Shown: positions 1 through 64,000 of the stretch, one piece after another
Numbering within the stretch: position 1 is the stretch's first letter
Layout: every line of letters begins with the position of its first letter
Assembly (NCBI RefSeq): GCF_030409055.1
Contig: NZ_CP116619.1
Coordinates: forward strand, 1,149,628 to 1,213,627
DNA length: 64,000 nt
From: Trichocoleus desertorum NBK24
GTDB lineage: Bacteria; Cyanobacteriota; Cyanobacteriia; FACHB-46
Direction: 5' to 3'
Notes under the pieces: generated by a model
The model's database searches: none
The model's input: the letters and a program-made list of their open reading frames with translations, nothing else
What the model was told of the DNA's origin: nothing
Translations under genes and position numbers: made by a program

Positions 1-146
1 CGACGAAACTTACCCAAAATCTGCGGCGGAATTGAGTTTTTCAGCAGCCGAACTTTGAGGGTTTCACGGTTTGAACCATTACACCCTGCGAGCGCTTGAC
101 TCAGCCCTAAAATACCAACTCCTTGCAGAAAAGACCGTCGATCCAT
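1..146 (-). CDS. Extracellular solute-binding lipoprotein, N-terminal part only (runs off the window start)
   Basis: Only the first 48 codons lie in the window. The reverse strand starts at the ATG ending at 146. The N-terminus has a twin-arginine-like stretch (D-R-R-S-F-L at residues 2-7), a hydrophobic segment and a lipobox L-A-G-C with the lipid-modified cysteine at residue 22. After it comes a K-V-R-L-L-K-N-S-I-P-P-Q-I-L sequence of the kind that begins the mature part of cyanobacterial polyamine/iron-type periplasmic binding proteins. It lies 16 bases downstream of the bilin-lyase-like gene on the same strand, so the two may be co-transcribed. The ligand cannot be told from this fragment. 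Confidence 0.65.
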   Translation of the reverse strand, partial: MDRRSFLQGVGILGLSQALAGCNGSNRETLKVRLLKNSIPPQILGKFR

Positions 147-162
147 TGAACTGTTGTGACTC

Positions 163-819
163 CTACGCCAATTTGTGCTCCACCCCAAAGCCAATTAAAT
201 CAATCACACTAGGGGTTTCATGAGGTTGAGGCCGCTCATACGTCACGATCGTACGAAGACGGACGTCCGGTGCAATTAGACGCATTTGATCAACCGCTAC
301 AGAACGATTGTAGAACGTTGTCATTTCTAGCGTTTGGCGGGTGGGCTGATAGGTAAAGCGACCTGCGATCGCCCCTGATTCTGAGTAGCCCTCATTCCTG
401 AGATAAAATCCCTGAATCACTTCTCCGGCTGGTTCGCTAGGAACTTCAGCTGCGATCGGTAAACGCGGTGTACTGCTAGCAGTCTCAGGAGATACAACCA
501 AGCTATCCGCCACAAATAAGGCTTGTAGACTCATCGCCACCGTTTCTCCAGTTTCAGAACGAGTGTTAAAAGCGATCGCAAATCCTGGCAAACTGTCCTG
601 GTCTGAAATCAGGTCTGCAAAGTCGGCTGTTGTATTTTTTAACTGCAAACTTGCGGAATCAGAGAGAGCTAAAATTTGCTTTTTATCCGCCGGATTCAAA
701 GGTTGAACTTGGTATTCGGTATAGGAACGCTCAATTCTTCCCTGAGTAACGAAATGGTAAGTTCTCTCAGTTTTCCACACCCCAGTACAGGCCACAAAAA
801 AATCTTTAAAGCTCAGCAT
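163..819 (-). CDS. CpcS/CpeS-family phycobiliprotein chromophore lyase
   Basis: The 218-residue product resembles the lipocalin-fold CpcS/CpeS lyases, which attach phycocyanobilin to a cysteine of phycobiliproteins in the cytoplasm. It has the family's start (F-K-D-F-F followed by a G-x-W-x-x-E-R-T-Y-H segment, residues 3-22), then G-F-Y-L-R-N-E-G-Y-S, F-T-Y-Q-P near 155 and a final strand with an A-P-x-V-R-L-R-T-x-V-x-Y-E-R block, all expected of the beta-barrel. The length is slightly above that of classic CpcS (about 190-200). Chromophorylated allophycocyanin subunits are encoded at 37.5-43 kb, so a substrate is available, but which cysteine it serves is not shown. The family assignment is by recognised pattern, not by a search. 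Confidence 0.7.
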   Translation of the reverse strand: MLSFKDFFVACTGVWKTERTYHFVTQGRIERSYTEYQVQPLNPADKKQILALSDSASLQLKNTTADFADLISDQDSLPGFAIAFNTRSETGETVAMSLQALFVADSLVVSPETASSTPRLPIAAEVPSEPAGEVIQGFYLRNEGYSESGAIAGRFTYQPTRQTLEMTTFYNRSVAVDQMRLIAPDVRLRTIVTYERPQPHETPSVIDLIGFGVEHKLA

Positions 820-1361
820 TTCTCTTTACAATTACGATTGAGTTTCCCAAGTGATGATGAAGAGAATTCAGCAGTTAGTCTCGATAAGAATGACTAGTAC
901 AAAGCTCTAATCAATTGTTTGCAATAACTCAATTCCAATAGACAGCAGCATGAGTATATATTCTGATCAGACTCAGAATGAACTGGGCAAATGAGAAGCA
1001 AGCTATTGCTGTCAAGGCCGGTTTTCAAGGCTAACAATAGTGTAACCATACTAAAATTGGCTGCTAAACACTCAACATTCTGTAGACCAAAGGGTAGAAA
1101 AATCAACCTAAAATCAGAAGAATGGCTGAAATCCAGCTAAAAATAATTCAAAATCCAAGCTCTGTTACAAACAAAATCTTGTGTTGAGTTTGATTAATTT
1201 TACTGAGAAACACAGTTTTTATTGTTCATTCAAATCTTATTGAAGAAGTACCCAATGTCATTTTGTCGAAACGTTAAATTATTCAGCAATAATGGTCATA
1301 CCAATGAATCCTTTTCTAGGATAAAGAGAATTCATTAGGCTAACTTAGGGAATCTCATCTC
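820..1361. other. Intergenic region, 542 bp, AT-rich, no gene seen
   Basis: The stretch lies between the start of the lyase gene (reverse) and the start of the coiled-coil gene (forward), so it must hold two diverging promoters. I see no tRNA, no convincing hairpin and no conserved reading frame. Short open frames in it have no start signal or recognisable protein character. Confidence 0.6.
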
Positions 1362-1739
1362 ATGGACCCAGTACAAGAACAAGTCATTGCCTTAAATACA
1401 AAAGTCGATGGCCTGCAAGAGCAAATCATTGAGCATTTCAATCATCGACTTTCAGAAGCTGTAGCGGAAATGAAGCTCTTGGTGATGCAGAATCCCCAAT
1501 CAACTCATCCTGAGGTTCATGGCAGACATTATCCCTATTCAACCCATAGCAGCCGTGAGATGGGAATGGATCATAAGGATGTATTGACGGATACTAGCTA
1601 TCCCAGCATGGAAGACCAAAGCAGCGAACGTGAGCTAGCTCCTGAAATTCAAATTCGTCGCCTGACCGTTCAACTAACAGCTGCCTATAATCGGATCGCC
1701 GCTTTAGAAGAACAACTCCTATCTCAAAGAGTCCATTAG
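1362..1739 (+). CDS. Hypothetical coiled-coil protein, 125 aa
   Basis: I do not recognise the family. The product is hydrophilic with two helical, coiled-coil-prone segments (about residues 5-40 and 97-122, the second with heptad-like L/I/A spacing and an A-A-L-E-E-Q-L ending) separated by a histidine/serine-rich, probably disordered middle. No signal peptide or membrane segment is visible. The start is an ATG 23 bases after a TAACTTAGG stretch, with no strong ribosome binding site. It stands alone between two reverse-strand transcription units. The composition looks like real coding sequence, but no function can be given. Confidence 0.55.
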   Translation: MDPVQEQVIALNTKVDGLQEQIIEHFNHRLSEAVAEMKLLVMQNPQSTHPEVHGRHYPYSTHSSREMGMDHKDVLTDTSYPSMEDQSSERELAPEIQIRRLTVQLTAAYNRIAALEEQLLSQRVH

Positions 1740-1814
1740 CAGATTCAGAGCCTGAGTACAGCCTAGTGAAGACACGGCGAAGCCAATCAATTGTGGCTTT
1801 AGGTTCCTGTGGTT

Positions 1815-2960
1815 TTAGGAATGCTTAAGAAGCAAATTTTGACTGCAATCAGCTTGACAATGGCGTTCTGCTAATCTCTCGATCGCTTGCAATAACTGCC
1901 CTTGATCCCAGCCTTGATAAAGAGAAGCTGCGATCGCACATCCCCCTGCACCAACACCTTCTTTCACATATCCTTGCTCATAAGCTTGCAACTGAGGATA
2001 GCGAGCGTCTGTAAATTGGAACTGTGTGGCTAAGAGAGGAACAGTTCCAATCAGCGTTGCTAAACCAACCGTGTCGCCTGTAGCATCTTCCGCAACCCAA
2101 CGAGTGGTACCAACTACAATCTGCTCCGGTTGCCATGACAAAGCATAAGTAGTGGCGATCGCTCGTAACAAAGCATAAACCGCTAGCATTTGCGTGCCTC
2201 CAGCCAGCATAACGCCACAACTCCGACTGGCCGCGATCGCCATGCCTGCCACTACAATTTGCATTGGATCGCCCACTGCCGCTACCAACTCAAGCGGATC
2301 AACCTCTGAGGCCAAGAGACCCGCTTGCTGCAACCCTGCCTCAACAATGGCCCACTTCTGAGCATGGTTGCAGGTGGGATGACTGCTATTGACCTTACCA
2401 GCCGCAGCCATACCGAGACCTGTCAAGATTGCTAAAGCCGTAGTAGTACCACCAACCACACATTCTCCCAAAATCAAATAACTCCGAGGAACTTGGGCTG
2501 CTAGCTGCTGCCCCCAAGCCAAGCCTTGCTCCAAAAGATGTTGAACGATTGGTAGCTTCAAGGCTTGCCCCTGGCTCAAGCAAGCCGCAGCAGTGCCACC
2601 CAAATCAATGCAAGGAACCGTTGGTGGCACAGGTAAGCCCGCGTTAAATAAGTAGAGGGGAATCGCTTGGGCCTCAACTACAGCCCGTGAAATTAGAACT
2701 GGAGACGCGCCAACGTGGAGAGGCGGTAGAGCGTGCTGAGGATGCGCTTGAGGGCCATGATAGAGAAATTCAGCATCGGCGATCGCGGTGTAGAGTCGGT
2801 CTTGTGGAGTCGCACCAGCCGCAGAAATACCTGGAATCAAACCTGTGGCTGTAAATCCTAACACACAGGCAAATACAGGAGAGCGGTGTTGATAGCGTTG
2901 GAGCCATTGCTGTCCCCGTTGCGCTTGCGTATATACCCGAATCATGGCGGATGAGGTCAT
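1815..2960 (-). CDS. cobT: Nicotinate mononucleotide-dependent phosphoribosyltransferase CobT (cyanobacterial type)
   Basis: The 381-residue product matches the TIGR00303-type CobT proteins of cyanobacteria and archaea, predicted to move phosphoribose from nicotinate mononucleotide to a lower-ligand base in cobamide synthesis (cyanobacteria make pseudocobalamin). Recognisable blocks are the F-T-A-T-G-L-I-P-G-I-S region near 36-47, the G-E-C-V-V-G-G-T-T-T-A glycine/threonine loop near 165-175, and the V-A-A-V-G-D-P-M-Q region near 225. The length is normal. Its start overlaps the stop of the upstream DUF2232 gene as TAATG (one shared base), which points to translational coupling. An internal ATG five codons later is a possible alternative start. 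Confidence 0.8.
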   Translation of the reverse strand: MTSSAMIRVYTQAQRGQQWLQRYQHRSPVFACVLGFTATGLIPGISAAGATPQDRLYTAIADAEFLYHGPQAHPQHALPPLHVGASPVLISRAVVEAQAIPLYLFNAGLPVPPTVPCIDLGGTAAACLSQGQALKLPIVQHLLEQGLAWGQQLAAQVPRSYLILGECVVGGTTTALAILTGLGMAAAGKVNSSHPTCNHAQKWAIVEAGLQQAGLLASEVDPLELVAAVGDPMQIVVAGMAIAASRSCGVMLAGGTQMLAVYALLRAIATTYALSWQPEQIVVGTTRWVAEDATGDTVGLATLIGTVPLLATQFQFTDARYPQLQAYEQGYVKEGVGAGGCAIAASLYQGWDQGQLLQAIERLAERHCQADCSQNLLLKHS

Positions 2961-3760
2961 TAGTCAACCTCGTAATCCAGAATCACCTGTACCCACTTAG
3001 GAGGCGCTGGAATTGGGTTGCCCAGTCGCTCTAACAAGAGCCAAGCCGCCAAATGGACGATAAATAGGTAAACAATATTGTTAATCACAATCATGACAGC
3101 GGCGATCGCCTGAACCAAAGCTAACTCAGGCTGAATCAGTAACCCTAGCTTCACGAAGCCCCATTCCACCAGCTCGGTAATCTGAGTCGTGATATAAGCC
3201 CACAAGTCGTCACCCAACAAGAGCGACACCAACCAAATGCGGAAAAAGAAGCCGAAAGTACCAATAATGGTGCCAATACTGATAGAAATAAACCAATTGG
3301 CCCGACGACGCCATAAAGCTCCCAATTGAACTCCCAACAGCCCAAAGGGAACAAGAAATAGAATGCTACGGGTTGGCCCCATCAGCACTGATAGCAGCAA
3401 TCCTGAGACCAAAGCTGACATCCAGGCTGCCCGATGGCCCCAGCGCAAGTAGACCAGAGCGATCGGAACCGGAAAAAAAATCCGCAACAAGGGTCCCATC
3501 GGGAAATAGTAGTTGACCAGCCAGATTAAGCTAGCGGTACTAGCCAAAAATGCCGTCTCCACCATTGCTAAGGGAGCCCCAGACTGGACATGAGGTTCAG
3601 CTAGAGCCAATGGAGTTTGGGGATCAAGAGAATGGGCAGCTCGCCCAGCCTCTGTAGAGGGGGTAGAATCCGCTGAAGGCTTGGGCAACCTCTCTGGTGG
3701 ACTTCCTGGTAGCCTTTCTGGCGGTCTCTCGGAAGGGCGGTCTTCGGAAGAATCACTCAT
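2960..3760 (-). CDS. DUF2232 membrane protein
   Basis: This is a 266-residue protein with a proline/serine-rich, probably cytoplasmic and disordered N-terminal tail (residues 1-60) followed by about six hydrophobic segments (about 66-250). The short charged end contains P-P-K-W-V-Q, which I recognise from cyanobacterial DUF2232 (YybS-like) proteins. The biochemical role of the family is not established; its multi-helix fold resembles small transporter or S-component proteins. It is the first gene of a two-gene unit with cobT, overlapping by one base (TAATG), so a role linked to cobamide or its precursors is conceivable, but that is inference from position only. Confidence 0.7.
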   Translation of the reverse strand: MSDSSEDRPSERPPERLPGSPPERLPKPSADSTPSTEAGRAAHSLDPQTPLALAEPHVQSGAPLAMVETAFLASTASLIWLVNYYFPMGPLLRIFFPVPIALVYLRWGHRAAWMSALVSGLLLSVLMGPTRSILFLVPFGLLGVQLGALWRRRANWFISISIGTIIGTFGFFFRIWLVSLLLGDDLWAYITTQITELVEWGFVKLGLLIQPELALVQAIAAVMIVINNIVYLFIVHLAAWLLLERLGNPIPAPPKWVQVILDYEVD

Positions 3761-3904
3761 GCACAGTTCGGTAAGCTAGCAGATCTACTCTATACATAAA
3801 CTTTAGAACCTATCAGCAGACTCAGCGAGTTCAGCCGGAAGACTGCCATGAAGCGATCGCAGTCTCGACTTGTGTAGTTAGATAAACTGAGCTGAGCGCG
3901 CCAA

Positions 3905-4609
3905 CTAGACCAAAAGCCGCTCTAGAGCATGCATGTCAGGGATGCAGAGAATCTCGCGATCGCGCACAATTAATTCTTTCTTCTCTAGCTTATTCAAAAC
4001 CCTCGTGACAGTTTCGCGAGCCAGACCGCTCAAGCTACTAAGTTCTCGGTGCGGTAAGTTAGGAATCTCAACTCCTTTTTGGCTGCGTTTCCCCTGACCT
4101 TCAGCCAAAAACAACAAGATGTCAGCTACCCGCGAGGTACTATCTGACTCACGCAGCCGCAACCGCCGATTTACCTGGCGCAGTCGCCGAGCCATCAACT
4201 GAGCGAGTCGAATTCCCGCCATTGGCTCTGAATTAATTAACTGCACAAAGTCCTGCGCTGGCATATTCCCAATCACAGTCGGAGCCAGCGTAATCACGTC
4301 TGTGGAGCGAGGTACTTCATCGAGAGGAGCCATTTCACCAAACAACTCACCCTTGCCCAAAATGTTTAGGGTTACTTCTTTGCCATCCAGGTTATAAGTG
4401 CGAATCTTAACCCAGCCATCCAAAATGAAGTAGACAGAGCTACCCCAATCATTTTCCAACAAAATTACCTGACCGGATGGGTGCGTACGCATGACCACAT
4501 GTGCAGTGGCCTTATCGACCATAGCCTCTGGTAAGCCTTCAAAGAAAGGAGCAGAGCGAATTAGTGCAGGGCTAGAGTGAAGTTCACGAGGGCTATACCG
4601 ATCTTCCAT
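3905..4609 (-). CDS. Crp/Fnr-family transcriptional regulator
   Basis: The 234-residue protein has an N-terminal cyclic-nucleotide-binding beta-roll (about 20-140) and a C-terminal winged helix (recognition helix about 188-210, L-S-S-L-S-G-L-A-R-E-T-V-T-R-V-L). The phosphate-binding cassette has G-E-M-A at 91-94 and R-S-T at 101-103, the arginine and serine/threonine arrangement needed to hold cAMP in Crp proteins, so effector binding is plausible. There are no N-terminal cysteines for an Fnr cluster. It is not NtcA, whose recognition helix and C-terminus differ. It is monocistronic and diverges from the large acidic protein gene across 529 bases. The regulon is unknown. Confidence 0.85.
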   Translation of the reverse strand: MEDRYSPRELHSSPALIRSAPFFEGLPEAMVDKATAHVVMRTHPSGQVILLENDWGSSVYFILDGWVKIRTYNLDGKEVTLNILGKGELFGEMAPLDEVPRSTDVITLAPTVIGNMPAQDFVQLINSEPMAGIRLAQLMARRLRQVNRRLRLRESDSTSRVADILLFLAEGQGKRSQKGVEIPNLPHRELSSLSGLARETVTRVLNKLEKKELIVRDREILCIPDMHALERLLV

Positions 4610-5138
4610 GGGGCCATTGCAATGTAATTTCTATCAATTCAGTAAGGCTGGATGGCCCATAATCTTAAGGCTAACTGGTTCAAATTAAGCCTTAAAACAC
4701 TAGGACAGTAGAAAAATGTCATTGTGACTAATCCGTCAGACTAGCAGGAAATCCACAGCAATAATAGCTTATATCAACCGCCGTAAAACCCACATGCTTT
4801 AGCGCTGAGATATCAGGCAGTGAGCCGGAGGCAAACAGATTGTTAGAGTAAATCTATTCTTTGCGATCGCAAAACAGCAGTAAATATGAAGATTAATCAC
4901 TAGAACTTCGCTAAGTTCTGACTAACTCCCAGCTAACCTCTACACTGTAGCCTTACATCCCCAGGGAATTGCTCAAACTTACATTTTGGTCTAAGTTCTG
5001 GATAGTGCAGGATCAACGATTGGCAAGCCCGCTCTAGACTAGTGGAAACTAAGCAGCTCCCATTGGGCAAACTAACCTTTGAAGTATCCAGAGCCGTAAT
5101 CGCTCTATACCTGTCAAGTTCTAGTCAGGGGTTCCATC
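4610..5138. other. Intergenic region, 529 bp, between divergent genes
   Basis: It must contain the promoters of the Crp-type regulator (reverse) and the acidic protein (forward). I looked for a Crp-type palindrome (TGTGA-N6-TCACA) and found none convincing. No RNA gene, repeat array or reading frame stands out. Confidence 0.5.
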
Positions 5139-8100
5139 GTGACTTCTCAGAAGGACCAAATCCAAACACTGATCGCTGAAATCGACAAAGTTCTCCAGAA
5201 ACCCAGTACCCGTTTACCTTGGGTCATGTCAGGAGAGACAGCTCAGCAGCGCCGGGTGTTAGAGCGAGTTCGCAGCTATCTCGTTTCTCTACAACAAAGG
5301 ATGGCTGCGGACGAACAGTTCTCCCAGGCTAGAACCAAATCTAACCTCTCGACCTATGATATTCAGTACCAGCCGACTCAGGCTACAGATTATGCAAGGG
5401 CTCCGATCGCGCCCATAGCGAGTAGTCAAGATGAAGCTGCGCGGCAAATCTTGCAGGCTGTCGTTCAGGAAATGGATCATTTACGCACTAGCCTGACGCA
5501 GCCTCTACAAGCAGATTTAGAAGCTTTACGGCAACAGCGCGAGTCATTGGTGCAAGAAATTAGACACTTAGAAGCACAACGACAGCACTACTCTCTAGCG
5601 CAGCAGCAAGCCAATCAACAAAAAATTATCAGCGAATTCTTGCAGGTGTTGATGGGGCGCTTACAAGATAGCCTCGCCCAGCAAGTCGCTCAAGCTTTGA
5701 CGACGCTACAGCCTCAAACACCTTACGAACTCAACCCAACTGAACCGATCGCCCTCAGTGGTCGGATGACGACTGATCAACCTTTGCTCAATCCAGGGCA
5801 ACGCTTAGAGCAACTGCAAGTACTGCAAGCTCGCTCCGATCAACTGTTGATGAACCTAGATTCGACTCTCAGTGTTGTCTTTGAAGCCCTACAGAGGAAT
5901 GTTCAAAGCTACCAAGAGTCGCTATCTACTGGCTTGGAGCGGATGCATGGCCTGGGCCAGCAGGGAGAGGTGATGTTCACAGCTTTGGTGAGTCACCTAG
6001 CCCAGCAGTTAGGCCGAGAAGCGTCTTCTTTCCTGTATTCTTCCCTACCTCCCTCCGAGTTGGAATCGGGTACCGCTACTAATGCTGAAACTGCTCCTCA
6101 ACAGACTTCGATTACTCCTGCTCCAGAGGTTCCTGCTCCAGAAGTTCTTGCTTCAGAGGTAAGTACGGCTCCGCCTTCCCCGGTTAACCCTCCTCAGACT
6201 CCTGTATCCCAACTCAGCTATGATTCAGCGGCTTTGGACCTGCCTTATGCGGGGGCTGAGCTACGCCAAGAGAGCGATCGCTCTTCTCTGTTGCCAGAAC
6301 TGGATGATGCGGACATTTTGGAAGAATTGAACCTAGAGGGGCTGGATCTCTCAGGTGTGGAATTAGAGGATGTTGAATTAGATAGCGATAATTTGGATGC
6401 TTTGCTGGACGTAGTCCTCAGTAGCAATAGTAGTAGCTCCAGCGCTAATCCATCACCTCTAGCTCAGAGCGATCTGCCTGATACTTCAACTCAACCAGGA
6501 TGGCAAGGTTCTCCAGCTACACCTTCAGCCGACCTAGCAACATCTGCTTCGGAGCTAGAGTTTTTAGAGCAACTCGATATTGCATTGCAGCATCCAGATG
6601 CAGAACCTGAGTTGGCAAATGCAGATTTGGGAGTTGGTTCTGAGTTATCCGGATTGGGATGGGTCGCAGAGACCGCTAGCCAGAAGCCTGGTAATTCTGA
6701 CACTGAGTCAATGCCAGAGACTGATGACCTCTATGCTGATTTGTTTGGCTCCAACGATTTCGGTGTTGAGATGGAAACACAGTCAGAGCTAGAAGACTTG
6801 GCCGCATCTCCATCCACACCACCTGCGATCGTGGATTTGCCCCTAGTCAACCCAGCCGATGTAGCAGATGCCTGGGTTGGGCCTGTAGAAATGGCAGAAG
6901 CCGAACCTGACCAAAGTAATGCTTTGTCCTCTGTTCAAGCAAGTGACTTATTTGCAGACTTGGAAGCGACAGCACCCGTAGCCAATATAGAACCTCTGGT
7001 GGGGATAGAAGAGGCGGGGATAGAAGAAGAGGGGACGAAAGAGGCAATTTCATCTGATCCAACCTTAACCAAGAACGAACTAGACAGAAACGATTTAGAT
7101 GAGTTGGATCAGACAGGCACGACCCTAGAAGATTGTCTATTTGCAGATGCCGTTGAGCCTAGCAGCGACGAGAACTCCGAGCTACTCAATTTCAATCCGC
7201 CCCCTACAGAAGCTGTAGCTCAACCTTTAGAGGATGTAGAACCTACAAACGCCACAGCTCCTGCCGAAGATCCTGCCGAGATAGATTTGGATGATTTTAG
7301 GTCGAGCTTTATAGACGAGTCAGATGAGTTGGGTGATACCACTTCACTCGCGGAATTGGCAGAGCTATTGGGAGGTGCCGAAGTGGTAACCGAAACACCC
7401 TCAACGGAAATACCCACAACTATCTCTCCTAATTTATTGAGCCAATCTAATTTAGAAGATGCTGAGAGTGAGAGTGAGCTACTGTTGTCAGAGTTCTCAC
7501 TCCGAGACGTGCCAGTATTAAGTGCAGATGATACTAATCAAACTCTGGAGGATGCTTATGTGCCAGCTGCTCCTGAAGAGTATTTAATTGCGATCGATGA
7601 TGATTTAGGAGATGAAACCGAAGTTAGCTTGTGGCTAGACGAGAATATTGTCCAGCAATTGAATGAAGACCTCTTTAGCTTAGAAAGTTCGGATGGTCTG
7701 TTTTTTGAAAGTGCCGATGCCAACGAGAATAGAGCACCTCAAACTAGCGGATCTGAAGATAGAGGCTTTGAGAGTAGGGAAACGACCCCTAGCACCCCTA
7801 GCAATATAGAAGATGCAGATCTAGAATCTGCTGATCCATTGGCCCTAGACGTGCCAACGCCTCCAGCAAGCTTAAACGAGGCTCAGTCATCCGATTCTCA
7901 GGTTTGGGATAACCTTACCTTAGAAGATTTTGTGGAGACGTTACCGGAAACATTGCCTACAGTCGATGCAGAAACACCTGAAGCCCTACCAGAGGACTTG
8001 GCGGCTTTCTGGGAAGGTACTGATTTTCCCTCGACTTCTACCGAGCCTCCCGACTTAACTTTGGATGCGTTTGACTTATTAGCAGATTTACCGGAGATCG

Positions 8101-8315
8101 CTCCGCCATCCCCGGCAGAGAAAGTGATGCCTACAGCCCCCACGACTCAGCTTCCCGCCAATCCACCCACAGAACTGGATACGCAAAGCCTAACCATTGA
8201 TGATGCGTTTATAGGTTTTTCAGAAGCGGCGAACCAGCCAGCAGTAGACAATAGCGATCGCAATGTAGAACCTTCCGATCCACCCAACCAGGCCAACGAA
8301 AAAAAAAAGATCTAG
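5139..8315 (+). CDS. Large acidic, low-complexity protein with N-terminal coiled coil; possible first half of a frameshifted fusion
   Basis: The 1058-residue product starts at GTG. Residues 1-300 are helical with coiled-coil character (two E/Q/L-rich stretches around 100-170 and 215-275). Residues 310-1050 are a very acidic, P/S/T/E/D/L-rich low-complexity region with many loosely repeated short D-L-x-D or L-E-D-x-D patterns, probably disordered. No enzyme motif or membrane segment is seen. The frame ends at TAG 8313-8315, just after a run of ten A (8299-8308). Reading minus one from that run leads directly into the Hsp70-like frame with no stop, and the P/E/S-rich linker continues across the junction. 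The product may therefore be made alone and also as a fusion of about 1760 residues. Confidence 0.7.
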   Translation: MTSQKDQIQTLIAEIDKVLQKPSTRLPWVMSGETAQQRRVLERVRSYLVSLQQRMAADEQFSQARTKSNLSTYDIQYQPTQATDYARAPIAPIASSQDEAARQILQAVVQEMDHLRTSLTQPLQADLEALRQQRESLVQEIRHLEAQRQHYSLAQQQANQQKIISEFLQVLMGRLQDSLAQQVAQALTTLQPQTPYELNPTEPIALSGRMTTDQPLLNPGQRLEQLQVLQARSDQLLMNLDSTLSVVFEALQRNVQSYQESLSTGLERMHGLGQQGEVMFTALVSHLAQQLGREASSFLYSSLPPSELESGTATNAETAPQQTSITPAPEVPAPEVLASEVSTAPPSPVNPPQTPVSQLSYDSAALDLPYAGAELRQESDRSSLLPELDDADILEELNLEGLDLSGVELEDVELDSDNLDALLDVVLSSNSSSSSANPSPLAQSDLPDTSTQPGWQGSPATPSADLATSASELEFLEQLDIALQHPDAEPELANADLGVGSELSGLGWVAETASQKPGNSDTESMPETDDLYADLFGSNDFGVEMETQSELEDLAASPSTPPAIVDLPLVNPADVADAWVGPVEMAEAEPDQSNALSSVQASDLFADLEATAPVANIEPLVGIEEAGIEEEGTKEAISSDPTLTKNELDRNDLDELDQTGTTLEDCLFADAVEPSSDENSELLNFNPPPTEAVAQPLEDVEPTNATAPAEDPAEIDLDDFRSSFIDESDELGDTTSLAELAELLGGAEVVTETPSTEIPTTISPNLLSQSNLEDAESESELLLSEFSLRDVPVLSADDTNQTLEDAYVPAAPEEYLIAIDDDLGDETEVSLWLDENIVQQLNEDLFSLESSDGLFFESADANENRAPQTSGSEDRGFESRETTPSTPSNIEDADLESADPLALDVPTPPASLNEAQSSDSQVWDNLTLEDFVETLPETLPTVDAETPEALPEDLAAFWEGTDFPSTSTEPPDLTLDAFDLLADLPEIAPPSPAEKVMPTAPTTQLPANPPTELDTQSLTIDDAFIGFSEAANQPAVDNSDRNVEPSDPPNQANEKKKI
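8299..8308 (+). promoter_or_regulatory. A10 homopolymer, candidate slippage/frameshift site
   Basis: Ten consecutive A follow G 8298. In the upstream frame the codons read GAA AAA AAA AAG ATC TAG. The string contains A-AAA-AAG, the classic minus-one slippery heptamer. Slipping back one base, or adding one A during transcription, makes the next codon GAT (8309), which is in the downstream frame and open to 10417. A six-base inverted repeat (8310-8315 with 8339-8344) lies immediately after but is too close to act as a usual ribosomal pause element, and no Shine-Dalgarno-like stimulator is visible upstream. Transcriptional slippage on the A run is therefore the likelier mechanism, if there is one. 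Confidence 0.5.
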
Positions 8316-8380
8316 CAGCCCCTAGCCCTGAAGCGAGCCTAGATACTGACATCAAAACTGAGCCGGAAAATCCCAGCGTT

Positions 8381-10417
8381 TTGCCTAACCCATCAGAACC
8401 GCAAAATTTGCCAGCCAAACCTCAAGCTTGGGAAGTCGCGGAGGAAGAGACAAAACGGGCTTGGTATTTAGGAATTGACTTTGGCACCACAGGCTTGTCA
8501 GCTGTGTTACTCGATCGCGTCAGTCAGAAGCTGTATCCCATCTATTGGCTAGAGCAAGCACTAGATGTAGAAACTAAATCTTTTCGCTTACCGACTGCTA
8601 TCTATCTATCAGCTCAGTCATTAGCATCCCCTGAGTTACCTGAAAGTAGTGTTGCGGTAGGCTCTCTGGCTCTTGCAATGGCCTTGCGCGATCGCGATGC
8701 CTCAGTGGCCCATGCTTTAGCTCTACCAGAAACGACAGGGCTGACACCAGAATTACTCATTCAGAATCTGAAGCCATACTTGAAAATCGGCATTCCTCAT
8801 TACGCTGCCGTCACTGACAACTGGGAGCCTGTAGCTCAGTGGTCCGATTATCGCCAGATTCCTCTGAGTTGGTTACAGCAAGCACTACAGACCTTGTTAC
8901 GGACGCTAAACCCCGTTACTGACAACACCTCTAATCTAGTCTGTGGTGCCACTGGTTTAGAGACAAACGTTCTCAAGGCTGCCTTGACTCAGCTAGAAGG
9001 AGTGATATTGGGCTATCCGGCCAATTGGCCTGATACCTATAATTTCAATCTGAGAGAAGCAGTTTTAACCGCTAAATTGGTAGCTCGCCCCGAACAAATC
9101 TTCTTCATCGAAGATGCGATCGCTGCTGTTTTATCGGGGTTAAGAAATCCTCACCGCCCCCAATGGAAAGGCGGTACCCTTGCAGTCAATGCGGGAGCCA
9201 CCACCACCGAAATGGTCATGGTAAACCTGCCGGATCATCTCCAGGATCTAACCTATAGTGACTTCAGCCTGCGTAGCGTACCCTATGCGGGAAATGTCAT
9301 TGATCAAGATATTATTTGTCAACTCTTGCATCCTCAATGGTTCCGCCAACCCCGGACTGCCAATCGGGGGAATATCGTAGAGACTCAATGGCATTGGCAA
9401 GCCGATCAGGTTGCCTTGGATGGCATTCCTTGGGACAGCTTAGGGCTAGACACACTACCCCTACCGATTGCGGGCGAACCCGATGTTGAAACTCGGTACC
9501 GCCTCCAGCAACGCCTAGAAAGCTCGCCCCTAGGCCAAGGTTTATTGGAAGCAGCTAGACACCTAAAGCTGATTTTGCAACACGAAGACCAGTTTACGTT
9601 CGAACTGGGCGATCAGCGCTGGATGATTATGCGGCGACAATTGGAAAGCCAAGTATTTCTCCCTTTCATTCAACGTTTGAATCGAGAACTAAATGTACTG
9701 TTGAGCCAGACAGGTTTACCGATTCAAGCCATTAATCAAGTAGTCTGTACAGGTGGAACGGCTTCTTTGCCCGCAATCGCCCGTTGGCTCCGCCAGAAAC
9801 TGCCAAACGCCACGATTATTCAGGACACTTATCAAAGCGATCGCGGTTTGAGTTTGGGTAATAGAGTTGCCCCTCCAGAGGGGATTTACGGTGCAGAAAC
9901 AAGTGCTGGGGAAGCAGACCTAGACATACCTGTTCCGGGCGATCGCTTAGTTTCTTGTAGCCGTGTCGCCTATGGTTTAGCAGCATTGCCGTTGTATCCG
10001 CAAGTTCTAGACCTACCTCGACAGCAATATGGCGATTATTTTCTGCTCCTAGAATTGTTGCGAGCTTTTCCAGAACAGCCTGTCTCTGTAGCAGGGATTA
10101 TGCAACTTCTAGAGCGTCGTGGCATTAACACCCATGCTTGCCAGCTACATATTCTGGCGCTTTTAGAAGGACATTTGCCACCAGGCCTAATACCTTCACA
10201 ACAGGATAGAAATTCTCTGACAGAGGCATCGAGACAATATCTAGATGCTCAAGCTCTCACCGCCGCCCCCCTATTCTTCAAGGAGGGAAATCAAATCTAT
10301 CGTCCCAATCTAGAGCAATGTCAGCGCTTGCGGGAGTACCTGAGCCAAATCATGGTAAACACTCACCAAACTTTGGAAGAACCGTTCGCGGTCAATTTGC
10401 GCTTATCAGTGCAGTAG
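8381..10417 (+). CDS. Hsp70/actin-fold ATPase-like protein (second half of a possible fusion)
   Basis: The product has the nucleotide-binding signatures of the Hsp70/actin superfamily: phosphate-1 loop G-I-D-F-G-T-T-G (about residues 31-38), phosphate-2 region N-A-G-A-T-T-T-E-M (about 268), and an adenosine motif C-T-G-G-T-A-S-L-P (about 459-467). A C-terminal helical part follows with no DnaK-type substrate domain or EEVD tail. The only start codons ahead of the phosphate-1 loop are TTG (8381 or 8408). The first in-frame ATG comes about 100 codons in and would remove that loop. The frame is open upstream to 8255 and joins the acidic protein across the A10 run, so the natural N-terminus may come from the upstream gene. 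The substrate is unknown. Confidence 0.75.
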   Translation: MPNPSEPQNLPAKPQAWEVAEEETKRAWYLGIDFGTTGLSAVLLDRVSQKLYPIYWLEQALDVETKSFRLPTAIYLSAQSLASPELPESSVAVGSLALAMALRDRDASVAHALALPETTGLTPELLIQNLKPYLKIGIPHYAAVTDNWEPVAQWSDYRQIPLSWLQQALQTLLRTLNPVTDNTSNLVCGATGLETNVLKAALTQLEGVILGYPANWPDTYNFNLREAVLTAKLVARPEQIFFIEDAIAAVLSGLRNPHRPQWKGGTLAVNAGATTTEMVMVNLPDHLQDLTYSDFSLRSVPYAGNVIDQDIICQLLHPQWFRQPRTANRGNIVETQWHWQADQVALDGIPWDSLGLDTLPLPIAGEPDVETRYRLQQRLESSPLGQGLLEAARHLKLILQHEDQFTFELGDQRWMIMRRQLESQVFLPFIQRLNRELNVLLSQTGLPIQAINQVVCTGGTASLPAIARWLRQKLPNATIIQDTYQSDRGLSLGNRVAPPEGIYGAETSAGEADLDIPVPGDRLVSCSRVAYGLAALPLYPQVLDLPRQQYGDYFLLLELLRAFPEQPVSVAGIMQLLERRGINTHACQLHILALLEGHLPPGLIPSQQDRNSLTEASRQYLDAQALTAAPLFFKEGNQIYRPNLEQCQRLREYLSQIMVNTHQTLEEPFAVNLRLSVQ

Positions 10418-10792
10418 AGCTTTTATGCACTCAGTATTAGCCATAAGTTCGACAGAGCTTAATCGTTGACCTCACAAGTAGTCCGTAGAGAGGAAGCTAC
10501 AAATCATGCCAACTCAGAATTTTCGCTGGAAGTCTAGTCATTGAACCAAGCTTTTCCGTATTCATGTCACCGCATCATTACAGCGATCGCTGCAAGCAGG
10601 TGATTGATGATTAGCCTCAGATAGCGGTTTGACTGAGTTTTCCACGGCAACAGCCACATCAGAAGTTTATACAACCGCTAACAAGTTCAAAGATTAGACG
10701 AATCTATGATTTTTCTCTTCTCTTGCATAAAGGCCGCTTCGTATAGTTACAAGTGAGGATACGGAAACCCTAGAGCGACTTACCTATCAGCT
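10418..10792. other. Intergenic region, 375 bp
   Basis: It separates the Hsp70-like gene from the sugar transferase gene, both forward. It should contain the transferase promoter. No hairpin terminator with a T run, RNA gene or reading frame was found. Confidence 0.45.
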
Positions 10793-11476
10793 GTGATTAC
10801 AACTTCTGATCTCTCTCCTACTAACTTCACCACCAGCGGTTTCATCAAGTTTGGCTGTGCGGCTGACGTGCACCCCTCGGTTAATAGCAAAGTCAAGCGT
10901 CTGCTCGATATCATAGGTGCCTTAGTAGGATTGGTCATGACTGCTGCGATCGCCATTCCCGTTGCGATCGCCCTCCAGCTTGATAATCCAGGCCCTATCT
11001 TCTACAGCCAAATGCGCTGCGGTTGCCAAGGAAACCCTTTCCGCATTTGGAAATTCCGTTCAATGGTAGCAGACGCCGACCAACTCAAGCATCTAGTCAC
11101 CAATGAGGCCAAAGGTCATATCTTCAAGAACCAAGCTGATCCTCGTGTGACTCGTGTCGGTCGTTTTCTCAGAAAAACCAGTCTAGATGAGCTGCCCCAG
11201 TTTTGGAATGTGCTGATGGGAGACATGAGCCTAGTTGGAACTCGGCCTCCCACAATTGATGAGGTCAAGCGTTACAACAGACGGCACTGGCAAAGACTGA
11301 ATGTCAAGCCTGGGATGACGGGAGAATGGCAGGTACATGGCCGCTCCACTGTCAAGGATTTTGAACAAGTTGTTAGCTTAGACCTCCGCTATCAACGCCA
11401 CTGGTCTATCGCTTACGACCTCCACCTCATCGTTAAAACAATTGGCGTTGTCTTAAATAAAAGTGGTGCTTGCTAA
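10793..11476 (+). CDS. Bacterial sugar transferase (WcaJ/RfbP C-terminal type)
   Basis: The 227-residue protein begins at GTG. A single hydrophobic segment (about 36-65, after K-R-L-L-D-I-I-G) is followed by the PF02397 catalytic region: K-F-R-S-M near 88-92, then [10 protein letters not shown][11 protein letters not shown] near 129-149. Such proteins transfer a sugar-1-phosphate from a nucleotide sugar to undecaprenyl phosphate, the first step of exopolysaccharide or O-chain assembly at the inner membrane. The multi-helix N-terminal half of full-length homologues is absent, so this is the short form. It is monocistronic, closed by an intrinsic terminator. No other polysaccharide genes are nearby, so the glycan is unknown. 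Confidence 0.88.
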
Positions 11477-11540
11477 GCCACAAACAACGCTCTAGCTCTG
11501 GTGTTTTGGTTTCAGTCGTTTCTAAATATTTCATCACTTC

Positions 11541-11580
11541 AAGCGAAGGCTCTCAGGCAGTCTTCGCTTTAGTCTTTTTA
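11541..11580 (+). terminator. Intrinsic terminator of the sugar transferase gene
   Basis: An eight-base perfect stem AAGCGAAG (11541-11548) pairs with CTTCGCTT (11562-11569) around a 13-base loop and is followed by a T-rich tract (11574-11579). It starts 64 bases after the stop codon. Confidence 0.8.
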
Positions 11581-11610
11581 GTATCACCCACTCTAGGAAC
11601 ATCAATCAGT

Positions 11611-11642
11611 ACTATTGCAAATAGCCACTATTGCAAATAGCC
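11611..11642. repeat. Two tandem copies of a 16-bp unit containing a dyad, upstream of pgsA
   Basis: The unit ACTATTGCAAATAGCC occurs twice without a gap (11611-11626 and 11627-11642). Each copy contains the perfect dyad CTATT-GCA-AATAG (11612-11624, 11628-11640), so two identical palindromes are spaced 16 bases centre to centre, 30 bases before the pgsA start. This looks like a pair of protein-binding sites or a recent slip duplication; I do not recognise the motif. Confidence 0.7.
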
Positions 11643-11672
11643 GAGATCGGTACATATTACTGACGTTAACTT

Positions 11673-12203
11673 ATGACTGTTCCTACCTGGATCACGCTAT
11701 CTCGTTTGCTAGGTGTCCCTTTACTGCTTTACGGTCTGCATGATCCCACCCCAGAAGCCCGTTGGTTTTGTCTAGCCATTTTCCTGGTTGCAGCAGGCAC
11801 TGACTGGCTTGATGGTTATCTAGCCCGCAAGCTGAATCAAGTGACAGATTTAGGTAAGTTTCTTGATCCCCTTGTAGATAAGCTACTGGTCTTAGCACCG
11901 CTGCTGGCTCTGATTGAGCTAGACCAAGTGCCAGCTTGGGGGGTTTTTTTAATTTTGGGTCGAGAACTTACGATCGCAGGTTGGCGAGTTAACCCTACTA
12001 TGACAGGCGGCACGATTACAGGGGCAAACCTCTGGGGCAAACTCAAAACAGTCAGCCAAATTGCCGCGATCGCTCTCCTGATTGCTCCGTTACCTGCCGT
12101 TTGGACAACTCCTAGCCTAGTAGCCTTTTGGCTGGCTGTCGTTTTGACGTGGGTATCTGGAGCAATTTATCTGTGGCCGCAACGGCCTCAACCCGTCGCC
12201 TAA
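11673..12203 (+). CDS. pgsA: CDP-diacylglycerol--glycerol-3-phosphate 3-phosphatidyltransferase
   Basis: The enzyme makes phosphatidylglycerol phosphate, the precursor of phosphatidylglycerol, which is the only major phospholipid of thylakoids and is needed for photosystem function. The 176-residue protein has the full CDP-alcohol phosphatidyltransferase motif: D44, D47-G48, A51-R52, G61, D65 and D69 with canonical spacing. Hydrophobic helices flank it (about 5-22, 33-46, 66-90, 125-165). The length is usual. A tandem dyad lies just upstream and could control it. rpmI-rplT follow 83 bases downstream on the same strand. Confidence 0.92.
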   Translation: MTVPTWITLSRLLGVPLLLYGLHDPTPEARWFCLAIFLVAAGTDWLDGYLARKLNQVTDLGKFLDPLVDKLLVLAPLLALIELDQVPAWGVFLILGRELTIAGWRVNPTMTGGTITGANLWGKLKTVSQIAAIALLIAPLPAVWTTPSLVAFWLAVVLTWVSGAIYLWPQRPQPVA

Positions 12204-12286
12204 AAGCTGAGTAATTCCTCTTGCCTCTTGCTATCAGTCCCTAAGTGGCGATAAAATTGTAGACCGTGTCGAATTAAAGCCAGTCC

Positions 12287-12484
12287 ATGCCAAAACTGAA
12301 GACTCGTAAAGCTGCTGCTAAGCGTTTTAGAGCCAGCGGCAGTGGTAAAATCTTGCGCCGCAAAGCCTTTAAAAACCACTTGCTAGAGCACAAAAGTGCC
12401 AAGCGTAGAAACCAGCTATCTCAAGTAGCGGTTGTCCACGAAAGAGACGAAGAAAACGTGCGGTTGATGCTCCCTTATCTATAA
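12287..12484 (+). CDS. rpmI: 50S ribosomal protein L35
   Basis: The 65-residue basic protein has the L35 pattern [13 protein letters not shown] at the N-terminus and a [14 protein letters not shown] block in the middle. It is a structural component of the large ribosomal subunit. The length is normal for bacteria. It is followed 22 bases later by rplT, the conserved L35-L20 order. infC, which precedes the pair in many bacteria, is not next to it here; pgsA is. No L20-binding leader structure was identified. Confidence 0.97.
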
Positions 12485-12506
12485 AAGTTACTAGGACCAC
12501 AAATCA

Positions 12507-12866
12507 ATGACACGAGTAAAGCGCGGTAATGTAGCCCGAAAGCGCCGCAAAAAGATTCTAAAGCTAGCGAAGGGTTTCCGGGGATCTCACTCCACTCTCT
12601 TCCGTACGGCTAACCAACAGGTAATGAAGGCATTGCGGAACGCCTACCGCGATCGCCGGAAGCGGAAGAGAGACTTTCGCCGCCTGTGGATTGCCCGGAT
12701 TAATGCCGCTGCTCGTCAGCACGGTATGAGCTACAGTCAGCTAATTGGTAACCTCAAGAAGGCTGACATCCAACTCAATCGTAAAATGTTGGCACAACTT
12801 GCAGTTTTAGACCCTGCTGGTTTCGGCAAGGTTTTAGAATTGGCGGGTCAAGCAAAGTCAGCCTAA
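12507..12866 (+). CDS. rplT: 50S ribosomal protein L20
   Basis: The 119-residue, highly basic protein begins [16 protein letters not shown] and contains [16 protein letters not shown] near 44-60, typical of L20. It binds 23S rRNA early in large-subunit assembly. It is co-directional with rpmI, 22 bases apart, certainly one operon. The solute-binding protein gene starts only 29 bases after its stop, so it may be read through into that gene. Confidence 0.97.
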
Positions 12867-12895
12867 GGGCAAAACTAGGTAAGGCAGCATCAAAC

Positions 12896-13753
12896 GTGTT
12901 TGAGCAGCTGAAGTTTTTCAGCAAAGTTTCTAGTCTTTGTTTGGTAATTGGGCTGAGTTTAGCAGGTCAATCAGGTAGTGCTGAAACGCTGGAATCAATT
13001 CAGCAACGGGGCTACCTGATTGTTGCTGTTAAAGAAAACCTATATCCGCTGGCCTTTAAGGACTCAGCAGAGCAACTGCAAGGGTTTGAAATTGAAGTAG
13101 CCCGCCGGTTAGCTCAAGAGCTACTCGGAAAGGCAGATGCTGTTCGGCTCCAGCCAGTTTCTAACCAAAACCGTCTTCCAACTGTTTTGTCAGGCCAGGT
13201 AGACTTAGCGATCGCGAGAGTGACCGCAACGGAGCCAAGGTCTCGCTTAGTAAGCTTTAGTCTGCCTTATTACTTGGATGGCACAGCCCTAGTCTCTAAA
13301 GCAACAACAGTCAAGCGGCTGGCTGATTTATACAACCGCCCAGTCGCAGCCCTCCAGGGTTCTAGTACCATCGCCACCCTGCGCTATTTAGTTCCTGGCG
13401 CTAAGTTAGTAGGGGTAACCTCTTATGAGGCGGCATACTCGCTTTTAGAATCGGGTGAGGCAGTTGCTTTTGCCGCAGATGCAAGTGTTTTGAGTGGTTG
13501 GGTGCGGGAGTATCCTCAATATCGTCTGCTGCCCACTTTATTATCTGCGGAGCCTTTGTGTGTCGTGCTACCGAAGGGGGTGCAGTACGATGATTTACGG
13601 CGTCAAGTCAATAGCGCGATCGCTCGTTGGCATTCTGATGGTTGGCTGCAAGAACGAGCTGTCTATTGGGGTCTGCCGTGGGCTAACTTAATGAAAGGTG
13701 GGGACGGAACACCAATAGAAATGTTGGGTCCCTCGTCAGGCAAAGTCGACTAA
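12896..13753 (+). CDS. Periplasmic solute-binding protein, amino-acid ABC type (SBP family 3)
   Basis: The 285-residue product, starting at GTG, has a signal peptide (hydrophobic segment about 11-24 ending near S-G-S-A-E) and the family-3 fold signature: I-x-x-R-G-Y-L-I-V-A-V-K-E-N-x-Y-P-L-A-F near 34-54, G-F-E-I-E-V-A-R-R-L-A near 63-73, and D-L-A-I-A-R-V-T-x-T-E-x-R near 101-113. It would deliver a polar amino acid or similar solute to a membrane permease, but no permease or ATPase gene is adjacent. The basic and acidic residues that read the ligand cannot be assigned with certainty. Its position right behind rplT is unusual. Confidence 0.82.
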   Translation: MFEQLKFFSKVSSLCLVIGLSLAGQSGSAETLESIQQRGYLIVAVKENLYPLAFKDSAEQLQGFEIEVARRLAQELLGKADAVRLQPVSNQNRLPTVLSGQVDLAIARVTATEPRSRLVSFSLPYYLDGTALVSKATTVKRLADLYNRPVAALQGSSTIATLRYLVPGAKLVGVTSYEAAYSLLESGEAVAFAADASVLSGWVREYPQYRLLPTLLSAEPLCVVLPKGVQYDDLRRQVNSAIARWHSDGWLQERAVYWGLPWANLMKGGDGTPIEMLGPSSGKVD

Positions 13754-13790
13754 AATCAGATCTGCTTAGCGGTGCTCACATATAACAAAT

Positions 13791-14342
13791 ATGGATAACT
13801 TACTTCCCGTTGTCTATTTGTCAATCTTGCTAACTTTACTAGCAAGCGCAGGCTGGGCGATTTTTCGTCAAGTGCTTAAAACCCGCAAGATTGAAACTTC
13901 TATTTCGCGCTTGCAGAACAAACTAAATAAAGAAAAAGGCACAGCTGAGGAATACTACGAGCTTGGCAGCATCTACTTAGAGAAAAAGTTGTATTCTCAA
14001 GCGGTAATACAACTGCAAAAAGCGCTCAAATCGCCCGATTTAGAAGGCGAGGAAAATACAGCCCTCATTTACAACGCCTTGGGTTATGCTTACTTCGCCC
14101 AAGAGCAGTATGACTTATCGATTCGTCACTACAAAGAAGCGCTAAAACTTAGCCCCAATTACGTGACGGCGTTGAATAATATTGGGCATGCCTATGAGCG
14201 TAAGCAACTCATGGCCCAAGCTCTAGAGTCCTATGAAGCAGTCCTCCAGTTGGAACCTCAAAGCGTAACGGCTCAGCGTCGAGCGGATGCTTTGAGGAAA
14301 CGCTTAGTTCCAACAGCCGCGAGTGCAGAAAATGAAGGCTGA
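13791..14342 (+). CDS. TPR protein with N-terminal membrane anchor, Ycf37-like
   Basis: The 183-residue protein has one N-terminal transmembrane segment (about 5-27), a short basic/coiled linker and three tetratricopeptide repeats (about 52-85, 90-123 with A-L-G-Y-A-Y-F-A-Q-E-Q-Y-D-L, and 124-158 with A-L-N-N-I-G-H-A-Y-E). This matches the architecture and length of Ycf37, a thylakoid protein reported to help photosystem I assembly or stability. TPRs mediate protein contacts and are not enzymatic. The name rests on architecture and remembered sequence character, so a paralogous TPR protein remains possible. It is 37 bases after the solute-binding protein gene and is followed by a long hairpin. 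Confidence 0.65.
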   Translation: MDNLLPVVYLSILLTLLASAGWAIFRQVLKTRKIETSISRLQNKLNKEKGTAEEYYELGSIYLEKKLYSQAVIQLQKALKSPDLEGEENTALIYNALGYAYFAQEQYDLSIRHYKEALKLSPNYVTALNNIGHAYERKQLMAQALESYEAVLQLEPQSVTAQRRADALRKRLVPTAASAENEG

Positions 14343-14373
14343 CAGAGAACTTAATATCTAGTATCAAACTCAA

Positions 14374-14412
14374 AGCGATCGCCCTGGCTGGAAATTAGCT
14401 GGGGCGATCGCT
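14374..14412. terminator. Long hairpin between convergent genes, with a HIP1 site in each arm
   Basis: AGCGATCGCCC (14374-14384) pairs perfectly with GGGCGATCGCT (14402-14412), and a TGTTTT tract follows on the forward strand (14412-14417). It lies 31 bases after the Ycf37-like stop and 89 bases after the porin stop on the other strand, so it probably ends one or both transcripts. Both arms contain the cyanobacterial GCGATCGC octamer. Confidence 0.65.
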
Positions 14413-14500
14413 GTTTTGGCAGATTAGGTTTAACTCTGGAGTGAAGTTGCTGAGGTGATTACTAATCCCAACAACTGAACCCTATCGGCTAGCCAGAATC

Positions 14501-16282
14501 TTAGAAGGTAAAGGTGGTTCGGAGAGCACCAATCCCCACTGTGTCGCTCTCAGGTGCATTACCTGGATTGAAGAGCACCATGAAGCCTGGAGTAACCGTG
14601 ATGTTGTCGGAGATGCGGTAACGATAGAACACTTCTAAGTGAGTCGTGGTACCGGGTTGTTCTCCCTCAGTTCCTAATCCACCTGCTAGCAAGTTAGGAA
14701 TATTCTGGCCCGCTGGTAAGTCGCTTTCGGTAATTTTAGGTGGTTGCCCTACATAAATTCCGCCTAGGTTGCCTTCGCCAAATAAATCGGGGAAGTTAAG
14801 GAAAGCCATCCAGTTAGTGGTTTCCACATTACCATCGCGATTAGGAATCCGGGAATTGGTAAAGCCGCCCCAGCCTCCCACGGTAATTCCAGGGGTAGCA
14901 CGCCAAGCTAGGGTAGCACCGAAAGCATCGGTTTTGAGACCAGAACCAATGGTGACTTGGTCATCTCCTACTCCTAAACCTAAGCTACCTGCAAAGCCAG
15001 ACCCAGAAGGATTATAGGAGTTGATGTAGTGGAGGGCTAGGTCAATCGTGTCGGTGGGAGACGCAGTTAACTGAACCCCAGTCGTAGTGGCGCTACGGCG
15101 GCTCCCAAACAAACCAGCATCGTTAGGGTCAGCAGGATCACTTGCCGAGTAAACACCCTGCAAGCTGAGACGAGAACCGATTTGCCAGTCAAAACCAGCT
15201 CCACCTGTGCCGTTTCCAATACTGATAATGGGGTTCCGCTGGGCAAACGCTGAGATTGGCCCTTGTCCAGAACTTTCAACTCGGTTAGCTCCCCGGAAGA
15301 CGTTGACCGCGTTAACGCCAACAGGCCCCGCTACCACCGCAAAGTTATTACCAATCAAATGCCGGAAAGTGAGATCACTGAGAACGAATTGATTGTCGGT
15401 GTCTAGCTCATAACCCAACTTGGTGTCGTTGCTGAGGCGAGGCGCAGTGCTGCCATTGCCAGCCGCCAGTCCAGTCAGCAGGATGCTGCGGTTGCTCAGT
15501 TGAGTGAACAGGCTTAACTGGACATTGTTGATGAGGTTGATGTTGGTTGCTGGATCTTTAGTATCTTTAACGCCATCGACTGGGAAAAAGTCAGCCGTGT
15601 TTTCAGTGCGACCTTGAACTCCAAAGATCGCTTGACCAAATAACTTGGTCGTAGTGGAAAACTGGTTTGCCTCGAGTTCAGCGGTACGGGCTTCTAAAGC
15701 ATCGGTTCGGCCTCTGAGGGTAGCAAGTTCAGCAGAGAATTCTTCCTGCAATCGCTGTAAGGTCGCTAAATCTTCTTTTTGCACCAGTTCGTCAGTGCCC
15801 GCAGTAATGAGCTCGTTGATGCGGTCGAGGCAAGAATTGACACCAGCGGCAAACTCGTAGCGAGTTAAGGCTCTGTTGCCTCGGTAGGTGCCATCCGGAT
15901 AACCTGCAATACAGCCGTACCGCTCTACCAAAGATTGCAATGATTGGAAAGCCCAATCGGTGGGTTGCACATCAGATAGTTGGGATACTGAGGTCACTTG
16001 AGCCATGCCATTGCTGGCCTCTTCTGGAGCCTCAGGGTCAAGAGTTGAAACATTGATCAGGTCTTGGCTGCTGTCTACATCTGAACTTAGCGCTTGAGCT
16101 TGTAGAGTCTCATCCGCGATCGCTAGAGGCGCAGAGGTAGTCGTGGCTGCATCCGCAGATGTTATGTCGGTAGCATCGCTGGTAGCTGCCACAGCAGGAG
16201 ATAAACTCGCTGTCAACAATCCTAAGACCGTACAGACTAGGGCTAAAGAGACATTTTTTTCTAAGCCCATTGGGGATTTCAT
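14501..16282 (-). CDS. Outer-membrane porin with SLH domain (iron uptake porin, OprB family)
   Basis: A signal peptide (about 8-33, ending A-V-A-A) is followed by a Ser/Thr/Ala-rich linker, an SLH domain (about 95-155, D-W-A-F-Q-S-L and G-Y-P-D-G-T-Y-R-G-N-R-A-L-T-R-Y-E-F-A), a coiled coil (about 165-205) and an OprB-type beta-barrel ending in F. The SLH domain would tie the barrel to peptidoglycan-linked polymer; such proteins form channels for inorganic ions in cyanobacterial outer membranes. I chose the ATG at 16282 (593 residues) because GGAGTG sits nine bases before it and the signal peptide follows directly. The frame runs upstream to 16489, but that part does not look like a signal sequence. 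An IS66-family element is inserted 420 bases upstream. Confidence 0.85.
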   Translation of the reverse strand: MKSPMGLEKNVSLALVCTVLGLLTASLSPAVAATSDATDITSADAATTTSAPLAIADETLQAQALSSDVDSSQDLINVSTLDPEAPEEASNGMAQVTSVSQLSDVQPTDWAFQSLQSLVERYGCIAGYPDGTYRGNRALTRYEFAAGVNSCLDRINELITAGTDELVQKEDLATLQRLQEEFSAELATLRGRTDALEARTAELEANQFSTTTKLFGQAIFGVQGRTENTADFFPVDGVKDTKDPATNINLINNVQLSLFTQLSNRSILLTGLAAGNGSTAPRLSNDTKLGYELDTDNQFVLSDLTFRHLIGNNFAVVAGPVGVNAVNVFRGANRVESSGQGPISAFAQRNPIISIGNGTGGAGFDWQIGSRLSLQGVYSASDPADPNDAGLFGSRRSATTTGVQLTASPTDTIDLALHYINSYNPSGSGFAGSLGLGVGDDQVTIGSGLKTDAFGATLAWRATPGITVGGWGGFTNSRIPNRDGNVETTNWMAFLNFPDLFGEGNLGGIYVGQPPKITESDLPAGQNIPNLLAGGLGTEGEQPGTTTHLEVFYRYRISDNITVTPGFMVLFNPGNAPESDTVGIGALRTTFTF

Positions 16283-16701
16283 CGTTTTATTCACTCCTTC
16301 GAACACCATAAGTGACCAAGCTCTATGCTTCATCGTTACTGCTTGTAGAGACTTAGACACACCGCTGTATAAATTTAGTTGCCGCCATCGCCCGTTTACG
16401 TAGAAGGCTACTTCACTCAGTGACGGCTGAGTTTTCAGAAAGTTCACCTCTAACCATTTGGAGCATTCCCATCTTCTAGCCAGAATCACACATCAGCGAG
16501 AGATGAGACGAACCGGAGCCAAGTAGGTCAAAAACTGGGCAAGAGCGGTACCTGCTCAATTTGGGTGGATCAAGATCAAACAGTCCTTTGCCACACTTCT
16601 GCTGGTCTTAGCACCCCAAATATTTTTTATCTCTTAGTAATTATCAGTCATGACGTTGACGCTCAGGCAACCTTGTCCATAAAGGATGGGTAAAATTTAT
16701 C
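16283..16701. other. Porin upstream region, 419 bp, bounded by the insertion sequence
   Basis: This holds the porin ribosome binding site (reverse complement of 16292-16297) and presumably its promoter. AT-rich sequence around 16620-16660 contains a weak Fur-like TGATAATTA on the reverse strand that I would not call a site. The region ends at the left target duplication of the inserted element, so the original upstream neighbour was the pentapeptide gene. Confidence 0.5.
16694..16701. repeat. Left copy of 8-bp target-site duplication
   Basis: AATTTATC directly precedes the left inverted repeat of the insertion sequence and recurs exactly at 18138-18145. Confidence 0.9.
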
Positions 16702-18137
16702 GTAATTGCTCAACCCAGTAGCCAATCTGTCTGCTGTGAGGTAAGGGCACGGGAAATGGCATCAAAGGCAGCAATGCCCTGACGCTTCGCAGTGTTGACA
16801 AGCGATCGCACCTGAGCGAATAGCTCCGCTCCCCAGTCCGAGCGGAATCCGTTCGTCACCTTGCGAAAGACGACGCTCCAGCGCAACGCCTGCTCACTGG
16901 CATTATTGGTTGACGGAATTGTCTCATCCGTCAAAAACAGCAACAGATGAGCCCGAATCTTCTGATAGCGTTTGAGCAACCGCTGTCCCTCGAGCGATTT
17001 GGGTTGCAGATTCAAGATCTCCCGCAGTAAGCCGCGAAATCGAGAGCAATACTGCTGAACGGTTGAGGCAGCCAGGGTGTGTCGTCGCCGTTGCAGGGCA
17101 ATGGCTTTGAGGAGCAGCCATTTCATCCGGGGCGCAAACAACTCATCACCCGCATCCATGGCATACTGACAATCGCGCAGTTGATGGGCTAGACACACTT
17201 GCCAGTCGTGCGCCGGATGGGCGGCCTGGGCACTGAATAAATCAGACACCCAAACCTGTGGTTGATGCCCCGCCATCACGGTATCAATGACCGTTTTGCC
17301 ACGACTGGGACGAATCACGTGCAAACACACCTGGTCGTTCTGAAACACCCATTCCCACTGGTTGGTCCCCTTCACTCGTGCCCCCGTCTCATCACTGCCG
17401 ACGAGACGAGCACTGCGTAAACGTTCGACAATCTTGGCCACCGGGTTTTCTAGCTGAGAGCGCACCCGTTGCAGGAGATTGGCAATCGCTCCTTCGGACA
17501 GGCTGAGACCGTAAAGCTCACTCATCAGCTGGCTCAGCCGTTGATAGCTGATGGCATGGCTGTAACGGAGATAGGTCACTAAACTCACGACACTGGTGCC
17601 AAAGGGAGACCCTGGCTCCAAACCGACTGGAACAGGCGCTTCATACGCCTGCTGACAACACTGGCAAGTCCCGCCGTAACGTTCAACCCGGGTGATGTGA
17701 GGAGTCATCGGCGGCAATTCAATGCGTTCGTAAGTCCCGCTCAAGCGTTGTGTTGATAGCTCCACTTCGACCCCACAGTGGGGACAACTCTTGGCTTGGG
17801 CAACGACGACTTGATCCGGTTGTTGGCTCAATTCTCGCCCACCGTTACGGTGACTTCCCGTTTCCTCACCATTGAGGGCAGGGGACTGAGCCCTCCTCTG
17901 ATTTGGCTTGAAGCCCTGAGAAGGAGGCAAACTTGAATTACGGGAGGTTTTCTTGACCCGTTTTTGCTTCAGCTTTTCGACCTCTGAGCGCAACGTTTGC
18001 AACTCCTGCCACAGCCCTTGAATCAGGGCATCCTTTTCTGCGTGACTCAGTCCAGCGAGAGGGGGCAGTTCCTTCATGGCAAAAGTTTATCATCTTCTAC
18101 CAAAGGCGTGCTTAGGTCAACCTAGTTGAGCAATTAC
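16702..18137 (-). mobile_element. Intact IS66-family insertion sequence, 1436 bp, single-gene form
   Basis: The ends carry perfect 13-bp inverted repeats GTAATTGCTCAAC (16702-16714) and GTTGAGCAATTAC (18125-18137), and an exact 8-bp direct repeat AATTTATC flanks the element, which is the duplication length made by IS66 elements. It encodes only the transposase; the small accessory genes (tnpA, tnpB) of classical IS66 members are absent. The transposase stop codon falls inside the left inverted repeat. The perfect repeats and uninterrupted frame suggest recent, possibly still possible, transposition. It inserted between the 3' end of the pentapeptide gene and the porin promoter, without breaking a gene. 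Confidence 0.93.
16710..18077 (-). CDS. IS66-family transposase
   Basis: The 455-residue DDE transposase has an N-terminal coiled coil (about 10-42), a basic linker with S-S-L-P-P-S, a four-cysteine zinc-binding region (C98, C101, C138, C141) and the catalytic core. The likely catalytic residues are D229 (G-S-D-E-T-G), D279 (V-S-D-L-F) and E395 in the N-N-A-S-E-Q-A-L-R-W block that marks this family. The length is somewhat below the 500 or more of classical IS66 TnpC, fitting the single-gene cyanobacterial form. Its TGA stop uses bases 16710-16712, inside the element's terminal repeat. The frame is intact. Confidence 0.93.
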   Translation of the reverse strand: MKELPPLAGLSHAEKDALIQGLWQELQTLRSEVEKLKQKRVKKTSRNSSLPPSQGFKPNQRRAQSPALNGEETGSHRNGGRELSQQPDQVVVAQAKSCPHCGVEVELSTQRLSGTYERIELPPMTPHITRVERYGGTCQCCQQAYEAPVPVGLEPGSPFGTSVVSLVTYLRYSHAISYQRLSQLMSELYGLSLSEGAIANLLQRVRSQLENPVAKIVERLRSARLVGSDETGARVKGTNQWEWVFQNDQVCLHVIRPSRGKTVIDTVMAGHQPQVWVSDLFSAQAAHPAHDWQVCLAHQLRDCQYAMDAGDELFAPRMKWLLLKAIALQRRRHTLAASTVQQYCSRFRGLLREILNLQPKSLEGQRLLKRYQKIRAHLLLFLTDETIPSTNNASEQALRWSVVFRKVTNGFRSDWGAELFAQVRSLVNTAKRQGIAAFDAISRALTSQQTDWLLG

Positions 18138-18145
18138 AATTTATC
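18138..18145. repeat. Right copy of 8-bp target-site duplication
   Basis: AATTTATC follows the right inverted repeat and matches 16694-16701 exactly. Confidence 0.9.
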
Positions 18146-18196
18146 AAGTTTAAGCTTAATTTTATCTAGTGGCTGAATAACTGAAGTGACTCAGGG

Positions 18197-19927
18197 CTAG
18201 AGCAAGGCGATCGCTAAGCGCACTGCTTCTCCCACAGAAGACAGCCGAGCGGATTCATCAGCTGTTTGCTCCCAATGCCTTAAGTGTTCTAGAAACGCTT
18301 TATTTTGCTGAGCCCGTTTAACAATGACTTGACTAATCAGCTTTTTTTGAATTTCTTCTGTAGAAATTCCTTGCTGCCTCAAGTAGTTTAATAAATGCTC
18401 GACACTGCCAACGAACTGATCGGGTGCTTGAGAGTGCAAAATGTGCTGGATCTGGCGCACTATTTCTTGATACAGACGCAAGCGCTTGTCTCTATCCGTT
18501 GCAGTTGTCGTAGGCGATCGCTGAGCTGGGGGTGGAGAAAAGACAGCAGCCTCTAAAGTACCCATCCGAGGCGAGATTTCTAATAATCCCAAAACTTCGG
18601 AACGGCGAGACAGCACCCGTGGCAGCAGTTCAGGGTAAAGTTGCAAGATTCGCTGAGCTAGGATTTTGCTGTTAACCGGGCGATCGCTGGTGAGTTTTAG
18701 TAGATATCCATTGTCCGACAGACCATAAGACTTAAGCGTTAAATGCACATCCAGGCACTCCATTTCTACTTGAGCCAAGGTAAAGACTAAAGTTTCCCAA
18801 TGAGGAGGTTCTTGCCAAACCACTTCGACCCCAGCATCATCGCCCTGATACTGCCGAGCTAGCTCTCCAGGTTCAAAGTCACGACCCTCAGGATAGCGTT
18901 CAGTTGGGCTTTTGGTGGTGTAATTAAACTGAGTGAACACATAACGGCACTCAACCTTAGACAAATCTGACTCTTCAAGATGCCAGTTATAGATGCAGCC
19001 CCCAGTGAGTTGGGCCCCATCTAAATTAGCCCGAATCAGATGGCTCTCTAATAAGTAGACATCGCTCAAGTCTGCTTCACTTAGGGTCGCTTCATTTAAG
19101 TAGGCTCCACTCAGATCCGCACGACGCAGATCCGCACCCCGTAAATTTGCTTCCGTCAAATCAGCTTGTAGGAGATAAACCTCCTGTAGGTTGGCCCGCA
19201 GCAGATAGGTTTTCTTGCAACTGGTTTTGAGCAGGTAAGCACCGCTGAGGTTGGCCCGACTCAGGTCAGCATTATTCAGCACAGCTTCACTCAAGTCAGC
19301 GCCAATCAGCGTGACGCGGTGCATATCCGCTTGGCTCAAATCTGCTTGACGTAAGCAAGCGCCACTCAGATTGGCTTCGATTAAATTCGTACCAACTAAC
19401 TTAGCTTCCCGCAGATTCGCTTCTTCGAGATGTGCTTCTCGGAGGTTGGCTTGGCTCAAGTTGGCACTAATTAAACTGGCCCGCCGCAGGTTGGCTTCCA
19501 TCAATTCGGCCCCCACGAACTGGGTGCCATTCAACTTAGCTTTTTCCAGATTGATTTGATCGAGCTTGGCTCGGCTCAGGTCAGCGCCACTCAAATCTCC
19601 TTCTGGCAAGGTTGCCCAATTCAGGTCAGCGTCTTGAAGTTGAGCCAGACGCAGGTCAGCTTTGGCTAGATTGGCTCCACTCAACACTGCGCCCACCAAG
19701 GTCGCGCTGCTTAAGGCAGTACTCCTGAGATCAGCTCGGCGCAAACAAGCCCCAGTCAAGGTAGCTCGGTTGAGCAAGGCCCAACTCAGGTTTGTACCCG
19801 TCAGATTTGCTCCGGTTAAATCTGCGTCTTGGAGATTAATGCCACTCAGCGTAGCCCCACTCAAGTCAACGTGGGCAAAGTCACGCTCTCCTTGTTGATA
19901 TCGAAGGATCAAGTCCTGTACTTGCAT
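18197..19927 (-). CDS. Pentapeptide-repeat protein with helical C-terminal region
   Basis: The 576-residue protein contains about sixty consecutive A-(D/N)-L-x-x pentapeptides (about residues 18-320), which fold into a right-handed quadrilateral beta helix. A C-terminal region of about 250 residues follows, with a mixed alpha/beta part (about 355-450) and a helical end (about 470-576, R-L-Y-Q-E-I-V-R-Q-I-Q-H-I-L). No signal peptide is seen, so it is probably cytoplasmic. Such repeats are very common in cyanobacteria and mostly of unknown function; some mimic DNA, others act as scaffolds. The C-terminal part is not one I can name. It lies 70 bases downstream of the next reverse-strand gene, so co-transcription is possible. 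Confidence 0.85.
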   Translation of the reverse strand: MQVQDLILRYQQGERDFAHVDLSGATLSGINLQDADLTGANLTGTNLSWALLNRATLTGACLRRADLRSTALSSATLVGAVLSGANLAKADLRLAQLQDADLNWATLPEGDLSGADLSRAKLDQINLEKAKLNGTQFVGAELMEANLRRASLISANLSQANLREAHLEEANLREAKLVGTNLIEANLSGACLRQADLSQADMHRVTLIGADLSEAVLNNADLSRANLSGAYLLKTSCKKTYLLRANLQEVYLLQADLTEANLRGADLRRADLSGAYLNEATLSEADLSDVYLLESHLIRANLDGAQLTGGCIYNWHLEESDLSKVECRYVFTQFNYTTKSPTERYPEGRDFEPGELARQYQGDDAGVEVVWQEPPHWETLVFTLAQVEMECLDVHLTLKSYGLSDNGYLLKLTSDRPVNSKILAQRILQLYPELLPRVLSRRSEVLGLLEISPRMGTLEAAVFSPPPAQRSPTTTATDRDKRLRLYQEIVRQIQHILHSQAPDQFVGSVEHLLNYLRQQGISTEEIQKKLISQVIVKRAQQNKAFLEHLRHWEQTADESARLSSVGEAVRLAIALL

Positions 19928-19997
19928 GTACTTGCGCCAACTTTCAATCCATCATGGCAGACTGGGAAGCAGACTAAAATCACCTGGGCATGTTTAG

Positions 19998-21503
19998 TTA
20001 GGGTAGCCATCGGGGATGGAGACCAGCCAGGGGCAGTTGTTCTGGTTGCATTTGGACTGGAGCCTCGGTGGTTCCTGGAGGAGTAACGGGTAATAACCAC
20101 AACCGACTTGTGGCGATCGCCTTCCCATCATTCGTGCGGAGAGCATTAGTCGCCGATCCGTCTTCCTTAGCAGCAATCGTTTGATCGAACAGAAAACCTA
20201 GGCCATCGGGGGACAAGTTCATTTTGATATCTCGTTGACCATCTGGTAAACGCAGTAAAGGCTTAGTCTCCGTAGTGCTTAAGTTAATTGCAACTAAAAA
20301 AGGGCGTTCTCGGTAGTCGTTACCTGGGATTAATTCTGTCAGTAGGCAATAGAGAACTTGCTTAGTCGGATCGAATTGAGCGCTCAAAATCGAGCCTTCC
20401 GTTTTCAGCACCTCTTTTTGCACGCCTTGGTTGGTCACCAAGAACAATGATTTCGTGTAGTTGGTATTGAACTTCACCATTGCCGCCGCCGAACCGTCTT
20501 GGGCAAAGCTAAGAACCATGCCAAATTTGGGTAAGAAATCTAAGGGGTCAGCTTGGGGCTGTAAGGGTAAGAGGGCGAGTCCTTGTCCTTGGGCAAAGGC
20601 CAAAGCACTACTATCGGGTGTAATTAAGAAATCGCCACCGGGTTGCGTTTGGATCGGTTGGGGAGTTGCCCCTTCTTTGAGGAGCCAGAGGCCAAAGTCT
20701 CCAGGGTTGCGTTGATTCACCCGTTGAACCACGATTGTTTGACCATCGGCTGAGAGGTCAAACTTGAGGTTTTGATACTCTTTGCTATCGAGAATGAGCT
20801 TGAGTTGACCCGCCTTTTCTGGCTCTGGCGTGGGTTGGTCGAGGGAGGCAAAGTGCAAGCCAGTCGTGACGGTATACAGTTTCTGGTCTAATACGCCCTG
20901 ACGATTTGCCTTCCGCTCAGTAGCCGCAAACAAAATCCGATCGCCTGTTGGGTAGGGCTTGAAGTCCATCACCATCAGATTCTTTGAGGTCAGAACTCGC
21001 TTTTGCTGCTGGGTCAGGTTGTAGAGAATCAGCCGTCCTTCCTCTTCTCCTTCTACGCCAATATAAGCAAAGGCGCGATCGCGGGTCCGGAACTGGCTGA
21101 GAAATGGCTGGATGACGGCTCGATCTTTACCTTCTGCGGTAAAACGGTCTTGAGCATCCTGTAATTGGATCTGGTACTTGGTGCCGTAAGGAGCTGGCAT
21201 CGTTAAGGTATAGGCCATCCGGCGACCCGCCCAACTAAATTTACCAGGTAGGGGAGGCTCTAGTCTCAGGTTCGTTTCTACACTAGCTTGGTCCATCGGA
21301 CGGCTAAAAGTGAAGATAAAAGCAGTATCCGCTGCCCCAATCTGCTTGTTTTCCCAGTTAAAGTCCCGGACTCTAGGAGCCGAATGATCGCCATTCCAAA
21401 GTAATAAGCTAATTAAGACTGCCAACACCAACATCAGCCCTATCGCCACGCGATCAAGGGGTTGGAAAAATGGCTTAGAGGGGGTGGGGTTCGCCTTCTG
21501 CAT
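19998..21503 (-). CDS. Membrane-anchored Ig-like / beta-propeller protein
   Basis: The 501-residue protein has one N-terminal transmembrane segment (about 21-41) and then an Ig-like domain of the Big_5 type (about 50-140; A-F-I-F-T-F-S-R-P-M-D near 62-72, Y-T-L-T-M-P-A-P-Y-G-T-K-Y near 98-110). The remainder is made of repeated strands with D-R-I-L-F-A-A-T, Q-T-I-V-V-Q-R-V, S-A-L-A-F-A-Q-G and D-G-L-G-F-L-F-D patterns resembling a WD40-like or TolB-like propeller. The bulk should face the periplasm or lumen. No catalytic residues are recognised. I cannot name a function. Confidence 0.7.
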   Translation of the reverse strand: MQKANPTPSKPFFQPLDRVAIGLMLVLAVLISLLLWNGDHSAPRVRDFNWENKQIGAADTAFIFTFSRPMDQASVETNLRLEPPLPGKFSWAGRRMAYTLTMPAPYGTKYQIQLQDAQDRFTAEGKDRAVIQPFLSQFRTRDRAFAYIGVEGEEEGRLILYNLTQQQKRVLTSKNLMVMDFKPYPTGDRILFAATERKANRQGVLDQKLYTVTTGLHFASLDQPTPEPEKAGQLKLILDSKEYQNLKFDLSADGQTIVVQRVNQRNPGDFGLWLLKEGATPQPIQTQPGGDFLITPDSSALAFAQGQGLALLPLQPQADPLDFLPKFGMVLSFAQDGSAAAMVKFNTNYTKSLFLVTNQGVQKEVLKTEGSILSAQFDPTKQVLYCLLTELIPGNDYRERPFLVAINLSTTETKPLLRLPDGQRDIKMNLSPDGLGFLFDQTIAAKEDGSATNALRTNDGKAIATSRLWLLPVTPPGTTEAPVQMQPEQLPLAGLHPRWLP

Positions 21504-21555
21504 AAAAGCTCGTTGCTAAAATGTAGCGATCGCGTCGATAACGGGGTAGTGATTC

Positions 21556-22140
21556 GTGGATTACACTTTAACACCCTTGGGAGCTGACATCTTTTTGGTG
21601 CGAGAGTTACTAGATGTCGCGTTATGCACCCACATTTTACAAGTCGTGAACTGCCATCAGTTTCAGGCAGCGGGAATTGAGGTAGCGACAGTAAACGCTG
21701 AAATTCGTAGCAATGATTTGTTATCTCTAGATAGCCCCGACTCGTTACTGCAATCCACCCATCAGCTGCTACTGACTCGGATCGCTGTGATTCAACAACT
21801 TCTACTGCAACATTACGATGTGGCGTTTCCCCATGCAGAAGCTTGCTCCATTTTGCGCTATCAACCGGGTCAGTATTACAAACGTCATATTGATAACTTG
21901 CTCCTGAGCGATCGCTTTGAAGAAGTAGCTCAAGGCGTTCCCACGCGCGATATCAGTATTGTTGGATATTTGAACGATGACTTTGAAGGCGGAGAAACCT
22001 TTTTCGATCGCCAAGACTTAAAAGTCAAGCCTGAAACTGGCAGTGTTTTAGTATTTCCGTCCTACTACACCCATCCTCACCAGTCATTGCCAGTGATTCA
22101 GGGTGAAAAATACTCCTTTACCACCTGGCTTTTTCACTAA
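21556..22140 (+). CDS. 2-oxoglutarate/Fe(II)-dependent dioxygenase (prolyl 4-hydroxylase type)
   Basis: The 194-residue protein starts at GTG and has the double-stranded beta-helix iron site: H111-x-D113 in Y-Y-K-R-H-I-D-N, a distal histidine at 173 or 175 (T-H-P-H-Q-S-L-P-V) and a basic 2-oxoglutarate ligand at K185 (G-E-K-Y-S-F-T-T-W). The length fits a single catalytic domain of the PF13640 type. The substrate is unknown. It diverges from the Ig-like membrane protein with only 52 bases between starts, so the promoters overlap, and it converges on the DUF1980 gene with 17 bases between stops. Confidence 0.88.
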   Translation: MDYTLTPLGADIFLVRELLDVALCTHILQVVNCHQFQAAGIEVATVNAEIRSNDLLSLDSPDSLLQSTHQLLLTRIAVIQQLLLQHYDVAFPHAEACSILRYQPGQYYKRHIDNLLLSDRFEEVAQGVPTRDISIVGYLNDDFEGGETFFDRQDLKVKPETGSVLVFPSYYTHPHQSLPVIQGEKYSFTTWLFH

Positions 22141-22157
22141 GCTTTAGGAATTGAGCT

Positions 22158-22964
22158 TTAGTAGTCGTAGGGATTCTTAGGTTCCGGGATTTGCTTAATA
22201 GATCTTGGTTGGATCGTTAATTGGCGTTTTCCAGCTAGCTCTGCTGTAATCATCTGCCCTTCGATTTCTAGCCAGGTATCCGGTGGATAATCCTTACGGC
22301 TTTCTTTCAACTTGACAGGCAAACCGACTGGATAAGCATCGGCAGCACAGCAGGTGATCACAAAGCGGGACAACAGAAAATATTGCTCTGGCAGATCCGG
22401 CGCATGAATGACAAAGCCTTGAACTTTGACCTTTTGGCCCGTGTAAGCATCCGGTTCGGGATAGACATTGAGCGTCCGCACCCACTCAATCAGCGATCGC
22501 GATTCTGAGTCACTGGAGGTCCGGAATGCCTGGGGATGCGCCCTAGTCATGGTGAGGCTATCTGTAACTCCCCGTTGCAGTGCGGTCTGACTAACAAAAG
22601 CGCGGGGGATGATCAGAAATCCCAAAATTGCAGTCACCAGCAGCAAGGTACTACTCCATCCCGGTGGAAAGAGCGAGAGATGCTGCACGCTCTGGACTGG
22701 AGCAGCTCCATTACGACGCGGAAACAACTGCGGTAATAGCGTCAGGGCTTTGCTGCCACCAATTAACAGTAAACTCACCCCACCTGCGATCGCGAGCCAA
22801 GTGTAGTTAGGGTGGATCAGCAGATTAAGTCTGCCAGTAATCCAGTACTTCAGCAGTAAAACGCCCCAAGCGGTAAGGGCAATTACATCCAACCAGGGCA
22901 ACCAGGAAATAGCCCATCGCTCACTTCTGCGGCGACGGCGGGCAGAAGAAGACTCAGCTGACAT
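22158..22964 (-). CDS. TIGR03943/DUF1980 family protein (YcgQ-like permease partner)
   Basis: The 268-residue protein has an arginine-rich start, four hydrophobic segments (about 20-45, 52-77, 100-120 as visible cores) and a soluble C-terminal half with R-F-V-I-T-C-C-A-A-D-A-Y-P-V-G, a cysteine-pair motif seen in this family. Members are regularly encoded next to PF03773 permeases, as here: its start overlaps the end of the permease gene by 11 bases. The pair is thought to act together in the membrane, substrate not established; metal-related roles have been suggested for some homologues. No metalloregulator site is visible upstream of the pair. Confidence 0.82.
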   Translation of the reverse strand: MSAESSSARRRRRSERWAISWLPWLDVIALTAWGVLLLKYWITGRLNLLIHPNYTWLAIAGGVSLLLIGGSKALTLLPQLFPRRNGAAPVQSVQHLSLFPPGWSSTLLLVTAILGFLIIPRAFVSQTALQRGVTDSLTMTRAHPQAFRTSSDSESRSLIEWVRTLNVYPEPDAYTGQKVKVQGFVIHAPDLPEQYFLLSRFVITCCAADAYPVGLPVKLKESRKDYPPDTWLEIEGQMITAELAGKRQLTIQPRSIKQIPEPKNPYDY

Positions 22965-23994
22965 GGAGGTTCAGGAAGAGGGTAGACAAAAAGGTTAACT
23001 GGGCTGCCAAAGCAAAGAGATAAATCACGGCTCTGGTCTTAAAAATGGACAGCATTAAGCCGACCCCTTTCAGGTCAATCATGGGGCCAAAGACCAGAAA
23101 AGCCAATAAAGAGCCACTGGTAAAAACAGAGGCAAACGAGAGAGCAAAAAACGCATCGACGGTCGAGCAAATGGACACGAGCGCTGCCAGCAGCATCATT
23201 GCCAAGATCGAAGTGATCGGGCCTTGGCCCAAACTCAAAACCAGTTCTCTGGGGACAAATGCTTGAATCAGAGCGGCGATCGCACTTCCTAGAATTAGCA
23301 CACCACCCAATTCCCGCAGTTCTTGCACCGTGTTTTCCAGCAACAAATACAAGCGATCGGGCAAAGGTTTGTTGAAAGTAGCAGCAGCGACCATTGATGC
23401 CTGAAGTTCAGTCGTGTCCATTCGCAGGGGTTGTCCCGTTTGGCCTAGCAGAAAGGTTCCAGATTGTAATAAAGGCGAGACTTCAGCCTGCCCCCTACTT
23501 CCTCGCTCCTCGCTCCTAGTTGGCATCGCTCTGGCTACAGTAGGTTGTAACAATGGCCTCAAGTCTGCTTGAGCACTAAAGACCCAGCCAATAATGGTGG
23601 CGATTACCAAAGACAATCCCACTCGCAGAAACACAATTTCGGGTTGGTCACGAAAAGCCACCCAGGTTGACCAAAACACAATGGGATTAATGGTCGGAGC
23701 TGCCAGCAGAAATCCGATCGCCACAGGAGGGGGAGCCCCCTGCATTAGAAGCCGTCGGGCTACCGGGACATTGCCGCATTCGCACACGGGAAACAAAAAC
23801 CCAACGCAGCTCCCTGCAAAAGCTCCCAACAAAGGATGCTTAGGCATGAGCTTGATCAGCTTGCGCTCATCCACAAAGAACAACAACAGGCCAGAGAACA
23901 CCACCCCCAAAATCAGGAAGGGAAATGCCTCAACTAACAAACTCAGAAACAGCGTAAAAGCACTGTTTAGTTGGTTTAAATCCATGCGCCTCAT
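22954..23994 (-). CDS. PF03773 permease (ArsP_1/DUF318 type)
   Basis: The 346-residue membrane protein has about eight hydrophobic segments in two halves separated by a hydrophilic loop (about 150-225). Its marker motifs are F-P-V-C-E-C-G-N-V-P-V-A-R-R-L near 67-81 and A-A-P-T-I-N-P-I-V near 97-105, conserved in this permease family; the C-x-C pair suggests metal or thiol chemistry. It is first in a two-gene unit, overlapping the DUF1980 gene. A second ATG three codons in is also possible as the start. Homologues are reported in arsenic efflux (ArsP) and elsewhere with unknown substrates; no ars genes are near. Confidence 0.85.
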   Translation of the reverse strand: MRRMDLNQLNSAFTLFLSLLVEAFPFLILGVVFSGLLLFFVDERKLIKLMPKHPLLGAFAGSCVGFLFPVCECGNVPVARRLLMQGAPPPVAIGFLLAAPTINPIVFWSTWVAFRDQPEIVFLRVGLSLVIATIIGWVFSAQADLRPLLQPTVARAMPTRSEERGSRGQAEVSPLLQSGTFLLGQTGQPLRMDTTELQASMVAAATFNKPLPDRLYLLLENTVQELRELGGVLILGSAIAALIQAFVPRELVLSLGQGPITSILAMMLLAALVSICSTVDAFFALSFASVFTSGSLLAFLVFGPMIDLKGVGLMLSIFKTRAVIYLFALAAQLTFLSTLFLNLHVS

Positions 23995-24816
23995 TCACTC
24001 CTCAGATTGAAGAGCGTGATCCCAGTCATTTTATCGGAATCGTTTATGCATTGGGCTGAATATCTCACGATCGGCAATTGCACAGTATCAGTAATTGCAC
24101 AGGTCGTAGAGGTGCATCGGGATAAAACGAAGCCTCAGGCGACCTACTCAGACAATTTGTTGATTGTCACATATCGATCGCTCCCTCTATATAAAGGTTC
24201 TAACCCAACAAAGCAGCTAAAGTTTCAGTTCCAATCTCCAAAGAGCAAATCAACCAACTTGTTGCTAGTGTCAAAACGCTCTTTCAAGCGACCCATCAAC
24301 TGGCACATCAATGTTGATTTGCTGGAAGTTTTTTGGCCCAGTTGCTTACTTTTAGAGGTTCCAGGGGAGGGCGATCGCCAATCGCTAGAGTAAAAGACAT
24401 TGAGCAAAAGCTAGTGCCTAAAACCCATGCTACGTAATGAGTCAACTCGGAGAAACGACTTTATACCTTGGGAAAGATTGTCAAAGTTTATGAAAAAAGG
24501 AAGGCTTATAAAAAGAGCGTGGTAGTAATAGAGTAGAGAAAATATCTACACGAATCGCCTCAGAGATAATACTTATTTTTCAGGGTGCATCTAAAGTTAC
24601 AAATTTAACTTGTTCTAGTTAAATCTTTATTCAACTGATCCGATTCAAGTAGCAGCTTTACTCACTCCCAAACTACCCTCTTACTGTTGCATCGTAACGG
24701 TAAAAACGCCTTTGTCAGAACCAATCAAGGAACTGACACAGTTTGCTCAGTACTCTTACGGAATTCCGCGTAAGTTAGTTGTAGAGCCAAGGTAGTGCAT
24801 CCCAAACCTAAATATA
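23995..24816. other. 822-bp region without a supported gene; possible decayed coding sequence
   Basis: No intact gene is supported. On the forward strand, three open stretches have protein-like composition but lack starts or change frame: one from ATG 24046 to about 24220, one about 24204-24305 ending at TGA, and one about 24623-24795 ending at TAG 24793-24795. Together they could be remnants of one or two degraded genes upstream of the 183-residue hypothetical gene. This is a weak, composition-based impression. Confidence 0.3.
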
Positions 24817-25368
24817 ATGTTTTCCTTCCTGAAGTCGCACCCTGAATTTTCTCAGCCCCTTGCACCTCCTACCAACAGACGCGATTTAGTCCGCGCCACT
24901 GCGGCTGAAGTCACACCTCTTAGATTGGGACCCACTCAACTTGATTTTGAAGATCTCATTGAATTTGAACGATTAGAAAATCAGTATTCTAGCTTAGGTA
25001 TCCAGTTTGTCGGCGCGATCGCCATTTGCCCTTCTAATCCAATCTTTTTTCCCAGTTCTGGCCGCTTAGTTTTGATGCCTTCCACGTTCCAACTTGGAAT
25101 TCGGGCACAATTTTGCCGCCCTGTAGCGATCGTGCAAGCCTTAGTTAGTGGCACTCGACCCGTCACTCTCACAGGGCTTGATAGTCAGGGTGTAGTTTTA
25201 GAGCGAGTCAGCATCGGCTCCTACCAATACGTATGGGCTAACGGTCAGGCTGAACTTGCACCCCTCCCCCAACAGCCCCTGGCATTACAAACACCAGGAA
25301 TCGCGAGCGTCATATTTGAGTCTGACGCTCCTTTCACCCTGGATAACTTCTTCTTCAGCCAGTTTTGA
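24817..25368 (+). CDS. Hypothetical beta-rich protein, 183 aa
   Basis: I do not recognise a named family. The protein has no signal peptide; from residue 45 it shows alternating strands with I-E-F-E-R-L, G-I-Q-F-V-G-A, R-L-V-L-M-P, I-V-Q-A-L-V-S-G-T and a close of S-V-I-F-E-S-D-A-P-F-T-L-D-N-F-F-F, a pattern I associate with carbohydrate-binding or PEP-CTERM-linked beta-sandwich proteins of cyanobacteria, here without sorting signals. Its end overlaps the end of the convergent histidine kinase gene by 14 bases (25355-25368), so the two messages can pair at their 3' ends. Confidence 0.6.
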   Translation: MFSFLKSHPEFSQPLAPPTNRRDLVRATAAEVTPLRLGPTQLDFEDLIEFERLENQYSSLGIQFVGAIAICPSNPIFFPSSGRLVLMPSTFQLGIRAQFCRPVAIVQALVSGTRPVTLTGLDSQGVVLERVSIGSYQYVWANGQAELAPLPQQPLALQTPGIASVIFESDAPFTLDNFFFSQF

Positions 25369-27436
25369 GTGGTTGATGATTAGAGTTGGTCGCTTTATTG
25401 CTATTAGACACAGGTAGAACGACTCGAAACTCAGCGCCCGCCCCTGGTTGACTACAGCATTGCAGTTGGCCTTTGTGCCCTTTAACCACAATTTGATAAC
25501 AAATCGATAAGCCTAAACCCGTTCCTTTACCCACTTCCTTGGTGGTGAAGAAAGGATCGAAGATGCGCTCTTGTAACTCTAAAGGAATGCCGGGTCCATC
25601 ATCTCGAATCGAGATCGTGACTTGATCCGCTACATGCCAAGTTCGAATCCTAATATTTGCTTTTTCCCCAGCCGCATCTAGAGCATTGGTCAGCAGGTTA
25701 AGAAAAACTTGATTGATTTGTCCAGCGTGGCATTCTACGAGGGGTAGCTCACCGTAGAGCTTGTCAATCTTGACCCCTGTTTTAACCCGATGCTGCAAGA
25801 TCACCAAGGTACTCTCGATGCCTTCGTGTAAATCAACGACCTTGCGCTCTGCTTCATCTAGCCTGGAAAAATTACGTAGGGTTAAAACAATCTCTCGAAT
25901 CCGCTTGGTGCCTTCTTCCATCGAACTAATCAGTTTAGGAAAGTCCTCGCGCACGTAGTCTAATTCTTGCGCAGCAATCAGCTCAGCGATCGCTTCTGGA
26001 GGATTGGGGCAACAGTCTTCGTAAAGCGCGATCGCCTGATTCAAAGCCGTGGCATACCGTTGAGCATAAGGCAGATTGGCATGGATAAAAGTAATGGCGT
26101 TGTTAATTTCGTGAGCAACCCCCGCCACCATTTGCCCTAAGCTGGATAACTTTTCGCTTTGAAGCAACTGCATTTGTGTCGCTTGCAATTCTTCTAGGGT
26201 GGCTTTGAGAGTTGCAGCTTGAGCTTGGGACTGAGTCGCCGCTGTTTGGACCTGAGCGTACAATTCGGCTTGCTGGATGGCGATCGCCACTTGGTCTGCT
26301 AATTGCTGCAACAATTCAGTTTCCCAAGTCTGCCAAATCCGAGGCGCACCACACTCCTGAGCAATTAACAATCCCCACAACTTAGAGCGAATAATGATAG
26401 GGACAATTAAGTTGGCCTTAACCTGTAAACGCTCCAAAAAGCTGACATGACAAGGATCTAAGCCAGCCTCAAAAATGTTGTGAATCGCTCGAACTCGGCC
26501 ACCTTGATATTGCTGAGCATACTTGGATGAAAAGCAGTTATCTTGGCTCATTTGCCCCAACACCGACATCCAAGGGCTAACAACTTCCTCGACTACAACT
26601 TCACCTTGCCACTCAGTATCCAAAAACCGATAAATGACGACCCGGTCGGTGTCGAGCAAGTGTCGCACTTCCCGCACCACAGTTTGCAAAATGGTCTGAG
26701 AGTCTAAGGTGCTGCGAATTTGGTTGGTGACTAAGCGCAGCAGAGACTCTTGCTCCACCTGACGACGAGTTTCGCCATAAAGACGAGCTTGATTGATCGC
26801 GATCGCCAACTGGCTACCTACACCTTCAAGCAGCTCAATCTCCCAAGGTGTCCATTCTCGCTCAGCATCACATTGGTGCAGCCCAATAACGCCATTGACT
26901 TTACCTTGGTAACGAGTTGCCAAAGCCATCATGGAGCGAATTCCTAAGCCCTGAGCCACTTCCCTGGTTGGCCCATTCAAGCCTGGAAAGTCAAGAAAGC
27001 GAGTCAGTGCCAAAGCCCCCTGCTGAGAGAGCAAGGCTTGTAAGTGAGGATTGCCAACGACAGGCACCTTAAGCCCTAGTTGGGAAGGGTAATCTCCTTG
27101 ATTAAACTCGCCTTTAGTCGTTAAATAATCTTCTTCATCTGGCTCTACCACTAAAATACTGGCTCGGCTACAATTCAGCGCTTGGCCCAGCAAACGGCAA
27201 GCGGAGTTCAAAATTTCTTCTAAATCCAGCGTGCTGCGAATTTCATTACTAATTTGATTAATCAAATTAGAAAGCTTAACTTGCTGTTGAAGTTGAGTGG
27301 TTAAGTTGCGATGGCGCTGTCGTTTGTACAGCTCCAACTCTAATAGCTCCCCTTCTGAAGAATTTAGAGCCTCAGTGTCTACAGAAAACGCTTGGCAGTG
27401 GGGGTGAATAGGAGAGCTATTTACTTCAGAGGACAT
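25355..27436 (-). CDS. GAF-GAF sensor histidine kinase, second GAF likely a DXCF cyanobacteriochrome
   Basis: The order is: GAF1 (about 58-218), GAF2 (about 232-393), a coiled coil (about 395-432), HisKA with phosphoacceptor H442 (V-A-G-V-A-H-E-I-N-N), and HATPase_c with the N box N-L-L-T-N-A-L-D-A, G1 box D-D-G-P-G-I and G2 box G-K-G-T-G-L-G-L-S-I. GAF2 contains D299-N-C301-F302 and, 28 residues on, C329-H330 in L-D-P-C-H-V. This is the two-cysteine arrangement of DXCF cyanobacteriochromes, in which the Cys-His cysteine holds the bilin and the DXCF cysteine attacks C10. The kinase is thus probably light-sensing. No response regulator is adjacent; a GGDEF protein gene diverges 605 bases upstream. 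Confidence 0.85.
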   Translation of the reverse strand: MSSEVNSSPIHPHCQAFSVDTEALNSSEGELLELELYKRQRHRNLTTQLQQQVKLSNLINQISNEIRSTLDLEEILNSACRLLGQALNCSRASILVVEPDEEDYLTTKGEFNQGDYPSQLGLKVPVVGNPHLQALLSQQGALALTRFLDFPGLNGPTREVAQGLGIRSMMALATRYQGKVNGVIGLHQCDAEREWTPWEIELLEGVGSQLAIAINQARLYGETRRQVEQESLLRLVTNQIRSTLDSQTILQTVVREVRHLLDTDRVVIYRFLDTEWQGEVVVEEVVSPWMSVLGQMSQDNCFSSKYAQQYQGGRVRAIHNIFEAGLDPCHVSFLERLQVKANLIVPIIIRSKLWGLLIAQECGAPRIWQTWETELLQQLADQVAIAIQQAELYAQVQTAATQSQAQAATLKATLEELQATQMQLLQSEKLSSLGQMVAGVAHEINNAITFIHANLPYAQRYATALNQAIALYEDCCPNPPEAIAELIAAQELDYVREDFPKLISSMEEGTKRIREIVLTLRNFSRLDEAERKVVDLHEGIESTLVILQHRVKTGVKIDKLYGELPLVECHAGQINQVFLNLLTNALDAAGEKANIRIRTWHVADQVTISIRDDGPGIPLELQERIFDPFFTTKEVGKGTGLGLSICYQIVVKGHKGQLQCCSQPGAGAEFRVVLPVSNSNKATNSNHQPLKTG

Positions 27437-28041
27437 AAATTCTCAACTGCTTTCACGGGTTTAGATTTTGTAAAATGACGAATTAATAAATTTGAATAAA
27501 AGCAAGATGCTCACCCGTTAAATGTTTTACTAGACAAGTAATAGACGAAGATACGACGTCTAGGTTGCTCAATATTCAATCAATCTAAATAAAAATAAGT
27601 TTCGCCTAACCTCCACCTCAAGATAGAAGAGGTATACAGCGTTTAGAGTCAAATGCAGAAACCGCCACTTTTCTTAAATCTCTGTATTTCCACTTAAAAA
27701 GCTTAAGTAGCATCAATATCAGATGTAGAGATGGCAGATTATTTTTTGAAGGAGCTTGCTTTATTCAGTCTAGCGAGTTTATCTACGGATTAAATGCACC
27801 TGAAACCTAAAACCAACCGCTAGATGAATTACTACAGAACTGCATATTCCGTCTATGCAAAAAATTTTATCGCTTTTACTTAAGGTTTGGGAATCTAAAA
27901 GCTAAAAACATCTGCTCTTTGACCCTATTCAGAAACCATTTTTGTTCTACTGCAATCCTTCAGCTAGTTTCTAAGATCAGGTTTCGGTTCCTAAGATAGA
28001 AATTCACGGGTGCTGCAAAGGTACAAGTTAGTGATCCTCAA
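27437..28041. other. Intergenic region, 605 bp, AT-rich, between divergent signalling genes
   Basis: It must contain the promoters of the histidine kinase (reverse) and the GGDEF protein (forward). No RNA gene, terminator or recognisable operator was found; small open frames look random. Confidence 0.5.
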
Positions 28042-29757
28042 ATGCTCCAATCAAGATTCAGGCAGCCTAGCTGGAAATACATCTATCCTCTGGTAGAAAC
28101 AGCAGTTATTAATCTCGACTCAGCAGACTCTCTGCTACGACAAGTGGTGGAAGCGATCGCCACCGAGCATCAAGTCGAGTGCTCACTCTGGACGGGGTTT
28201 GACCCTGGAACTACTGACGGCATTCAAGTGTATGGTACGAGTCGGACTTTATACAATTTGCAGCAGGAGCTTAGTTTAGTTCCAGCGGCTACTAAGGCTT
28301 CGGTAGTCAACTTAAACGCCTCGATTGCACGGGAACCCAAAGTTCAGATTTGCCATTTAGAAAAGTCGCCCCAATGGTTGTTAGAGCAACACCACCTCTC
28401 GCATACAGCTAGAGTATTGGGAGAAAGATTAATTGTGCCTGCCTGGAATGGCGATCGCCTCCGGTTTGTGCTGCAATTACAACGCCACCTACCGCAAGCG
28501 ACGACTCATTTACCTGCCACTTTAGAGACAAAGCGTAAGCCGTTTCTACGCTCTTACCTCAATCCCAAAGCACCTGCTGTTCAGCCCATCACCGCACCCA
28601 CTCCAACTTGGAGCGTAGAAGAAGTTGAAGCCTTAGAAGTTGTTTGTAGCCAAGTGGTCTTAGCCCTACATGCTTTACACTGGCGAGAACGCCTAGAACA
28701 ATCGCGGCAACAAGCGGCTCTGGTCGGTCGCATTGTCCGGTTGCTCAACTCTAGCCTCAACCCCAACGAAATCGTTGAGTGCATCGTGGCAGAACTGGGA
28801 CAAGGACTAAACAGCGATCGCTGTGTACTGGTAGATCTACGGGGCGATCCGGTACATATCCTAGCCAGTTGGGACCATCCCGATCGCTGCCTGCAACCCC
28901 TAGAGAAGCGCCATATTGCCCGTGATGTATGGCAGGACACCGTTGAGATGTTTCTTCAGGGTGCGGCTTCGTATTTAGAATTAGAACTCAGCCAGCCCGA
29001 AGCTGACTCCTTATTAAGTTGGCTACAAGAAATTCAGGCGCTTGCGGCTCTCATTGTGCCTCTATTTGTGCAGGATGAGTTTTTTGGCGCGGTGCTGCTG
29101 TTGTCTTACCAAAAAGAACGAGTTTATGAACTAGATGAACTCCAGACGATTCGGCAGGTAGCAGATCAGGCCGCAGTGGCTTTGACCAATGCTCAGCACT
29201 ATCAAAGTCTTTGGTTCAAGCAAGAAACCCTGCGCTTGCAGAACAATTCCTTACAGCTAGAAGTCATCCATGATGAATTGACACAACTGCTAAATCGGCG
29301 ATCGCTAGAGCGAGAACTGGCCCAACTCAGCGCTCCCGCCCAGTGGAACCTACAGCCGCCCTTCAGCATAATCGTCTGTGATATTGACTACTTCAAGCTC
29401 ATCAACGATTCCTATGGCCACCTGGTTGGGGATGAAGTGCTATACAGTTTGGCCCAACGACTGCAAAAACAGCTGCGGTTTGGCACATCGGCTTATCGCT
29501 ATGGCGGCGAGGAGTTTGTCATTGCCTTGATGGATGTGACGCTAGAGAAAGCGTTTGAGGTTGCAGAACGCTTAAGATTAGCCATCCGCTCAACGGCTTT
29601 TGAAACCACGATTGGCCCTTTGGAAATTACTGCTAGTTTTGGGGTGGCTCAGCAAGATCCAAGTAGTGATCAAGATGCTTGGGATACGGTGCAACGAGCG
29701 GATCAAGCTCTGTACGAAGCGAAACGTCAAGGCCGCGATCGCGCCATCGTGCTTTAG
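28042..29757 (+). CDS. GAF-GGDEF protein, probable diguanylate cyclase
   Basis: The 571-residue protein has a degenerate N-terminal GAF-like region (about 18-215), a clearer GAF domain (about 230-388), a short helix and a C-terminal GGDEF domain (about 405-571). The catalytic loop is G-G-E-E-F (in Y-R-Y-G-G-E-E-F-V-I), with D-I-D-Y-F-K-L-I-N-D-S-Y-G-H upstream for metal and GTP binding, so it should make cyclic di-GMP. The product-inhibition site R-x-x-D is not present before the loop (R-F-G-T instead), so feedback control may be lost. Neither GAF has the bilin cysteine. It diverges from the probable photoreceptor kinase. Confidence 0.88.
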   Translation: MLQSRFRQPSWKYIYPLVETAVINLDSADSLLRQVVEAIATEHQVECSLWTGFDPGTTDGIQVYGTSRTLYNLQQELSLVPAATKASVVNLNASIAREPKVQICHLEKSPQWLLEQHHLSHTARVLGERLIVPAWNGDRLRFVLQLQRHLPQATTHLPATLETKRKPFLRSYLNPKAPAVQPITAPTPTWSVEEVEALEVVCSQVVLALHALHWRERLEQSRQQAALVGRIVRLLNSSLNPNEIVECIVAELGQGLNSDRCVLVDLRGDPVHILASWDHPDRCLQPLEKRHIARDVWQDTVEMFLQGAASYLELELSQPEADSLLSWLQEIQALAALIVPLFVQDEFFGAVLLLSYQKERVYELDELQTIRQVADQAAVALTNAQHYQSLWFKQETLRLQNNSLQLEVIHDELTQLLNRRSLERELAQLSAPAQWNLQPPFSIIVCDIDYFKLINDSYGHLVGDEVLYSLAQRLQKQLRFGTSAYRYGGEEFVIALMDVTLEKAFEVAERLRLAIRSTAFETTIGPLEITASFGVAQQDPSSDQDAWDTVQRADQALYEAKRQGRDRAIVL

Positions 29758-29836
29758 ACATCCGTAAGTACAAATGCTAGAGTTGAGCAGTTTAAACAAA
29801 AGCGATCGCAAGCGTGTCTTGGAGGCGAATTTGAGC

Positions 29837-31294
29837 ATGGTTCACCCTTCCTCTGTGCCAGTAACCGACTCGATCAAATTTGGTACAGACGGTTGGCGAG
29901 GTGTCATCGCCGCAGACTTTACATTTGAGCGTTTGGCACTTGTAGCACCAATTGCGGCTCAAGTTCTGGCCCAAGTGTATGGCAATACGACTGGGAGCCG
30001 CACGATTATTGTGGGGCACGATCGCCGCTTCCTATCGGAAGAATTTGCCCGTGCAACCGCTGAAGCAGTGCAAGCCGCAGGTTTCGATGTCTTGCTAACC
30101 AGTACTTACGCGCCTACGCCTGCCTTTAGTTGGGCTGCCAAGCAGCAAAACGCTCTGGGCGCACTGGTGATTACCGCGAGCCACAATCCGGGTATCTATT
30201 CTGGATTAAAAGTCAAAGGAGCCTTTGGGGGTTCTGTGTCTCCAGAAGTCACTCAGCAAATCGAAGCGCTCCTAGAGCGTCCAAGCCCTCCCACCGCTAC
30301 TTCACCTGGCACCATCCAAAGCTTTGATCCTTGGCCGAGCTACTGTGAAGCGATTCGCCAAAAAGTTGATATTGCTCTGATTCAAAACGCGATCGCTCAA
30401 AAAGAACTAACTGTTTTTGCAGACGTAATGCACGGAGCCGCAGCAGGGGGTTTGGCCCAGATTTTAGGCGTGCCGATTCACGAACTTAACAGCGATCGCG
30501 ATCCACTCTTTGAAGGCGGTGCACCCGAACCGCTACCGCGCTACCTCAGCAAGCTTTTTGGGCAAATCAAAACTCATCGGACGGACAACTCTAATCTCGC
30601 TGTTGGTTTGGTGTTTGATGGCGACAGCGATCGCATTGCCGCAGTCGATGGCCAAGGGAACTTCCTCAGCTCTCAAGTTCTGATTCCAATTTTGATTGAT
30701 CACCTCACTGCTCGTCGGGGCTACAAAGGCGAAATCGTCAAAACAGTCAGCGGTTCCGATCTCATCCCCAAAGTGGCAGCTCTGTACAACCTGCCTGTCT
30801 TTGAAACAGCGGTGGGCTATAAATACATCGCCGATCGCATGATGGAAACGCAGGTGCTCTTGGGGGGCGAAGAATCAGGCGGCATTGGCTATGGGCACCA
30901 CATCCCCGAACGAGATGCACTCCTTTCTGCCCTGTACGTTTTGGAAGCGATCGCGCAATCTAAGTTAGATTTGGCAGATTTTTACCGCCAGTTACAGGAA
31001 AAAACTAACTTCACCTCCGCCTACGATCGCACCGATCTTCCCCTTGCGAGTATGGATGTGCGATCGCAGTTACTAGATCAGCTAAAAAATCAACCCCTGA
31101 CGGAAATTGCGGGACAAGCCGTAATCAATTGCAACACCGCCGACGGCTACAAATTTCGCTTAGCTGATCAGCGGTGGCTCATGATTCGCTTTAGTGGCAC
31201 AGAACCTGTCCTCCGCCTATACTGTGAAGCCGCAACTCTCGCCCAAGTCCACGAAACTCTCGCTTGGGCCAAAAACTGGGCCAACTCCTTTTGA
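29837..31294 (+). CDS. Phosphoglucomutase/phosphomannomutase family protein
   Basis: The alpha-D-phosphohexomutase has all four family motifs: catalytic serine in V-I-T-A-S-H-N-P (S115 from this start), the metal loop D-G-D-S-D-R, the sugar-binding loop G-G-E-E-S-G-G, and the phosphate-binding R-F-S-G-T-E-P near the C-terminus. It interconverts hexose 1- and 6-phosphates; glucose, mannose or glucosamine specificity cannot be read safely. I chose ATG 29837 (485 residues) because GGAGG precedes it by 11 bases and the conserved S-I-K-F-G-T-D-G-W-R-G begins 12 residues in; the frame opens earlier at 29774 with no binding site. It follows the GGDEF gene by 79 bases. Confidence 0.88.
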   Translation: MVHPSSVPVTDSIKFGTDGWRGVIAADFTFERLALVAPIAAQVLAQVYGNTTGSRTIIVGHDRRFLSEEFARATAEAVQAAGFDVLLTSTYAPTPAFSWAAKQQNALGALVITASHNPGIYSGLKVKGAFGGSVSPEVTQQIEALLERPSPPTATSPGTIQSFDPWPSYCEAIRQKVDIALIQNAIAQKELTVFADVMHGAAAGGLAQILGVPIHELNSDRDPLFEGGAPEPLPRYLSKLFGQIKTHRTDNSNLAVGLVFDGDSDRIAAVDGQGNFLSSQVLIPILIDHLTARRGYKGEIVKTVSGSDLIPKVAALYNLPVFETAVGYKYIADRMMETQVLLGGEESGGIGYGHHIPERDALLSALYVLEAIAQSKLDLADFYRQLQEKTNFTSAYDRTDLPLASMDVRSQLLDQLKNQPLTEIAGQAVINCNTADGYKFRLADQRWLMIRFSGTEPVLRLYCEAATLAQVHETLAWAKNWANSF

Positions 31295-31358
31295 CCTGAC
31301 CCCGCCCTCTTCTCTGGCAGGGAAGGAAAGAATTATTGTTTCTGTCTATCCATGAACT

Positions 31359-31928
31359 ATGAGACCCCTGATTGTAGCCACTGGCAATCCTGGCAAACTG
31401 CGAGAAATGCAAGAATACCTGGCTGGTTCCAACTGGGACTTGCAACTCAAACCAGCGGAACTCGACGTGGAGGAAACCGGGGATACCTTTCTTGCTAACG
31501 CTTGCCTCAAAGCGACTGAAATTGCTCAAGCTACAGGAGAATGGGCGATCGCGGATGATTCCGGTTTAGAAGTAGAAGCCTTAGAAGGCGCACCTGGCGT
31601 TTACTCAGCCCGCTATGGCAAAACAGACTCAGAGCGAATAGAGCGGTTGTTGATTGAACTCGGCAGTGAGCTGAATCGCCAAGCTCAGTTTGTCTGTGTC
31701 GTGGTCGTGGCGCGTCCGGATGGCTCGATCGCGCTGCAAGCAGAAGGGGTTTGCCGAGGAGAAATTCTGCATGCCCCTCGCGGTACGGGCGGATTTGGCT
31801 ACGATCCAGTGTTTTATGTACCCGAAAAGCACCTCACGTTTGCCGAGATGACCCCAGAGGTGAAGCGATCGCTGAGCCACCGAGGCAAAGCGTTTGCTAC
31901 TTTAATCCCACAATTGCGATCGCTCTAA
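31359..31928 (+). CDS. rdgB: XTP/dITP diphosphatase (RdgB/HAM1)
   Basis: The 189-residue pyrophosphatase removes non-canonical purine triphosphates (ITP, dITP, XTP) before they enter nucleic acids. The family signatures are A-T-G-N-P-G-K-L-R-E-M near 6-16, A-D-D-S-G-L-E-V-E-A-L near 65-75, G-F-G-Y-D-P-V-F near 147-154 and S-H-R-G-K-A near 175-180. The length is typical. It lies 64 bases after the phosphohexomutase gene on the same strand, possibly co-transcribed. Its stop codon abuts the terminator of the convergent glnB gene. Confidence 0.95.
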   Translation: MRPLIVATGNPGKLREMQEYLAGSNWDLQLKPAELDVEETGDTFLANACLKATEIAQATGEWAIADDSGLEVEALEGAPGVYSARYGKTDSERIERLLIELGSELNRQAQFVCVVVVARPDGSIALQAEGVCRGEILHAPRGTGGFGYDPVFYVPEKHLTFAEMTPEVKRSLSHRGKAFATLIPQLRSL

Positions 31929-31959
31929 AAAATAAGGCTCACCTCAGTCGGTGAACCTT
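31927..31959 (-). terminator. Intrinsic terminator of glnB
   Basis: Read on the reverse strand, AAGG-T-TCACC pairs with GGTGA-G-CCTT around a six-base loop (one mismatch), followed by ATTTTTT. The T run is the complement of 31927-31932, overlapping the rdgB stop codon. It ends 40 bases after the glnB stop. Confidence 0.8.
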
Positions 31960-31998
31960 AAGCTCGGATGCCCTGTAGAACCAAATGACTACTTTGGC

Positions 31999-32349
<351 letters not shown>

Positions 32350-32414
32350 TCAGACCGTTTTTCTACCAATTAACCAGCATGACACTTTCTATCACCGCTG
32401 AAACCAAGTCTTTT

Positions 32415-32428
32415 GTAGCAAAAAATAC
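32415..32428 (-). promoter_or_regulatory. NtcA-binding site of glnB
   Basis: GTA-N8-TAC on the reverse strand reads GTATTTTTTGCTAC, matching the NtcA consensus. About 23 bases downstream towards the gene is TAGAAA, a partial fit to the TA-N3-T minus-10 box expected at NtcA-activated promoters. glnB is a known NtcA target in other cyanobacteria. Confidence 0.75.
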
Positions 32429-32508
32429 ATTCTGCCTAGCAAGCGATCGCCGTACTTGGCTGTAACTTATTTAGTTTTGCCGCGTCTCTTCTGCCTGTGA
32501 TACCGAGC

Positions 32509-33093
32509 TTAGCGACTGGGCAAGAAAGGACGCACAATCAAAAAGCCTGCACCAAATGCGGATACCACGATCAAAAAGATAACGGCTGCAAGCCAAAAGC
32601 CGCCCAATTCAGGCGATTGATTGGACTGGGGGCTACGCCGAGGCCGCGTTTCTGACTGCTCGGTATATAGTTTTTCAGAAACCACAGTAGGTTCAATGGG
32701 TTCTGAGTAGGCATTAAAGCTTCGAGGCATTGACCGAGCAGGCTCAGACGTGAAATAACTCGGCTCAACCACAACATCGGGTCTCGTATAAGCGACTCCA
32801 GCCATAACGCTTTGGCTGAGAGGTTGGTGGGAGCCTGCTACCTTTTGCAACTGCAAAGCAGACTGTACGACTTTGTCAACTTCGGTGCGTAATTGCTGAT
32901 TTTGCTTAACTAACTGCTGATTCTGGTTGTTGAGAGAGTCAAGCATGGCACGGGTCGCTTGCAATTCAGCCGCCAACTCGCGGTATACCGAAATTGGCAC
33001 TGAGGGAGCATAACCATTAGCCGCAGCTTGCCCAGTGTAACTAGAGGCCGTAACGTTGCGCATTGGTGGCTTAGTATTGAGATGGGATGTCAT
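32509..33093 (-). CDS. Hypothetical membrane protein with coiled coil and C-terminal anchor
   Basis: The 194-residue protein has a short disordered start, a coiled coil (about 35-85, with N-Q-N-Q-Q-L-V-K-Q-N-Q-Q-L heptads), a polar linker and one C-terminal transmembrane segment (about 166-188, W-L-A-A-V-I-F-L-I-V-V) with only a few residues after it, like a tail-anchored protein. No signal peptide or enzyme motif is seen. I recognise the type as a conserved cyanobacterial hypothetical but cannot give a function. It lies upstream of glnB on the same strand, but 171 bases and the NtcA site separate them, so it is probably an independent unit. Confidence 0.65.
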   Translation of the reverse strand: MTSHLNTKPPMRNVTASSYTGQAAANGYAPSVPISVYRELAAELQATRAMLDSLNNQNQQLVKQNQQLRTEVDKVVQSALQLQKVAGSHQPLSQSVMAGVAYTRPDVVVEPSYFTSEPARSMPRSFNAYSEPIEPTVVSEKLYTEQSETRPRRSPQSNQSPELGGFWLAAVIFLIVVSAFGAGFLIVRPFLPSR

Positions 33094-33265
33094 AGGGTTG
33101 AGCCGAAATCCTACAGGGCAGCATCAGTCAATGAGTCGATTGATCTATGCCCCAGAATAGATGAAATTAGAGCAATCTAACAGGGATTCGTCAAGGAATT
33201 CGCTACAAATCTGCAAATACAGCCCATAAACTCAGATCCATCCATTCTTCAACGTTTGCCTCTGC

Positions 33266-33712
33266 ATGACTATGAATCACTCTCCAGCCTCTCCAGACAT
33301 GGTATTTGAGCCTGATGCAACTGATGAGCCCGCATCCCAGGTGAAGTACGGAGAACGGCAGATCGATGAAGGACAACTGATTACCTTTCCCAATCCCCGG
33401 CTGGGGCGACGTTACGATGTCAGCATCACCTTGCCAGAATTTACTTGCAAGTGTCCGTTTTCGGGATACCCTGACTTCGCCACCATTCACATTACCTATG
33501 TGCCTGATCAGCGAGTGGTAGAGCTAAAAGCACTGAAGCTATACATCAATAGCTACCGCGATCGCTATATTTCCCACGAAGAATCCATCAACCAAATTCT
33601 GGATGATTTTGTTGCCGCTGCCGATCCTCTAGAGATCAGAGTTAAAGGTGACTTTAATCCTCGCGGTAATGTCCACACAGTTGTTGAAGTACATCACCAA
33701 AAAGATCGTTAA
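33266..33712 (+). CDS. queF: NADPH-dependent 7-cyano-7-deazaguanine reductase
   Basis: The short-type QueF reduces preQ0 to preQ1 in queuosine synthesis for tRNA. The catalytic cysteine is C63 in F-T-C-K-C-P-F-S-G-Y-P-D, with D70 as partner, and the QueF signature E-L-K-A-L-K-L-Y-I-N-S-Y-R-D follows near 89-102, with the conserved F-x-x-R-G-N near the C-terminus. The 148 residues fit the unimodular subfamily. A second ATG two codons downstream is an alternative start. It is a single gene, diverging from the coiled-coil protein and converging on ccs1. No preQ1 riboswitch is evident in the 170-base upstream gap. Confidence 0.94.
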   Translation: MTMNHSPASPDMVFEPDATDEPASQVKYGERQIDEGQLITFPNPRLGRRYDVSITLPEFTCKCPFSGYPDFATIHITYVPDQRVVELKALKLYINSYRDRYISHEESINQILDDFVAAADPLEIRVKGDFNPRGNVHTVVEVHHQKDR

Positions 33713-33781
33713 GTTTAGATGGGGATAGACTCTCTGCCCAAACCTTCTGTATAGATAATCTCTCCCTGTCCGTCAAACAAT

Positions 33782-33806
33782 GAGGGCAACTTTGATGATT
33801 GCCCTC
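33782..33806. terminator. Hairpin between convergent queF and ccs1
   Basis: GAGGGCAA (33782-33789) pairs perfectly with TTGCCCTC (33799-33806) around a nine-base loop. The T tracts on either side are weak, so it may serve as a shared or factor-assisted terminator. Confidence 0.55.
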
Positions 33807-33844
33807 TACCATTATTCTCCCTTGGCTCAGGAATAGCTGAGTTT

Positions 33845-35260
33845 TTAACGAGCGGATGGAGTTAGAGATTCGGTGGCGATCGCAGGCTCAGAAGCATTAG
33901 AAGTGGTTTGACTAAGGCGATCGAGAATTTCTAGCAACTCGCGCTCAAAGGCAACTTGCGCCCGATTGGTTCTGCCGCCGACATAGAAGCGACCCTCCTT
34001 CTGCAAAGCCCAAACTTGCGAGTGAGAGACATAGCTCATCATGACGCTCAACATCAGCAGCCCAAATCCAGCGTAGACCGCAGGAATGCCTGGATCAGCT
34101 TTGATTTGTAGACCTGTACTGCCAATTAGATCCACGACAGACAGCGTTACTCCATTTACATCGACCGCCATCCCAGACCGAACAGTGGCGACGAGCTTGC
34201 CTTGGATATCGTAAATCAGCAGCATGCCTTGTAGATCTTTGGCGACTAGGGACACGCCAGCGCTCAGATCTGGTTTAGTAGGCACCCAAGTTCCCCAAAT
34301 TCGGCCTGCACCACCTGTTTCTAGCTTACCCATTGGTAAGCGAAACACCGGACTTTTGTTAAGTCGGACTTGAGCCGCCGCGATTGCCCAATCTGCCTGA
34401 TACAGGGTCACGCCTTTGTGCCGCAGTGGCTCATTCACATGAATCGTCTTGCGCTTGATCTCCTGCCCTTGGTTGTCTAGCACCGACAAGTCCGAATAAA
34501 ACTGATCAATCGCGCCCTCCGGCGTGTAATCAATCCAGAATCGATTCACCCGCACTGACCAATCTTTCGGTACCTGTGCTGCTGCCCAAGGCCCCGCATC
34601 CACAATGTTTTGAATCTTAAACGTCGTACCACTGGGAATCATTTCTTGGGCCATAAAGCCAGTCATGGCTCCCCAAATGGCCCCTGCCAGGATGAGCAAC
34701 ATGCTGGCATGCACCACAATCGGGCCAATCCGACCTACCAATCCTTTGCGGGCATATAGCTTTTCTCCTTCTTGAAAAACTTTGTAGCGTTGCTTTTCTA
34801 AAAGAGGAACTAAAGCTTCTAAGGAGCCTGTTTCCAACTCCGCACTCAGAGCTAGCTTTTGAAACTGGCGAGGTTGCTCGTAAAATTTCCAGCTTCGTGC
34901 CGCTTTAAGCGCCGGAAATTGGCGAGTAAACGTACAAGCAGTCAGGCTGCCCCCAAACAAAATCAGGATCGCCAAAAACCACCAAGTCCGGTAGACATGA
35001 TCCAGACCTACCGTTAGGAGGACTTTCCAGGTAAGAAAGCCAAACAGCGCTGGGTCTTCTGGATAGTTCGCTTGATAAAAGGCGATCGATTGACCCTGTT
35101 CAATCACGGTACCGGAGATACTCGCCACCGCGATCGCTAAAAGCAGCACAATAGCCAACCGCAAATCTGCTAAGAGCGGCAGCAATTCTTTTTGAAAGAA
35201 GCGTTGAGGACCAGTCCTTAAATCCAAAACTTTAGATAGAAATGTATTGTCTGTAGTCAT
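33845..35260 (-). CDS. ccs1: Cytochrome c biogenesis protein Ccs1 (CcsB/ResB)
   Basis: This System II protein presents apocytochrome and, with CcsA, attaches haem c on the lumenal side of the thylakoid membrane, for example for cytochromes f and c6. The 471-residue product has three N-terminal transmembrane segments (about 30-50, 85-105, 155-180), a large lumenal domain and a last transmembrane segment near 400-420, as in the ResB family. I chose the ATG at 35260, two bases after the ccdA stop, because residues upstream in the open frame overlap ccdA and are not conserved in character. It forms an operon with ccdA and probably ftsW. Confidence 0.9.
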
Positions 35261-35262
35261 TT

Positions 35263-36006
35263 CTAAAAGGTTGCAGTGGGCAGAAAACGGAATAGTAGCG
35301 AAAAAACTCCAAATCCAACCAGCAAGGCTCCACTGGCAGGGGTAATCCAACTAGACCAGCGACGGAGTTCTAGTAACTTTTTGATCGAAGCGGTGAAGGT
35401 GCCTGCCAAAATTAGCGGAGCTGAGTAGCCTACTGTATAAGCCAAGAGCAGCATGCCCCCCATCACAGGATTGTGGGTGGTAGAGACCCATCCTAATAAA
35501 GTAGCCAAGACTGGAGTGCTACAGGGAGAAGCCACCAAACCAAAGGTTAAGCCCAAGAGATAGGCACGGACACCGGGCGGTAAATCTGAAGGAATTAGCG
35601 CAAAACCATCAAATGAAGGTAGCTGGAGAGGCAGGGCTTCTAGGAGATTCAGCCCCATCAAGATGGCGATCGCACTCACAATAATCGGTAAGCCAAGGCC
35701 AATTTGACCATAAACTTGGCCCAGCGCTGTGGCAGCAATGCCTAAACCTGCCAGCGTAGTTGCTAAGCCCAGAGAAAACCAAGTGGATTGTAGAGCTGCC
35801 TGCCAGCGGCTTTTGGCTTCGTAGCCTCCAATGTAACCGATGGTAATCGGCAGCATTGACAGCATACAGGGAGTCAAACTAGTCAGGAGTCCAGCTAGAA
35901 AAATAACTACAACACTCGTCACCGTCAGATGGGTCAACTGGGTCGAAACGAGCTGGTTGGCAAATTGTTCTAGTTGGTACAGTTGGGTCCGCAATAATTC
36001 AATCAT
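35263..36006 (-). CDS. ccdA: Thiol-disulfide transporter CcdA
   Basis: The 247-residue membrane protein carries reducing power across the thylakoid membrane to keep apocytochrome cysteines reduced for haem attachment. It has six hydrophobic segments and the two redox cysteines in the conserved settings: C47 in S-L-T-P-C-M-L-S and C162 in [10 protein letters not shown]. The length is normal for the short bacterial and chloroplast form. Its stop is two bases ahead of the ccs1 start, so the partners of System II are tightly coupled. ftsW lies 110 bases upstream on the same strand. Confidence 0.95.
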
Positions 36007-36116
36007 GCTGAAGCTGACTCAGTTCGCTCAAACGCTATCCTCATGATCCTATTATCGAGGTTTCCTTGAGCTAAAGGTCAAAGATATGGTGAAGTCTGAC
36101 TCAGCCGACTGATCAA

Positions 36117-37289
36117 TCAAGTTTTAGCTGAAAGCCGCTGTTCTGATAGTGAGACAACCTCAGCTTCACTACTTTCACGCGCTACCCGAATTAACAAACC
36201 CGCCGCTAGGAGGCTAGCAATCATAGAGCTGCCACCATAGCTAAACAACGGAAAGGGTAGCCCCGTTGTGGGTAAAGCACCTGTCGCCACACCAATATTG
36301 AGGAGCGATTGCCCTACCATCAAAATGACGGCTCCGATCGCGACCAGTTGATGCACAATTTTACGAGCTTTCAGGGCCACATACAGACCCAACGTGCCGT
36401 AGACTCCCAGCAGCAGCAACAACAGCAAGCTGCCAATAAAACCAAATTCTTCAGCAAAGACAGCAAAAATAAAATCTGTATACTGAATGGGTAAGTAAAA
36501 GAGTTTCTGTTGCGACAGCCCAAAGCCTGTCCCCCAAACTCCCCCAGAACCAACAGCCAATAAACTTTGAATCAACTGGTAACCATCTTGAGCAGGGTCT
36601 GCCCAAGGATTCAAAAAAGAAATGACTCGCCGCCGCTGATACTCTTTAATGCTGATACTCAGCGTGGCTAAAAGCAGTCCTCCTAAAGCAGTCCCCCCCA
36701 GGTAAGCGTACGGAATACCCGCTGCCATCGCAATCAACCAAAGGGTAATGCCACACAGTGCCGTGGTGCTCAAGTTAGGTTGCAGCAAAATGCCAGCCAG
36801 CACAGCAGCAAAAATAGCCAGCCAAGTCCACCGGTAGGTGGGACTAAAACGGTTCCACTGCCCAAACAGACGCGCACTTTGCAACACCAAAAATGGCTTC
36901 ATCAGCTCCGATGGTTGTATCGGCACAGGCCCCAAGGCAAGCCAACGGGTGGCACCATTTACAGTTGTGCCTAGACCCGGCACTAAAGTGGCAAAAATCA
37001 GCCCCAGCATTAACACTACAAACCAATGAGCCATACCCAAGGCATAGCGCAGCGGAGAATGCACCAGTAGATTAAATCCCACTAGACCCACTAGAATCCA
37101 GAGAATTTGGCGTTTAAAGTAATAAAGCCCATCGCCAAAATCCGCATCTGCAACGGGATAGGAGGCAGAAAACAAGGCTGCTAGCCCAACCATCAACCAT
37201 AAAAAAGTTAGCCACCGCAGCAGGCGAGCCTCTAAAGCCCAACTCTGTGCAGACGTGTCAAAAAATGGAATCAGATAGCGAAGATTCAC
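36117..37289 (-). CDS. ftsW: FtsW/RodA/SpoVE-family protein, probable FtsW
   Basis: The SEDS protein polymerises glycan strands from lipid II at the division septum. The 390-residue product has ten hydrophobic segments and family motifs: G-A-T-R-W-L near 112-117, P-S-E-L-M-K-P near 127-133, the Y-Q-x-x-Q-S-L-A-V-G-S-G-G block near 236-248 and G-L-P-F-P-L-F-S-Y-G-G-S-S near 341-353. The N-terminus is short, as in cyanobacterial FtsW. The RodA alternative cannot be fully excluded from sequence alone. It is the first gene of a unit running into ccdA and ccs1. Confidence 0.88.
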   Translation of the reverse strand: MNLRYLIPFFDTSAQSWALEARLLRWLTFLWLMVGLAALFSASYPVADADFGDGLYYFKRQILWILVGLVGFNLLVHSPLRYALGMAHWFVVLMLGLIFATLVPGLGTTVNGATRWLALGPVPIQPSELMKPFLVLQSARLFGQWNRFSPTYRWTWLAIFAAVLAGILLQPNLSTTALCGITLWLIAMAAGIPYAYLGGTALGGLLLATLSISIKEYQRRRVISFLNPWADPAQDGYQLIQSLLAVGSGGVWGTGFGLSQQKLFYLPIQYTDFIFAVFAEEFGFIGSLLLLLLLGVYGTLGLYVALKARKIVHQLVAIGAVILMVGQSLLNIGVATGALPTTGLPFPLFSYGGSSMIASLLAAGLLIRVARESSEAEVVSLSEQRLSAKT

Positions 37290-37404
37290 AGCAAGAACAG
37301 CAAGAGTAGTTAGTGTGCGATCGGTATGCGATCAAAGATATCTGTTAAGAGTAGCGCAGGCTGCAAAAAAAATAGGGGTAAAACAAAGGCAAAATACAGG
37401 CAAT

Positions 37405-37427
37405 AAAAAAGAGGCCATCACGGCCTC
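37405..37427 (-). terminator. Intrinsic terminator of apcC
   Basis: On the reverse strand GAGGCC pairs with GGCCTC around a five-base loop, followed by TTTTTT (complement of 37405-37410). It lies 58 bases after the apcC stop. Confidence 0.85.
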
Positions 37428-37485
37428 AAGGCTTGTATTCCGAGTCAATAAAGAGTGAGAGCCTTTGCAGGCGTTGCTGAATAAT

Positions 37486-37689
37486 TTAGAGGAGGCCAGT
37501 GTTGGTTCCGGGTCTGCCAGTCGCCAACTCAACTTTAACGATCTTGCCGCCCATTTTCATGATGCGTTGTTGCTCACGGAACCAGTTCTCGTAGGGAACT
37601 AGCTTAGTGAAATAAGTGTTCTGTAGCTCCCGCTGGGTACGAATCCGAGTTTGGCTAGGAACACAAGCCGTAACTTTGAACATGCGCAT
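37486..37689 (-). CDS. apcC: Phycobilisome core linker ApcC (LC 7.8)
   Basis: The 67-residue protein is the small linker that caps allophycocyanin trimers at the ends of core cylinders. It begins M-R-M-F-K-V-T-A-C-V-P-S-Q-T-R-I-R-T-Q-R-E-L and ends with G-R-P-G-T-N-T-G-L-L, close to the canonical sequence, with full length. AGGAGA precedes the start. It lies 470 bases behind apcB, a larger gap than is common in apcABC operons, and has its own terminator, so processing or a separate promoter is likely. Confidence 0.97.
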   Translation of the reverse strand: MRMFKVTACVPSQTRIRTQRELQNTYFTKLVPYENWFREQQRIMKMGGKIVKVELATGRPGTNTGLL

Positions 37690-38160
37690 GGGTTATTTCT
37701 CCTGACTAGGTGCAGAGTTAAAGTTTGGAGATCAAAAAAGTTCAAGTCAGAATCTTAGAGAAGTAGCACCAACCTCTGAGTCACTCACGTGTCGCTGTGA
37801 AGGTGGCATCTAAGAGTCTGCTGAGGTCCGAAGAATGCTTACTGAGTCAGTTGCGACGTTGTTAGAGGCGCTATAGCAGTTAAAACGTGATGCGATCGCT
37901 TAAATCACGAATGTAATAGCGAATAAAAATCAAAGCTTCTCGATATAGAGGGGCGATCGCAAGATCCAAAAAATCCTCTAAATACGCTGAAGGCTGGGAG
38001 TCAAGAGTCAATACTAGACCGCTAAAACCAATCTACTTATTAGTTAGACAAGTCTTTAACAAGCTAGCACTCACTCTAGACTTCCCAGACCTTACAGAAG
38101 GGGTTGAGCTTTGAGTTTGAATTAAAGCTAACTCAGCACTCAGAACTCAGAATCTAGCGA
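37690..38160. other. apcB-apcC gap, 471 bp
   Basis: No gene is seen. Just after the apcB stop on the reverse strand there are short degenerate repeats of the type CTGAGT-(T/G)CTGAGT, common low-complexity filler in cyanobacteria. The region may hold a separate apcC promoter or a processing site that sets apcC levels below apcAB; no clear element was identified. Confidence 0.5.
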
Positions 38161-38646
38161 TTAGCTCAAGCCAGAGGAGATGTAATCGAGGTAAACACCC
38201 ATTTCCTTACCAGCATCTGCACCAACTAGGCTAGCAGTCACTTCTTTGATTGCTTGGATAGCTTGTACAGTCGCAGCGATGGGTACACCCAAGGAGTTGT
38301 AGGTTTCTTTCAAACCGTTGAGCACCCGCTCATCGAGGATGGAAGGATCGCCAGCTAGCATTGCGTAGGTTGCATAGCGGAGGTAGTAGTCGAGGTCGCG
38401 GATGCAAGCAGCATAGCGACGAGTGGTGTACATGTTACCACCGGGACGGGTGATATCAGAGTACAACAAAGACTTAGCAACAGCTTCCTTCACGATTGCA
38501 GCTGCGTTAGCGCTGATGGTGGTAGCTGCACGAACGCGCAGTTCACCACTTTGGAAGTAGCCCTTGAGCTTTTCCAAAGAAGAGGTGTCTAGGTACTTAC
38601 CTTGAACGTCAGAAGAGTTAATAACAGCAGTAATTGCGTCTTGCAT
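38161..38646 (-). CDS. apcB: Allophycocyanin beta subunit
   Basis: The 161-residue globin-like phycobiliprotein forms trimers with ApcA in the phycobilisome core. The phycocyanobilin cysteine is C81 in [15 protein letters not shown], and N71 (P-G-G-N-M-Y) is the position methylated in beta subunits. AAGGAAG lies ahead of the start. It follows apcA by 67 bases on the same strand. The sequence and length are canonical. Confidence 0.98.
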
Positions 38647-38713
38647 CGTTTTGCTTCCTTAAATCACGTAATCTCGAAAAGTATTTTGACTGTGCGTAGG
38701 CAAGGTCAAAACC

Positions 38714-39199
38714 TTACTGCATTGCACCGATCACGTAGTCGAAGTAGGAGCCAGCTTCAGCAGCGTCTTCACCAGACAACAGAGAAGTAGCAACGTTCTT
38801 CAGGCCGCGGATACCTTCAGCAACGCCATCAACGGGAGTTCCCAGAGACTTGTACATCTCACGAACACCAACGATACCGATTTCTTCGATGGGAGTCACA
38901 TCACCAGAAACGATTCCGTAGGTCACTAGACGGAGGTAGTAGTCGAGGTCACGCAGGCAAGTAGCAGTTAGCTCTTCACCGTAAGCGTTTCCACCAGGAG
39001 AAACAACATCAGGGCGCTTTTGGAACAGTTGGTCGCCAGCTTGCTTAACGATGCGCTCACGAGAATCGGTCAGAACTTGAGCAATGCGAAGACGACGCTC
39101 ACCAGAGGTCACAAAGCTCTTGATCCGATCTAGTTCGCCAGGGCTGAGGTAGCGAGCTTCAGCATCAGCATTCACGATGGATTTCGTGACAATACTCAT
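38714..39199 (-). CDS. apcA: Allophycocyanin alpha subunit
   Basis: The 161-residue alpha subunit of allophycocyanin binds phycocyanobilin at C81 ([14 protein letters not shown]). It begins [20 protein letters not shown], as usual. A strong GGAGGA site precedes the ATG by eight bases. It is the first gene of apcA-apcB(-apcC). A 420-base region separates it from apcE upstream on the same strand and contains direct and inverted repeats that look regulatory. Confidence 0.98.
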
Positions 39200-39380
39200 T
39201 GATGGATTCCTCCAAAAGAAAAAGTAACCAGACGTGTCTAAACTGGCATTTGTAATTCAGAGCGCTGAGTGCTCACTTGCAAACTTGCCCTAGCAGGATT
39301 CGGCAATCAGCAAATTTCTGCAACTCAACAATCTGCCTTCCGCAAATATTTTGCGGCATGAGGTTCACATTCTAAGGTTG

Positions 39381-39398
39381 TTCGTAATAGTTTGTAAT
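39381..39398 (-). promoter_or_regulatory. HLR1-like (RpaB-type) direct repeat upstream of apcA
   Basis: On the reverse strand ATTACAAACTATTACGAA consists of two TTAC(A/G) half sites spaced ten bases apart, like the HLR1 element (xTTACAWW-NN-xTTACAWW) bound by RpaB. Two positions deviate from consensus. It lies about 180-200 bases before the apcA start codon. Confidence 0.4.
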
Positions 39399-39549
39399 AT
39401 TACGCTCAGCTTTTCCGTCAGAAATATTACGCGACCTATCAATCACTCATTATGGATACGCAGCAGAAACAGCGAGCAATTGTGATTGAAAAATCGCTAA
39501 TGCCCGCCGAGTAGATTTATGAGCCGCTATTTAATAAATGAGAGAGTTC

Positions 39550-39585
39550 CCAACCTACTCACACATCTATGAGTAAGTAGGTTGG
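39550..39585 (-). terminator. Hairpin after apcE
   Basis: CCAACCTACT (39550-39559) pairs perfectly with AGTAGGTTGG (39576-39585). It starts 35 bases after the apcE stop on the reverse strand. The following tract is only moderately T-rich, so it may stop or stabilise the apcE message and partly insulate apcA. Confidence 0.6.
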
Positions 39586-39619
39586 AGAATCGCAAAAGTC
39601 TTCTAACTTGCGAGAAACA

Positions 39620-43647
<4,028 letters not shown>

Positions 43648-44868
43648 ATGTCAGATTCTCAAACAGTTAGTGCTGCGGTTGCCAAACTCTACGACACCTA
43701 CCCCTTTCCCCCAGAACCCCTACTAGATGAACCTCCTCCGGGCTACAACTGGCGTTGGAATTGGGTAGCAGCCTACAACTTTTGTACCGGGCAAAAACCT
43801 CAAAAGCAAAATGTGCGGATTTTGGACGCAGGCTGTGGCTCTGGCGTGGGCACCGAATATTTAGTGCATTTGAATCCGCAAGCTCAAGTGGTTGGGATTG
43901 ACCTGAGTGCTGGGACGCTCGCAGTTGCCAAAGAACGATGTCAGCGCTCCGGAGCCGATCGCGTGGAGTTTCATCACCTCAGCATCTATGACGTGGCTCA
44001 AGTTCCGGGAGAATTTGACCTAATTAACTGTGTGGGGGTGCTGCATCATTTACCTGACCCCATTCGCGGCATTCAAGCCTTGGCTCCTAAGCTAGCTCCG
44101 GGCGGCTTGATGCATATTTTTGTCTACGCAGAGCTAGGACGCTGGGAAATTCAACTGATGCAAAAAGCGATCGCGCTGCTACAGGGCGATCACCGGGGTG
44201 ACTACAAAGATGGAGTCCAAGTCGGACGGCAAATTTTTGCGGCACTCCCCGAAAACAATCGGCTGGTGAAGCGAGAACAAGAGCGCTGGTCTTTAGAGAA
44301 CCAAAAAGATGAGTGCTTTGCGGATATGTACGTGCATCCGCAAGAGGTGGACTACAACATCGAAACTTTGTTTGAGCTAATTGATGCTTCTGGGCTGGAG
44401 TTTTTGGGTTTCTCAAATCCTCGGCAGTGGCAACTGGAGCGATTACTCAGCAAAGCACCGGAACTGGTTGAACGCGCTAAAGGACTGAGCGATCGCGAGA
44501 AATATCGCCTGATCGAACTGCTCGATCCTGAATCAGTCACCCACTACGAATTTTTCTTGGCGCGTCCGCCCCTTGCCCAAGCAAACTGGTCAGAAGATGC
44601 CGCTCTACTAGCAGCCATTCCAGAACGTAGCCCCTGTATGGATGGCTGGCCCAGCCAATGCTTGTTTAACTACGACTATCAAATTACAAATTTATCGGCA
44701 GCAGAGTTTGAATTTATTCAAGCTTGCGATGTCAATACAAGCCAGCAGCGCACTGTTCAAGAGATTTTGACCGAGCTACCATTAGAAGTGAGCCAAGTGC
44801 TAGAAGTGAGCCAAGTGCGATCGCTAGTTGACCAGCAATTGATTTTGCTCACTCCAGGTCACCCATAG
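43648..44868 (+). CDS. Class I SAM-dependent methyltransferase with C-terminal extension
   Basis: The 406-residue protein has a Rossmann methyltransferase domain (about 45-205): motif I I-L-D-A-G-C-G-S-G-V-G-T near 53-64, an acidic loop V-V-G-I-D-L-S-A near 78-85, and L-I-N-C-V-G-V-L-H-H-L-P-D near 128-140. The C-terminal 200 residues are a separate region present in some cyanobacterial homologues. It starts K-L-Y-D-T-Y-P-F-P-P-E-P-L. The start is taken at ATG 43648 since the upstream open part is tandem-repeat leader. The substrate is unknown. Near the end an 18-base tandem duplication doubles six residues (E-V-S-Q-V-L / E-V-S-Q-V-R). Confidence 0.8.
   Translation: MSDSQTVSAAVAKLYDTYPFPPEPLLDEPPPGYNWRWNWVAAYNFCTGQKPQKQNVRILDAGCGSGVGTEYLVHLNPQAQVVGIDLSAGTLAVAKERCQRSGADRVEFHHLSIYDVAQVPGEFDLINCVGVLHHLPDPIRGIQALAPKLAPGGLMHIFVYAELGRWEIQLMQKAIALLQGDHRGDYKDGVQVGRQIFAALPENNRLVKREQERWSLENQKDECFADMYVHPQEVDYNIETLFELIDASGLEFLGFSNPRQWQLERLLSKAPELVERAKGLSDREKYRLIELLDPESVTHYEFFLARPPLAQANWSEDAALLAAIPERSPCMDGWPSQCLFNYDYQITNLSAAEFEFIQACDVNTSQQRTVQEILTELPLEVSQVLEVSQVRSLVDQQLILLTPGHP
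44783..44818 (+). repeat. 18-bp tandem duplication inside the methyltransferase gene
   Basis: TAGAAGTGAGCCAAGTGC is repeated exactly at 44783-44800 and 44801-44818. The length is a multiple of three, so the frame is kept and six residues are doubled near the C-terminus. Confidence 0.95.
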
Positions 44869-45051
44869 CGCAGCCCTAGGCATTCGCCCATTTTGGCTCG
44901 AATGAGCGCCAGCCAAGACAGATTGTTTAGAATTTCTCACCTTAGTGCTCAATTTTCAGCATTAAGTATTGTTACCACCCCGTGATATGATCTGTCCTGG
45001 CTGATCCCAGTCAACCTCAAATATCTGGACTCGTTTCAGAGTTTTGCGACC

Positions 45052-45489
45052 TTGTCAGACCCAACACTGGAACCAACACCTGTAAGCGGAGATTTGCAAC
45101 CTAGCGATTCTCCAGCGACAGAACCTAACACCTCCATGCAGGAGTACTATCGGCTACAGCAAGAACTGCTAGTCATAACACTGATTACAACGGCTGTGAT
45201 CTTTGGTTTTGTCTGTTTTTTTTATTCTCTGAACATTGCCCTCAACTATTTGATTGGGGCGTGCACAGGTGTGGTTTACTTAAGAATGTTGGCTAAAAAC
45301 GTTGAGCAGCTAGGCAATAGCAAGAAGCGTGTGGGCAACACCCGGCTCGCTCTTTTTATTGGGTTGATTGTAATAGCAACTCAGCTAAATCAACTGCAAC
45401 TTATCCCAATTTTCTTGGGATTTCTGACCTATAAAGTGGCGCTCCTCGTTTACGTGTTGCGAATTACATTCATCCCTGACCCCAAGTAG
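45052..45489 (+). CDS. atpI: ATP synthase operon protein AtpI
   Basis: This is a small membrane protein at the head of the ATP synthase operon; homologues help assemble the c ring. The 145-residue product has a hydrophilic start and four hydrophobic segments (about 37-60, 64-82, 95-115, 120-140). The listed start is TTG. An ATG at 45136 (M-Q-E-Y-Y-R-L-Q) just before the membrane part is a real alternative, because the first 28 residues are low complexity and no strong binding site marks the TTG. It is followed 50 bases later by atpB. A 183-base gap upstream should hold the operon promoter. Confidence 0.85.
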
Positions 45490-45539
45490 GTTGGGCGATT
45501 CTTAGAATTCTCCACTCTAATCTCTGGGGAACCTCCTGA

Positions 45540-46307
45540 ATGGACATGCTGTATTTTGATGCCTTTAACTCCTTCCGCCTAGCTGAGTTGGAAGTAGGAC
45601 GACATCTTTACTGGCACCTTGGCAACCTCAAGTTGCACGGGCAGGTATTTATTACCTCCTGGTTTGTGATTGGACTTCTCGTTCTGGTTTCCTTGGCAGC
45701 TAGCCGTAATATCCAGAGAGTGCCCTCAGGACTGCAAAACCTGATGGAATACGCTTTGGAATATATTCGCGACATTGCCAAGACTCAGATTGGCGAGAAA
45801 GAATATCGCCGCTGGGTGCCGTTTGTTGGCACATTATTTCTCTTTATCTTCCTGTCAAACTGGTCGGGTGCACTTGTTCCTTGGAAGCTGATTAAGCTAT
45901 CAGAGGGTGAGCTAGGCGCACCGACGGCTGACATCAACACCACAGTGGCATTTGCCTTGCTGACCTCCTTGGCGTATTTCTACGCAGGGCTAAGCAAGAA
46001 GGGCTTGGGTTACTTTGCTCACTATGTTGAGCCAGTACCCATCATGTTGCCTTTCAAGATTTTGGAAGATTTCACCAGGCCGCTCTCCCTAAGCTTCCGT
46101 CTCTTTGGCAACATTCTGGCTGATGAACTAGTTGTAGGAGTTCTCGTACTCTTAGTTCCTCTGTTCGTGCCGTTGCCAGTGATGGTGCTGGGTTTGTTTA
46201 CCAGTGCGATTCAGGCGTTGATCTTTGCAACCCTAGCCGCCGCTTACATCGGTGAAGCTGTGGAAGAGCATGGGCATGGTGGTGAAGAGCATGGGGGACA
46301 CGCTTAA
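45540..46307 (+). CDS. atpB: ATP synthase subunit a
   Basis: The 255-residue FO subunit forms the proton half-channels against the c ring. It begins with a short tail and [19 protein letters not shown], followed by five to six membrane helices. The essential arginine is in [16 protein letters not shown] near 180-195, and the G[13 protein letters not shown] end is conserved. A His/Gly/Glu-rich tail closes the protein. The gap to the c-subunit gene is 169 bases and contains a small hairpin. Confidence 0.97.
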
Positions 46308-46322
46308 GTCCCTCAGTTGAGA

Positions 46323-46337
46323 CGTAGCCTAGCTACG
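46323..46337 (+). other. Small hairpin in the atpB-atpE gap
   Basis: CGTAGC (46323-46328) and GCTACG (46332-46337) form a perfect six-base stem with a three-base loop, 16 bases after the atpB stop. There is no T run, so it is not a terminator; it could protect the 3' end of a processed atpI-atpB message. Confidence 0.55.
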
Positions 46338-46434
46338 CCTATCTATAGCCCGGTACTATCGCAGAAATTGCTTGGTTTAAGTAGTTGCGATCGGTGATTT
46401 AGGGCAGCGTGAAAATCACGTATCTGCTAGTTAA

Positions 46435-46722
<288 letters not shown>

Positions 46723-46742
46723 GGCTTTTGGTTACTGACTCC

Positions 46743-46773
46743 GTAGAGATGTGGTCAGCGATCGCATCTCTAC
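46743..46773 (+). other. Hairpin after atpE, possible partial terminator
   Basis: GTAGAGATG (46743-46751) pairs perfectly with CATCTCTAC (46765-46773); a TGTTTTC tract follows at 46781. It lies 20 bases after the c-subunit stop inside the operon. A HIP1 octamer lies in the loop. Confidence 0.65.
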
Positions 46774-46841
46774 ACCCGACTGTTTTCTAGTTCTAGCCCA
46801 ATTCAAGCTTGACCCTGCTTGGCAACGGGAAACACCTAATT

Positions 46842-47324
46842 ATGATGCATTGGACAATTTTACTAGCTGCGGAAACTACTAAACAGGGCGGGTTATTCGA
46901 TCTCGATGCCACGCTGCCGTTGATGGCGTTGCAGTTTCTGGTTCTAGCAGCCGTCTTAAACGCGATTTTTTACAAGCCTCTGAGTAACGCGATCGATAGT
47001 CGGAACGAGTACATTCGCACCAACCAAGCGGAGGCCAAAGAGCGCTTGGCTAAAGCGGAGCACCTCGCCAAGCAGTATGAGCAAGAGCTAGGGGAAGCCC
47101 GTCGGAAGGCTCAAGCGATTATTGCTGAGGCTCAAGCCGATGCTCAAAAAATTGCAGCTCAGAAGATCGCAGCAGCACAACAAGAAGCCCAAGCTCAACG
47201 AGAACAAGCTCAGAAAGAGCTGGATCAGCAAAAGCAAGTAGCAATGCAATCGTTAGAGCAGCAGGTTGATGCTCTCAGCCGCCAGATTTTAGAAAAACTA
47301 CTTGGCCCTCAGTTGGTTAAGTAG
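46842..47324 (+). CDS. atpF2: ATP synthase subunit b' (atpG in cyanobacterial usage)
   Basis: This is one of the two different peripheral-stalk subunits of photosynthetic ATP synthases. The 160-residue product has one N-terminal membrane helix (about 22-42, [15 protein letters not shown]) and a long charged helix rich in A/Q/E/K that pairs with subunit b. I chose ATG 46842 (an adjacent ATG at 46845 is equally possible); the frame extends upstream only to a TTG with no conserved sequence. The D-L-D-A-T-L-P-L-M motif is typical of b'. It lies 119 bases after atpE. Confidence 0.93.
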
Positions 47325-47432
47325 CTCTAGCTCAAGCGTTGGGAGATGGAATTGGGAGAATCGCGGCAGCTTCAGTCGTGGTTTGTAGCTCTGGTTAGCG
47401 ACCAGACTTTGGCATGAGCAGCGCAGTTATGG

Positions 47433-48005
47433 ATGAGTATCATGGGGACTTTTTTATTACTAGCAACGGCAGGTAGTGCAACTGCCTCCGAATTGGCAGA
47501 AGCCGCTGAGGAAGGTGGGTTTGGTTTAAATTTCGATATTTTAGAAACCAACCTGATCAACCTCGCCATCATTATTTTTGTGCTGGTCTATTTCGGGCGA
47601 AAGTTCTTGGGCGGTATCCTGACAGAGCGTCGCTCGGCAATTGAAACAGCGATTCGGGATGCGGAGAAACGTCAGCGCGAGGCTGCCGCCGCTCTAGCAG
47701 GACAACAGCAAAAACTAGCTCAAGCGCAAGCTGAGGCAGAGCGCATTCGGGCTGATGCGGGAACCAATGCTCAAACTGCTAAGGACGAAATTCTGGCTCA
47801 GGCAGCAAAAGACGTGGAGCGGATGAAGGCAACTGCCGCTCAAGAAACTAATACTGAGCAAGAACGGGCGATCGCAGAACTGCGTCAACGTGTTGCAGCC
47901 CTGGCAGTGCAGAGGGTTGAATCTCAGATTGGTAACTACTTGAACGACGGTGCCCAACAGCAGTTGATTGATCGCAGCATTACGCTGTTAGGAGGCAACT
48001 CATGA
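47433..48005 (+). CDS. atpF: ATP synthase subunit b
   Basis: The peripheral-stalk subunit joins the membrane FO part to delta and F1. The 190-residue protein has a hydrophobic start, [21 protein letters not shown] as the entry to its membrane helix (about 36-55), then a long charged coiled-coil helix with R-R-S-A-I-E near 70. It ends with I-T-L-L-G-G-N-S, and its stop overlaps the start of atpH by four bases (ATGA), which implies translational coupling. A second ATG three codons in is a possible alternative start. Confidence 0.96.
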
Positions 48006-48559
48006 GAGACAGCATTGTAGTGGGTCAAATCGTTGAGCCCTATGCTCAGGCTCTAATGTCAGTTGCCCAATCCAACAACATAGTGGATCGCGTGGGCGAG
48101 GATGTTGGCGCTTTACTAGATCTTCTCAACAGCTCAGAAGATTTGCGTAATTTTCTAGCAAATCCTCTAACCAAAGCTGACGTCAAAAAGTCAGTGCTAC
48201 AGCAGGTTACTGGCGAGCAATTGCATCCCTACACCCGCAACTTCTTGAGCCTGTTGGTTGACCGAGGTCGCATTCTGTTTATTGAAGGCATTTGTAAGCA
48301 GTACCAAGCGTTGTTGCGCAAGCAAAACCAAACCGTTCTGGCTGAAGTGATTTCTACTGTAGAACTCAATGAAGAGCAGCAGCAAGCTGTCCGAGAGAAA
48401 GTGACAGCAATGACCAACGCTCGCCAAGTGGATCTTGCAACCAAAATTGATCCAGATCTAATTGGTGGCGTCATCATCAAGGTGGGTTCACAAGTTGTTG
48501 ATGCAAGTATCCGGGGTCAGCTAAGACGTATCTCTCTGCGTTTGAGTAGTGCCGCTTAG
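48002..48559 (+). CDS. atpH: ATP synthase subunit delta
   Basis: The 185-residue protein links the b/b' stalk to the top of F1. The N-terminal helical domain (A-E-P-Y-A-Q-A-L-M-type start, near 10-18) and the C-terminal V-x-[17 protein letters not shown] segment (about 160-178) are typical of delta/OSCP. The length is normal. It overlaps atpF by four bases and is followed 53 bases later by atpA. In older cyanobacterial nomenclature it is called atpD. Confidence 0.96.
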
Positions 48560-48600
48560 ACTCAAACGACCACTTATCCTTCATCCCTCATCCTTAGTAA

Positions 48601-50130
<1,530 letters not shown>

Positions 50131-50222
50131 GAGATGAGCCATTAGCGGTTAGCTGTTAACGCTGAGTCTTCAAGCCCAATTGTTGATAGCTAATCGCTGG
50201 TCGCTACTAGAGGGAAACAACT

Positions 50223-51170
50223 ATGGCAAATCTCAAAATCATTCGCGATCGCATCCAGTCGGTCAAGAATACCAAAAAAATTACAGAAGCAATGCGCCTT
50301 GTGGCTGCGGCCAAAGTGCGTCGGGCTCAAGAGCAAGTGATTGCAACCCGCCCCTTTGCGGATCGTCTGGCACAGGTACTGTATGGACTCCAAACTCGCC
50401 TACGGTTTGAGGATGTAGACCTGCCTTTGTTGAGGAAGCGGGAAGTTCGGACTGTCGGTCTGTTGGTAATTTCTGGCGATCGCGGTCTCTGCGGCGCTTA
50501 TAACTCCAACGTCATCCGGCGAGCTGAAAATCGGGCCAAAGAGCTGAAAGCAGAAGGCTTGGATTACAAGTTCATCATGGTTGGCCGCAAATCCTTCCAG
50601 TACTTTCAGCGTCGAGATCAACCGATCAGCGCTAACTATACAGGTTTAGAGCAAGTCCCAACGGCTCAAGAGGCCTCCGAAATTGCAGACGAAATCCTGT
50701 CACTATTTTTGTCAGAAAGCGTCGATCGCATTGAGCTGGTTTACACCCGCTTTGTGTCCCTGATCAGCTCTCGGCCTGTAATTCAGACGCTGTTACCTCT
50801 TGATCCTCAAGGTTTAGAGACACCCGATGATGAAATCTTTCGGTTGACCACTCGCGGTGGACAGTTCCAGGTAGAGCGCTCCAAGGTTAGCTCTGAAGTC
50901 AAAGCGCTACCTCGCGACATGATCTTCGAGCAAGACCCAGTGCAGATTCTGGAAGCACTATTGCCGCTGTATCTGAATAATCAGTTGCTGCGGGCCTTGC
51001 AAGAATCGGCTGCGAGTGAGTTGGCAGCTCGAATGACTGCCATGAACAACGCCAGTGAGAACGCCAGTGAGCTAATTAGTGGCTTGACTTTGTCCTACAA
51101 CAAAGCGCGTCAGGCAGCCATCACTCAGGAGATTCTAGAAGTGGTAGGTGGAGCCGAAGCTCTCGGTTAA
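50223..51170 (+). CDS. atpG: ATP synthase subunit gamma
   Basis: The 315-residue central stalk subunit couples c-ring rotation to the beta sites. The N-terminal helix starts [21 protein letters not shown] and the C-terminal helix ends [15 protein letters not shown]. An insertion of about 35 residues (about 195-230) typical of photosynthetic organisms is present, without the two regulatory cysteines found in chloroplasts, as expected for cyanobacteria. It is last in the operon and followed by a strong terminator. Cyanobacterial literature often calls it atpC. Confidence 0.98.
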
Positions 51171-51204
51171 ACCCTGAAAAACTTACTTGAGATCAATCTT
51201 GATC

Positions 51205-51235
51205 ATGCGTCTGAGCTATTTCAGGCGCATTTTTT
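51205..51235 (+). terminator. Intrinsic terminator of the atp operon
   Basis: ATGCGTCTGA (51205-51214) pairs with TCAGGCGCAT (51221-51230), ten pairs with one G-T, six-base loop, followed by TTTTT. It lies 34 bases after the gamma-subunit stop. Confidence 0.92.
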
Positions 51236-51337
51236 GTTGATTCAGCTCATGCTCCTGCGTGGCGCATCTCGTGAAACAATAAAAAAGAGCAAAGAAAAAG
51301 CTGTTGTCTTGGGGTTGTCGCCCTTCATTATCGTTTT

Positions 51338-51667
51338 ATGTCCCAAATCTACAAAGTTCAAATTCAGCACCAGGGCAACACCCATGTCTTAGAAGTGCCA
51401 GCCGATCGCACTGTCTTAGAGGTAGCGACAGAAGCGGGGGTAGAACTGCCCAGTTCTTGTAACGCTGGAGTCTGCACTACTTGTGCAGCACAGATTACCG
51501 AAGGTAAAGTGGAGCAGGGTGATGGCATGGGGATTAGTCAAGAGTTACAGCAACAAGGTTATGCACTTTTATGTGTGGCTTATCCTCGCTCTGACCTCAA
51601 GATTGAAACTGAAAAAGAAGACGTTGTATACCATCTGCAATTTGGACAATTTCAAGAGCGCAAATAA
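51338..51667 (+). CDS. [2Fe-2S] ferredoxin, plant type with C-terminal extension
   Basis: The 109-residue electron carrier ligates a [2Fe-2S] cluster through C41, C46, C49 and C79 (C-x4-C-x2-C-x29-C), with the usual S-S-C-N-A-G-V-C-T-T-C loop. Compared with photosynthetic PetF (about 97 residues), it has a longer end, D-V-V-Y-H-L-Q-F-G-Q-F-Q-E-R-K, and lacks the strongly acidic surface of PetF, so it is probably a specialised ferredoxin rather than the main acceptor of photosystem I. Partners are unknown. It is a single gene 103 bases behind the atp terminator. Confidence 0.92.
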   Translation: MSQIYKVQIQHQGNTHVLEVPADRTVLEVATEAGVELPSSCNAGVCTTCAAQITEGKVEQGDGMGISQELQQQGYALLCVAYPRSDLKIETEKEDVVYHLQFGQFQERK

Positions 51668-51785
51668 TCCCCTATTCTGAAATAAAAAGGCTTCGCTCAG
51701 AAGCAGCCAGTTGCTAACTTCTCCAAAGTTAACCGTACTCAGCAGCAATGTGGCATAAACTAATACAGCGTTGGAATCAGCAATT

Positions 51786-51989
51786 ATGACAACTCACTTT
51801 ATTACCGCTGAGATTGATCTACAAGAATGCCCAGTAACGATGCATCAAGCGATCGAGGCAGAACTACAAAAGCAGGGTCAACCTTTGCGTTGGGCAGTCA
51901 CCGATGTCAATGTGGAGCAACAAAAAGCCTATATTGATGCGATCGTAACCTCTGATGGCGTCACGTCTGAGCCTATAGCCACGGTTTGA
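51786..51989 (+). CDS. Small hypothetical protein, 67 aa, coupled to DUF3326 gene
   Basis: I do not recognise the family. The product has a strand-helix-strand-strand pattern (T-H-F-I-T-A-E-I-D-L; H-Q-A-I-E-A-E-L-Q; L-R-W-A-V-T-D-V-N; Q-K-A-Y-I-D-A-I-V-T), suggesting a small alpha/beta domain. The open frame begins at a TTG five codons earlier, but the ATG at 51786 begins a conserved-looking sequence. Its stop overlaps the start of the DUF3326 gene by four bases (TTGA), which strongly suggests both are translated together. Confidence 0.65.
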   Translation: MTTHFITAEIDLQECPVTMHQAIEAELQKQGQPLRWAVTDVNVEQQKAYIDAIVTSDGVTSEPIATV

Positions 51990-53053
51990 TTCAGCGACCT
52001 TACACCGTTCTATTAATTGTTCCAACCGGGATTGGGGCGGCGATCGGTGGCTATGCAGGAGATGCTTTGCCTGTGGCACGAGCGATCGCGCAAGTTGCAG
52101 ATTGCTTAATCACCCACCCCAATGTCTTAAATGGAGCGCAACTCTACTGGCCCTTACCCAATGCACTCTATGTCGAGGGGTATGGGCTAGATCAGTTTGC
52201 AGCAGGCCAATGGGGCTTGCGATCGGTGCATCAAAACCGAGTGGGCTTGGTGCTCGATCAAGGCATAGAACCAGAACTACGAGCGCGACAGCTACAGGCC
52301 GCAGATGCAACTCGCGCCACTCTAGGTTTGAACCTGACTGATTATGTCGTGACCGATGCCCCGCTAGGTGTGGAGTTACGCACTGCGGCTTCTGGCGCAA
52401 CTTGGGGTACGATTCAAAACCCTGATAGTTTGCTACGGGCGGTTGAAAAACTAATTACACAGGCCCAGGCCGAAGCGATCGCCGTAGTTGCTCGATTCCC
52501 AGATGATACAGGTAGCGAAGCGTTACAACAGTACCGTCATGGGCAGGGAGTTGATCCCTTAGCAGGCGCAGAAGCGGTGATCAGCCACTTGGTCGTCCGA
52601 ACCTTCCAAATTCCTTGCGCCCATGCCCCTGCTCTAGCCCCACTTCCTATCGATTTAGAAATCTCGCCGCGCTCTGCCGCCGAAGAACTAGGATATACCT
52701 TTCTGCCCTGCGTGTTGGCAGGACTCAGCCGCGCTCCTCAATTTGTTACTCAACCTCAAAATCGTATTAGTCACAGTAGCGAGTTGTGGTGCGATCGCGT
52801 GGATGCAGTCATCATTCCTGAAACAGCTTGTGGAGGCAGCGCTGTGTTTAGTTTCAGCCAGTCTCAGGCCCAAATTATTGCGGTGCGGGAGAATCAAACT
52901 AAAATGCGAGTGCCGCCCTCGCAATTGGGCATCAAAGCCATTCCAGTCAACTCTTATCTGGAAGCGCTTGGTGTGTTGGTAGCGCATCGAGCAGGAATTA
53001 GCCCTATTGCTCTTCAGCCCCACATCGCACGCATCCGTCACCTTTCTACCTGA
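51986..53053 (+). CDS. DUF3326 domain protein
   Basis: The 355-residue protein matches cyanobacterial DUF3326: a start with V-L-L-I-V-P-T-G-I-G-A-A-I-G-G-Y-A-G-D-A near 8-27, H-P-N-V-L-N-G near 44-50, and C-G-G-S-A-V-F near 275. The role of the family is not established; the glycine-rich first loop looks nucleotide- or cofactor-binding, which is inference. It appears to be soluble. The start is TTG, overlapping the stop of the 67-residue gene as TTGA; there is no ATG near the conserved beginning, so coupling probably sets its translation. Confidence 0.82.
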   Translation: MIQRPYTVLLIVPTGIGAAIGGYAGDALPVARAIAQVADCLITHPNVLNGAQLYWPLPNALYVEGYGLDQFAAGQWGLRSVHQNRVGLVLDQGIEPELRARQLQAADATRATLGLNLTDYVVTDAPLGVELRTAASGATWGTIQNPDSLLRAVEKLITQAQAEAIAVVARFPDDTGSEALQQYRHGQGVDPLAGAEAVISHLVVRTFQIPCAHAPALAPLPIDLEISPRSAAEELGYTFLPCVLAGLSRAPQFVTQPQNRISHSSELWCDRVDAVIIPETACGGSAVFSFSQSQAQIIAVRENQTKMRVPPSQLGIKAIPVNSYLEALGVLVAHRAGISPIALQPHIARIRHLST

Positions 53054-53183
53054 GGTTTGAGCTGACAAAGTGTGGCTTAATTTAGGTTTTAGTTAAGCTG
53101 TAATGTACAGATTATTTATAGTCTTAAATTTATAGCCCCTGTCAGCGTAGAAGTGACTTGTAACTTAGCATTCCCTCAGTTTT

Positions 53184-53792
53184 GTGGCAAATCAGCTCCC
53201 CCAAACTCCCGAAACCGAAACCCTGACCCGCGTGCAAGTCTTAATTGCAATGGGTGTCACAGCTCTATTTCTGCTGCTGATCGCCAAGATTTGGCAGAGA
53301 GTTGGGGCAATCCCACTTCTACCGCTCAATTGGATGGGAAACTCGCTCTTGCTAGGGGTGGGACTTGGTTTAGGCATTTCTACAACCAGCGCCATCATTT
53401 ATCGCTTCTGGCCTGCTTATCGACAAAGCGCCAATCTTTATCTAGAACTCGTCCTTAAACCCTTGACCTGGCCCGATTTAGTTTGGTTAGGTCTGTTACC
53501 TGGGTTAAGCGAAGAATTGCTGTTTCGTGGCGTAATGCTACCCGCATTAGGATTTAACCTGACGGGAGTGGCTATCTCCAGCTTATGTTTTGGGGCACTA
53601 CATCTGAGTAGTCCTAAGCATTGGCCCTATATGGTCTGGGCCATGACAATTGGGGTGGTATTAGGACTCAGTGCCTTGATTACAGGGAATTTGCTTGTGC
53701 CTTTAGCGGCTCATGTTGTCACTAATTTAATTTCTGGCTGTGTCTGGAAGTGGCACAGTGAGAGGAAAAATTCAAAATCTGAGTCCGGCTAA
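53184..53792 (+). CDS. CPBP-family intramembrane metalloprotease
   Basis: The 202-residue membrane protein of the Abi/CAAX-protease type has the three metal-site motifs: E-E-L-L-F-R in L-S-E-E-L-L-F-R-G (about 112-120), F-G-A-L-H (about 136-140) and H-V-V-T-N near the last helix (about 178-182). About six hydrophobic segments surround them. It starts with GTG. Family members cleave prenylated or membrane peptides; in cyanobacteria targets are mostly unknown. Its 3' end overlaps the end of a small convergent gene by 21 bases. Confidence 0.9.
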   Translation: MANQLPQTPETETLTRVQVLIAMGVTALFLLLIAKIWQRVGAIPLLPLNWMGNSLLLGVGLGLGISTTSAIIYRFWPAYRQSANLYLELVLKPLTWPDLVWLGLLPGLSEELLFRGVMLPALGFNLTGVAISSLCFGALHLSSPKHWPYMVWAMTIGVVLGLSALITGNLLVPLAAHVVTNLISGCVWKWHSERKNSKSESG

Positions 53793-54017
53793 ACCGCTAG
53801 CACTTTGCCGGTGAATGCAACCATCTGCGATCGCATCGCGCAAAATGGCTAACAAAGACCAATCGCGATCGCTCAGGCCACCTTGCTGGATCAAATAATG
53901 AATTTGAGTTTCAGCGGCAGGAGAGAGGAGCCCAGACGAGAGCGCGTTACGAACAAAAAATTCAACGCTATCGGTGCTCAAACTGTTATCAGTGGCGCTG
54001 GTTAAATTCAACATCAT
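53772..54017 (-). CDS. Small hypothetical protein, 81 aa
   Basis: A hydrophilic, mostly helical protein with S-V-E-F-F-V-R-N-A-L-S-S-G-L-L, E-T-Q-I-H-Y-L-I-Q-Q-G and D-W-S-L-L-A-I-L-R-D-A-I-A-D-G-C-I. It resembles small conserved hypothetical proteins of cyanobacteria, but I cannot name a family. ATG at 54017 or, one codon later, 54014. No Shine-Dalgarno is obvious. It converges on the CPBP protease gene with a 21-base overlap at the stops. Confidence 0.55.
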   Translation of the reverse strand: MMLNLTSATDNSLSTDSVEFFVRNALSSGLLSPAAETQIHYLIQQGGLSDRDWSLLAILRDAIADGCIHRQSASGLAGLRF

Positions 54018-54333
54018 TATTTAATTAAGCGGGAACCGAGCAGACGGAACATGAATTTAGCTTCACTTCTACTTCTATAGATTCCCGAATTCTTCCCTAA
54101 TTCCGCACCATACAAACGGGGGATTTTGCAGGAAGGATGAAACATGAAGGATGAGGGATGAAAAGGGAGTGAGGGTCGAATGAAACTGTACTTTGTGCCG
54201 TTCCGTGAAAGTTTATTTTGATCCTGACTCCTAGCTTTTGGCTCCTGGCTTCTGACTCCTAATCTCCTTTTCCTTTTCCTCCCTCCTCTTTTATTCTTTT
54301 TTTGCTCCTGGCTCTTTTCCTCCTTCATCCTTC
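54018..54333. other. Low-complexity intergenic region
   Basis: Degenerate purine/pyrimidine-biased repeats such as GGATGA and (G/C)CTCCTGGCTTCTGACTCCTA variants fill 54130-54330. An open frame on the reverse strand crosses it but encodes only basic low-complexity sequence, so I do not call it a gene. Confidence 0.6.
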
Positions 54334-54362
54334 AAAAAAAGCCCCTCCTAGTTAGGAGAGGC
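54334..54362 (-). terminator. Intrinsic terminator of the eight-repeat protein gene
   Basis: On the reverse strand GCCTCTCCT pairs with AGGAGGGGC (one T-G pair) around a four-base loop, followed by TTTTTTT (complement of 54334-54340). It lies 37 bases after the stop. Confidence 0.88.
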
Positions 54363-54398
54363 ATAGTCTGGAGTGAAAAAAGAGAGAAAGTTGATGAG

Positions 54399-57300
54399 TT
54401 AACCGACGGCGAGTGCACCAGCAACGGCAGAGGCCAAGGCTGAAACAGCAGCGGTACCAAATAACCACCAAGCAGCGCTAGCAGCCGCTTTACGGGTTTC
54501 TTCGGCTTGATGCTGCGCCTGTCGTTTCATATCTTCTAGACGACGCTGAGCTTCGTGTTGGATGCGCTCAGCCCGTTGGAGGACGCTATTTCTGGCTCCT
54601 TCAATCTGGTCAACGATGCGGTTGGCATCTGCTTCCGAGATGTCTTCGCGGGAACTGAGCAGTGCCACCAAGGTACCGCGATCGAACTGGCCCAGACGAG
54701 ACCGTAAGGCATCAAATCCGGCTTGAGGATCATCAAACACGGTGCGTAAATCGCGCTTGATGCCTTCGTAGTTCAGCTCTGGGCGATCCAACGAGTTCAA
54801 GTAATTGCGGATACGGGCAAAGATACCGTCGATCACCGACTGAATCTGGTTCTGAACGTTCTGGATTTGCGCTTGCACTTGCTCCCGGACGGAAAGAACT
54901 TGATCCACGATGCGGTTGGCCTCTGCCTCTGTCATGTCAGAGCGCTGAGACAACAGAGCCACAATGGTCGAGCGATCCACGTGGGAGAGGCGATCGCCCA
55001 AGTTACCTAAACCAGCCCGTGGGTCACGGAGTAGCAACTGCAAATCGCGTTTAATGCCGTCTGGATTTAGTTCTTCTTTATCGGTGTTGCGTAGATAGTT
55101 TTGCAGATTGGCTTGGAAATCCCGGACTTGCTCCTGGGTTCGTGCTGCCAAGCGACGCGGGGCTCTCACAATGCTCCGGATCGCCTCTTGCATCTGATCC
55201 ACAACACGGTTAGCTTGCTCTTCGGTCATATCTTGACGCTGGCTAAGCAACCGCACTAGCGTTTCCCGATCGACTTGAGACAAGCGTCTTCTCAGAGCCA
55301 AAGTCCCCTCTTTAGGGTCATTTAGCAGCGTTTGCAAGTCGCGCTGGATACCGACTGGATCGAGTTCTTGCAAGTTGGTACTCCGCAAGTAGTCAGCGAT
55401 CGCAGTGGTAGTTTTGTCGTATTGCTCTTTGGTCTTGTCTACAGCAATCTGGGGTGCATGGGTCAGGTTGTACCAGTTGCTTTCGACTTGGTCAAAGATC
55501 TGGCTAGCTTCTTCTTCGCTAACATCAGGACGCTGAGCTAACAATTTGACAAAGGTATCGCGATCGACTGCCGAGAAGCGCCAACGCAAGGCTCTAAATC
55601 CAGCTTGGGGATCATCGAGCAAGGTTTGCAGATCGCGCTTGATACCTTCGGGGTTCAGTTCAGAACGGCCCGTATTTTGCAGGTAAGACTCTAGGCGTTG
55701 CCGTAACTCAGTCGCTTTTGATTGCGCTTGGTCTTGGACAGACTGTGCTGAACCTAAAACGCGATCGCGGGTGCTTTCCAGTTGGCTAACAATGCGATCG
55801 GCTTCTTCTTGGCTGAGGTCTTGGCGCTGAGCGAGTAACTGCACTAAGGTATCGTGATCAAAATGGCTCAGGCGATCGCGCAGTTCTTCAGAACCCGCTT
55901 CCGGATCTTCGAGTAAGGTCTGGAAGTCTCGCTCAATGCCTTCAGGGCTAAGTTCAGCTTTGTCCGTGGAGCGCAGATAATTCTCAACTCGGCTGCGGAG
56001 ATCTTGCGATTCTTCCTGGTCGGCTGCCAGCGTAACCGTAGCCAGAATTTCCTGACGAATCCCTTCCAGTTGGTCAGCAATGTCTCCAACTCTAGCGGGG
56101 GAGAGATCACCGCGCTGTGTGAGTAAATCCACAAAGTAGCTGCGGTTAAATTGCTCTAGTTGCCGCTTCACCGCATTGGGGTCAGCTTCTGGATCGTGGA
56201 GGACGTTGCGGAATTCGTACTTAATTGTTTCTCGGTTCAGATGCCAAGCATAAGAATTGAGCACGTAGTTTTCGATATCAGCCCGGATGGGGTTAAAGGG
56301 TACGGGAGCTTTATCAGCGACTTGGCTACCCACTTTGTTGGCTTGCTCTCCCAACTTGTCTTTGAAACCTTGCAACTGACCCATCACCTTTTCCACATCT
56401 AAATCGGAAAGGTCAGTGCGGCCCAAGACCGTACCAGTAAGAGCGGTCATGCCTAACTGAGTGGCTCGCTCGATCAAACCAGGCGTTTGCTGTTGTTGAC
56501 TCCCGCCTTGGTTGGAACGGCGAACTTCAGCAATCAGTTGGTCTAGTTTGCTGCTCAGGTCATTGGAGCGCAAGTTTTCTGGCCGAGCTGAAGACAGATA
56601 GTCCCGTAATTGCCCCATCAGGTCTTGCTGCCCTTGTTGGCTCAGGACTTGCTGCCATACACCTTCCAACTGATCTACGATCCGGTTGATGTCGCGCTTG
56701 GAGAGATCGGTACGGCTGCTAACTAAATTGACAAAGGTTTGCCGATCGATGTGGCTGAGGCGATCGCGGAGAGATTCTCCCACACCACCCGCACTCTGAG
56801 CTAAAGACTTTAACTCTGGGGTATTCACCAAGTTTTCGAACTCGCCCCGAATCCGCGAAATATCCAACTCAGTTGGCTTCAAACGATCGAGATAGTCTTC
56901 AATGCTTTCACGAATACTAACTGGGTCCATGCCTACGGTGAATTCCCGGCGCACGGCTGCGGCTGCGGCTTCTGCGGTTGCCACCACTTGGTCGCTGGCA
57001 GATTTACCTGCGATCGCGGCAGTTGCAGTACCGAGAACGGCTTGAAACCCTGAAGTAGCCGTGTTCACCACTGAACCGATTAGGGAACCAACTGTGGTAG
57101 AACTGACCCACACCAACAGGGTGAAGTAAGCCCCCCAAATCACCAAGCCCACGATCGCGCCTAGGACAGCGCTTTCAATCAAGCTCAGCTTAACAGCGAG
57201 TAAGCAAGCAACGAACAGAGCAATAGTAACCGTCACCAACGTCCACAGCCCTAGAGCCGTACCAACCTTGCGGATCGTACCACCCAGGCTACCTGAGTCT

Positions 57301-57560
57301 TTATGGCTAGAGTTGCTGGAGTGGTGGTCGTCAGACTGGTGCCCTAAATAAGAAATTCCGGCGGCGACAGAAAGATTGGTTAAAACTAATTGAATGGCAA
57401 AAGCTAGGACTAGCCCTGCGATCAAAGCTACAAAAAATTGGGGGCCTGAAAAGACAAGTGCAGCTTCCTCGGCAGTGGTAACTCCTCCACCCACGGGCAC
57501 TTGTGCGATCCAGAATTGCCCCTGGAATAATTCCCGTGCAATTCCTATATTGTGAAACAT
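54399..57560 (-). CDS. Large membrane protein with eight helical repeats of about 95 residues
   Basis: The 1053-residue protein has membrane segments near the N-terminus (about 30-60, 105-130, 132-160, with a His/Ser-rich loop near 77-87), a long hydrophilic body (about 215-1015) and a last hydrophobic segment of about 25 residues at the end (A-A-W-W-L-F-G-T-A-A-V-S-A-L-A). The body holds eight tandem units; units 4-8 share Y-L-R-x-T, E-L-x-P-x-G-I-x-R-D-x-Q-x-L-L-x-D-P, D-R-x-T-x-V-x-L-L-x-Q-R-x-D and A-x-R-I-V-D-Q-x-E, while units 1-3 are diverged. I do not recognise a named domain. It is monocistronic with a strong terminator. It could be a membrane-tethered scaffold or curvature protein, but that is only inference. 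Confidence 0.75.
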   Translation of the reverse strand: MFHNIGIARELFQGQFWIAQVPVGGGVTTAEEAALVFSGPQFFVALIAGLVLAFAIQLVLTNLSVAAGISYLGHQSDDHHSSNSSHKDSGSLGGTIRKVGTALGLWTLVTVTIALFVACLLAVKLSLIESAVLGAIVGLVIWGAYFTLLVWVSSTTVGSLIGSVVNTATSGFQAVLGTATAAIAGKSASDQVVATAEAAAAAVRREFTVGMDPVSIRESIEDYLDRLKPTELDISRIRGEFENLVNTPELKSLAQSAGGVGESLRDRLSHIDRQTFVNLVSSRTDLSKRDINRIVDQLEGVWQQVLSQQGQQDLMGQLRDYLSSARPENLRSNDLSSKLDQLIAEVRRSNQGGSQQQQTPGLIERATQLGMTALTGTVLGRTDLSDLDVEKVMGQLQGFKDKLGEQANKVGSQVADKAPVPFNPIRADIENYVLNSYAWHLNRETIKYEFRNVLHDPEADPNAVKRQLEQFNRSYFVDLLTQRGDLSPARVGDIADQLEGIRQEILATVTLAADQEESQDLRSRVENYLRSTDKAELSPEGIERDFQTLLEDPEAGSEELRDRLSHFDHDTLVQLLAQRQDLSQEEADRIVSQLESTRDRVLGSAQSVQDQAQSKATELRQRLESYLQNTGRSELNPEGIKRDLQTLLDDPQAGFRALRWRFSAVDRDTFVKLLAQRPDVSEEEASQIFDQVESNWYNLTHAPQIAVDKTKEQYDKTTTAIADYLRSTNLQELDPVGIQRDLQTLLNDPKEGTLALRRRLSQVDRETLVRLLSQRQDMTEEQANRVVDQMQEAIRSIVRAPRRLAARTQEQVRDFQANLQNYLRNTDKEELNPDGIKRDLQLLLRDPRAGLGNLGDRLSHVDRSTIVALLSQRSDMTEAEANRIVDQVLSVREQVQAQIQNVQNQIQSVIDGIFARIRNYLNSLDRPELNYEGIKRDLRTVFDDPQAGFDALRSRLGQFDRGTLVALLSSREDISEADANRIVDQIEGARNSVLQRAERIQHEAQRRLEDMKRQAQHQAEETRKAAASAAWWLFGTAAVSALASAVAGALAVG

Positions 57561-57823
57561 GATTTTCCCTCGTTAAGGCTAAGATCCGCGCAAATCTGAG
57601 CTTGCATGCATCCCAGCGCTATATTTCTGCAAAACTAATAACCCTCACGCTCAGAATCTCTGACTCAGAGGGTATAAAGCATCTCTCCCAAGTCTGAAAT
57701 GAACTCTATAGAGAGTTGAAGTTATACAGGATGGGCTACTAAAGGTGTAATTCTTACGCCAGACCCATCAGGGGATCAAAATTTGCTTGAGTCCAAGGTG
57801 TTGCTGCTTACTTAACTGGAGCG

Positions 57824-58549
57824 TCACGAAACCTTCTGACTCGCTGCGGTCGAAAAAAATGTGGTGGGTGCCATCCCTGCCTTCTGGGCTGCCGCTAGAG
57901 CGATCGCCGGAGGAAAAATTCGATGTTCTTGCACTTGAATCCGAGCTTGCAGCATCTCTGGAGTATCTTCGGCTAAGATAGGCACCGCTGCTTGCATCAC
58001 AATCGGGCCACTATCCACTTCTAAATGCACGTAATGCACAGTACAGCCAGAGATCTTTACCCCTGCCTGTAACGCTTGTTCTACCGCGCGAATGCCCGGA
58101 AAACTGGGCAATAAGCTGGGATGAATGTTCAGCATTTGGTCGGGGAAGGCGTCAATTAGCACTTGCGTCACCCGCCGCATCCAACCCGCCATAATCACCC
58201 ATTCCACACCATGCTGCTTCAAAGTATCCGCAATTTGGCGATCGAGGTCTTCGCGAGACGAAAAGGTGCGGTGATCTAACAAAACACAGGGAGTGCCCCA
58301 ACCCTCTGCCCGCTCTAATGCCTTGGCATTGGGATTATTACAGATCAAAACTTGAATAGTGGCATTGAGCTGCCCATCCGCAATAGCTTGAGCGATCGCC
58401 TCAAAGTTGCTACCGGAACCCGAAGCCATCACACCTAGCTTTAAAGGAGCCGCCGCAGGGATAGTGGATGGAGAAGCAACGAGAATCGGTGAAATGAGGC
58501 TAGGGGTAGAATCCAGACTGGAAGCAGGCACCACAGAGTGAGAAGTCAT
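57824..58549 (-). CDS. purN: Phosphoribosylglycinamide formyltransferase
   Basis: The enzyme formylates GAR with 10-formyl-tetrahydrofolate in purine synthesis. The 241-residue protein has an N-terminal extension of about 36 residues (Ser/Pro-rich) before the phosphate loop G-V-M-A-S-G-S-G-S-N (about 39-48). The catalytic triad is N141, H143 and D179, in L-N-I-H-P-S-L-L-P-S-F-P-G and E-V-D-S-G-P-I. The extension is tolerated in cyanobacterial members; no in-frame ATG close to the conserved start offers a shorter form. It is a single gene, diverging from the ABC permease. Confidence 0.95.
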   Translation of the reverse strand: MTSHSVVPASSLDSTPSLISPILVASPSTIPAAAPLKLGVMASGSGSNFEAIAQAIADGQLNATIQVLICNNPNAKALERAEGWGTPCVLLDHRTFSSREDLDRQIADTLKQHGVEWVIMAGWMRRVTQVLIDAFPDQMLNIHPSLLPSFPGIRAVEQALQAGVKISGCTVHYVHLEVDSGPIVMQAAVPILAEDTPEMLQARIQVQEHRIFPPAIALAAAQKAGMAPTTFFSTAASQKVS

Positions 58550-58662
58550 GAAATCAGGAAGGATCGCTCAAAAATTGCGCTAGCGTAGTCGCTGACTGAG
58601 CGCTAGTCTCAGAATTGTAACAGCAGAGCCCTTCATCCCACGCTCGTCAGTAGAAACTTGCT

Positions 58663-59574
58663 ATGTCTCTGTGGTCATTTCGTCGCCAATCTCATCGTGA
58701 CCGCCCTCCTAGACCTGAAGGAAATCAGGAAAGTGCGATCGCTGCTTGGTTGTTCTTAGCACCTGCGTTATTGCTCCTCAGCATCTTTGTGCTAGGGCCA
58801 ATTGTTTATTTAATCTATCTCAGTTTTACAGCAGGGAGTTTTACTCGCACTGGTCCTCATTGGATTGGTTTCAGCAACTATTGGCGCTTGTTCCTCAACC
58901 CAGATTTTTGGCAAGTTTTAGGAAATACCCTCTACTTCACGATAGCCACGGTGATTCCTAGCCTCGTCATCTCTTTGGGATTAGCAGTGCTACTCAATCG
59001 CGCCTTTGCTTTACAAGGACTGTTCCGGGCTGCTTATTTCATTCCTTCCATTACTTCGTTGGTGGCGGTGGGGCTAGGGTTCCGGTGGCTGTTTCAAACG
59101 GAAGGCCCGATCAATACTTTGCTAGGAGCGATCGGGCTAGAACCGATCGCTTGGCTGGGCAGTACGACTTGGGCCATGCCTGTACTGATTTTATTGAGTA
59201 TCTGGAAGCAGCTCGGCTTTAATATGGTGGTGTTTTTGGCAGGGTTGCAAACTATTCCAGTCAGTCGCTATGAAGCGGCAGAACTGGACGGGGCTGATGC
59301 TTGGCAACAGTTTTGGCATATCACGCTACCCGGATTGCAACCTACACTAGTGTTTGCCGCCATCACCACAGTGATCTTCACGCTACGGAGTTTCGAGCAG
59401 GTGTATGTGATCACGGAAGGTGGGCCACTCAACTCCACCAACTTGTTGGTTTATTACATTTATGAGCAAGCGTTTGCTCAATTTGATTTTGGCTATGCCG
59501 CCGCCGCCGCTACGGTTCTGTTAGGAGCAACCTTAGTGTTGGTTTATTTGCAGTTGCAAACTTGGAGCGAATAG
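58663..59574 (+). CDS. Sugar ABC transporter permease (MalF/UgpA type), orphan
   Basis: The 303-residue inner-membrane permease has six hydrophobic segments and the EAA loop E-A-A-E-L-D-G-A-D-A-W-Q-Q-F-W-H-I-T-L-P near 206-225 that contacts the ATPase. The N-terminus begins with a charged segment and A-W-L-F-L-A-P-A-L-L-L-L-S-I-F, typical of this family. Normally a second permease (MalG/UgpE type) and a binding protein follow, but here the next gene is a DUF981 protein, so the partners must be encoded elsewhere. The substrate is probably a sugar or glycerol phosphate; it is not determinable. Confidence 0.88.
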   Translation: MSLWSFRRQSHRDRPPRPEGNQESAIAAWLFLAPALLLLSIFVLGPIVYLIYLSFTAGSFTRTGPHWIGFSNYWRLFLNPDFWQVLGNTLYFTIATVIPSLVISLGLAVLLNRAFALQGLFRAAYFIPSITSLVAVGLGFRWLFQTEGPINTLLGAIGLEPIAWLGSTTWAMPVLILLSIWKQLGFNMVVFLAGLQTIPVSRYEAAELDGADAWQQFWHITLPGLQPTLVFAAITTVIFTLRSFEQVYVITEGGPLNSTNLLVYYIYEQAFAQFDFGYAAAAATVLLGATLVLVYLQLQTWSE

Positions 59575-59604
59575 CGGGATTGCTTACAATCGACCCATCT
59601 CTAC

Positions 59605-59610
59605 AGGAGG
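59605..59610 (+). promoter_or_regulatory. Strong ribosome binding site that fixes a TTG start
   Basis: AGGAGG lies nine bases ahead of TTG 59620 and far (30 bases) from the first ATG (59641), so the DUF981 protein is taken to begin at TTG. Confidence 0.8.
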
Positions 59611-59619
59611 CACCACATC

Positions 59620-60189
59620 TTGATTAACTACATCACGTTGATGCTAATTAACCTGGTGGCAGGACTGGTTTTACTAGCTTGCTTTGTTTACGAAGGCTTG
59701 GATGGCCCCAACCCCAAACGCTGGGTTCCTGGATTCGGCATGGTTGGCGCAATCGCCCTTTCTACCGGATTCCACATGATTTGGCACTGGCCGATTCGCG
59801 GCAGCTACAACATTGCCTTTGGTGAAACCACGGTTTTATTTGGCATTTTGTTTGTGGGCGCTTCTTTAGCCTTAGCTTTAGGCTGGGATCTTCTCCCTGT
59901 AGCGATTTACGCCTTCTTTGCAGGAGTCACCGCGATCGTCATTGGTATCCGCATCATCGACTTAGCAATGACTCGTCGCCCGTTGATTTCTGGATTGGGC
60001 TTTATTCTGACTGGTTTGGGTGGGGTTTGTGCTGCTCCTGCTCTGTATTGGCAAACCAACCGGGCATTTCGTTTAGCTGGGGTTGGGGTACTGGCGATCG
60101 CGGCAGCAATCTGGGCATTTACAGGGTACATGGCCTATTGGGGCCATTTGGAAGGCTCCAGTAATTGGGTACCTCCTGGGATGCAGTAA
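59620..60189 (+). CDS. DUF981 membrane protein
   Basis: The 189-residue protein starts at TTG behind a perfect AGGAGG. It has six hydrophobic segments (about 5-22, 36-52, 66-86, 90-112, 122-140, 150-170) and conserved-looking polar positions H-M-I-W-H-W-P near 53-59, E-T near 69, and A-Y-W-G-H-L-E near the end. I recognise it as DUF981, whose function is unknown. It follows the orphan permease by 45 bases and could share its transcript, but no functional link is known. Confidence 0.78.
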   Translation: MINYITLMLINLVAGLVLLACFVYEGLDGPNPKRWVPGFGMVGAIALSTGFHMIWHWPIRGSYNIAFGETTVLFGILFVGASLALALGWDLLPVAIYAFFAGVTAIVIGIRIIDLAMTRRPLISGLGFILTGLGGVCAAPALYWQTNRAFRLAGVGVLAIAAAIWAFTGYMAYWGHLEGSSNWVPPGMQ

Positions 60190-60257
60190 GCCCATACCAA
60201 ACAGCACACTTCAGTTCTGCTTTAGCCAGATTGCTAATTAGGACATAAGCCATCCTG

Positions 60258-60371
60258 TCACTCTGGCACACGAGTCACATGGGCATTATGGAAAGCTGCA
60301 ACGGTGGTGGGATCGTAGCGATCGAGCTTCTGCAAATAGCCCCAAGCAGTCAGCGCGATCGCTGTATCCAT
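60258..60371 (-). CDS. Possible small protein (37 aa) or gene remnant behind the copper chaperone
   Basis: An ATG four bases after the chaperone stop opens 37 codons ending TGA (60258-60260). The translation has natural-looking composition (A-W-G-Y-L-Q-K-L-D-R-Y-D-P, A-F-H-N-A-H-V-T-R-V-P-E). The frame also stays open upstream for about 26 codons inside the chaperone gene in another frame. It has no clear binding site. It may be a short translated protein coupled to the chaperone or the C-terminal leftover of a lost gene. Confidence 0.35.
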   Translation of the reverse strand: MDTAIALTAWGYLQKLDRYDPTTVAAFHNAHVTRVPE

Positions 60372-60375
60372 ATTG

Positions 60376-60570
60376 CTAGCCAACAGGATATCCCGCAGCC
60401 TCGATCGCCTGTTTAACGGTTGCCTCTGAAGCTTGCGTTTCCACCTGGACTACTTTTGTCTTGGGATCAGCTGCGATCGCGGCTGAGTCATCAACCTGTT
60501 TGACCGCTTGAGTAATGGTATCGACACAAGCACTACAAGCCATGCTAGGAACTTTGAACTGAATAGACAT
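60376..60570 (-). CDS. Heavy-metal-associated copper chaperone (Atx1-like)
   Basis: The 64-residue single HMA domain has M-A-C-S-A-C (the M-x-C-x-x-C metal site, residues 10-15) after the first strand and the usual beta-alpha-beta-beta-alpha-beta pattern. Such proteins hand Cu(I) to P-type ATPases, in cyanobacteria CtaA and PacS, for plastocyanin and cytochrome oxidase. A His61-equivalent seen in cyanobacterial Atx1 loop 5 is not found; A-A-G-Y is there instead. I chose ATG 60570; six codons upstream the frame has another ATG without conserved sequence. A MerR-type promoter lies about 100 bases upstream and a Cys-rich copper-binding-like protein gene precedes it. Confidence 0.9.
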   Translation of the reverse strand: MSIQFKVPSMACSACVDTITQAVKQVDDSAAIAADPKTKVVQVETQASEATVKQAIEAAGYPVG

Positions 60571-60669
60571 AATAAACCAACCACCCAATCAACTACACAC
60601 TAAAACAGGTCATCTTTAACCTAGCTCGAACCACATCTGGCATAGCCATCGATTCATGGAGCTAACCTC

Positions 60670-60701
60670 ACTTTAAAGTCTCCTCACAACTGGAGAGTCA
60701 A
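60670..60701 (-). promoter_or_regulatory. MerR-family type promoter/operator ahead of the copper chaperone
   Basis: Read on the reverse strand: minus-35 TTGACT (60696-60701), a 20-base spacer and a minus-10-like TAAAGT (60670-60675). The spacer contains a near-perfect dyad ACTCTCC ... GGAGACT. The over-long 19-20 base spacer with a central dyad is the hallmark of promoters twisted open by MerR regulators such as CueR or ZntR. The transcript would run into the chaperone gene with a leader of about 90 bases. No MerR gene is in this window. Confidence 0.75.
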
Positions 60702-60804
60702 GGAGTGAGTCGAAAAAGAGAGCGAACAGGAAGTAATAGCTTCTTCGATCGCTCAGTTGGGCAGTAGAAGCAGCAGAAATAGAGAAAAAGCGGTAAAGAG
60801 ATCG

Positions 60805-61200
60805 CTAGCTTCCCACCGTAGCAAACCGGAGGCTAGAACCTTGATGTCCTGGTAGAGGCTGACTCTTCTCTTGTAAGAAGAGGAAAACAGCAATTTGACG
60901 GTACTCCGAAATCACATTTTCGCAAGCGAGCGCACATTTTTGCAGACGTTCGTCTGAGTACTTTTCGCACTCTCTAGCGCAGACATCAGCCAAATCAACA
61001 CAGGCTTGAGCAATGAGAACTACAAAACGGGGACCATGATTCATCAACGTGGCGGCACAGATCCAACAAAGGTCAGCACAGTCCTGGCAAAGACTCGCAC
61101 ATTCCGCTAAGTCAGATGGCTGAATTTCCGCAGAAGCTTGACATTCCAAAGCGCAATGATTAATTGCATCTAAAAAAGCTTGATATTGGTGATAAGTCAT
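60805..61200 (-). CDS. Four-helix-bundle copper-binding-type protein (DUF326)
   Basis: The 131-residue protein has twelve cysteines arranged along helices: C-A-L-E-C near 17-21, a cluster C-x3-C-x2-C-x3-C-x2-C near 34-48, A-C-V-D-L-A-D-V-C-A-R-E-C near 67-79 and C-A-L-A-C near 88-92. This pattern matches DUF326 proteins, related to the Csp copper storage proteins that hold many Cu(I) ions inside a four-helix bundle. There is no signal peptide, so it should be cytosolic. It sits directly upstream of a MerR-type promoter and an Atx1-like gene, consistent with copper handling. A C-terminal tail of about 25 residues is low complexity. Confidence 0.88.
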   Translation of the reverse strand: MTYHQYQAFLDAINHCALECQASAEIQPSDLAECASLCQDCADLCWICAATLMNHGPRFVVLIAQACVDLADVCARECEKYSDERLQKCALACENVISEYRQIAVFLFLQEKSQPLPGHQGSSLRFATVGS

Positions 61201-61594
61201 TTAAAAAGTAATCAAATTCTTCTAGCTTGCTTATCGGCTGAAATCACGAAAGTTTCATCGCTCGCAATCAGCACTTCTGAAGTCAGAGATAGCAAATCGC
61301 ATCTGTATTTCATCTATGTAGATAGAGGTATGAGGGGTACAACCCTCTACCACCAAGCGACTCACTACAATTTCTTACTAAGCAGAATTAGGAATTCCTT
61401 AGCCGTCTACGGAGACAACTCAGCTTTTTTAGACAAAAAAATAGGTGCAAGCGAGCACCCGTAAGTAGATCAAATTGTGAGTCAAAAATCTCTAAGCTAC
61501 ATCTTTAGACGTTAGAAATAAAGCTCCACAAAAGTATTAACTTGTGTAGAAAATGAGGTCAAAAATATTCAACTTCTACAGGCTCTTGAGCGTC
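61201..61594. other. Intergenic region, 394 bp, between the Cys-rich gene and accB
   Basis: It contains a probable accB terminator (listed) and should contain the promoter of the Cys-rich gene. A forward open frame of about 94 codons crosses it but has no start signal and random-looking composition. No second MerR-type dyad was found here. Confidence 0.5.
61435..61459 (-). terminator. Probable terminator of the efp-accB unit
   Basis: On the reverse strand GGTGC pairs with GCACC around a six-base loop, followed by TA and TTTTTTT (complement of 61435-61441). It lies 136 bases after the accB stop. The stem is short but GC-rich. Confidence 0.55.
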
Positions 61595-62149
61595 TTAGCC
61601 AGGATTAACTCGCATTAACACCTGTCCGTACTCTACTGGCTCGCCATTCTGAACTAAGATTTCCACCACTTCGCCGCTCACCTCTGCCTCTAGCTCGTTC
61701 ATCAGCTTCATGGCTTCGATAATGCACACAGTTTGACCATTCCGAATGCGATCGCCCATATCCACAAAGGGAGGTTCATCTGGTGCAGGAGAGCGGTAGA
61801 ACGTACCAACCATCGGTGAAGTGACATCTAACCACTTACTCTTATCGACAGAGGGCACCAAAGAGCTAGCCGTAGTGGACGCAGCAGGTCCTGGCGCAGC
61901 CGATGCCGCACGAGACTCTGGTGCAGATAGAGAGAGGGTACTTGCAGCAGTAACGGGTGGGGTCAATTCAACACTAGGAACACCACCACTACCAGCAACC
62001 GTGGGCTCGATAGCCGTCACTTGACCAGTAACTTGAACCCCCTTGCGGACAGTCAGTTCAAAGTCAGCACTTTTAATTGTCAACTCGCCAATATCAGTCT
62101 GGCCCAGAGTGACTAGTAGGTTGCGGAGTTCTTCAAAATTCAATTGCAC
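61595..62149 (-). CDS. accB: Acetyl-CoA carboxylase biotin carboxyl carrier protein
   Basis: The 184-residue carrier holds biotin on K148 in E-A-M-K-L-M-N, swinging carboxyl groups from biotin carboxylase to carboxyltransferase in the first step of fatty acid synthesis. The N-terminal helix [13 protein letters not shown] (about 3-15), a long A/P/S/T-rich linker (about 45-105) and the thumb-containing biotinyl domain (about 108-184) are as expected. It is encoded 121 bases after efp on the same strand, the arrangement found in many bacteria. Confidence 0.97.
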
Positions 62150-62270
62150 AGTGTTTATGACCCCAATCCAATGAGCCGTTCTAAATCAGCTCGTCTTTAC
62201 TGAATACACATTGTTAACAGTGCAATTTAGCACAGTGCCAACAAAGTACTGTCCTGCACTGATCCCAGCT

Positions 62271-62834
62271 TTAGTCTTTTTCGCGACCTAGATAGGTATC
62301 GTTGCGAGTATCGATCTTGATGCGCTCTCCAATCGTAATGAAGAGGGGCACCATGACTTGAGCACCTGTTTCGACAATGGCGGGCTTAGTACCACCCGTG
62401 GCGGTGTCACCCTTAACACCCGGATCAGCTTGAGTGACTTCCAGAACCACGGAGTTAGGCAGTTCTACTTCCAGAACTTGAGTACCCCAGCGCACCACAT
62501 TGACTTCCATCCCTTCTTTGAGGTACTTCACGCGATCGCCAATCTGGGAAGCGCTTAAGCGGCCTTCTTCATAAGTTTCCATATCCATAAAGACGAAATC
62601 TTCGCCATCTTTATAGGTGTGTTGCATAGTGCTCTTTTCCAAATTGGCCTGCGGCACAACCTCCCCAGCCCGGAAGGTTCTTTCTACCACGCTGCCATTT
62701 TGAGCGTTCTTCAGTTTGGTACGAACGAAGGCAGATCCTTTACCGGGTTTGACATGGAGAAATTCCACAACTCGCCACACGTTGCCATCCAATTCAATTG
62801 TGACGCCGGGTCGAAATTCGTTACTGGAGATCAT
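62271..62834 (-). CDS. efp: Elongation factor P
   Basis: EF-P relieves ribosomes stalled at polyproline. The start is taken as ATG 62834 (187 residues, [10 protein letters not shown]), as eight further upstream codons in the open frame are not conserved. The modified-loop region is P-G-K-G-S-A-F-V-R near 32-40, with lysine at the tip, and the C-terminal OB folds end V-P-L-F-I[11 protein letters not shown]. No EpmA or EarP gene is nearby. It precedes accB in one probable operon and diverges from the cyclophilin gene. Confidence 0.97.
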
Positions 62835-63144
62835 GAATCTTGTGTCTGGGCAGAACAATTGGCACCCTATTGTACCGCTGAGCGGGTACTTCTCAGCACC
62901 CCTCTTCAGAGAAGTTCCCTAAACGAGTTACCCCCTCAAAACCACGACTCCTCGCAATCCTGACCCAGAGACACTAAATTTCCAATGTGATCTTGCTGGA
63001 ATCTATCCCAGGCTCTTCCCAGGCTCTCTAGATCTCTCCAAGGCGCTCTAGAGGGAAACACTGTGGCAAGATTAAAAATGGAATTTCCATCACTTTTCAA
63101 TCAATCACAACCGGAACCAGTCCAAGGCACACGGGGATGAATTT

Positions 63145-64000
63145 ATGCTTCATTTAAGTCGTTCGCGGCTCACTTCACGCCAGAGCTGGCTAAAGTTAGG
63201 TCTCTTAGCGTTCTTGCTGATGACACTGTCTATAAGCTTTAGTCCAGTCGCATGGGCTGCCGATCGCGTAAGCCGATTGCCTGCTGGGAACGCAATCACA
63301 GATGGCAAGGTGTTGTTGCGCTATGCCTTGCCCATCGATAACAAAGATATTAGAAACGTTCAAACCAGCCTTGAAGACATTACCACCCAACTTCGGGCCA
63401 ATCGGCGCTGGGGAGCTATTTCTAGAGATGCGAGCAAAGCAGCTTCTATTTTGCAGAAAAACCAAGCCGCTCTATTAGCCAGTATTCCTCCTGACCAGCA
63501 GCAGCAAGCCGAGGCGCTGATTGCGGAGATGCAGCAAGAGGTTGCTGATCTGCAAGCGGCGGCTGAAGCCAAAGACAAGGAGCAAATTCGTCAAAAACAA
63601 GCTGAACTACTCGACCATGTAAGCGAGTTGGAAGAAGCGATGGTACAAGGATTTCCCTTTGAAGTACCCGCCGAGTACAGCAACCTGCCGCAGTTGAAAG
63701 GCCGCGCCACAGTAGCTGTGGAGACGAGCAAAGGGCCTTTAACGGTGGTTGTAGATGGCTACAGTGCTCCTGTAACTGCTGGCAACTTCATTGATTTGGT
63801 TCAGCGCAATTTCTACAACGGTTTAGAATTTACCCGCGCTGAAGATTCTTATGTGCTGCAAATCGGTGATCCACCTGGACCCGAAGAAGGTTTTGTTGAT
63901 CCCGCAACGGGCAAGTACCGCGCGGTTCCCCTAGAAGTCTTGGTTCAAGGCGATGATGCCCCCACCTATGGCATTACCTTAGAAGATGCAGGTCGCTACA
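63145..64000 (+). CDS. CYP38/TLP40-like peptidylprolyl isomerase, N-terminal part (runs off the window end)
   Basis: The first 285 codons are in the window. A signal peptide (hydrophobic about 15-33, ending V-A-W-A-A near 36-40) targets it to the lumen or periplasm. A helical N-terminal domain (about 60-180) with a leucine/alanine/glutamine-rich coiled segment is followed by the start of the cyclophilin-like domain (A-T-V-A-V-E-T-S-K-G-P-L-T-V-V-V-D-G-Y-S-A-P-V-T-A-G-N-F, about 192-219). This order is that of plant CYP38/TLP40 and its cyanobacterial homologues, which support photosystem II assembly. Known CYP38 members are probably inactive as isomerases; the end of the domain is missing here. 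Confidence 0.88.
   Translation, partial: MLHLSRSRLTSRQSWLKLGLLAFLLMTLSISFSPVAWAADRVSRLPAGNAITDGKVLLRYALPIDNKDIRNVQTSLEDITTQLRANRRWGAISRDASKAASILQKNQAALLASIPPDQQQQAEALIAEMQQEVADLQAAAEAKDKEQIRQKQAELLDHVSELEEAMVQGFPFEVPAEYSNLPQLKGRATVAVETSKGPLTVVVDGYSAPVTAGNFIDLVQRNFYNGLEFTRAEDSYVLQIGDPPGPEEGFVDPATGKYRAVPLEVLVQGDDAPTYGITLEDAGRY

Follow-up and report, generated by a model that had tools for sequence, protein, structure and literature searches.

Two reading frames overlap at a run of ten A

We analysed a 64,000-nucleotide window from the complete chromosome (5,458,034 bp; 5.46 Mb) of the cyanobacterium Trichocoleus desertorum NBK24, in which two overlapping reading frames occupy positions 5139-10417 of the plus strand. 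The upstream frame, ORF A (5139-8315), starts at a GTG at 5139, stops at a TAG at 8313-8315 and has the C-terminus ...ANEKKKI. Its 1058 aa comprise an N-terminal helical coiled coil (about residues 1-300) and a long acidic linker rich in P, E, S and D. The downstream frame, B, lies in the -1 frame relative to ORF A and is open from 8255 to 10414, with its stop at 10415-10417. Both frames are open in the overlap at 8255-8315, which contains a run of ten A (A10; 8299-8308), the longest homopolymer of the window. Around this run the zero frame reads GAA AAA AAA AAG ATC TAG and includes the heptamer A_AAA_AAG. The TAG at 8313-8315, two codons past the run, would define the end of a short product; the third frame is closed by a TAG at 8323-8325, five codons past the run. 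The B frame, which would be entered at the GAT at 8309 through one extra A in the mRNA, encodes 702 aa (8309-10417) consisting of linker, Hsp70-like ATPase and a C-terminal helical domain.

The original prediction for this locus had identified the run, the stop, the heptamer and the GAT, and both coordinates and frames are correct. It had also stated that the -1 frame stays open through the Hsp70-like part and that no ATG precedes its phosphate-1 loop. Both statements hold: the earliest start-like codon in the B frame is a TTG at 8381, and the earliest ATG comes only about 79 codons into the ATPase domain. We found no clear Shine-Dalgarno (SD) sequence before TTG 8381 in the window. The products, estimated at about 1058 and 1760 residues, are computed at 1058 aa (short) and 1759 aa (long), with the predicted junction sequence of the long product being ...KKKDLAAPSPEASLDTDIK.

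Divergently upstream, and outside the proposed slippage unit, a cNMP-binding Crp-family regulator is encoded on the minus strand (3905-4609); the same relation is found in 16 families and 40 genera. It is the first of three minus-strand genes at 1815-4609, followed by those for a DUF2232 membrane protein and a CobT-like protein, and these neighbours recur in 13-16 families. Such conserved surroundings across families indicate that the gene has long resided on the chromosome and does not belong to a mobile element. The gene and the Crp-family regulator may be connected through regulation.

The A run is conserved at the junction

To follow the run beyond the window, we compared 119 loci of the gene, in which the N-terminal domain and the ATPase were located by profile searches. 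The longest A run in the linker is bimodal in length: nine A in 16 loci, ten in 51 and eleven in 7, with the other 45 loci at 3-7 and none at 8. The 74 loci with A9-A11 span 16 families and 47 genera, so the pattern extends across the phylum; whether the run is conserved in homologues was a check that the original prediction had proposed. Within the B domain no A run exceeds eight in any locus, and the run lies inside the overlap in all 47 loci that have both overlapping ORFs and a run. It also remains A10 where the flanking sequence has diverged, as in three species of genus g1 and in 6/6 species of g54, the latter with strongly diverged flanks; species within one genus are non-independent samples.

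In the other two species of the window genus, A10 occupies the same position within diverged flanking sequence, and the two frames are related in the same way. Nine or eleven A, either of which would have counted against the original prediction, were not seen in these congeners. The prediction had left room for a single fused gene broken by a genuine indel, or for an assembly error in the homopolymer, and the two domains do form one fused ORF in many relatives, a point that it had proposed to check by comparing homologues. However, independent assemblies of the two congeners and of many genera have the run and the frame break at the same place. Because the two congeners share both A10 and frame relation, we reject the assembly-error and recent-indel options, to which we give practically no credence.

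The loci occupy four states. In state (i), overlapping ORFs have the run in their overlap (47 loci). State (ii) is a single fused ORF that retains the run (14 loci for which the N-terminus is available, mainly from families f32 and f25, and additionally G019-like cases truncated at contig ends, e.g. G011). State (iii) is fused without a run (f13, f24, f21, f23 and part of f32), and state (iv) comprises run-less genes that are separate or coupled (the Laspinema group and genus g20 of f20). Most lineages that lack the run are simple fusions, and only a few belong to state (iv). Two products are thus not required everywhere, since many run-less lineages are fused and the Laspinema genes are separate. 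Six run-bearing loci (G203, G045, G272, G246, G253 and G144) have an N-terminal frame that is interrupted elsewhere or far away, and in 13 loci the A frame was deduced as the longest frame open ahead of the run or was based on an interrupted frame. Mapped on a B-domain tree, a quick and approximate tree with some long branches, the run has been gained or lost at least nine times.

The separate genes of state (iv) raise the question of whether A and B are simply two proteins, with B initiating alone by coupling, at TTG 8381 or another codon, and the A run being incidental. A and B lie 84 bp to 3 kb apart in the Laspinema-group loci, the run-less g20 loci have an ATGA stop/start overlap, and f3 species have an ATG one codon past A9. 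Close relatives with separate genes and their own ATG had been named in advance as a refutation; no such arrangement is seen in the window genus, and separate genes do occur in the distant Laspinema group. Independent initiation also leaves both the conserved run and its position in the overlap unexplained. No ATG precedes the ATPase domain in the window gene, and the same holds for 30 of the 44 -1 loci, whose earliest B-frame ATG falls within that domain. TTG 8381 lacks a clear SD sequence, and many relatives encode one fused protein. We consider two separately initiated proteins highly improbable in the window.

Long A runs are scarce in these genomes. A pattern search of both strands for exact A10, with non-A on either side, found one copy in the 5,458,034-bp source genome, and this is the junction run; runs of at least nine A number 11 with both strands counted. 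Among 59 genomes chosen as relatives, nine species have no exact A10 other than the junction run (G000, the source genome, and G001, G011, G019, G020, G026, G051, G053 and G058), and six further species have two to four genomic A10, the junction run among them.

The run is kept irrespective of reading frame

Among the 74 run-bearing loci, B is in the -1 frame relative to A in 44, in the +1 frame in 13 and in frame (0) in 17. At least 16 frame changes can be placed among run-bearing rows on the same approximate tree. Even within a genus, pairs with equal run length differ in frame, as in g101 (A10, +1 and -1), g11 (A10) and g35 (A9). The run is thus kept irrespective of the B frame. A site kept in any frame fits slippage by RNA polymerase, since slippage adds or removes A and yields all frames.

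The stops that follow the run are positioned consistently with this reading. The frame one base ahead of B meets a stop no more than four codons past the run in 60/74 loci, compared with about 21% at control positions, and both non-B frames are closed within 35 codons in 72/74. Because the non-B frames stop early, mRNAs of other lengths would yield a short product that ends just past the Lys codons, regardless of which frame lies upstream.

The original prediction offered either transcriptional slippage or ribosomal frameshifting. The latter, a programmed -1 shift on A_AAA_AAG with the mRNA unchanged, cannot be dismissed for the window genus, where the heptamer is correctly phased, could also support such a shift, and would give an identical peptide; ribosomes also slip on A runs, and the 44 -1 loci are compatible with it. 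Yet this mechanism would need the downstream frame always to be -1, and the 13 loci in the +1 class and 17 in frame 0 do not meet this expectation. A -1 shift cannot reach B in the +1 loci, where the frame it would enter closes within four codons in 11/13, and so -1 ribosomal frameshifting cannot account for that class. Seven bases would suffice for the heptamer, but runs of 9-11 are kept and the junction has hardly any of length 7 or 8. Neither a stimulatory RNA structure nor an upstream SD-like element was evident as a conserved feature, within the limits of weak, simple tests. We did not find conserved downstream structure (mean z -0.52 vs -0.22 for controls; +0.4 to +0.8 in the window genus, with +0.8 in G000), and an SD-like sequence before the run is slightly commoner than in controls (21/74 vs 17%). 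The presence of the run in 74 loci from 16 families, with B in all of -1, +1 and 0, favours the transcriptional alternative, and we regard the ribosomal one as unlikely.

Variation in the frame relation could also arise in the DNA itself, if replication slippage at the run toggled the long form between cells as a form of phase variation. A10 is mutable, runs of 9, 10 and 11 occur in related species, and chance alone would leave one-third of frames open (17/74 observed). Run length and frame are nevertheless stable within genera (g54, 6/6 A10 and -1; g1, 3/3; g3, 3/3 A9 and -1; eight f32 species, A10 and frame 0; one genome per species), and the protein is without any surface-antigen feature. 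We therefore think phase variation very unlikely.

We also considered the A-tract as an internal promoter element for B. This was rejected, as every run falls in a stretch that is open in both frames, with stops close behind it.

An Hsp70-like ATPase and a coiled-coil region

To characterize the predicted products, we modelled the ATPase and C-terminal helical domain (8435-10414; 660 aa) with AlphaFold (pLDDT 80.6, pTM 0.84). The nucleotide-binding domain covers approximately model residues 8-465 and the C-terminal helices approximately 510-640. Superposition on DnaK gives Z 23.7 with an rmsd of 3.6 over 372 residues at 18% identity, which meets the criterion for an Hsp70/actin-type nucleotide-binding fold; on this modelled structure, B is assigned to that fold. 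As in DnaK/Hsp70, the phosphate-1 DxGTT and adenosine GG motifs are retained. Unlike DnaK, B has S, N or D at the position of the phosphate-2 Asp, does not match the Hsp70 family over its full length (PF00012; 12.8 bits, below the cut-off of 20.6), and carries C-terminal helices where Hsp70 has its beta substrate-binding domain: no Hsp70 beta-sandwich was found in B, where residues 510-640 are modelled as helices and one short beta hairpin. Nor did we find a full-length match to PilM (19.2 bits over 66 residues; cut-off 27).

The N-terminal region of ORF A has 38% mean column identity over 29 aligned loci, and its AlphaFold model contains long helices only (pTM 0.26). ORF A has no Pfam or curated-family match, and no anti-phage defence family was matched by either A or B.

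Proposed mechanism and relation to known systems

Selection against A/T runs emerges at 9 nt in many bacterial genomes (PMC1088944), and the dnaX run is A9 in Thermus and A10 in Chlorobi-type sequences (PMC3711429). The run-length threshold observed here fits both, and together with the frame evidence this leads us to take slippage as the mechanism. Three properties expected of a slippage site are met: about nine or more A at the frame junction (A10 here), conservation of the run while its surroundings diverge, and alternative-frame stops near the run that give a defined short product. We propose that 5139-10417 is very probably a single gene that contains a site of programmed transcriptional slippage, a conclusion inferred from DNA without transcript or protein data.

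According to this proposal, RNA polymerase would slip on A10 and generate mRNAs with more or fewer A; that it does so, and at what yield, is inferred. Faithful mRNA would give the 1058-aa short product, consisting of the coiled coil and acidic tail and ending in EKKKI. One extra A, or two fewer, would lead into the B frame and give the 1759-aa long product with ...ANEKKKDLAAPSP... and the Hsp70-like ATPase, while the remaining mRNA lengths would reach a stop in a few codons and presumably give the short product as well. A single promoter could thereby supply a mixture of short and long subunits. By analogy with DnaX gamma and tau, we infer that the short form is functional and may oligomerise with the long form via the coiled coil; a mixed short/long oligomer would be the simplest way for the two to act jointly.

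The closest parallel is dnaX of Thermus thermophilus and Chlorobi (PMC1088944, PMC3711429), likewise a chromosomal gene with A9-A10, a short and a long product, other-frame stops soon past the run, and a family with both single-ORF and two-ORF forms. The genes are unrelated, however, and here B occurs in all three frames within one family and one phylum; an Hsp70-like ATPase forms the second half. Fusions of orfA and orfB in IS elements of Deinococcus and Nostoc 7120 also join overlapping ORFs through A8-A10, so that a cyanobacterial case is known (PMC1088944), whereas the present gene is single copy and non-mobile with conserved neighbours in 16 families. Escherichia coli dnaX uses the same heptamer, A_AAA_AAG, for -1 ribosomal frameshifting and likewise makes two products from one gene; in contrast, the present gene has no conserved stimulators, has +1 and 0 relatives, and has a run that exceeds what the heptamer needs.

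To our knowledge, few chromosomal genes outside insertion sequences use transcriptional slippage, and the present one is spread over at least 16 cyanobacterial families. The mechanism is already known; the gene family would be new as its user, within the literature searched. The portions of that literature available to us contain no description of slippage in a cyanobacterial Hsp70-like gene, though an earlier computational listing may include it unnamed (134 further candidate clusters, PMC3711429). A single family with -1, +1 and 0 forms and the same A run provides a natural test of which feature is under selection. In many genomes, gene finders would split this Hsp70-like protein, itself unstudied, or annotate it as a pseudogene with a frameshift. 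A more speculative possibility, which we hold only tentatively, is a phylum-wide, frame-independent device in which the slippage rate of RNA polymerase sets the ratio of coiled-coil adaptor to ATPase-fused form. This ratio may act as a physiological read-out, since nucleotide pools or temperature can alter the slippage rate.

Variant loci and a second long A run

Several loci depart from the general pattern. In genus g3 (L061, L062 and L063), B lacks the C-terminal helical domain, with open frames of 512-528 aa, and an ATG lies one codon past A9, so that B could be made there either by fusion or by initiating separately. The run-less loci L066 and L067 of genus g20 have their ATGA stop/start overlap after the SD-like AAGAAGGA, which suggests that translational coupling replaces slippage. 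In L151, L152 and L156 (genus g84, f32), the fused ORF contains broken A-rich remnants (e.g. AAGATGAAAAAGAAG) at about the place where relatives carry A10; this looks like a slippage site decaying on an in-frame background, and run loss on fused backgrounds illustrates how such a device decays. Elsewhere in the source genome, the only A run longer than A10 is an A11 at G000:C1:1751723-1751733 (L182). It adjoins a transposase-like frame of the other strand, in which it reads as a T run near the frame start, and could be a further slippage site of the type seen in insertion sequences.

Follow-up and report, generated by a model that had tools for sequence, protein, structure and literature searches.

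Does the GAF-containing histidine kinase gene within a 64,000-nt stretch of the Trichocoleus desertorum NBK24 chromosome (hereafter the window) encode a light sensor with two chromophore cysteines, as the initial annotation had proposed, and to which kind of cyanobacteriochrome would it belong? The gene (positions 25355..27436, minus strand) encodes a protein of 693 amino acids with the layout GAF1-GAF2-histidine kinase, according to the ORF translation and Pfam. We conclude that it is very probably a cyanobacterial light-sensor kinase that holds a bile pigment by two cysteines. It is a known kind of protein, found here in an uncharacterised branch of the DXCF family.

The gene product is a histidine kinase, as shown by a HATPase_c catalytic domain at residues 573-677 (25406..25720, minus strand; Pfam 97.7 bits, cut-off 26.4) and by an H-box with the putative phosphoacceptor H442 in AHEINN (26111..26113, minus strand). 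Pfam HisKA gave no match at E 0.001, and the NCBIfam family T2SS_HK (NF038348) reached 268.6 bits, below its curated cut-off of 450, over residues 409-676 only. The only Pfam families matched were GAF and HATPase, and thus neither PAS or PHY partner domains nor transmembrane or REC domains were found by Pfam. GAF1 (residues 70-214; 26795..27229, minus strand; Pfam) has no Cys in the canonical or the DXCF position, and a role as a second bilin domain is therefore not supported.

GAF2 (residues 246-387; 26276..26701, minus strand) is assigned as a DXCF cyanobacteriochrome-type bilin domain by Pfam, phmmer, and its predicted fold. Among solved structures, phmmer ranked 6oap first (E 2.2e-40) and TePixJ (3vv4) second (E 3.9e-33), and the alignment with the latter is free of gaps across both cysteines. 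The second-cysteine (DXCF) motif D299-N300-C301-F302 (26531..26542, minus strand) aligns with D492-P-C494-F of TePixJ, while the canonical chromophore Cys and the following His, C329-H330 (26447..26452, minus strand), align with C522-H523. Both cysteines, the Asp and Phe of the DXCF motif, and the His that follows C329 are thus aligned with TePixJ, and the alignment does not place the two cysteines outside the bilin pocket. The residue numbers in the initial annotation proved to be exact when compared with the translation, which also contains the flanking strings quoted there (Q-G-G-R-V-R-A-I and V-K-A-N-L-I-V-P-I-I). The minus-strand codons are 26542-26540 for D299, 26536-26534 for C301, 26533-26531 for F302, 26452-26450 for C329, and 26449-26447 for H330, so that the annotated range of 26500-26760 covers D299, C301, and F302, but leaves out C329 (26450-26452) and H330. 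The spacing of 28 residues between C301 and C329, for which the annotation had pointed to TePixJ, is indeed equal to that between C494 and C522 (numbering as in a passage of PMC6955287). The same passage places C494, C522, D492, H523, Q526, and N535 around the pigment and describes Gln526 as the residue that is approached by the photoproduct (PMC6955287). The counterparts in GAF2 are C301, C329, D299, H330, F333, and N342, i.e. Gln526 alone differs, being replaced by F333 (26438..26440, minus strand).

An AlphaFold2 model of GAF2, built with 82 sequences, has a mean pLDDT of 88.9 and a pTM of 0.87 and shows the bilin-GAF fold. The top 42 Foldseek rows for this model were cyanobacteriochromes or GAF domains of cyanobacterial phytochromes, together with engineered derivatives. 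In structural alignments with VIA-align, the nearest solved structure was again 6oap (Z 26.3, rmsd 1.6 over 168), and the values for AnPixJ 3w2z (Z 25.7) and TePixJ 4glq (Z 23.6, rmsd 2.1 over 149) were lower. The predicted fold and the Pfam matches thus indicate a bilin-type GAF with no PAS or PHY partners. In the model, C329 lies on helix 328-336 (alpha4) and C301 in the loop preceding helix 304-311; within the GAF2 core, confidence is lowest in the DXCF stretch (residues 296-305, numbered 71-80 in the model), with a mean pLDDT of 69. A full-length model (28 sequences; pLDDT 76.6) contains an unbroken helix, residues 370-475, that leads from GAF2 past H442, which lies late in it. Because of its low pTM (0.38), the full-length model is no guide to how the domains pack.

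To estimate conservation, we aligned the window protein with the full-length proteins of 27 loci (28 rows, after manual removal of near-copies and short rows). The identities in this set range from 49 to 96%; the two same-genus orthologues have 96 and 88%, and others 50-67%. The matches listed include orthologues from Cyanobacteria bacterium FACHB-471, Leptolyngbyaceae SM1_4_3, Oscillatoria sp. PCC 10802, Microcoleus vaginatus, Tychonema, Laspinema, and Planktothrix. The Microcoleus and Tychonema orthologues (e.g. L050 and L062) carry an insert of about 17 residues, as their GAF2 match is about 190 long versus 175 in the window. D299, C301, F302, C329, H330, L337, N342, and H442 are invariant in 28/28 rows, and residue 300 is variable (N in 15, K in 8, and D in 5). 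For five columns drawn at random from GAF2, the probability that all are invariant would be about 0.0015. Invariant columns make up 40 of 142 in GAF2 versus 7 of 145 in GAF1, suggesting that GAF2, and not GAF1, is held by selection. Chance resemblance of GAF2 to a bilin GAF was rejected on the basis of the E value for TePixJ (3.9e-33) and the invariance of the motif in all 28 sequences.

A broader alignment comprised the GAF of the window and those of 81 of the 117 other loci (82 rows, near-copies and short rows again removed by hand). The Cys at the DXCF position is present in 79 rows, the canonical Cys in 74, and both in 72. The three rows without a Cys at position 301 are L007 and L037, both of the red/green type, and L018. 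In 13 of the 82 rows the second Cys, the Phe, and the C-H pair are kept and the Asp is absent. Many members of a sister clade of 19 rows (L002, L016, L017, and part of L094-L119) have the motif E/P/K/S/T-x-C-F-P.

The genome, a single contig of 5.46 Mb, encodes the enzymes expected for the pigment. Its single Fe_bilin_red match is identified as PcyA by NCBIfam NF002760 (367.7 bits versus a cut-off of 206), and it has a single Heme_oxygenase match. With one PcyA and one haem oxygenase gene, the cell can make phycocyanobilin and thus has a supply of the pigment. The genome has 92 GAF matches in all, and many of its GAFs have no chromophore cysteines. Of 30 loci taken from this genome with a profile made from the 82-GAF alignment, some of which are two pieces of one domain, nine, including that of the window, have D-x-C-F together with C-H or C-Y. 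At least eight DXCF/C[HY] GAFs thus exist beside that of the window, suggesting that DXCF sensing is routine in Trichocoleus desertorum NBK24. Three of them (L124, L128, and L129) have Tyr instead of His after the canonical Cys, which may result in a different photocycle.

Taken together, the motif alignment with TePixJ, the predicted bilin-GAF fold, and the genes for PcyA and haem oxygenase support the proposal that this is a DXCF cyanobacteriochrome. C301 is a second Cys at the position of TePixJ C494, and C329 is a canonical Cys on alpha4 at the position of TePixJ C522. Three related types were considered and rejected. The domain does not belong to the red/green (XRG) type, because C301 is present, WXDXXL is absent from GAF2, and V280 and L337 are not Phe. 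Membership in the teal-DXCF type was rejected because V280 and L337 occupy the sites where Phe is expected at beta2 and alpha4; for this comparison the alpha4 Phe was placed at C+8 through the alignment with NpR6012g4 and AnPixJg2, a presumptive mapping. DXCIP membership does not apply, as C329 is present and the motif reads DNCFS. The two Phe positions of red/green sensors are called beta2 Phe and alpha4 Phe in passages of PMC5240096 and PMC5578081, and teal types are likewise described with Phe at both (in part of PMC5240096); they would correspond to positions 280 and 337 of the protein analysed here. V280 (26597..26599, minus strand), at the beta2 position, is Phe in 3/3 red/green references, and L337 (26426..26428, minus strand), at C+8 on alpha4, is Phe in the red/green references as well. 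TePixJ has the same two residues, and a green photoproduct is therefore favoured over a teal one.

In a maximum-likelihood tree, 87 GAFs fall into two groups separated at 100/100: 65 rows that include GAF2 of the window and 22 rows that include all five reference structures. TePixJ, the only characterised DXCF sequence in the tree, lies outside the 65-row lineage, and its long terminal branch makes its position unsure. At C+4 (position 333), F or Y occurs in 62 of the 65 rows of the window lineage, compared to 0 of 22 in the other, so that F333 serves as a marker of the lineage. At C+8 (position 337), 64 of the 65 window-lineage rows have a non-aromatic residue and 19 of the 22 other rows an aromatic one; the beta2 position (280) is Val or Ile in all 65. 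Some of the relatives came from a contig scan that retained the 80 best loci out of 481 confirmed; one of its two search patterns includes position 337, and the counts at that position are therefore biased for some rows. In the 18 window-lineage rows that are free of this bias, which were still picked by similarity to the window protein, C+4 is aromatic in 17/18 and C+8 non-aromatic in 17/18.

The explanation that we regard as likely is a soluble DXCF cyanobacteriochrome histidine kinase, with the domains and cysteines taken from the sequence and the predicted fold, and the photochemistry taken from characterised relatives. In this reading, the helix after GAF2 leads into a dimerisation/phosphoacceptor region with H442, followed by the HATPase_c domain. 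GAF1, which is much less conserved, would then serve either as another sensor or as a spacer. By analogy with these relatives, C329 would attach phycocyanobilin through ring A, and C301 would add to C10 and shorten the conjugated system, resulting in a blue-absorbing 15Z dark state; the pigment would probably be isomerised to phycoviolobilin. Blue light would convert 15Z to 15E and break the C301-C10 bond, yielding a photoproduct of longer wavelength, most likely green. The change would travel along the helix that follows GAF2 and alter the autophosphorylation of H442, and thereby the phosphotransfer to a response regulator. Several observations count against this explanation, i.e. the identity of only about 38% between TePixJ and GAF2, the placement of TePixJ in the other branch of the tree, F333 in place of Gln526, and the pLDDT of 69 in the DXCF stretch.

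The same replacement of Gln526 by F333 would fit a dual-cysteine sensor that keeps phycocyanobilin without forming phycoviolobilin and has a yellow to red, not green, photoproduct. The photoproducts of DXCF proteins are described as varying with the pigment and its tuning, from teal to orange (PMC6628166). We consider this variant unlikely, as the His after the canonical Cys, shared with TePixJ, is present in 28/28 orthologues, and phycoviolobilin is made by typical DXCF GAFs (according to a section of PMC11284453, a study of another lineage). Alternatively, F333, which precedes the usual position of the alpha4 Phe by one helix turn, might twist ring D in the photoproduct and shift its absorption to the blue, making the protein a blue/teal sensor. 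The aromatic C+4 and non-aromatic C+8 of the window lineage, including the bias-free rows, agree with this idea, but the beta2 residue is Val or Ile throughout the lineage, whereas published descriptions of the trapped-twist mechanism involve a Phe at beta2 (passages of PMC5240096 and PMC5578081), and we therefore regard it as rather unlikely. A degenerate or re-used GAF2 that has ceased to bind pigment in vivo and responds to another signal would be in line with the many GAFs of this genome that are devoid of chromophore cysteines, and pigment binding is indeed a prediction here. Such a loss of function is highly improbable, however, given that both cysteines are invariant in 28/28 orthologues with 49-96% identity and that GAF2 is far more constrained than GAF1.

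Seven GAFs of the broad set (L020, L021, L023, L075, L115, L117, and L120) have kept the DXCF Cys and carry D, S, E, or A at the position of the canonical Cys. Five of the seven group together (100/98), and on the tree the absence of the canonical Cys requires two changes. In four of these five, a Cys is found at position 306, five residues past the DXCF Cys. According to a 2019 paper (PMC6628166), all groups except DXCIP carry the canonical Cys. These relatives would offer a test of whether, in sensors other than DXCIP, pigment can be held by the DXCF Cys without a canonical one. A more far-reaching, and at present doubtful, proposal is that the window lineage has a colour-tuning pocket of its own, with the alpha4 aromatic residue one helix turn nearer to the chromophore Cys (C+4, not C+8), Val or Ile at beta2, and a ring D wall unlike those of TePixJ, teal-DXCF, and red/green sensors, and that the best tree implies two or more losses of the canonical Cys within it, with the DXCF Cys alone holding the resulting sensors. 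Our limited literature search did not reveal the idea of an aromatic residue at C+4 of alpha4 in print, and an earlier description in papers on DXCF lineages is possible. If the C+4 aromatic residue does tune colour, a single point mutation in a small GAF would test the choice of the photoproduct colour.

No response regulator was identified adjoining the kinase gene, which is therefore treated as an orphan. A GAF-GGDEF gene (28042-29757, plus strand), the GAF of which matches Pfam at 45.5 bits, is divergent to the kinase gene. The order of kinase gene, divergent GAF-GGDEF gene, and then a phosphoglucomutase-like gene is found in the window, in two same-genus genomes (L151 and L152), and in the Leptolyngbya-like loci L041 and L045. 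In G020 (L153) the kinase gene stays beside pgm without a GGDEF match, and the GAF-GGDEF neighbour is absent at the other 29 loci compared, save for a partial GGDEF match of 31% in L077. In 4/4 Oscillatoriales loci tested, a type III pantothenate kinase gene takes the divergent position. A c-di-GMP link between the GAF-GGDEF gene and the light kinase is possible; with a gene order kept in few relatives, we do not claim a functional link. The other neighbour (24817-25368, plus strand) is convergent with the kinase gene, with gene ends overlapping by 14 bases, and encodes a 183-aa protein without a Pfam or NCBIfam match. Homologues of it adjoin the kinase gene in L151, L152, and, at 32%, L153. 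Promoter and terminator scans gave results at chance level, and Rfam found nothing over the window.

The kinase was compared with several known systems. The closest solved protein, by sequence (whole protein E 1.1e-41) as well as by fold, is the dual sensor histidine kinase of 6oap/6oaq/6ob8, which we take to be PPHK. It is likewise a kinase in which another domain precedes the bilin GAF, but Tyr occupies the site of the second Cys (D-Q-Y-F), C+8 is Phe, C+4 is Leu, and its first domain had no match to GAF1 in the sequence search, the best stretch starting at residue 213. The red/green sensors NpR6012g4, AnPixJg2, and Slr1393g3 share the bilin GAF with a canonical Cys-His, but lack the second Cys (D-T-H/Y-L), have Phe at beta2 and C+8 as well as WXDXXL, and form a separate branch. 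DXCIP cyanobacteriochromes have a Cys at the DXCF position, as here, but are described as having no canonical Cys (in a passage of PMC5578081), in contrast to C329. DXCF kinases are already known: UirS is described as a DXCF cyanobacteriochrome upstream of the response regulator UirR (in a passage of PMC5578081). The DXCF blue/green GAF of TePixJ (3vv4, 4glq, 6p58) agrees with GAF2 in the positions of D-x-C-F and C-H, the spacing of 28, the fold, Val at beta2, and Leu at C+8, and differs in its place in the tree, about 38% identity, and a Gln at C+4; in addition, TePixJ is annotated as a methyl-accepting chemotaxis protein, whereas the protein described here is a kinase. The kinase of T. desertorum NBK24 thus adds a conserved DXCF kinase, present in Leptolyngbyaceae, Oscillatoria, Microcoleus, Tychonema, Planktothrix, and Laspinema, from a branch without any of the five reference structures.
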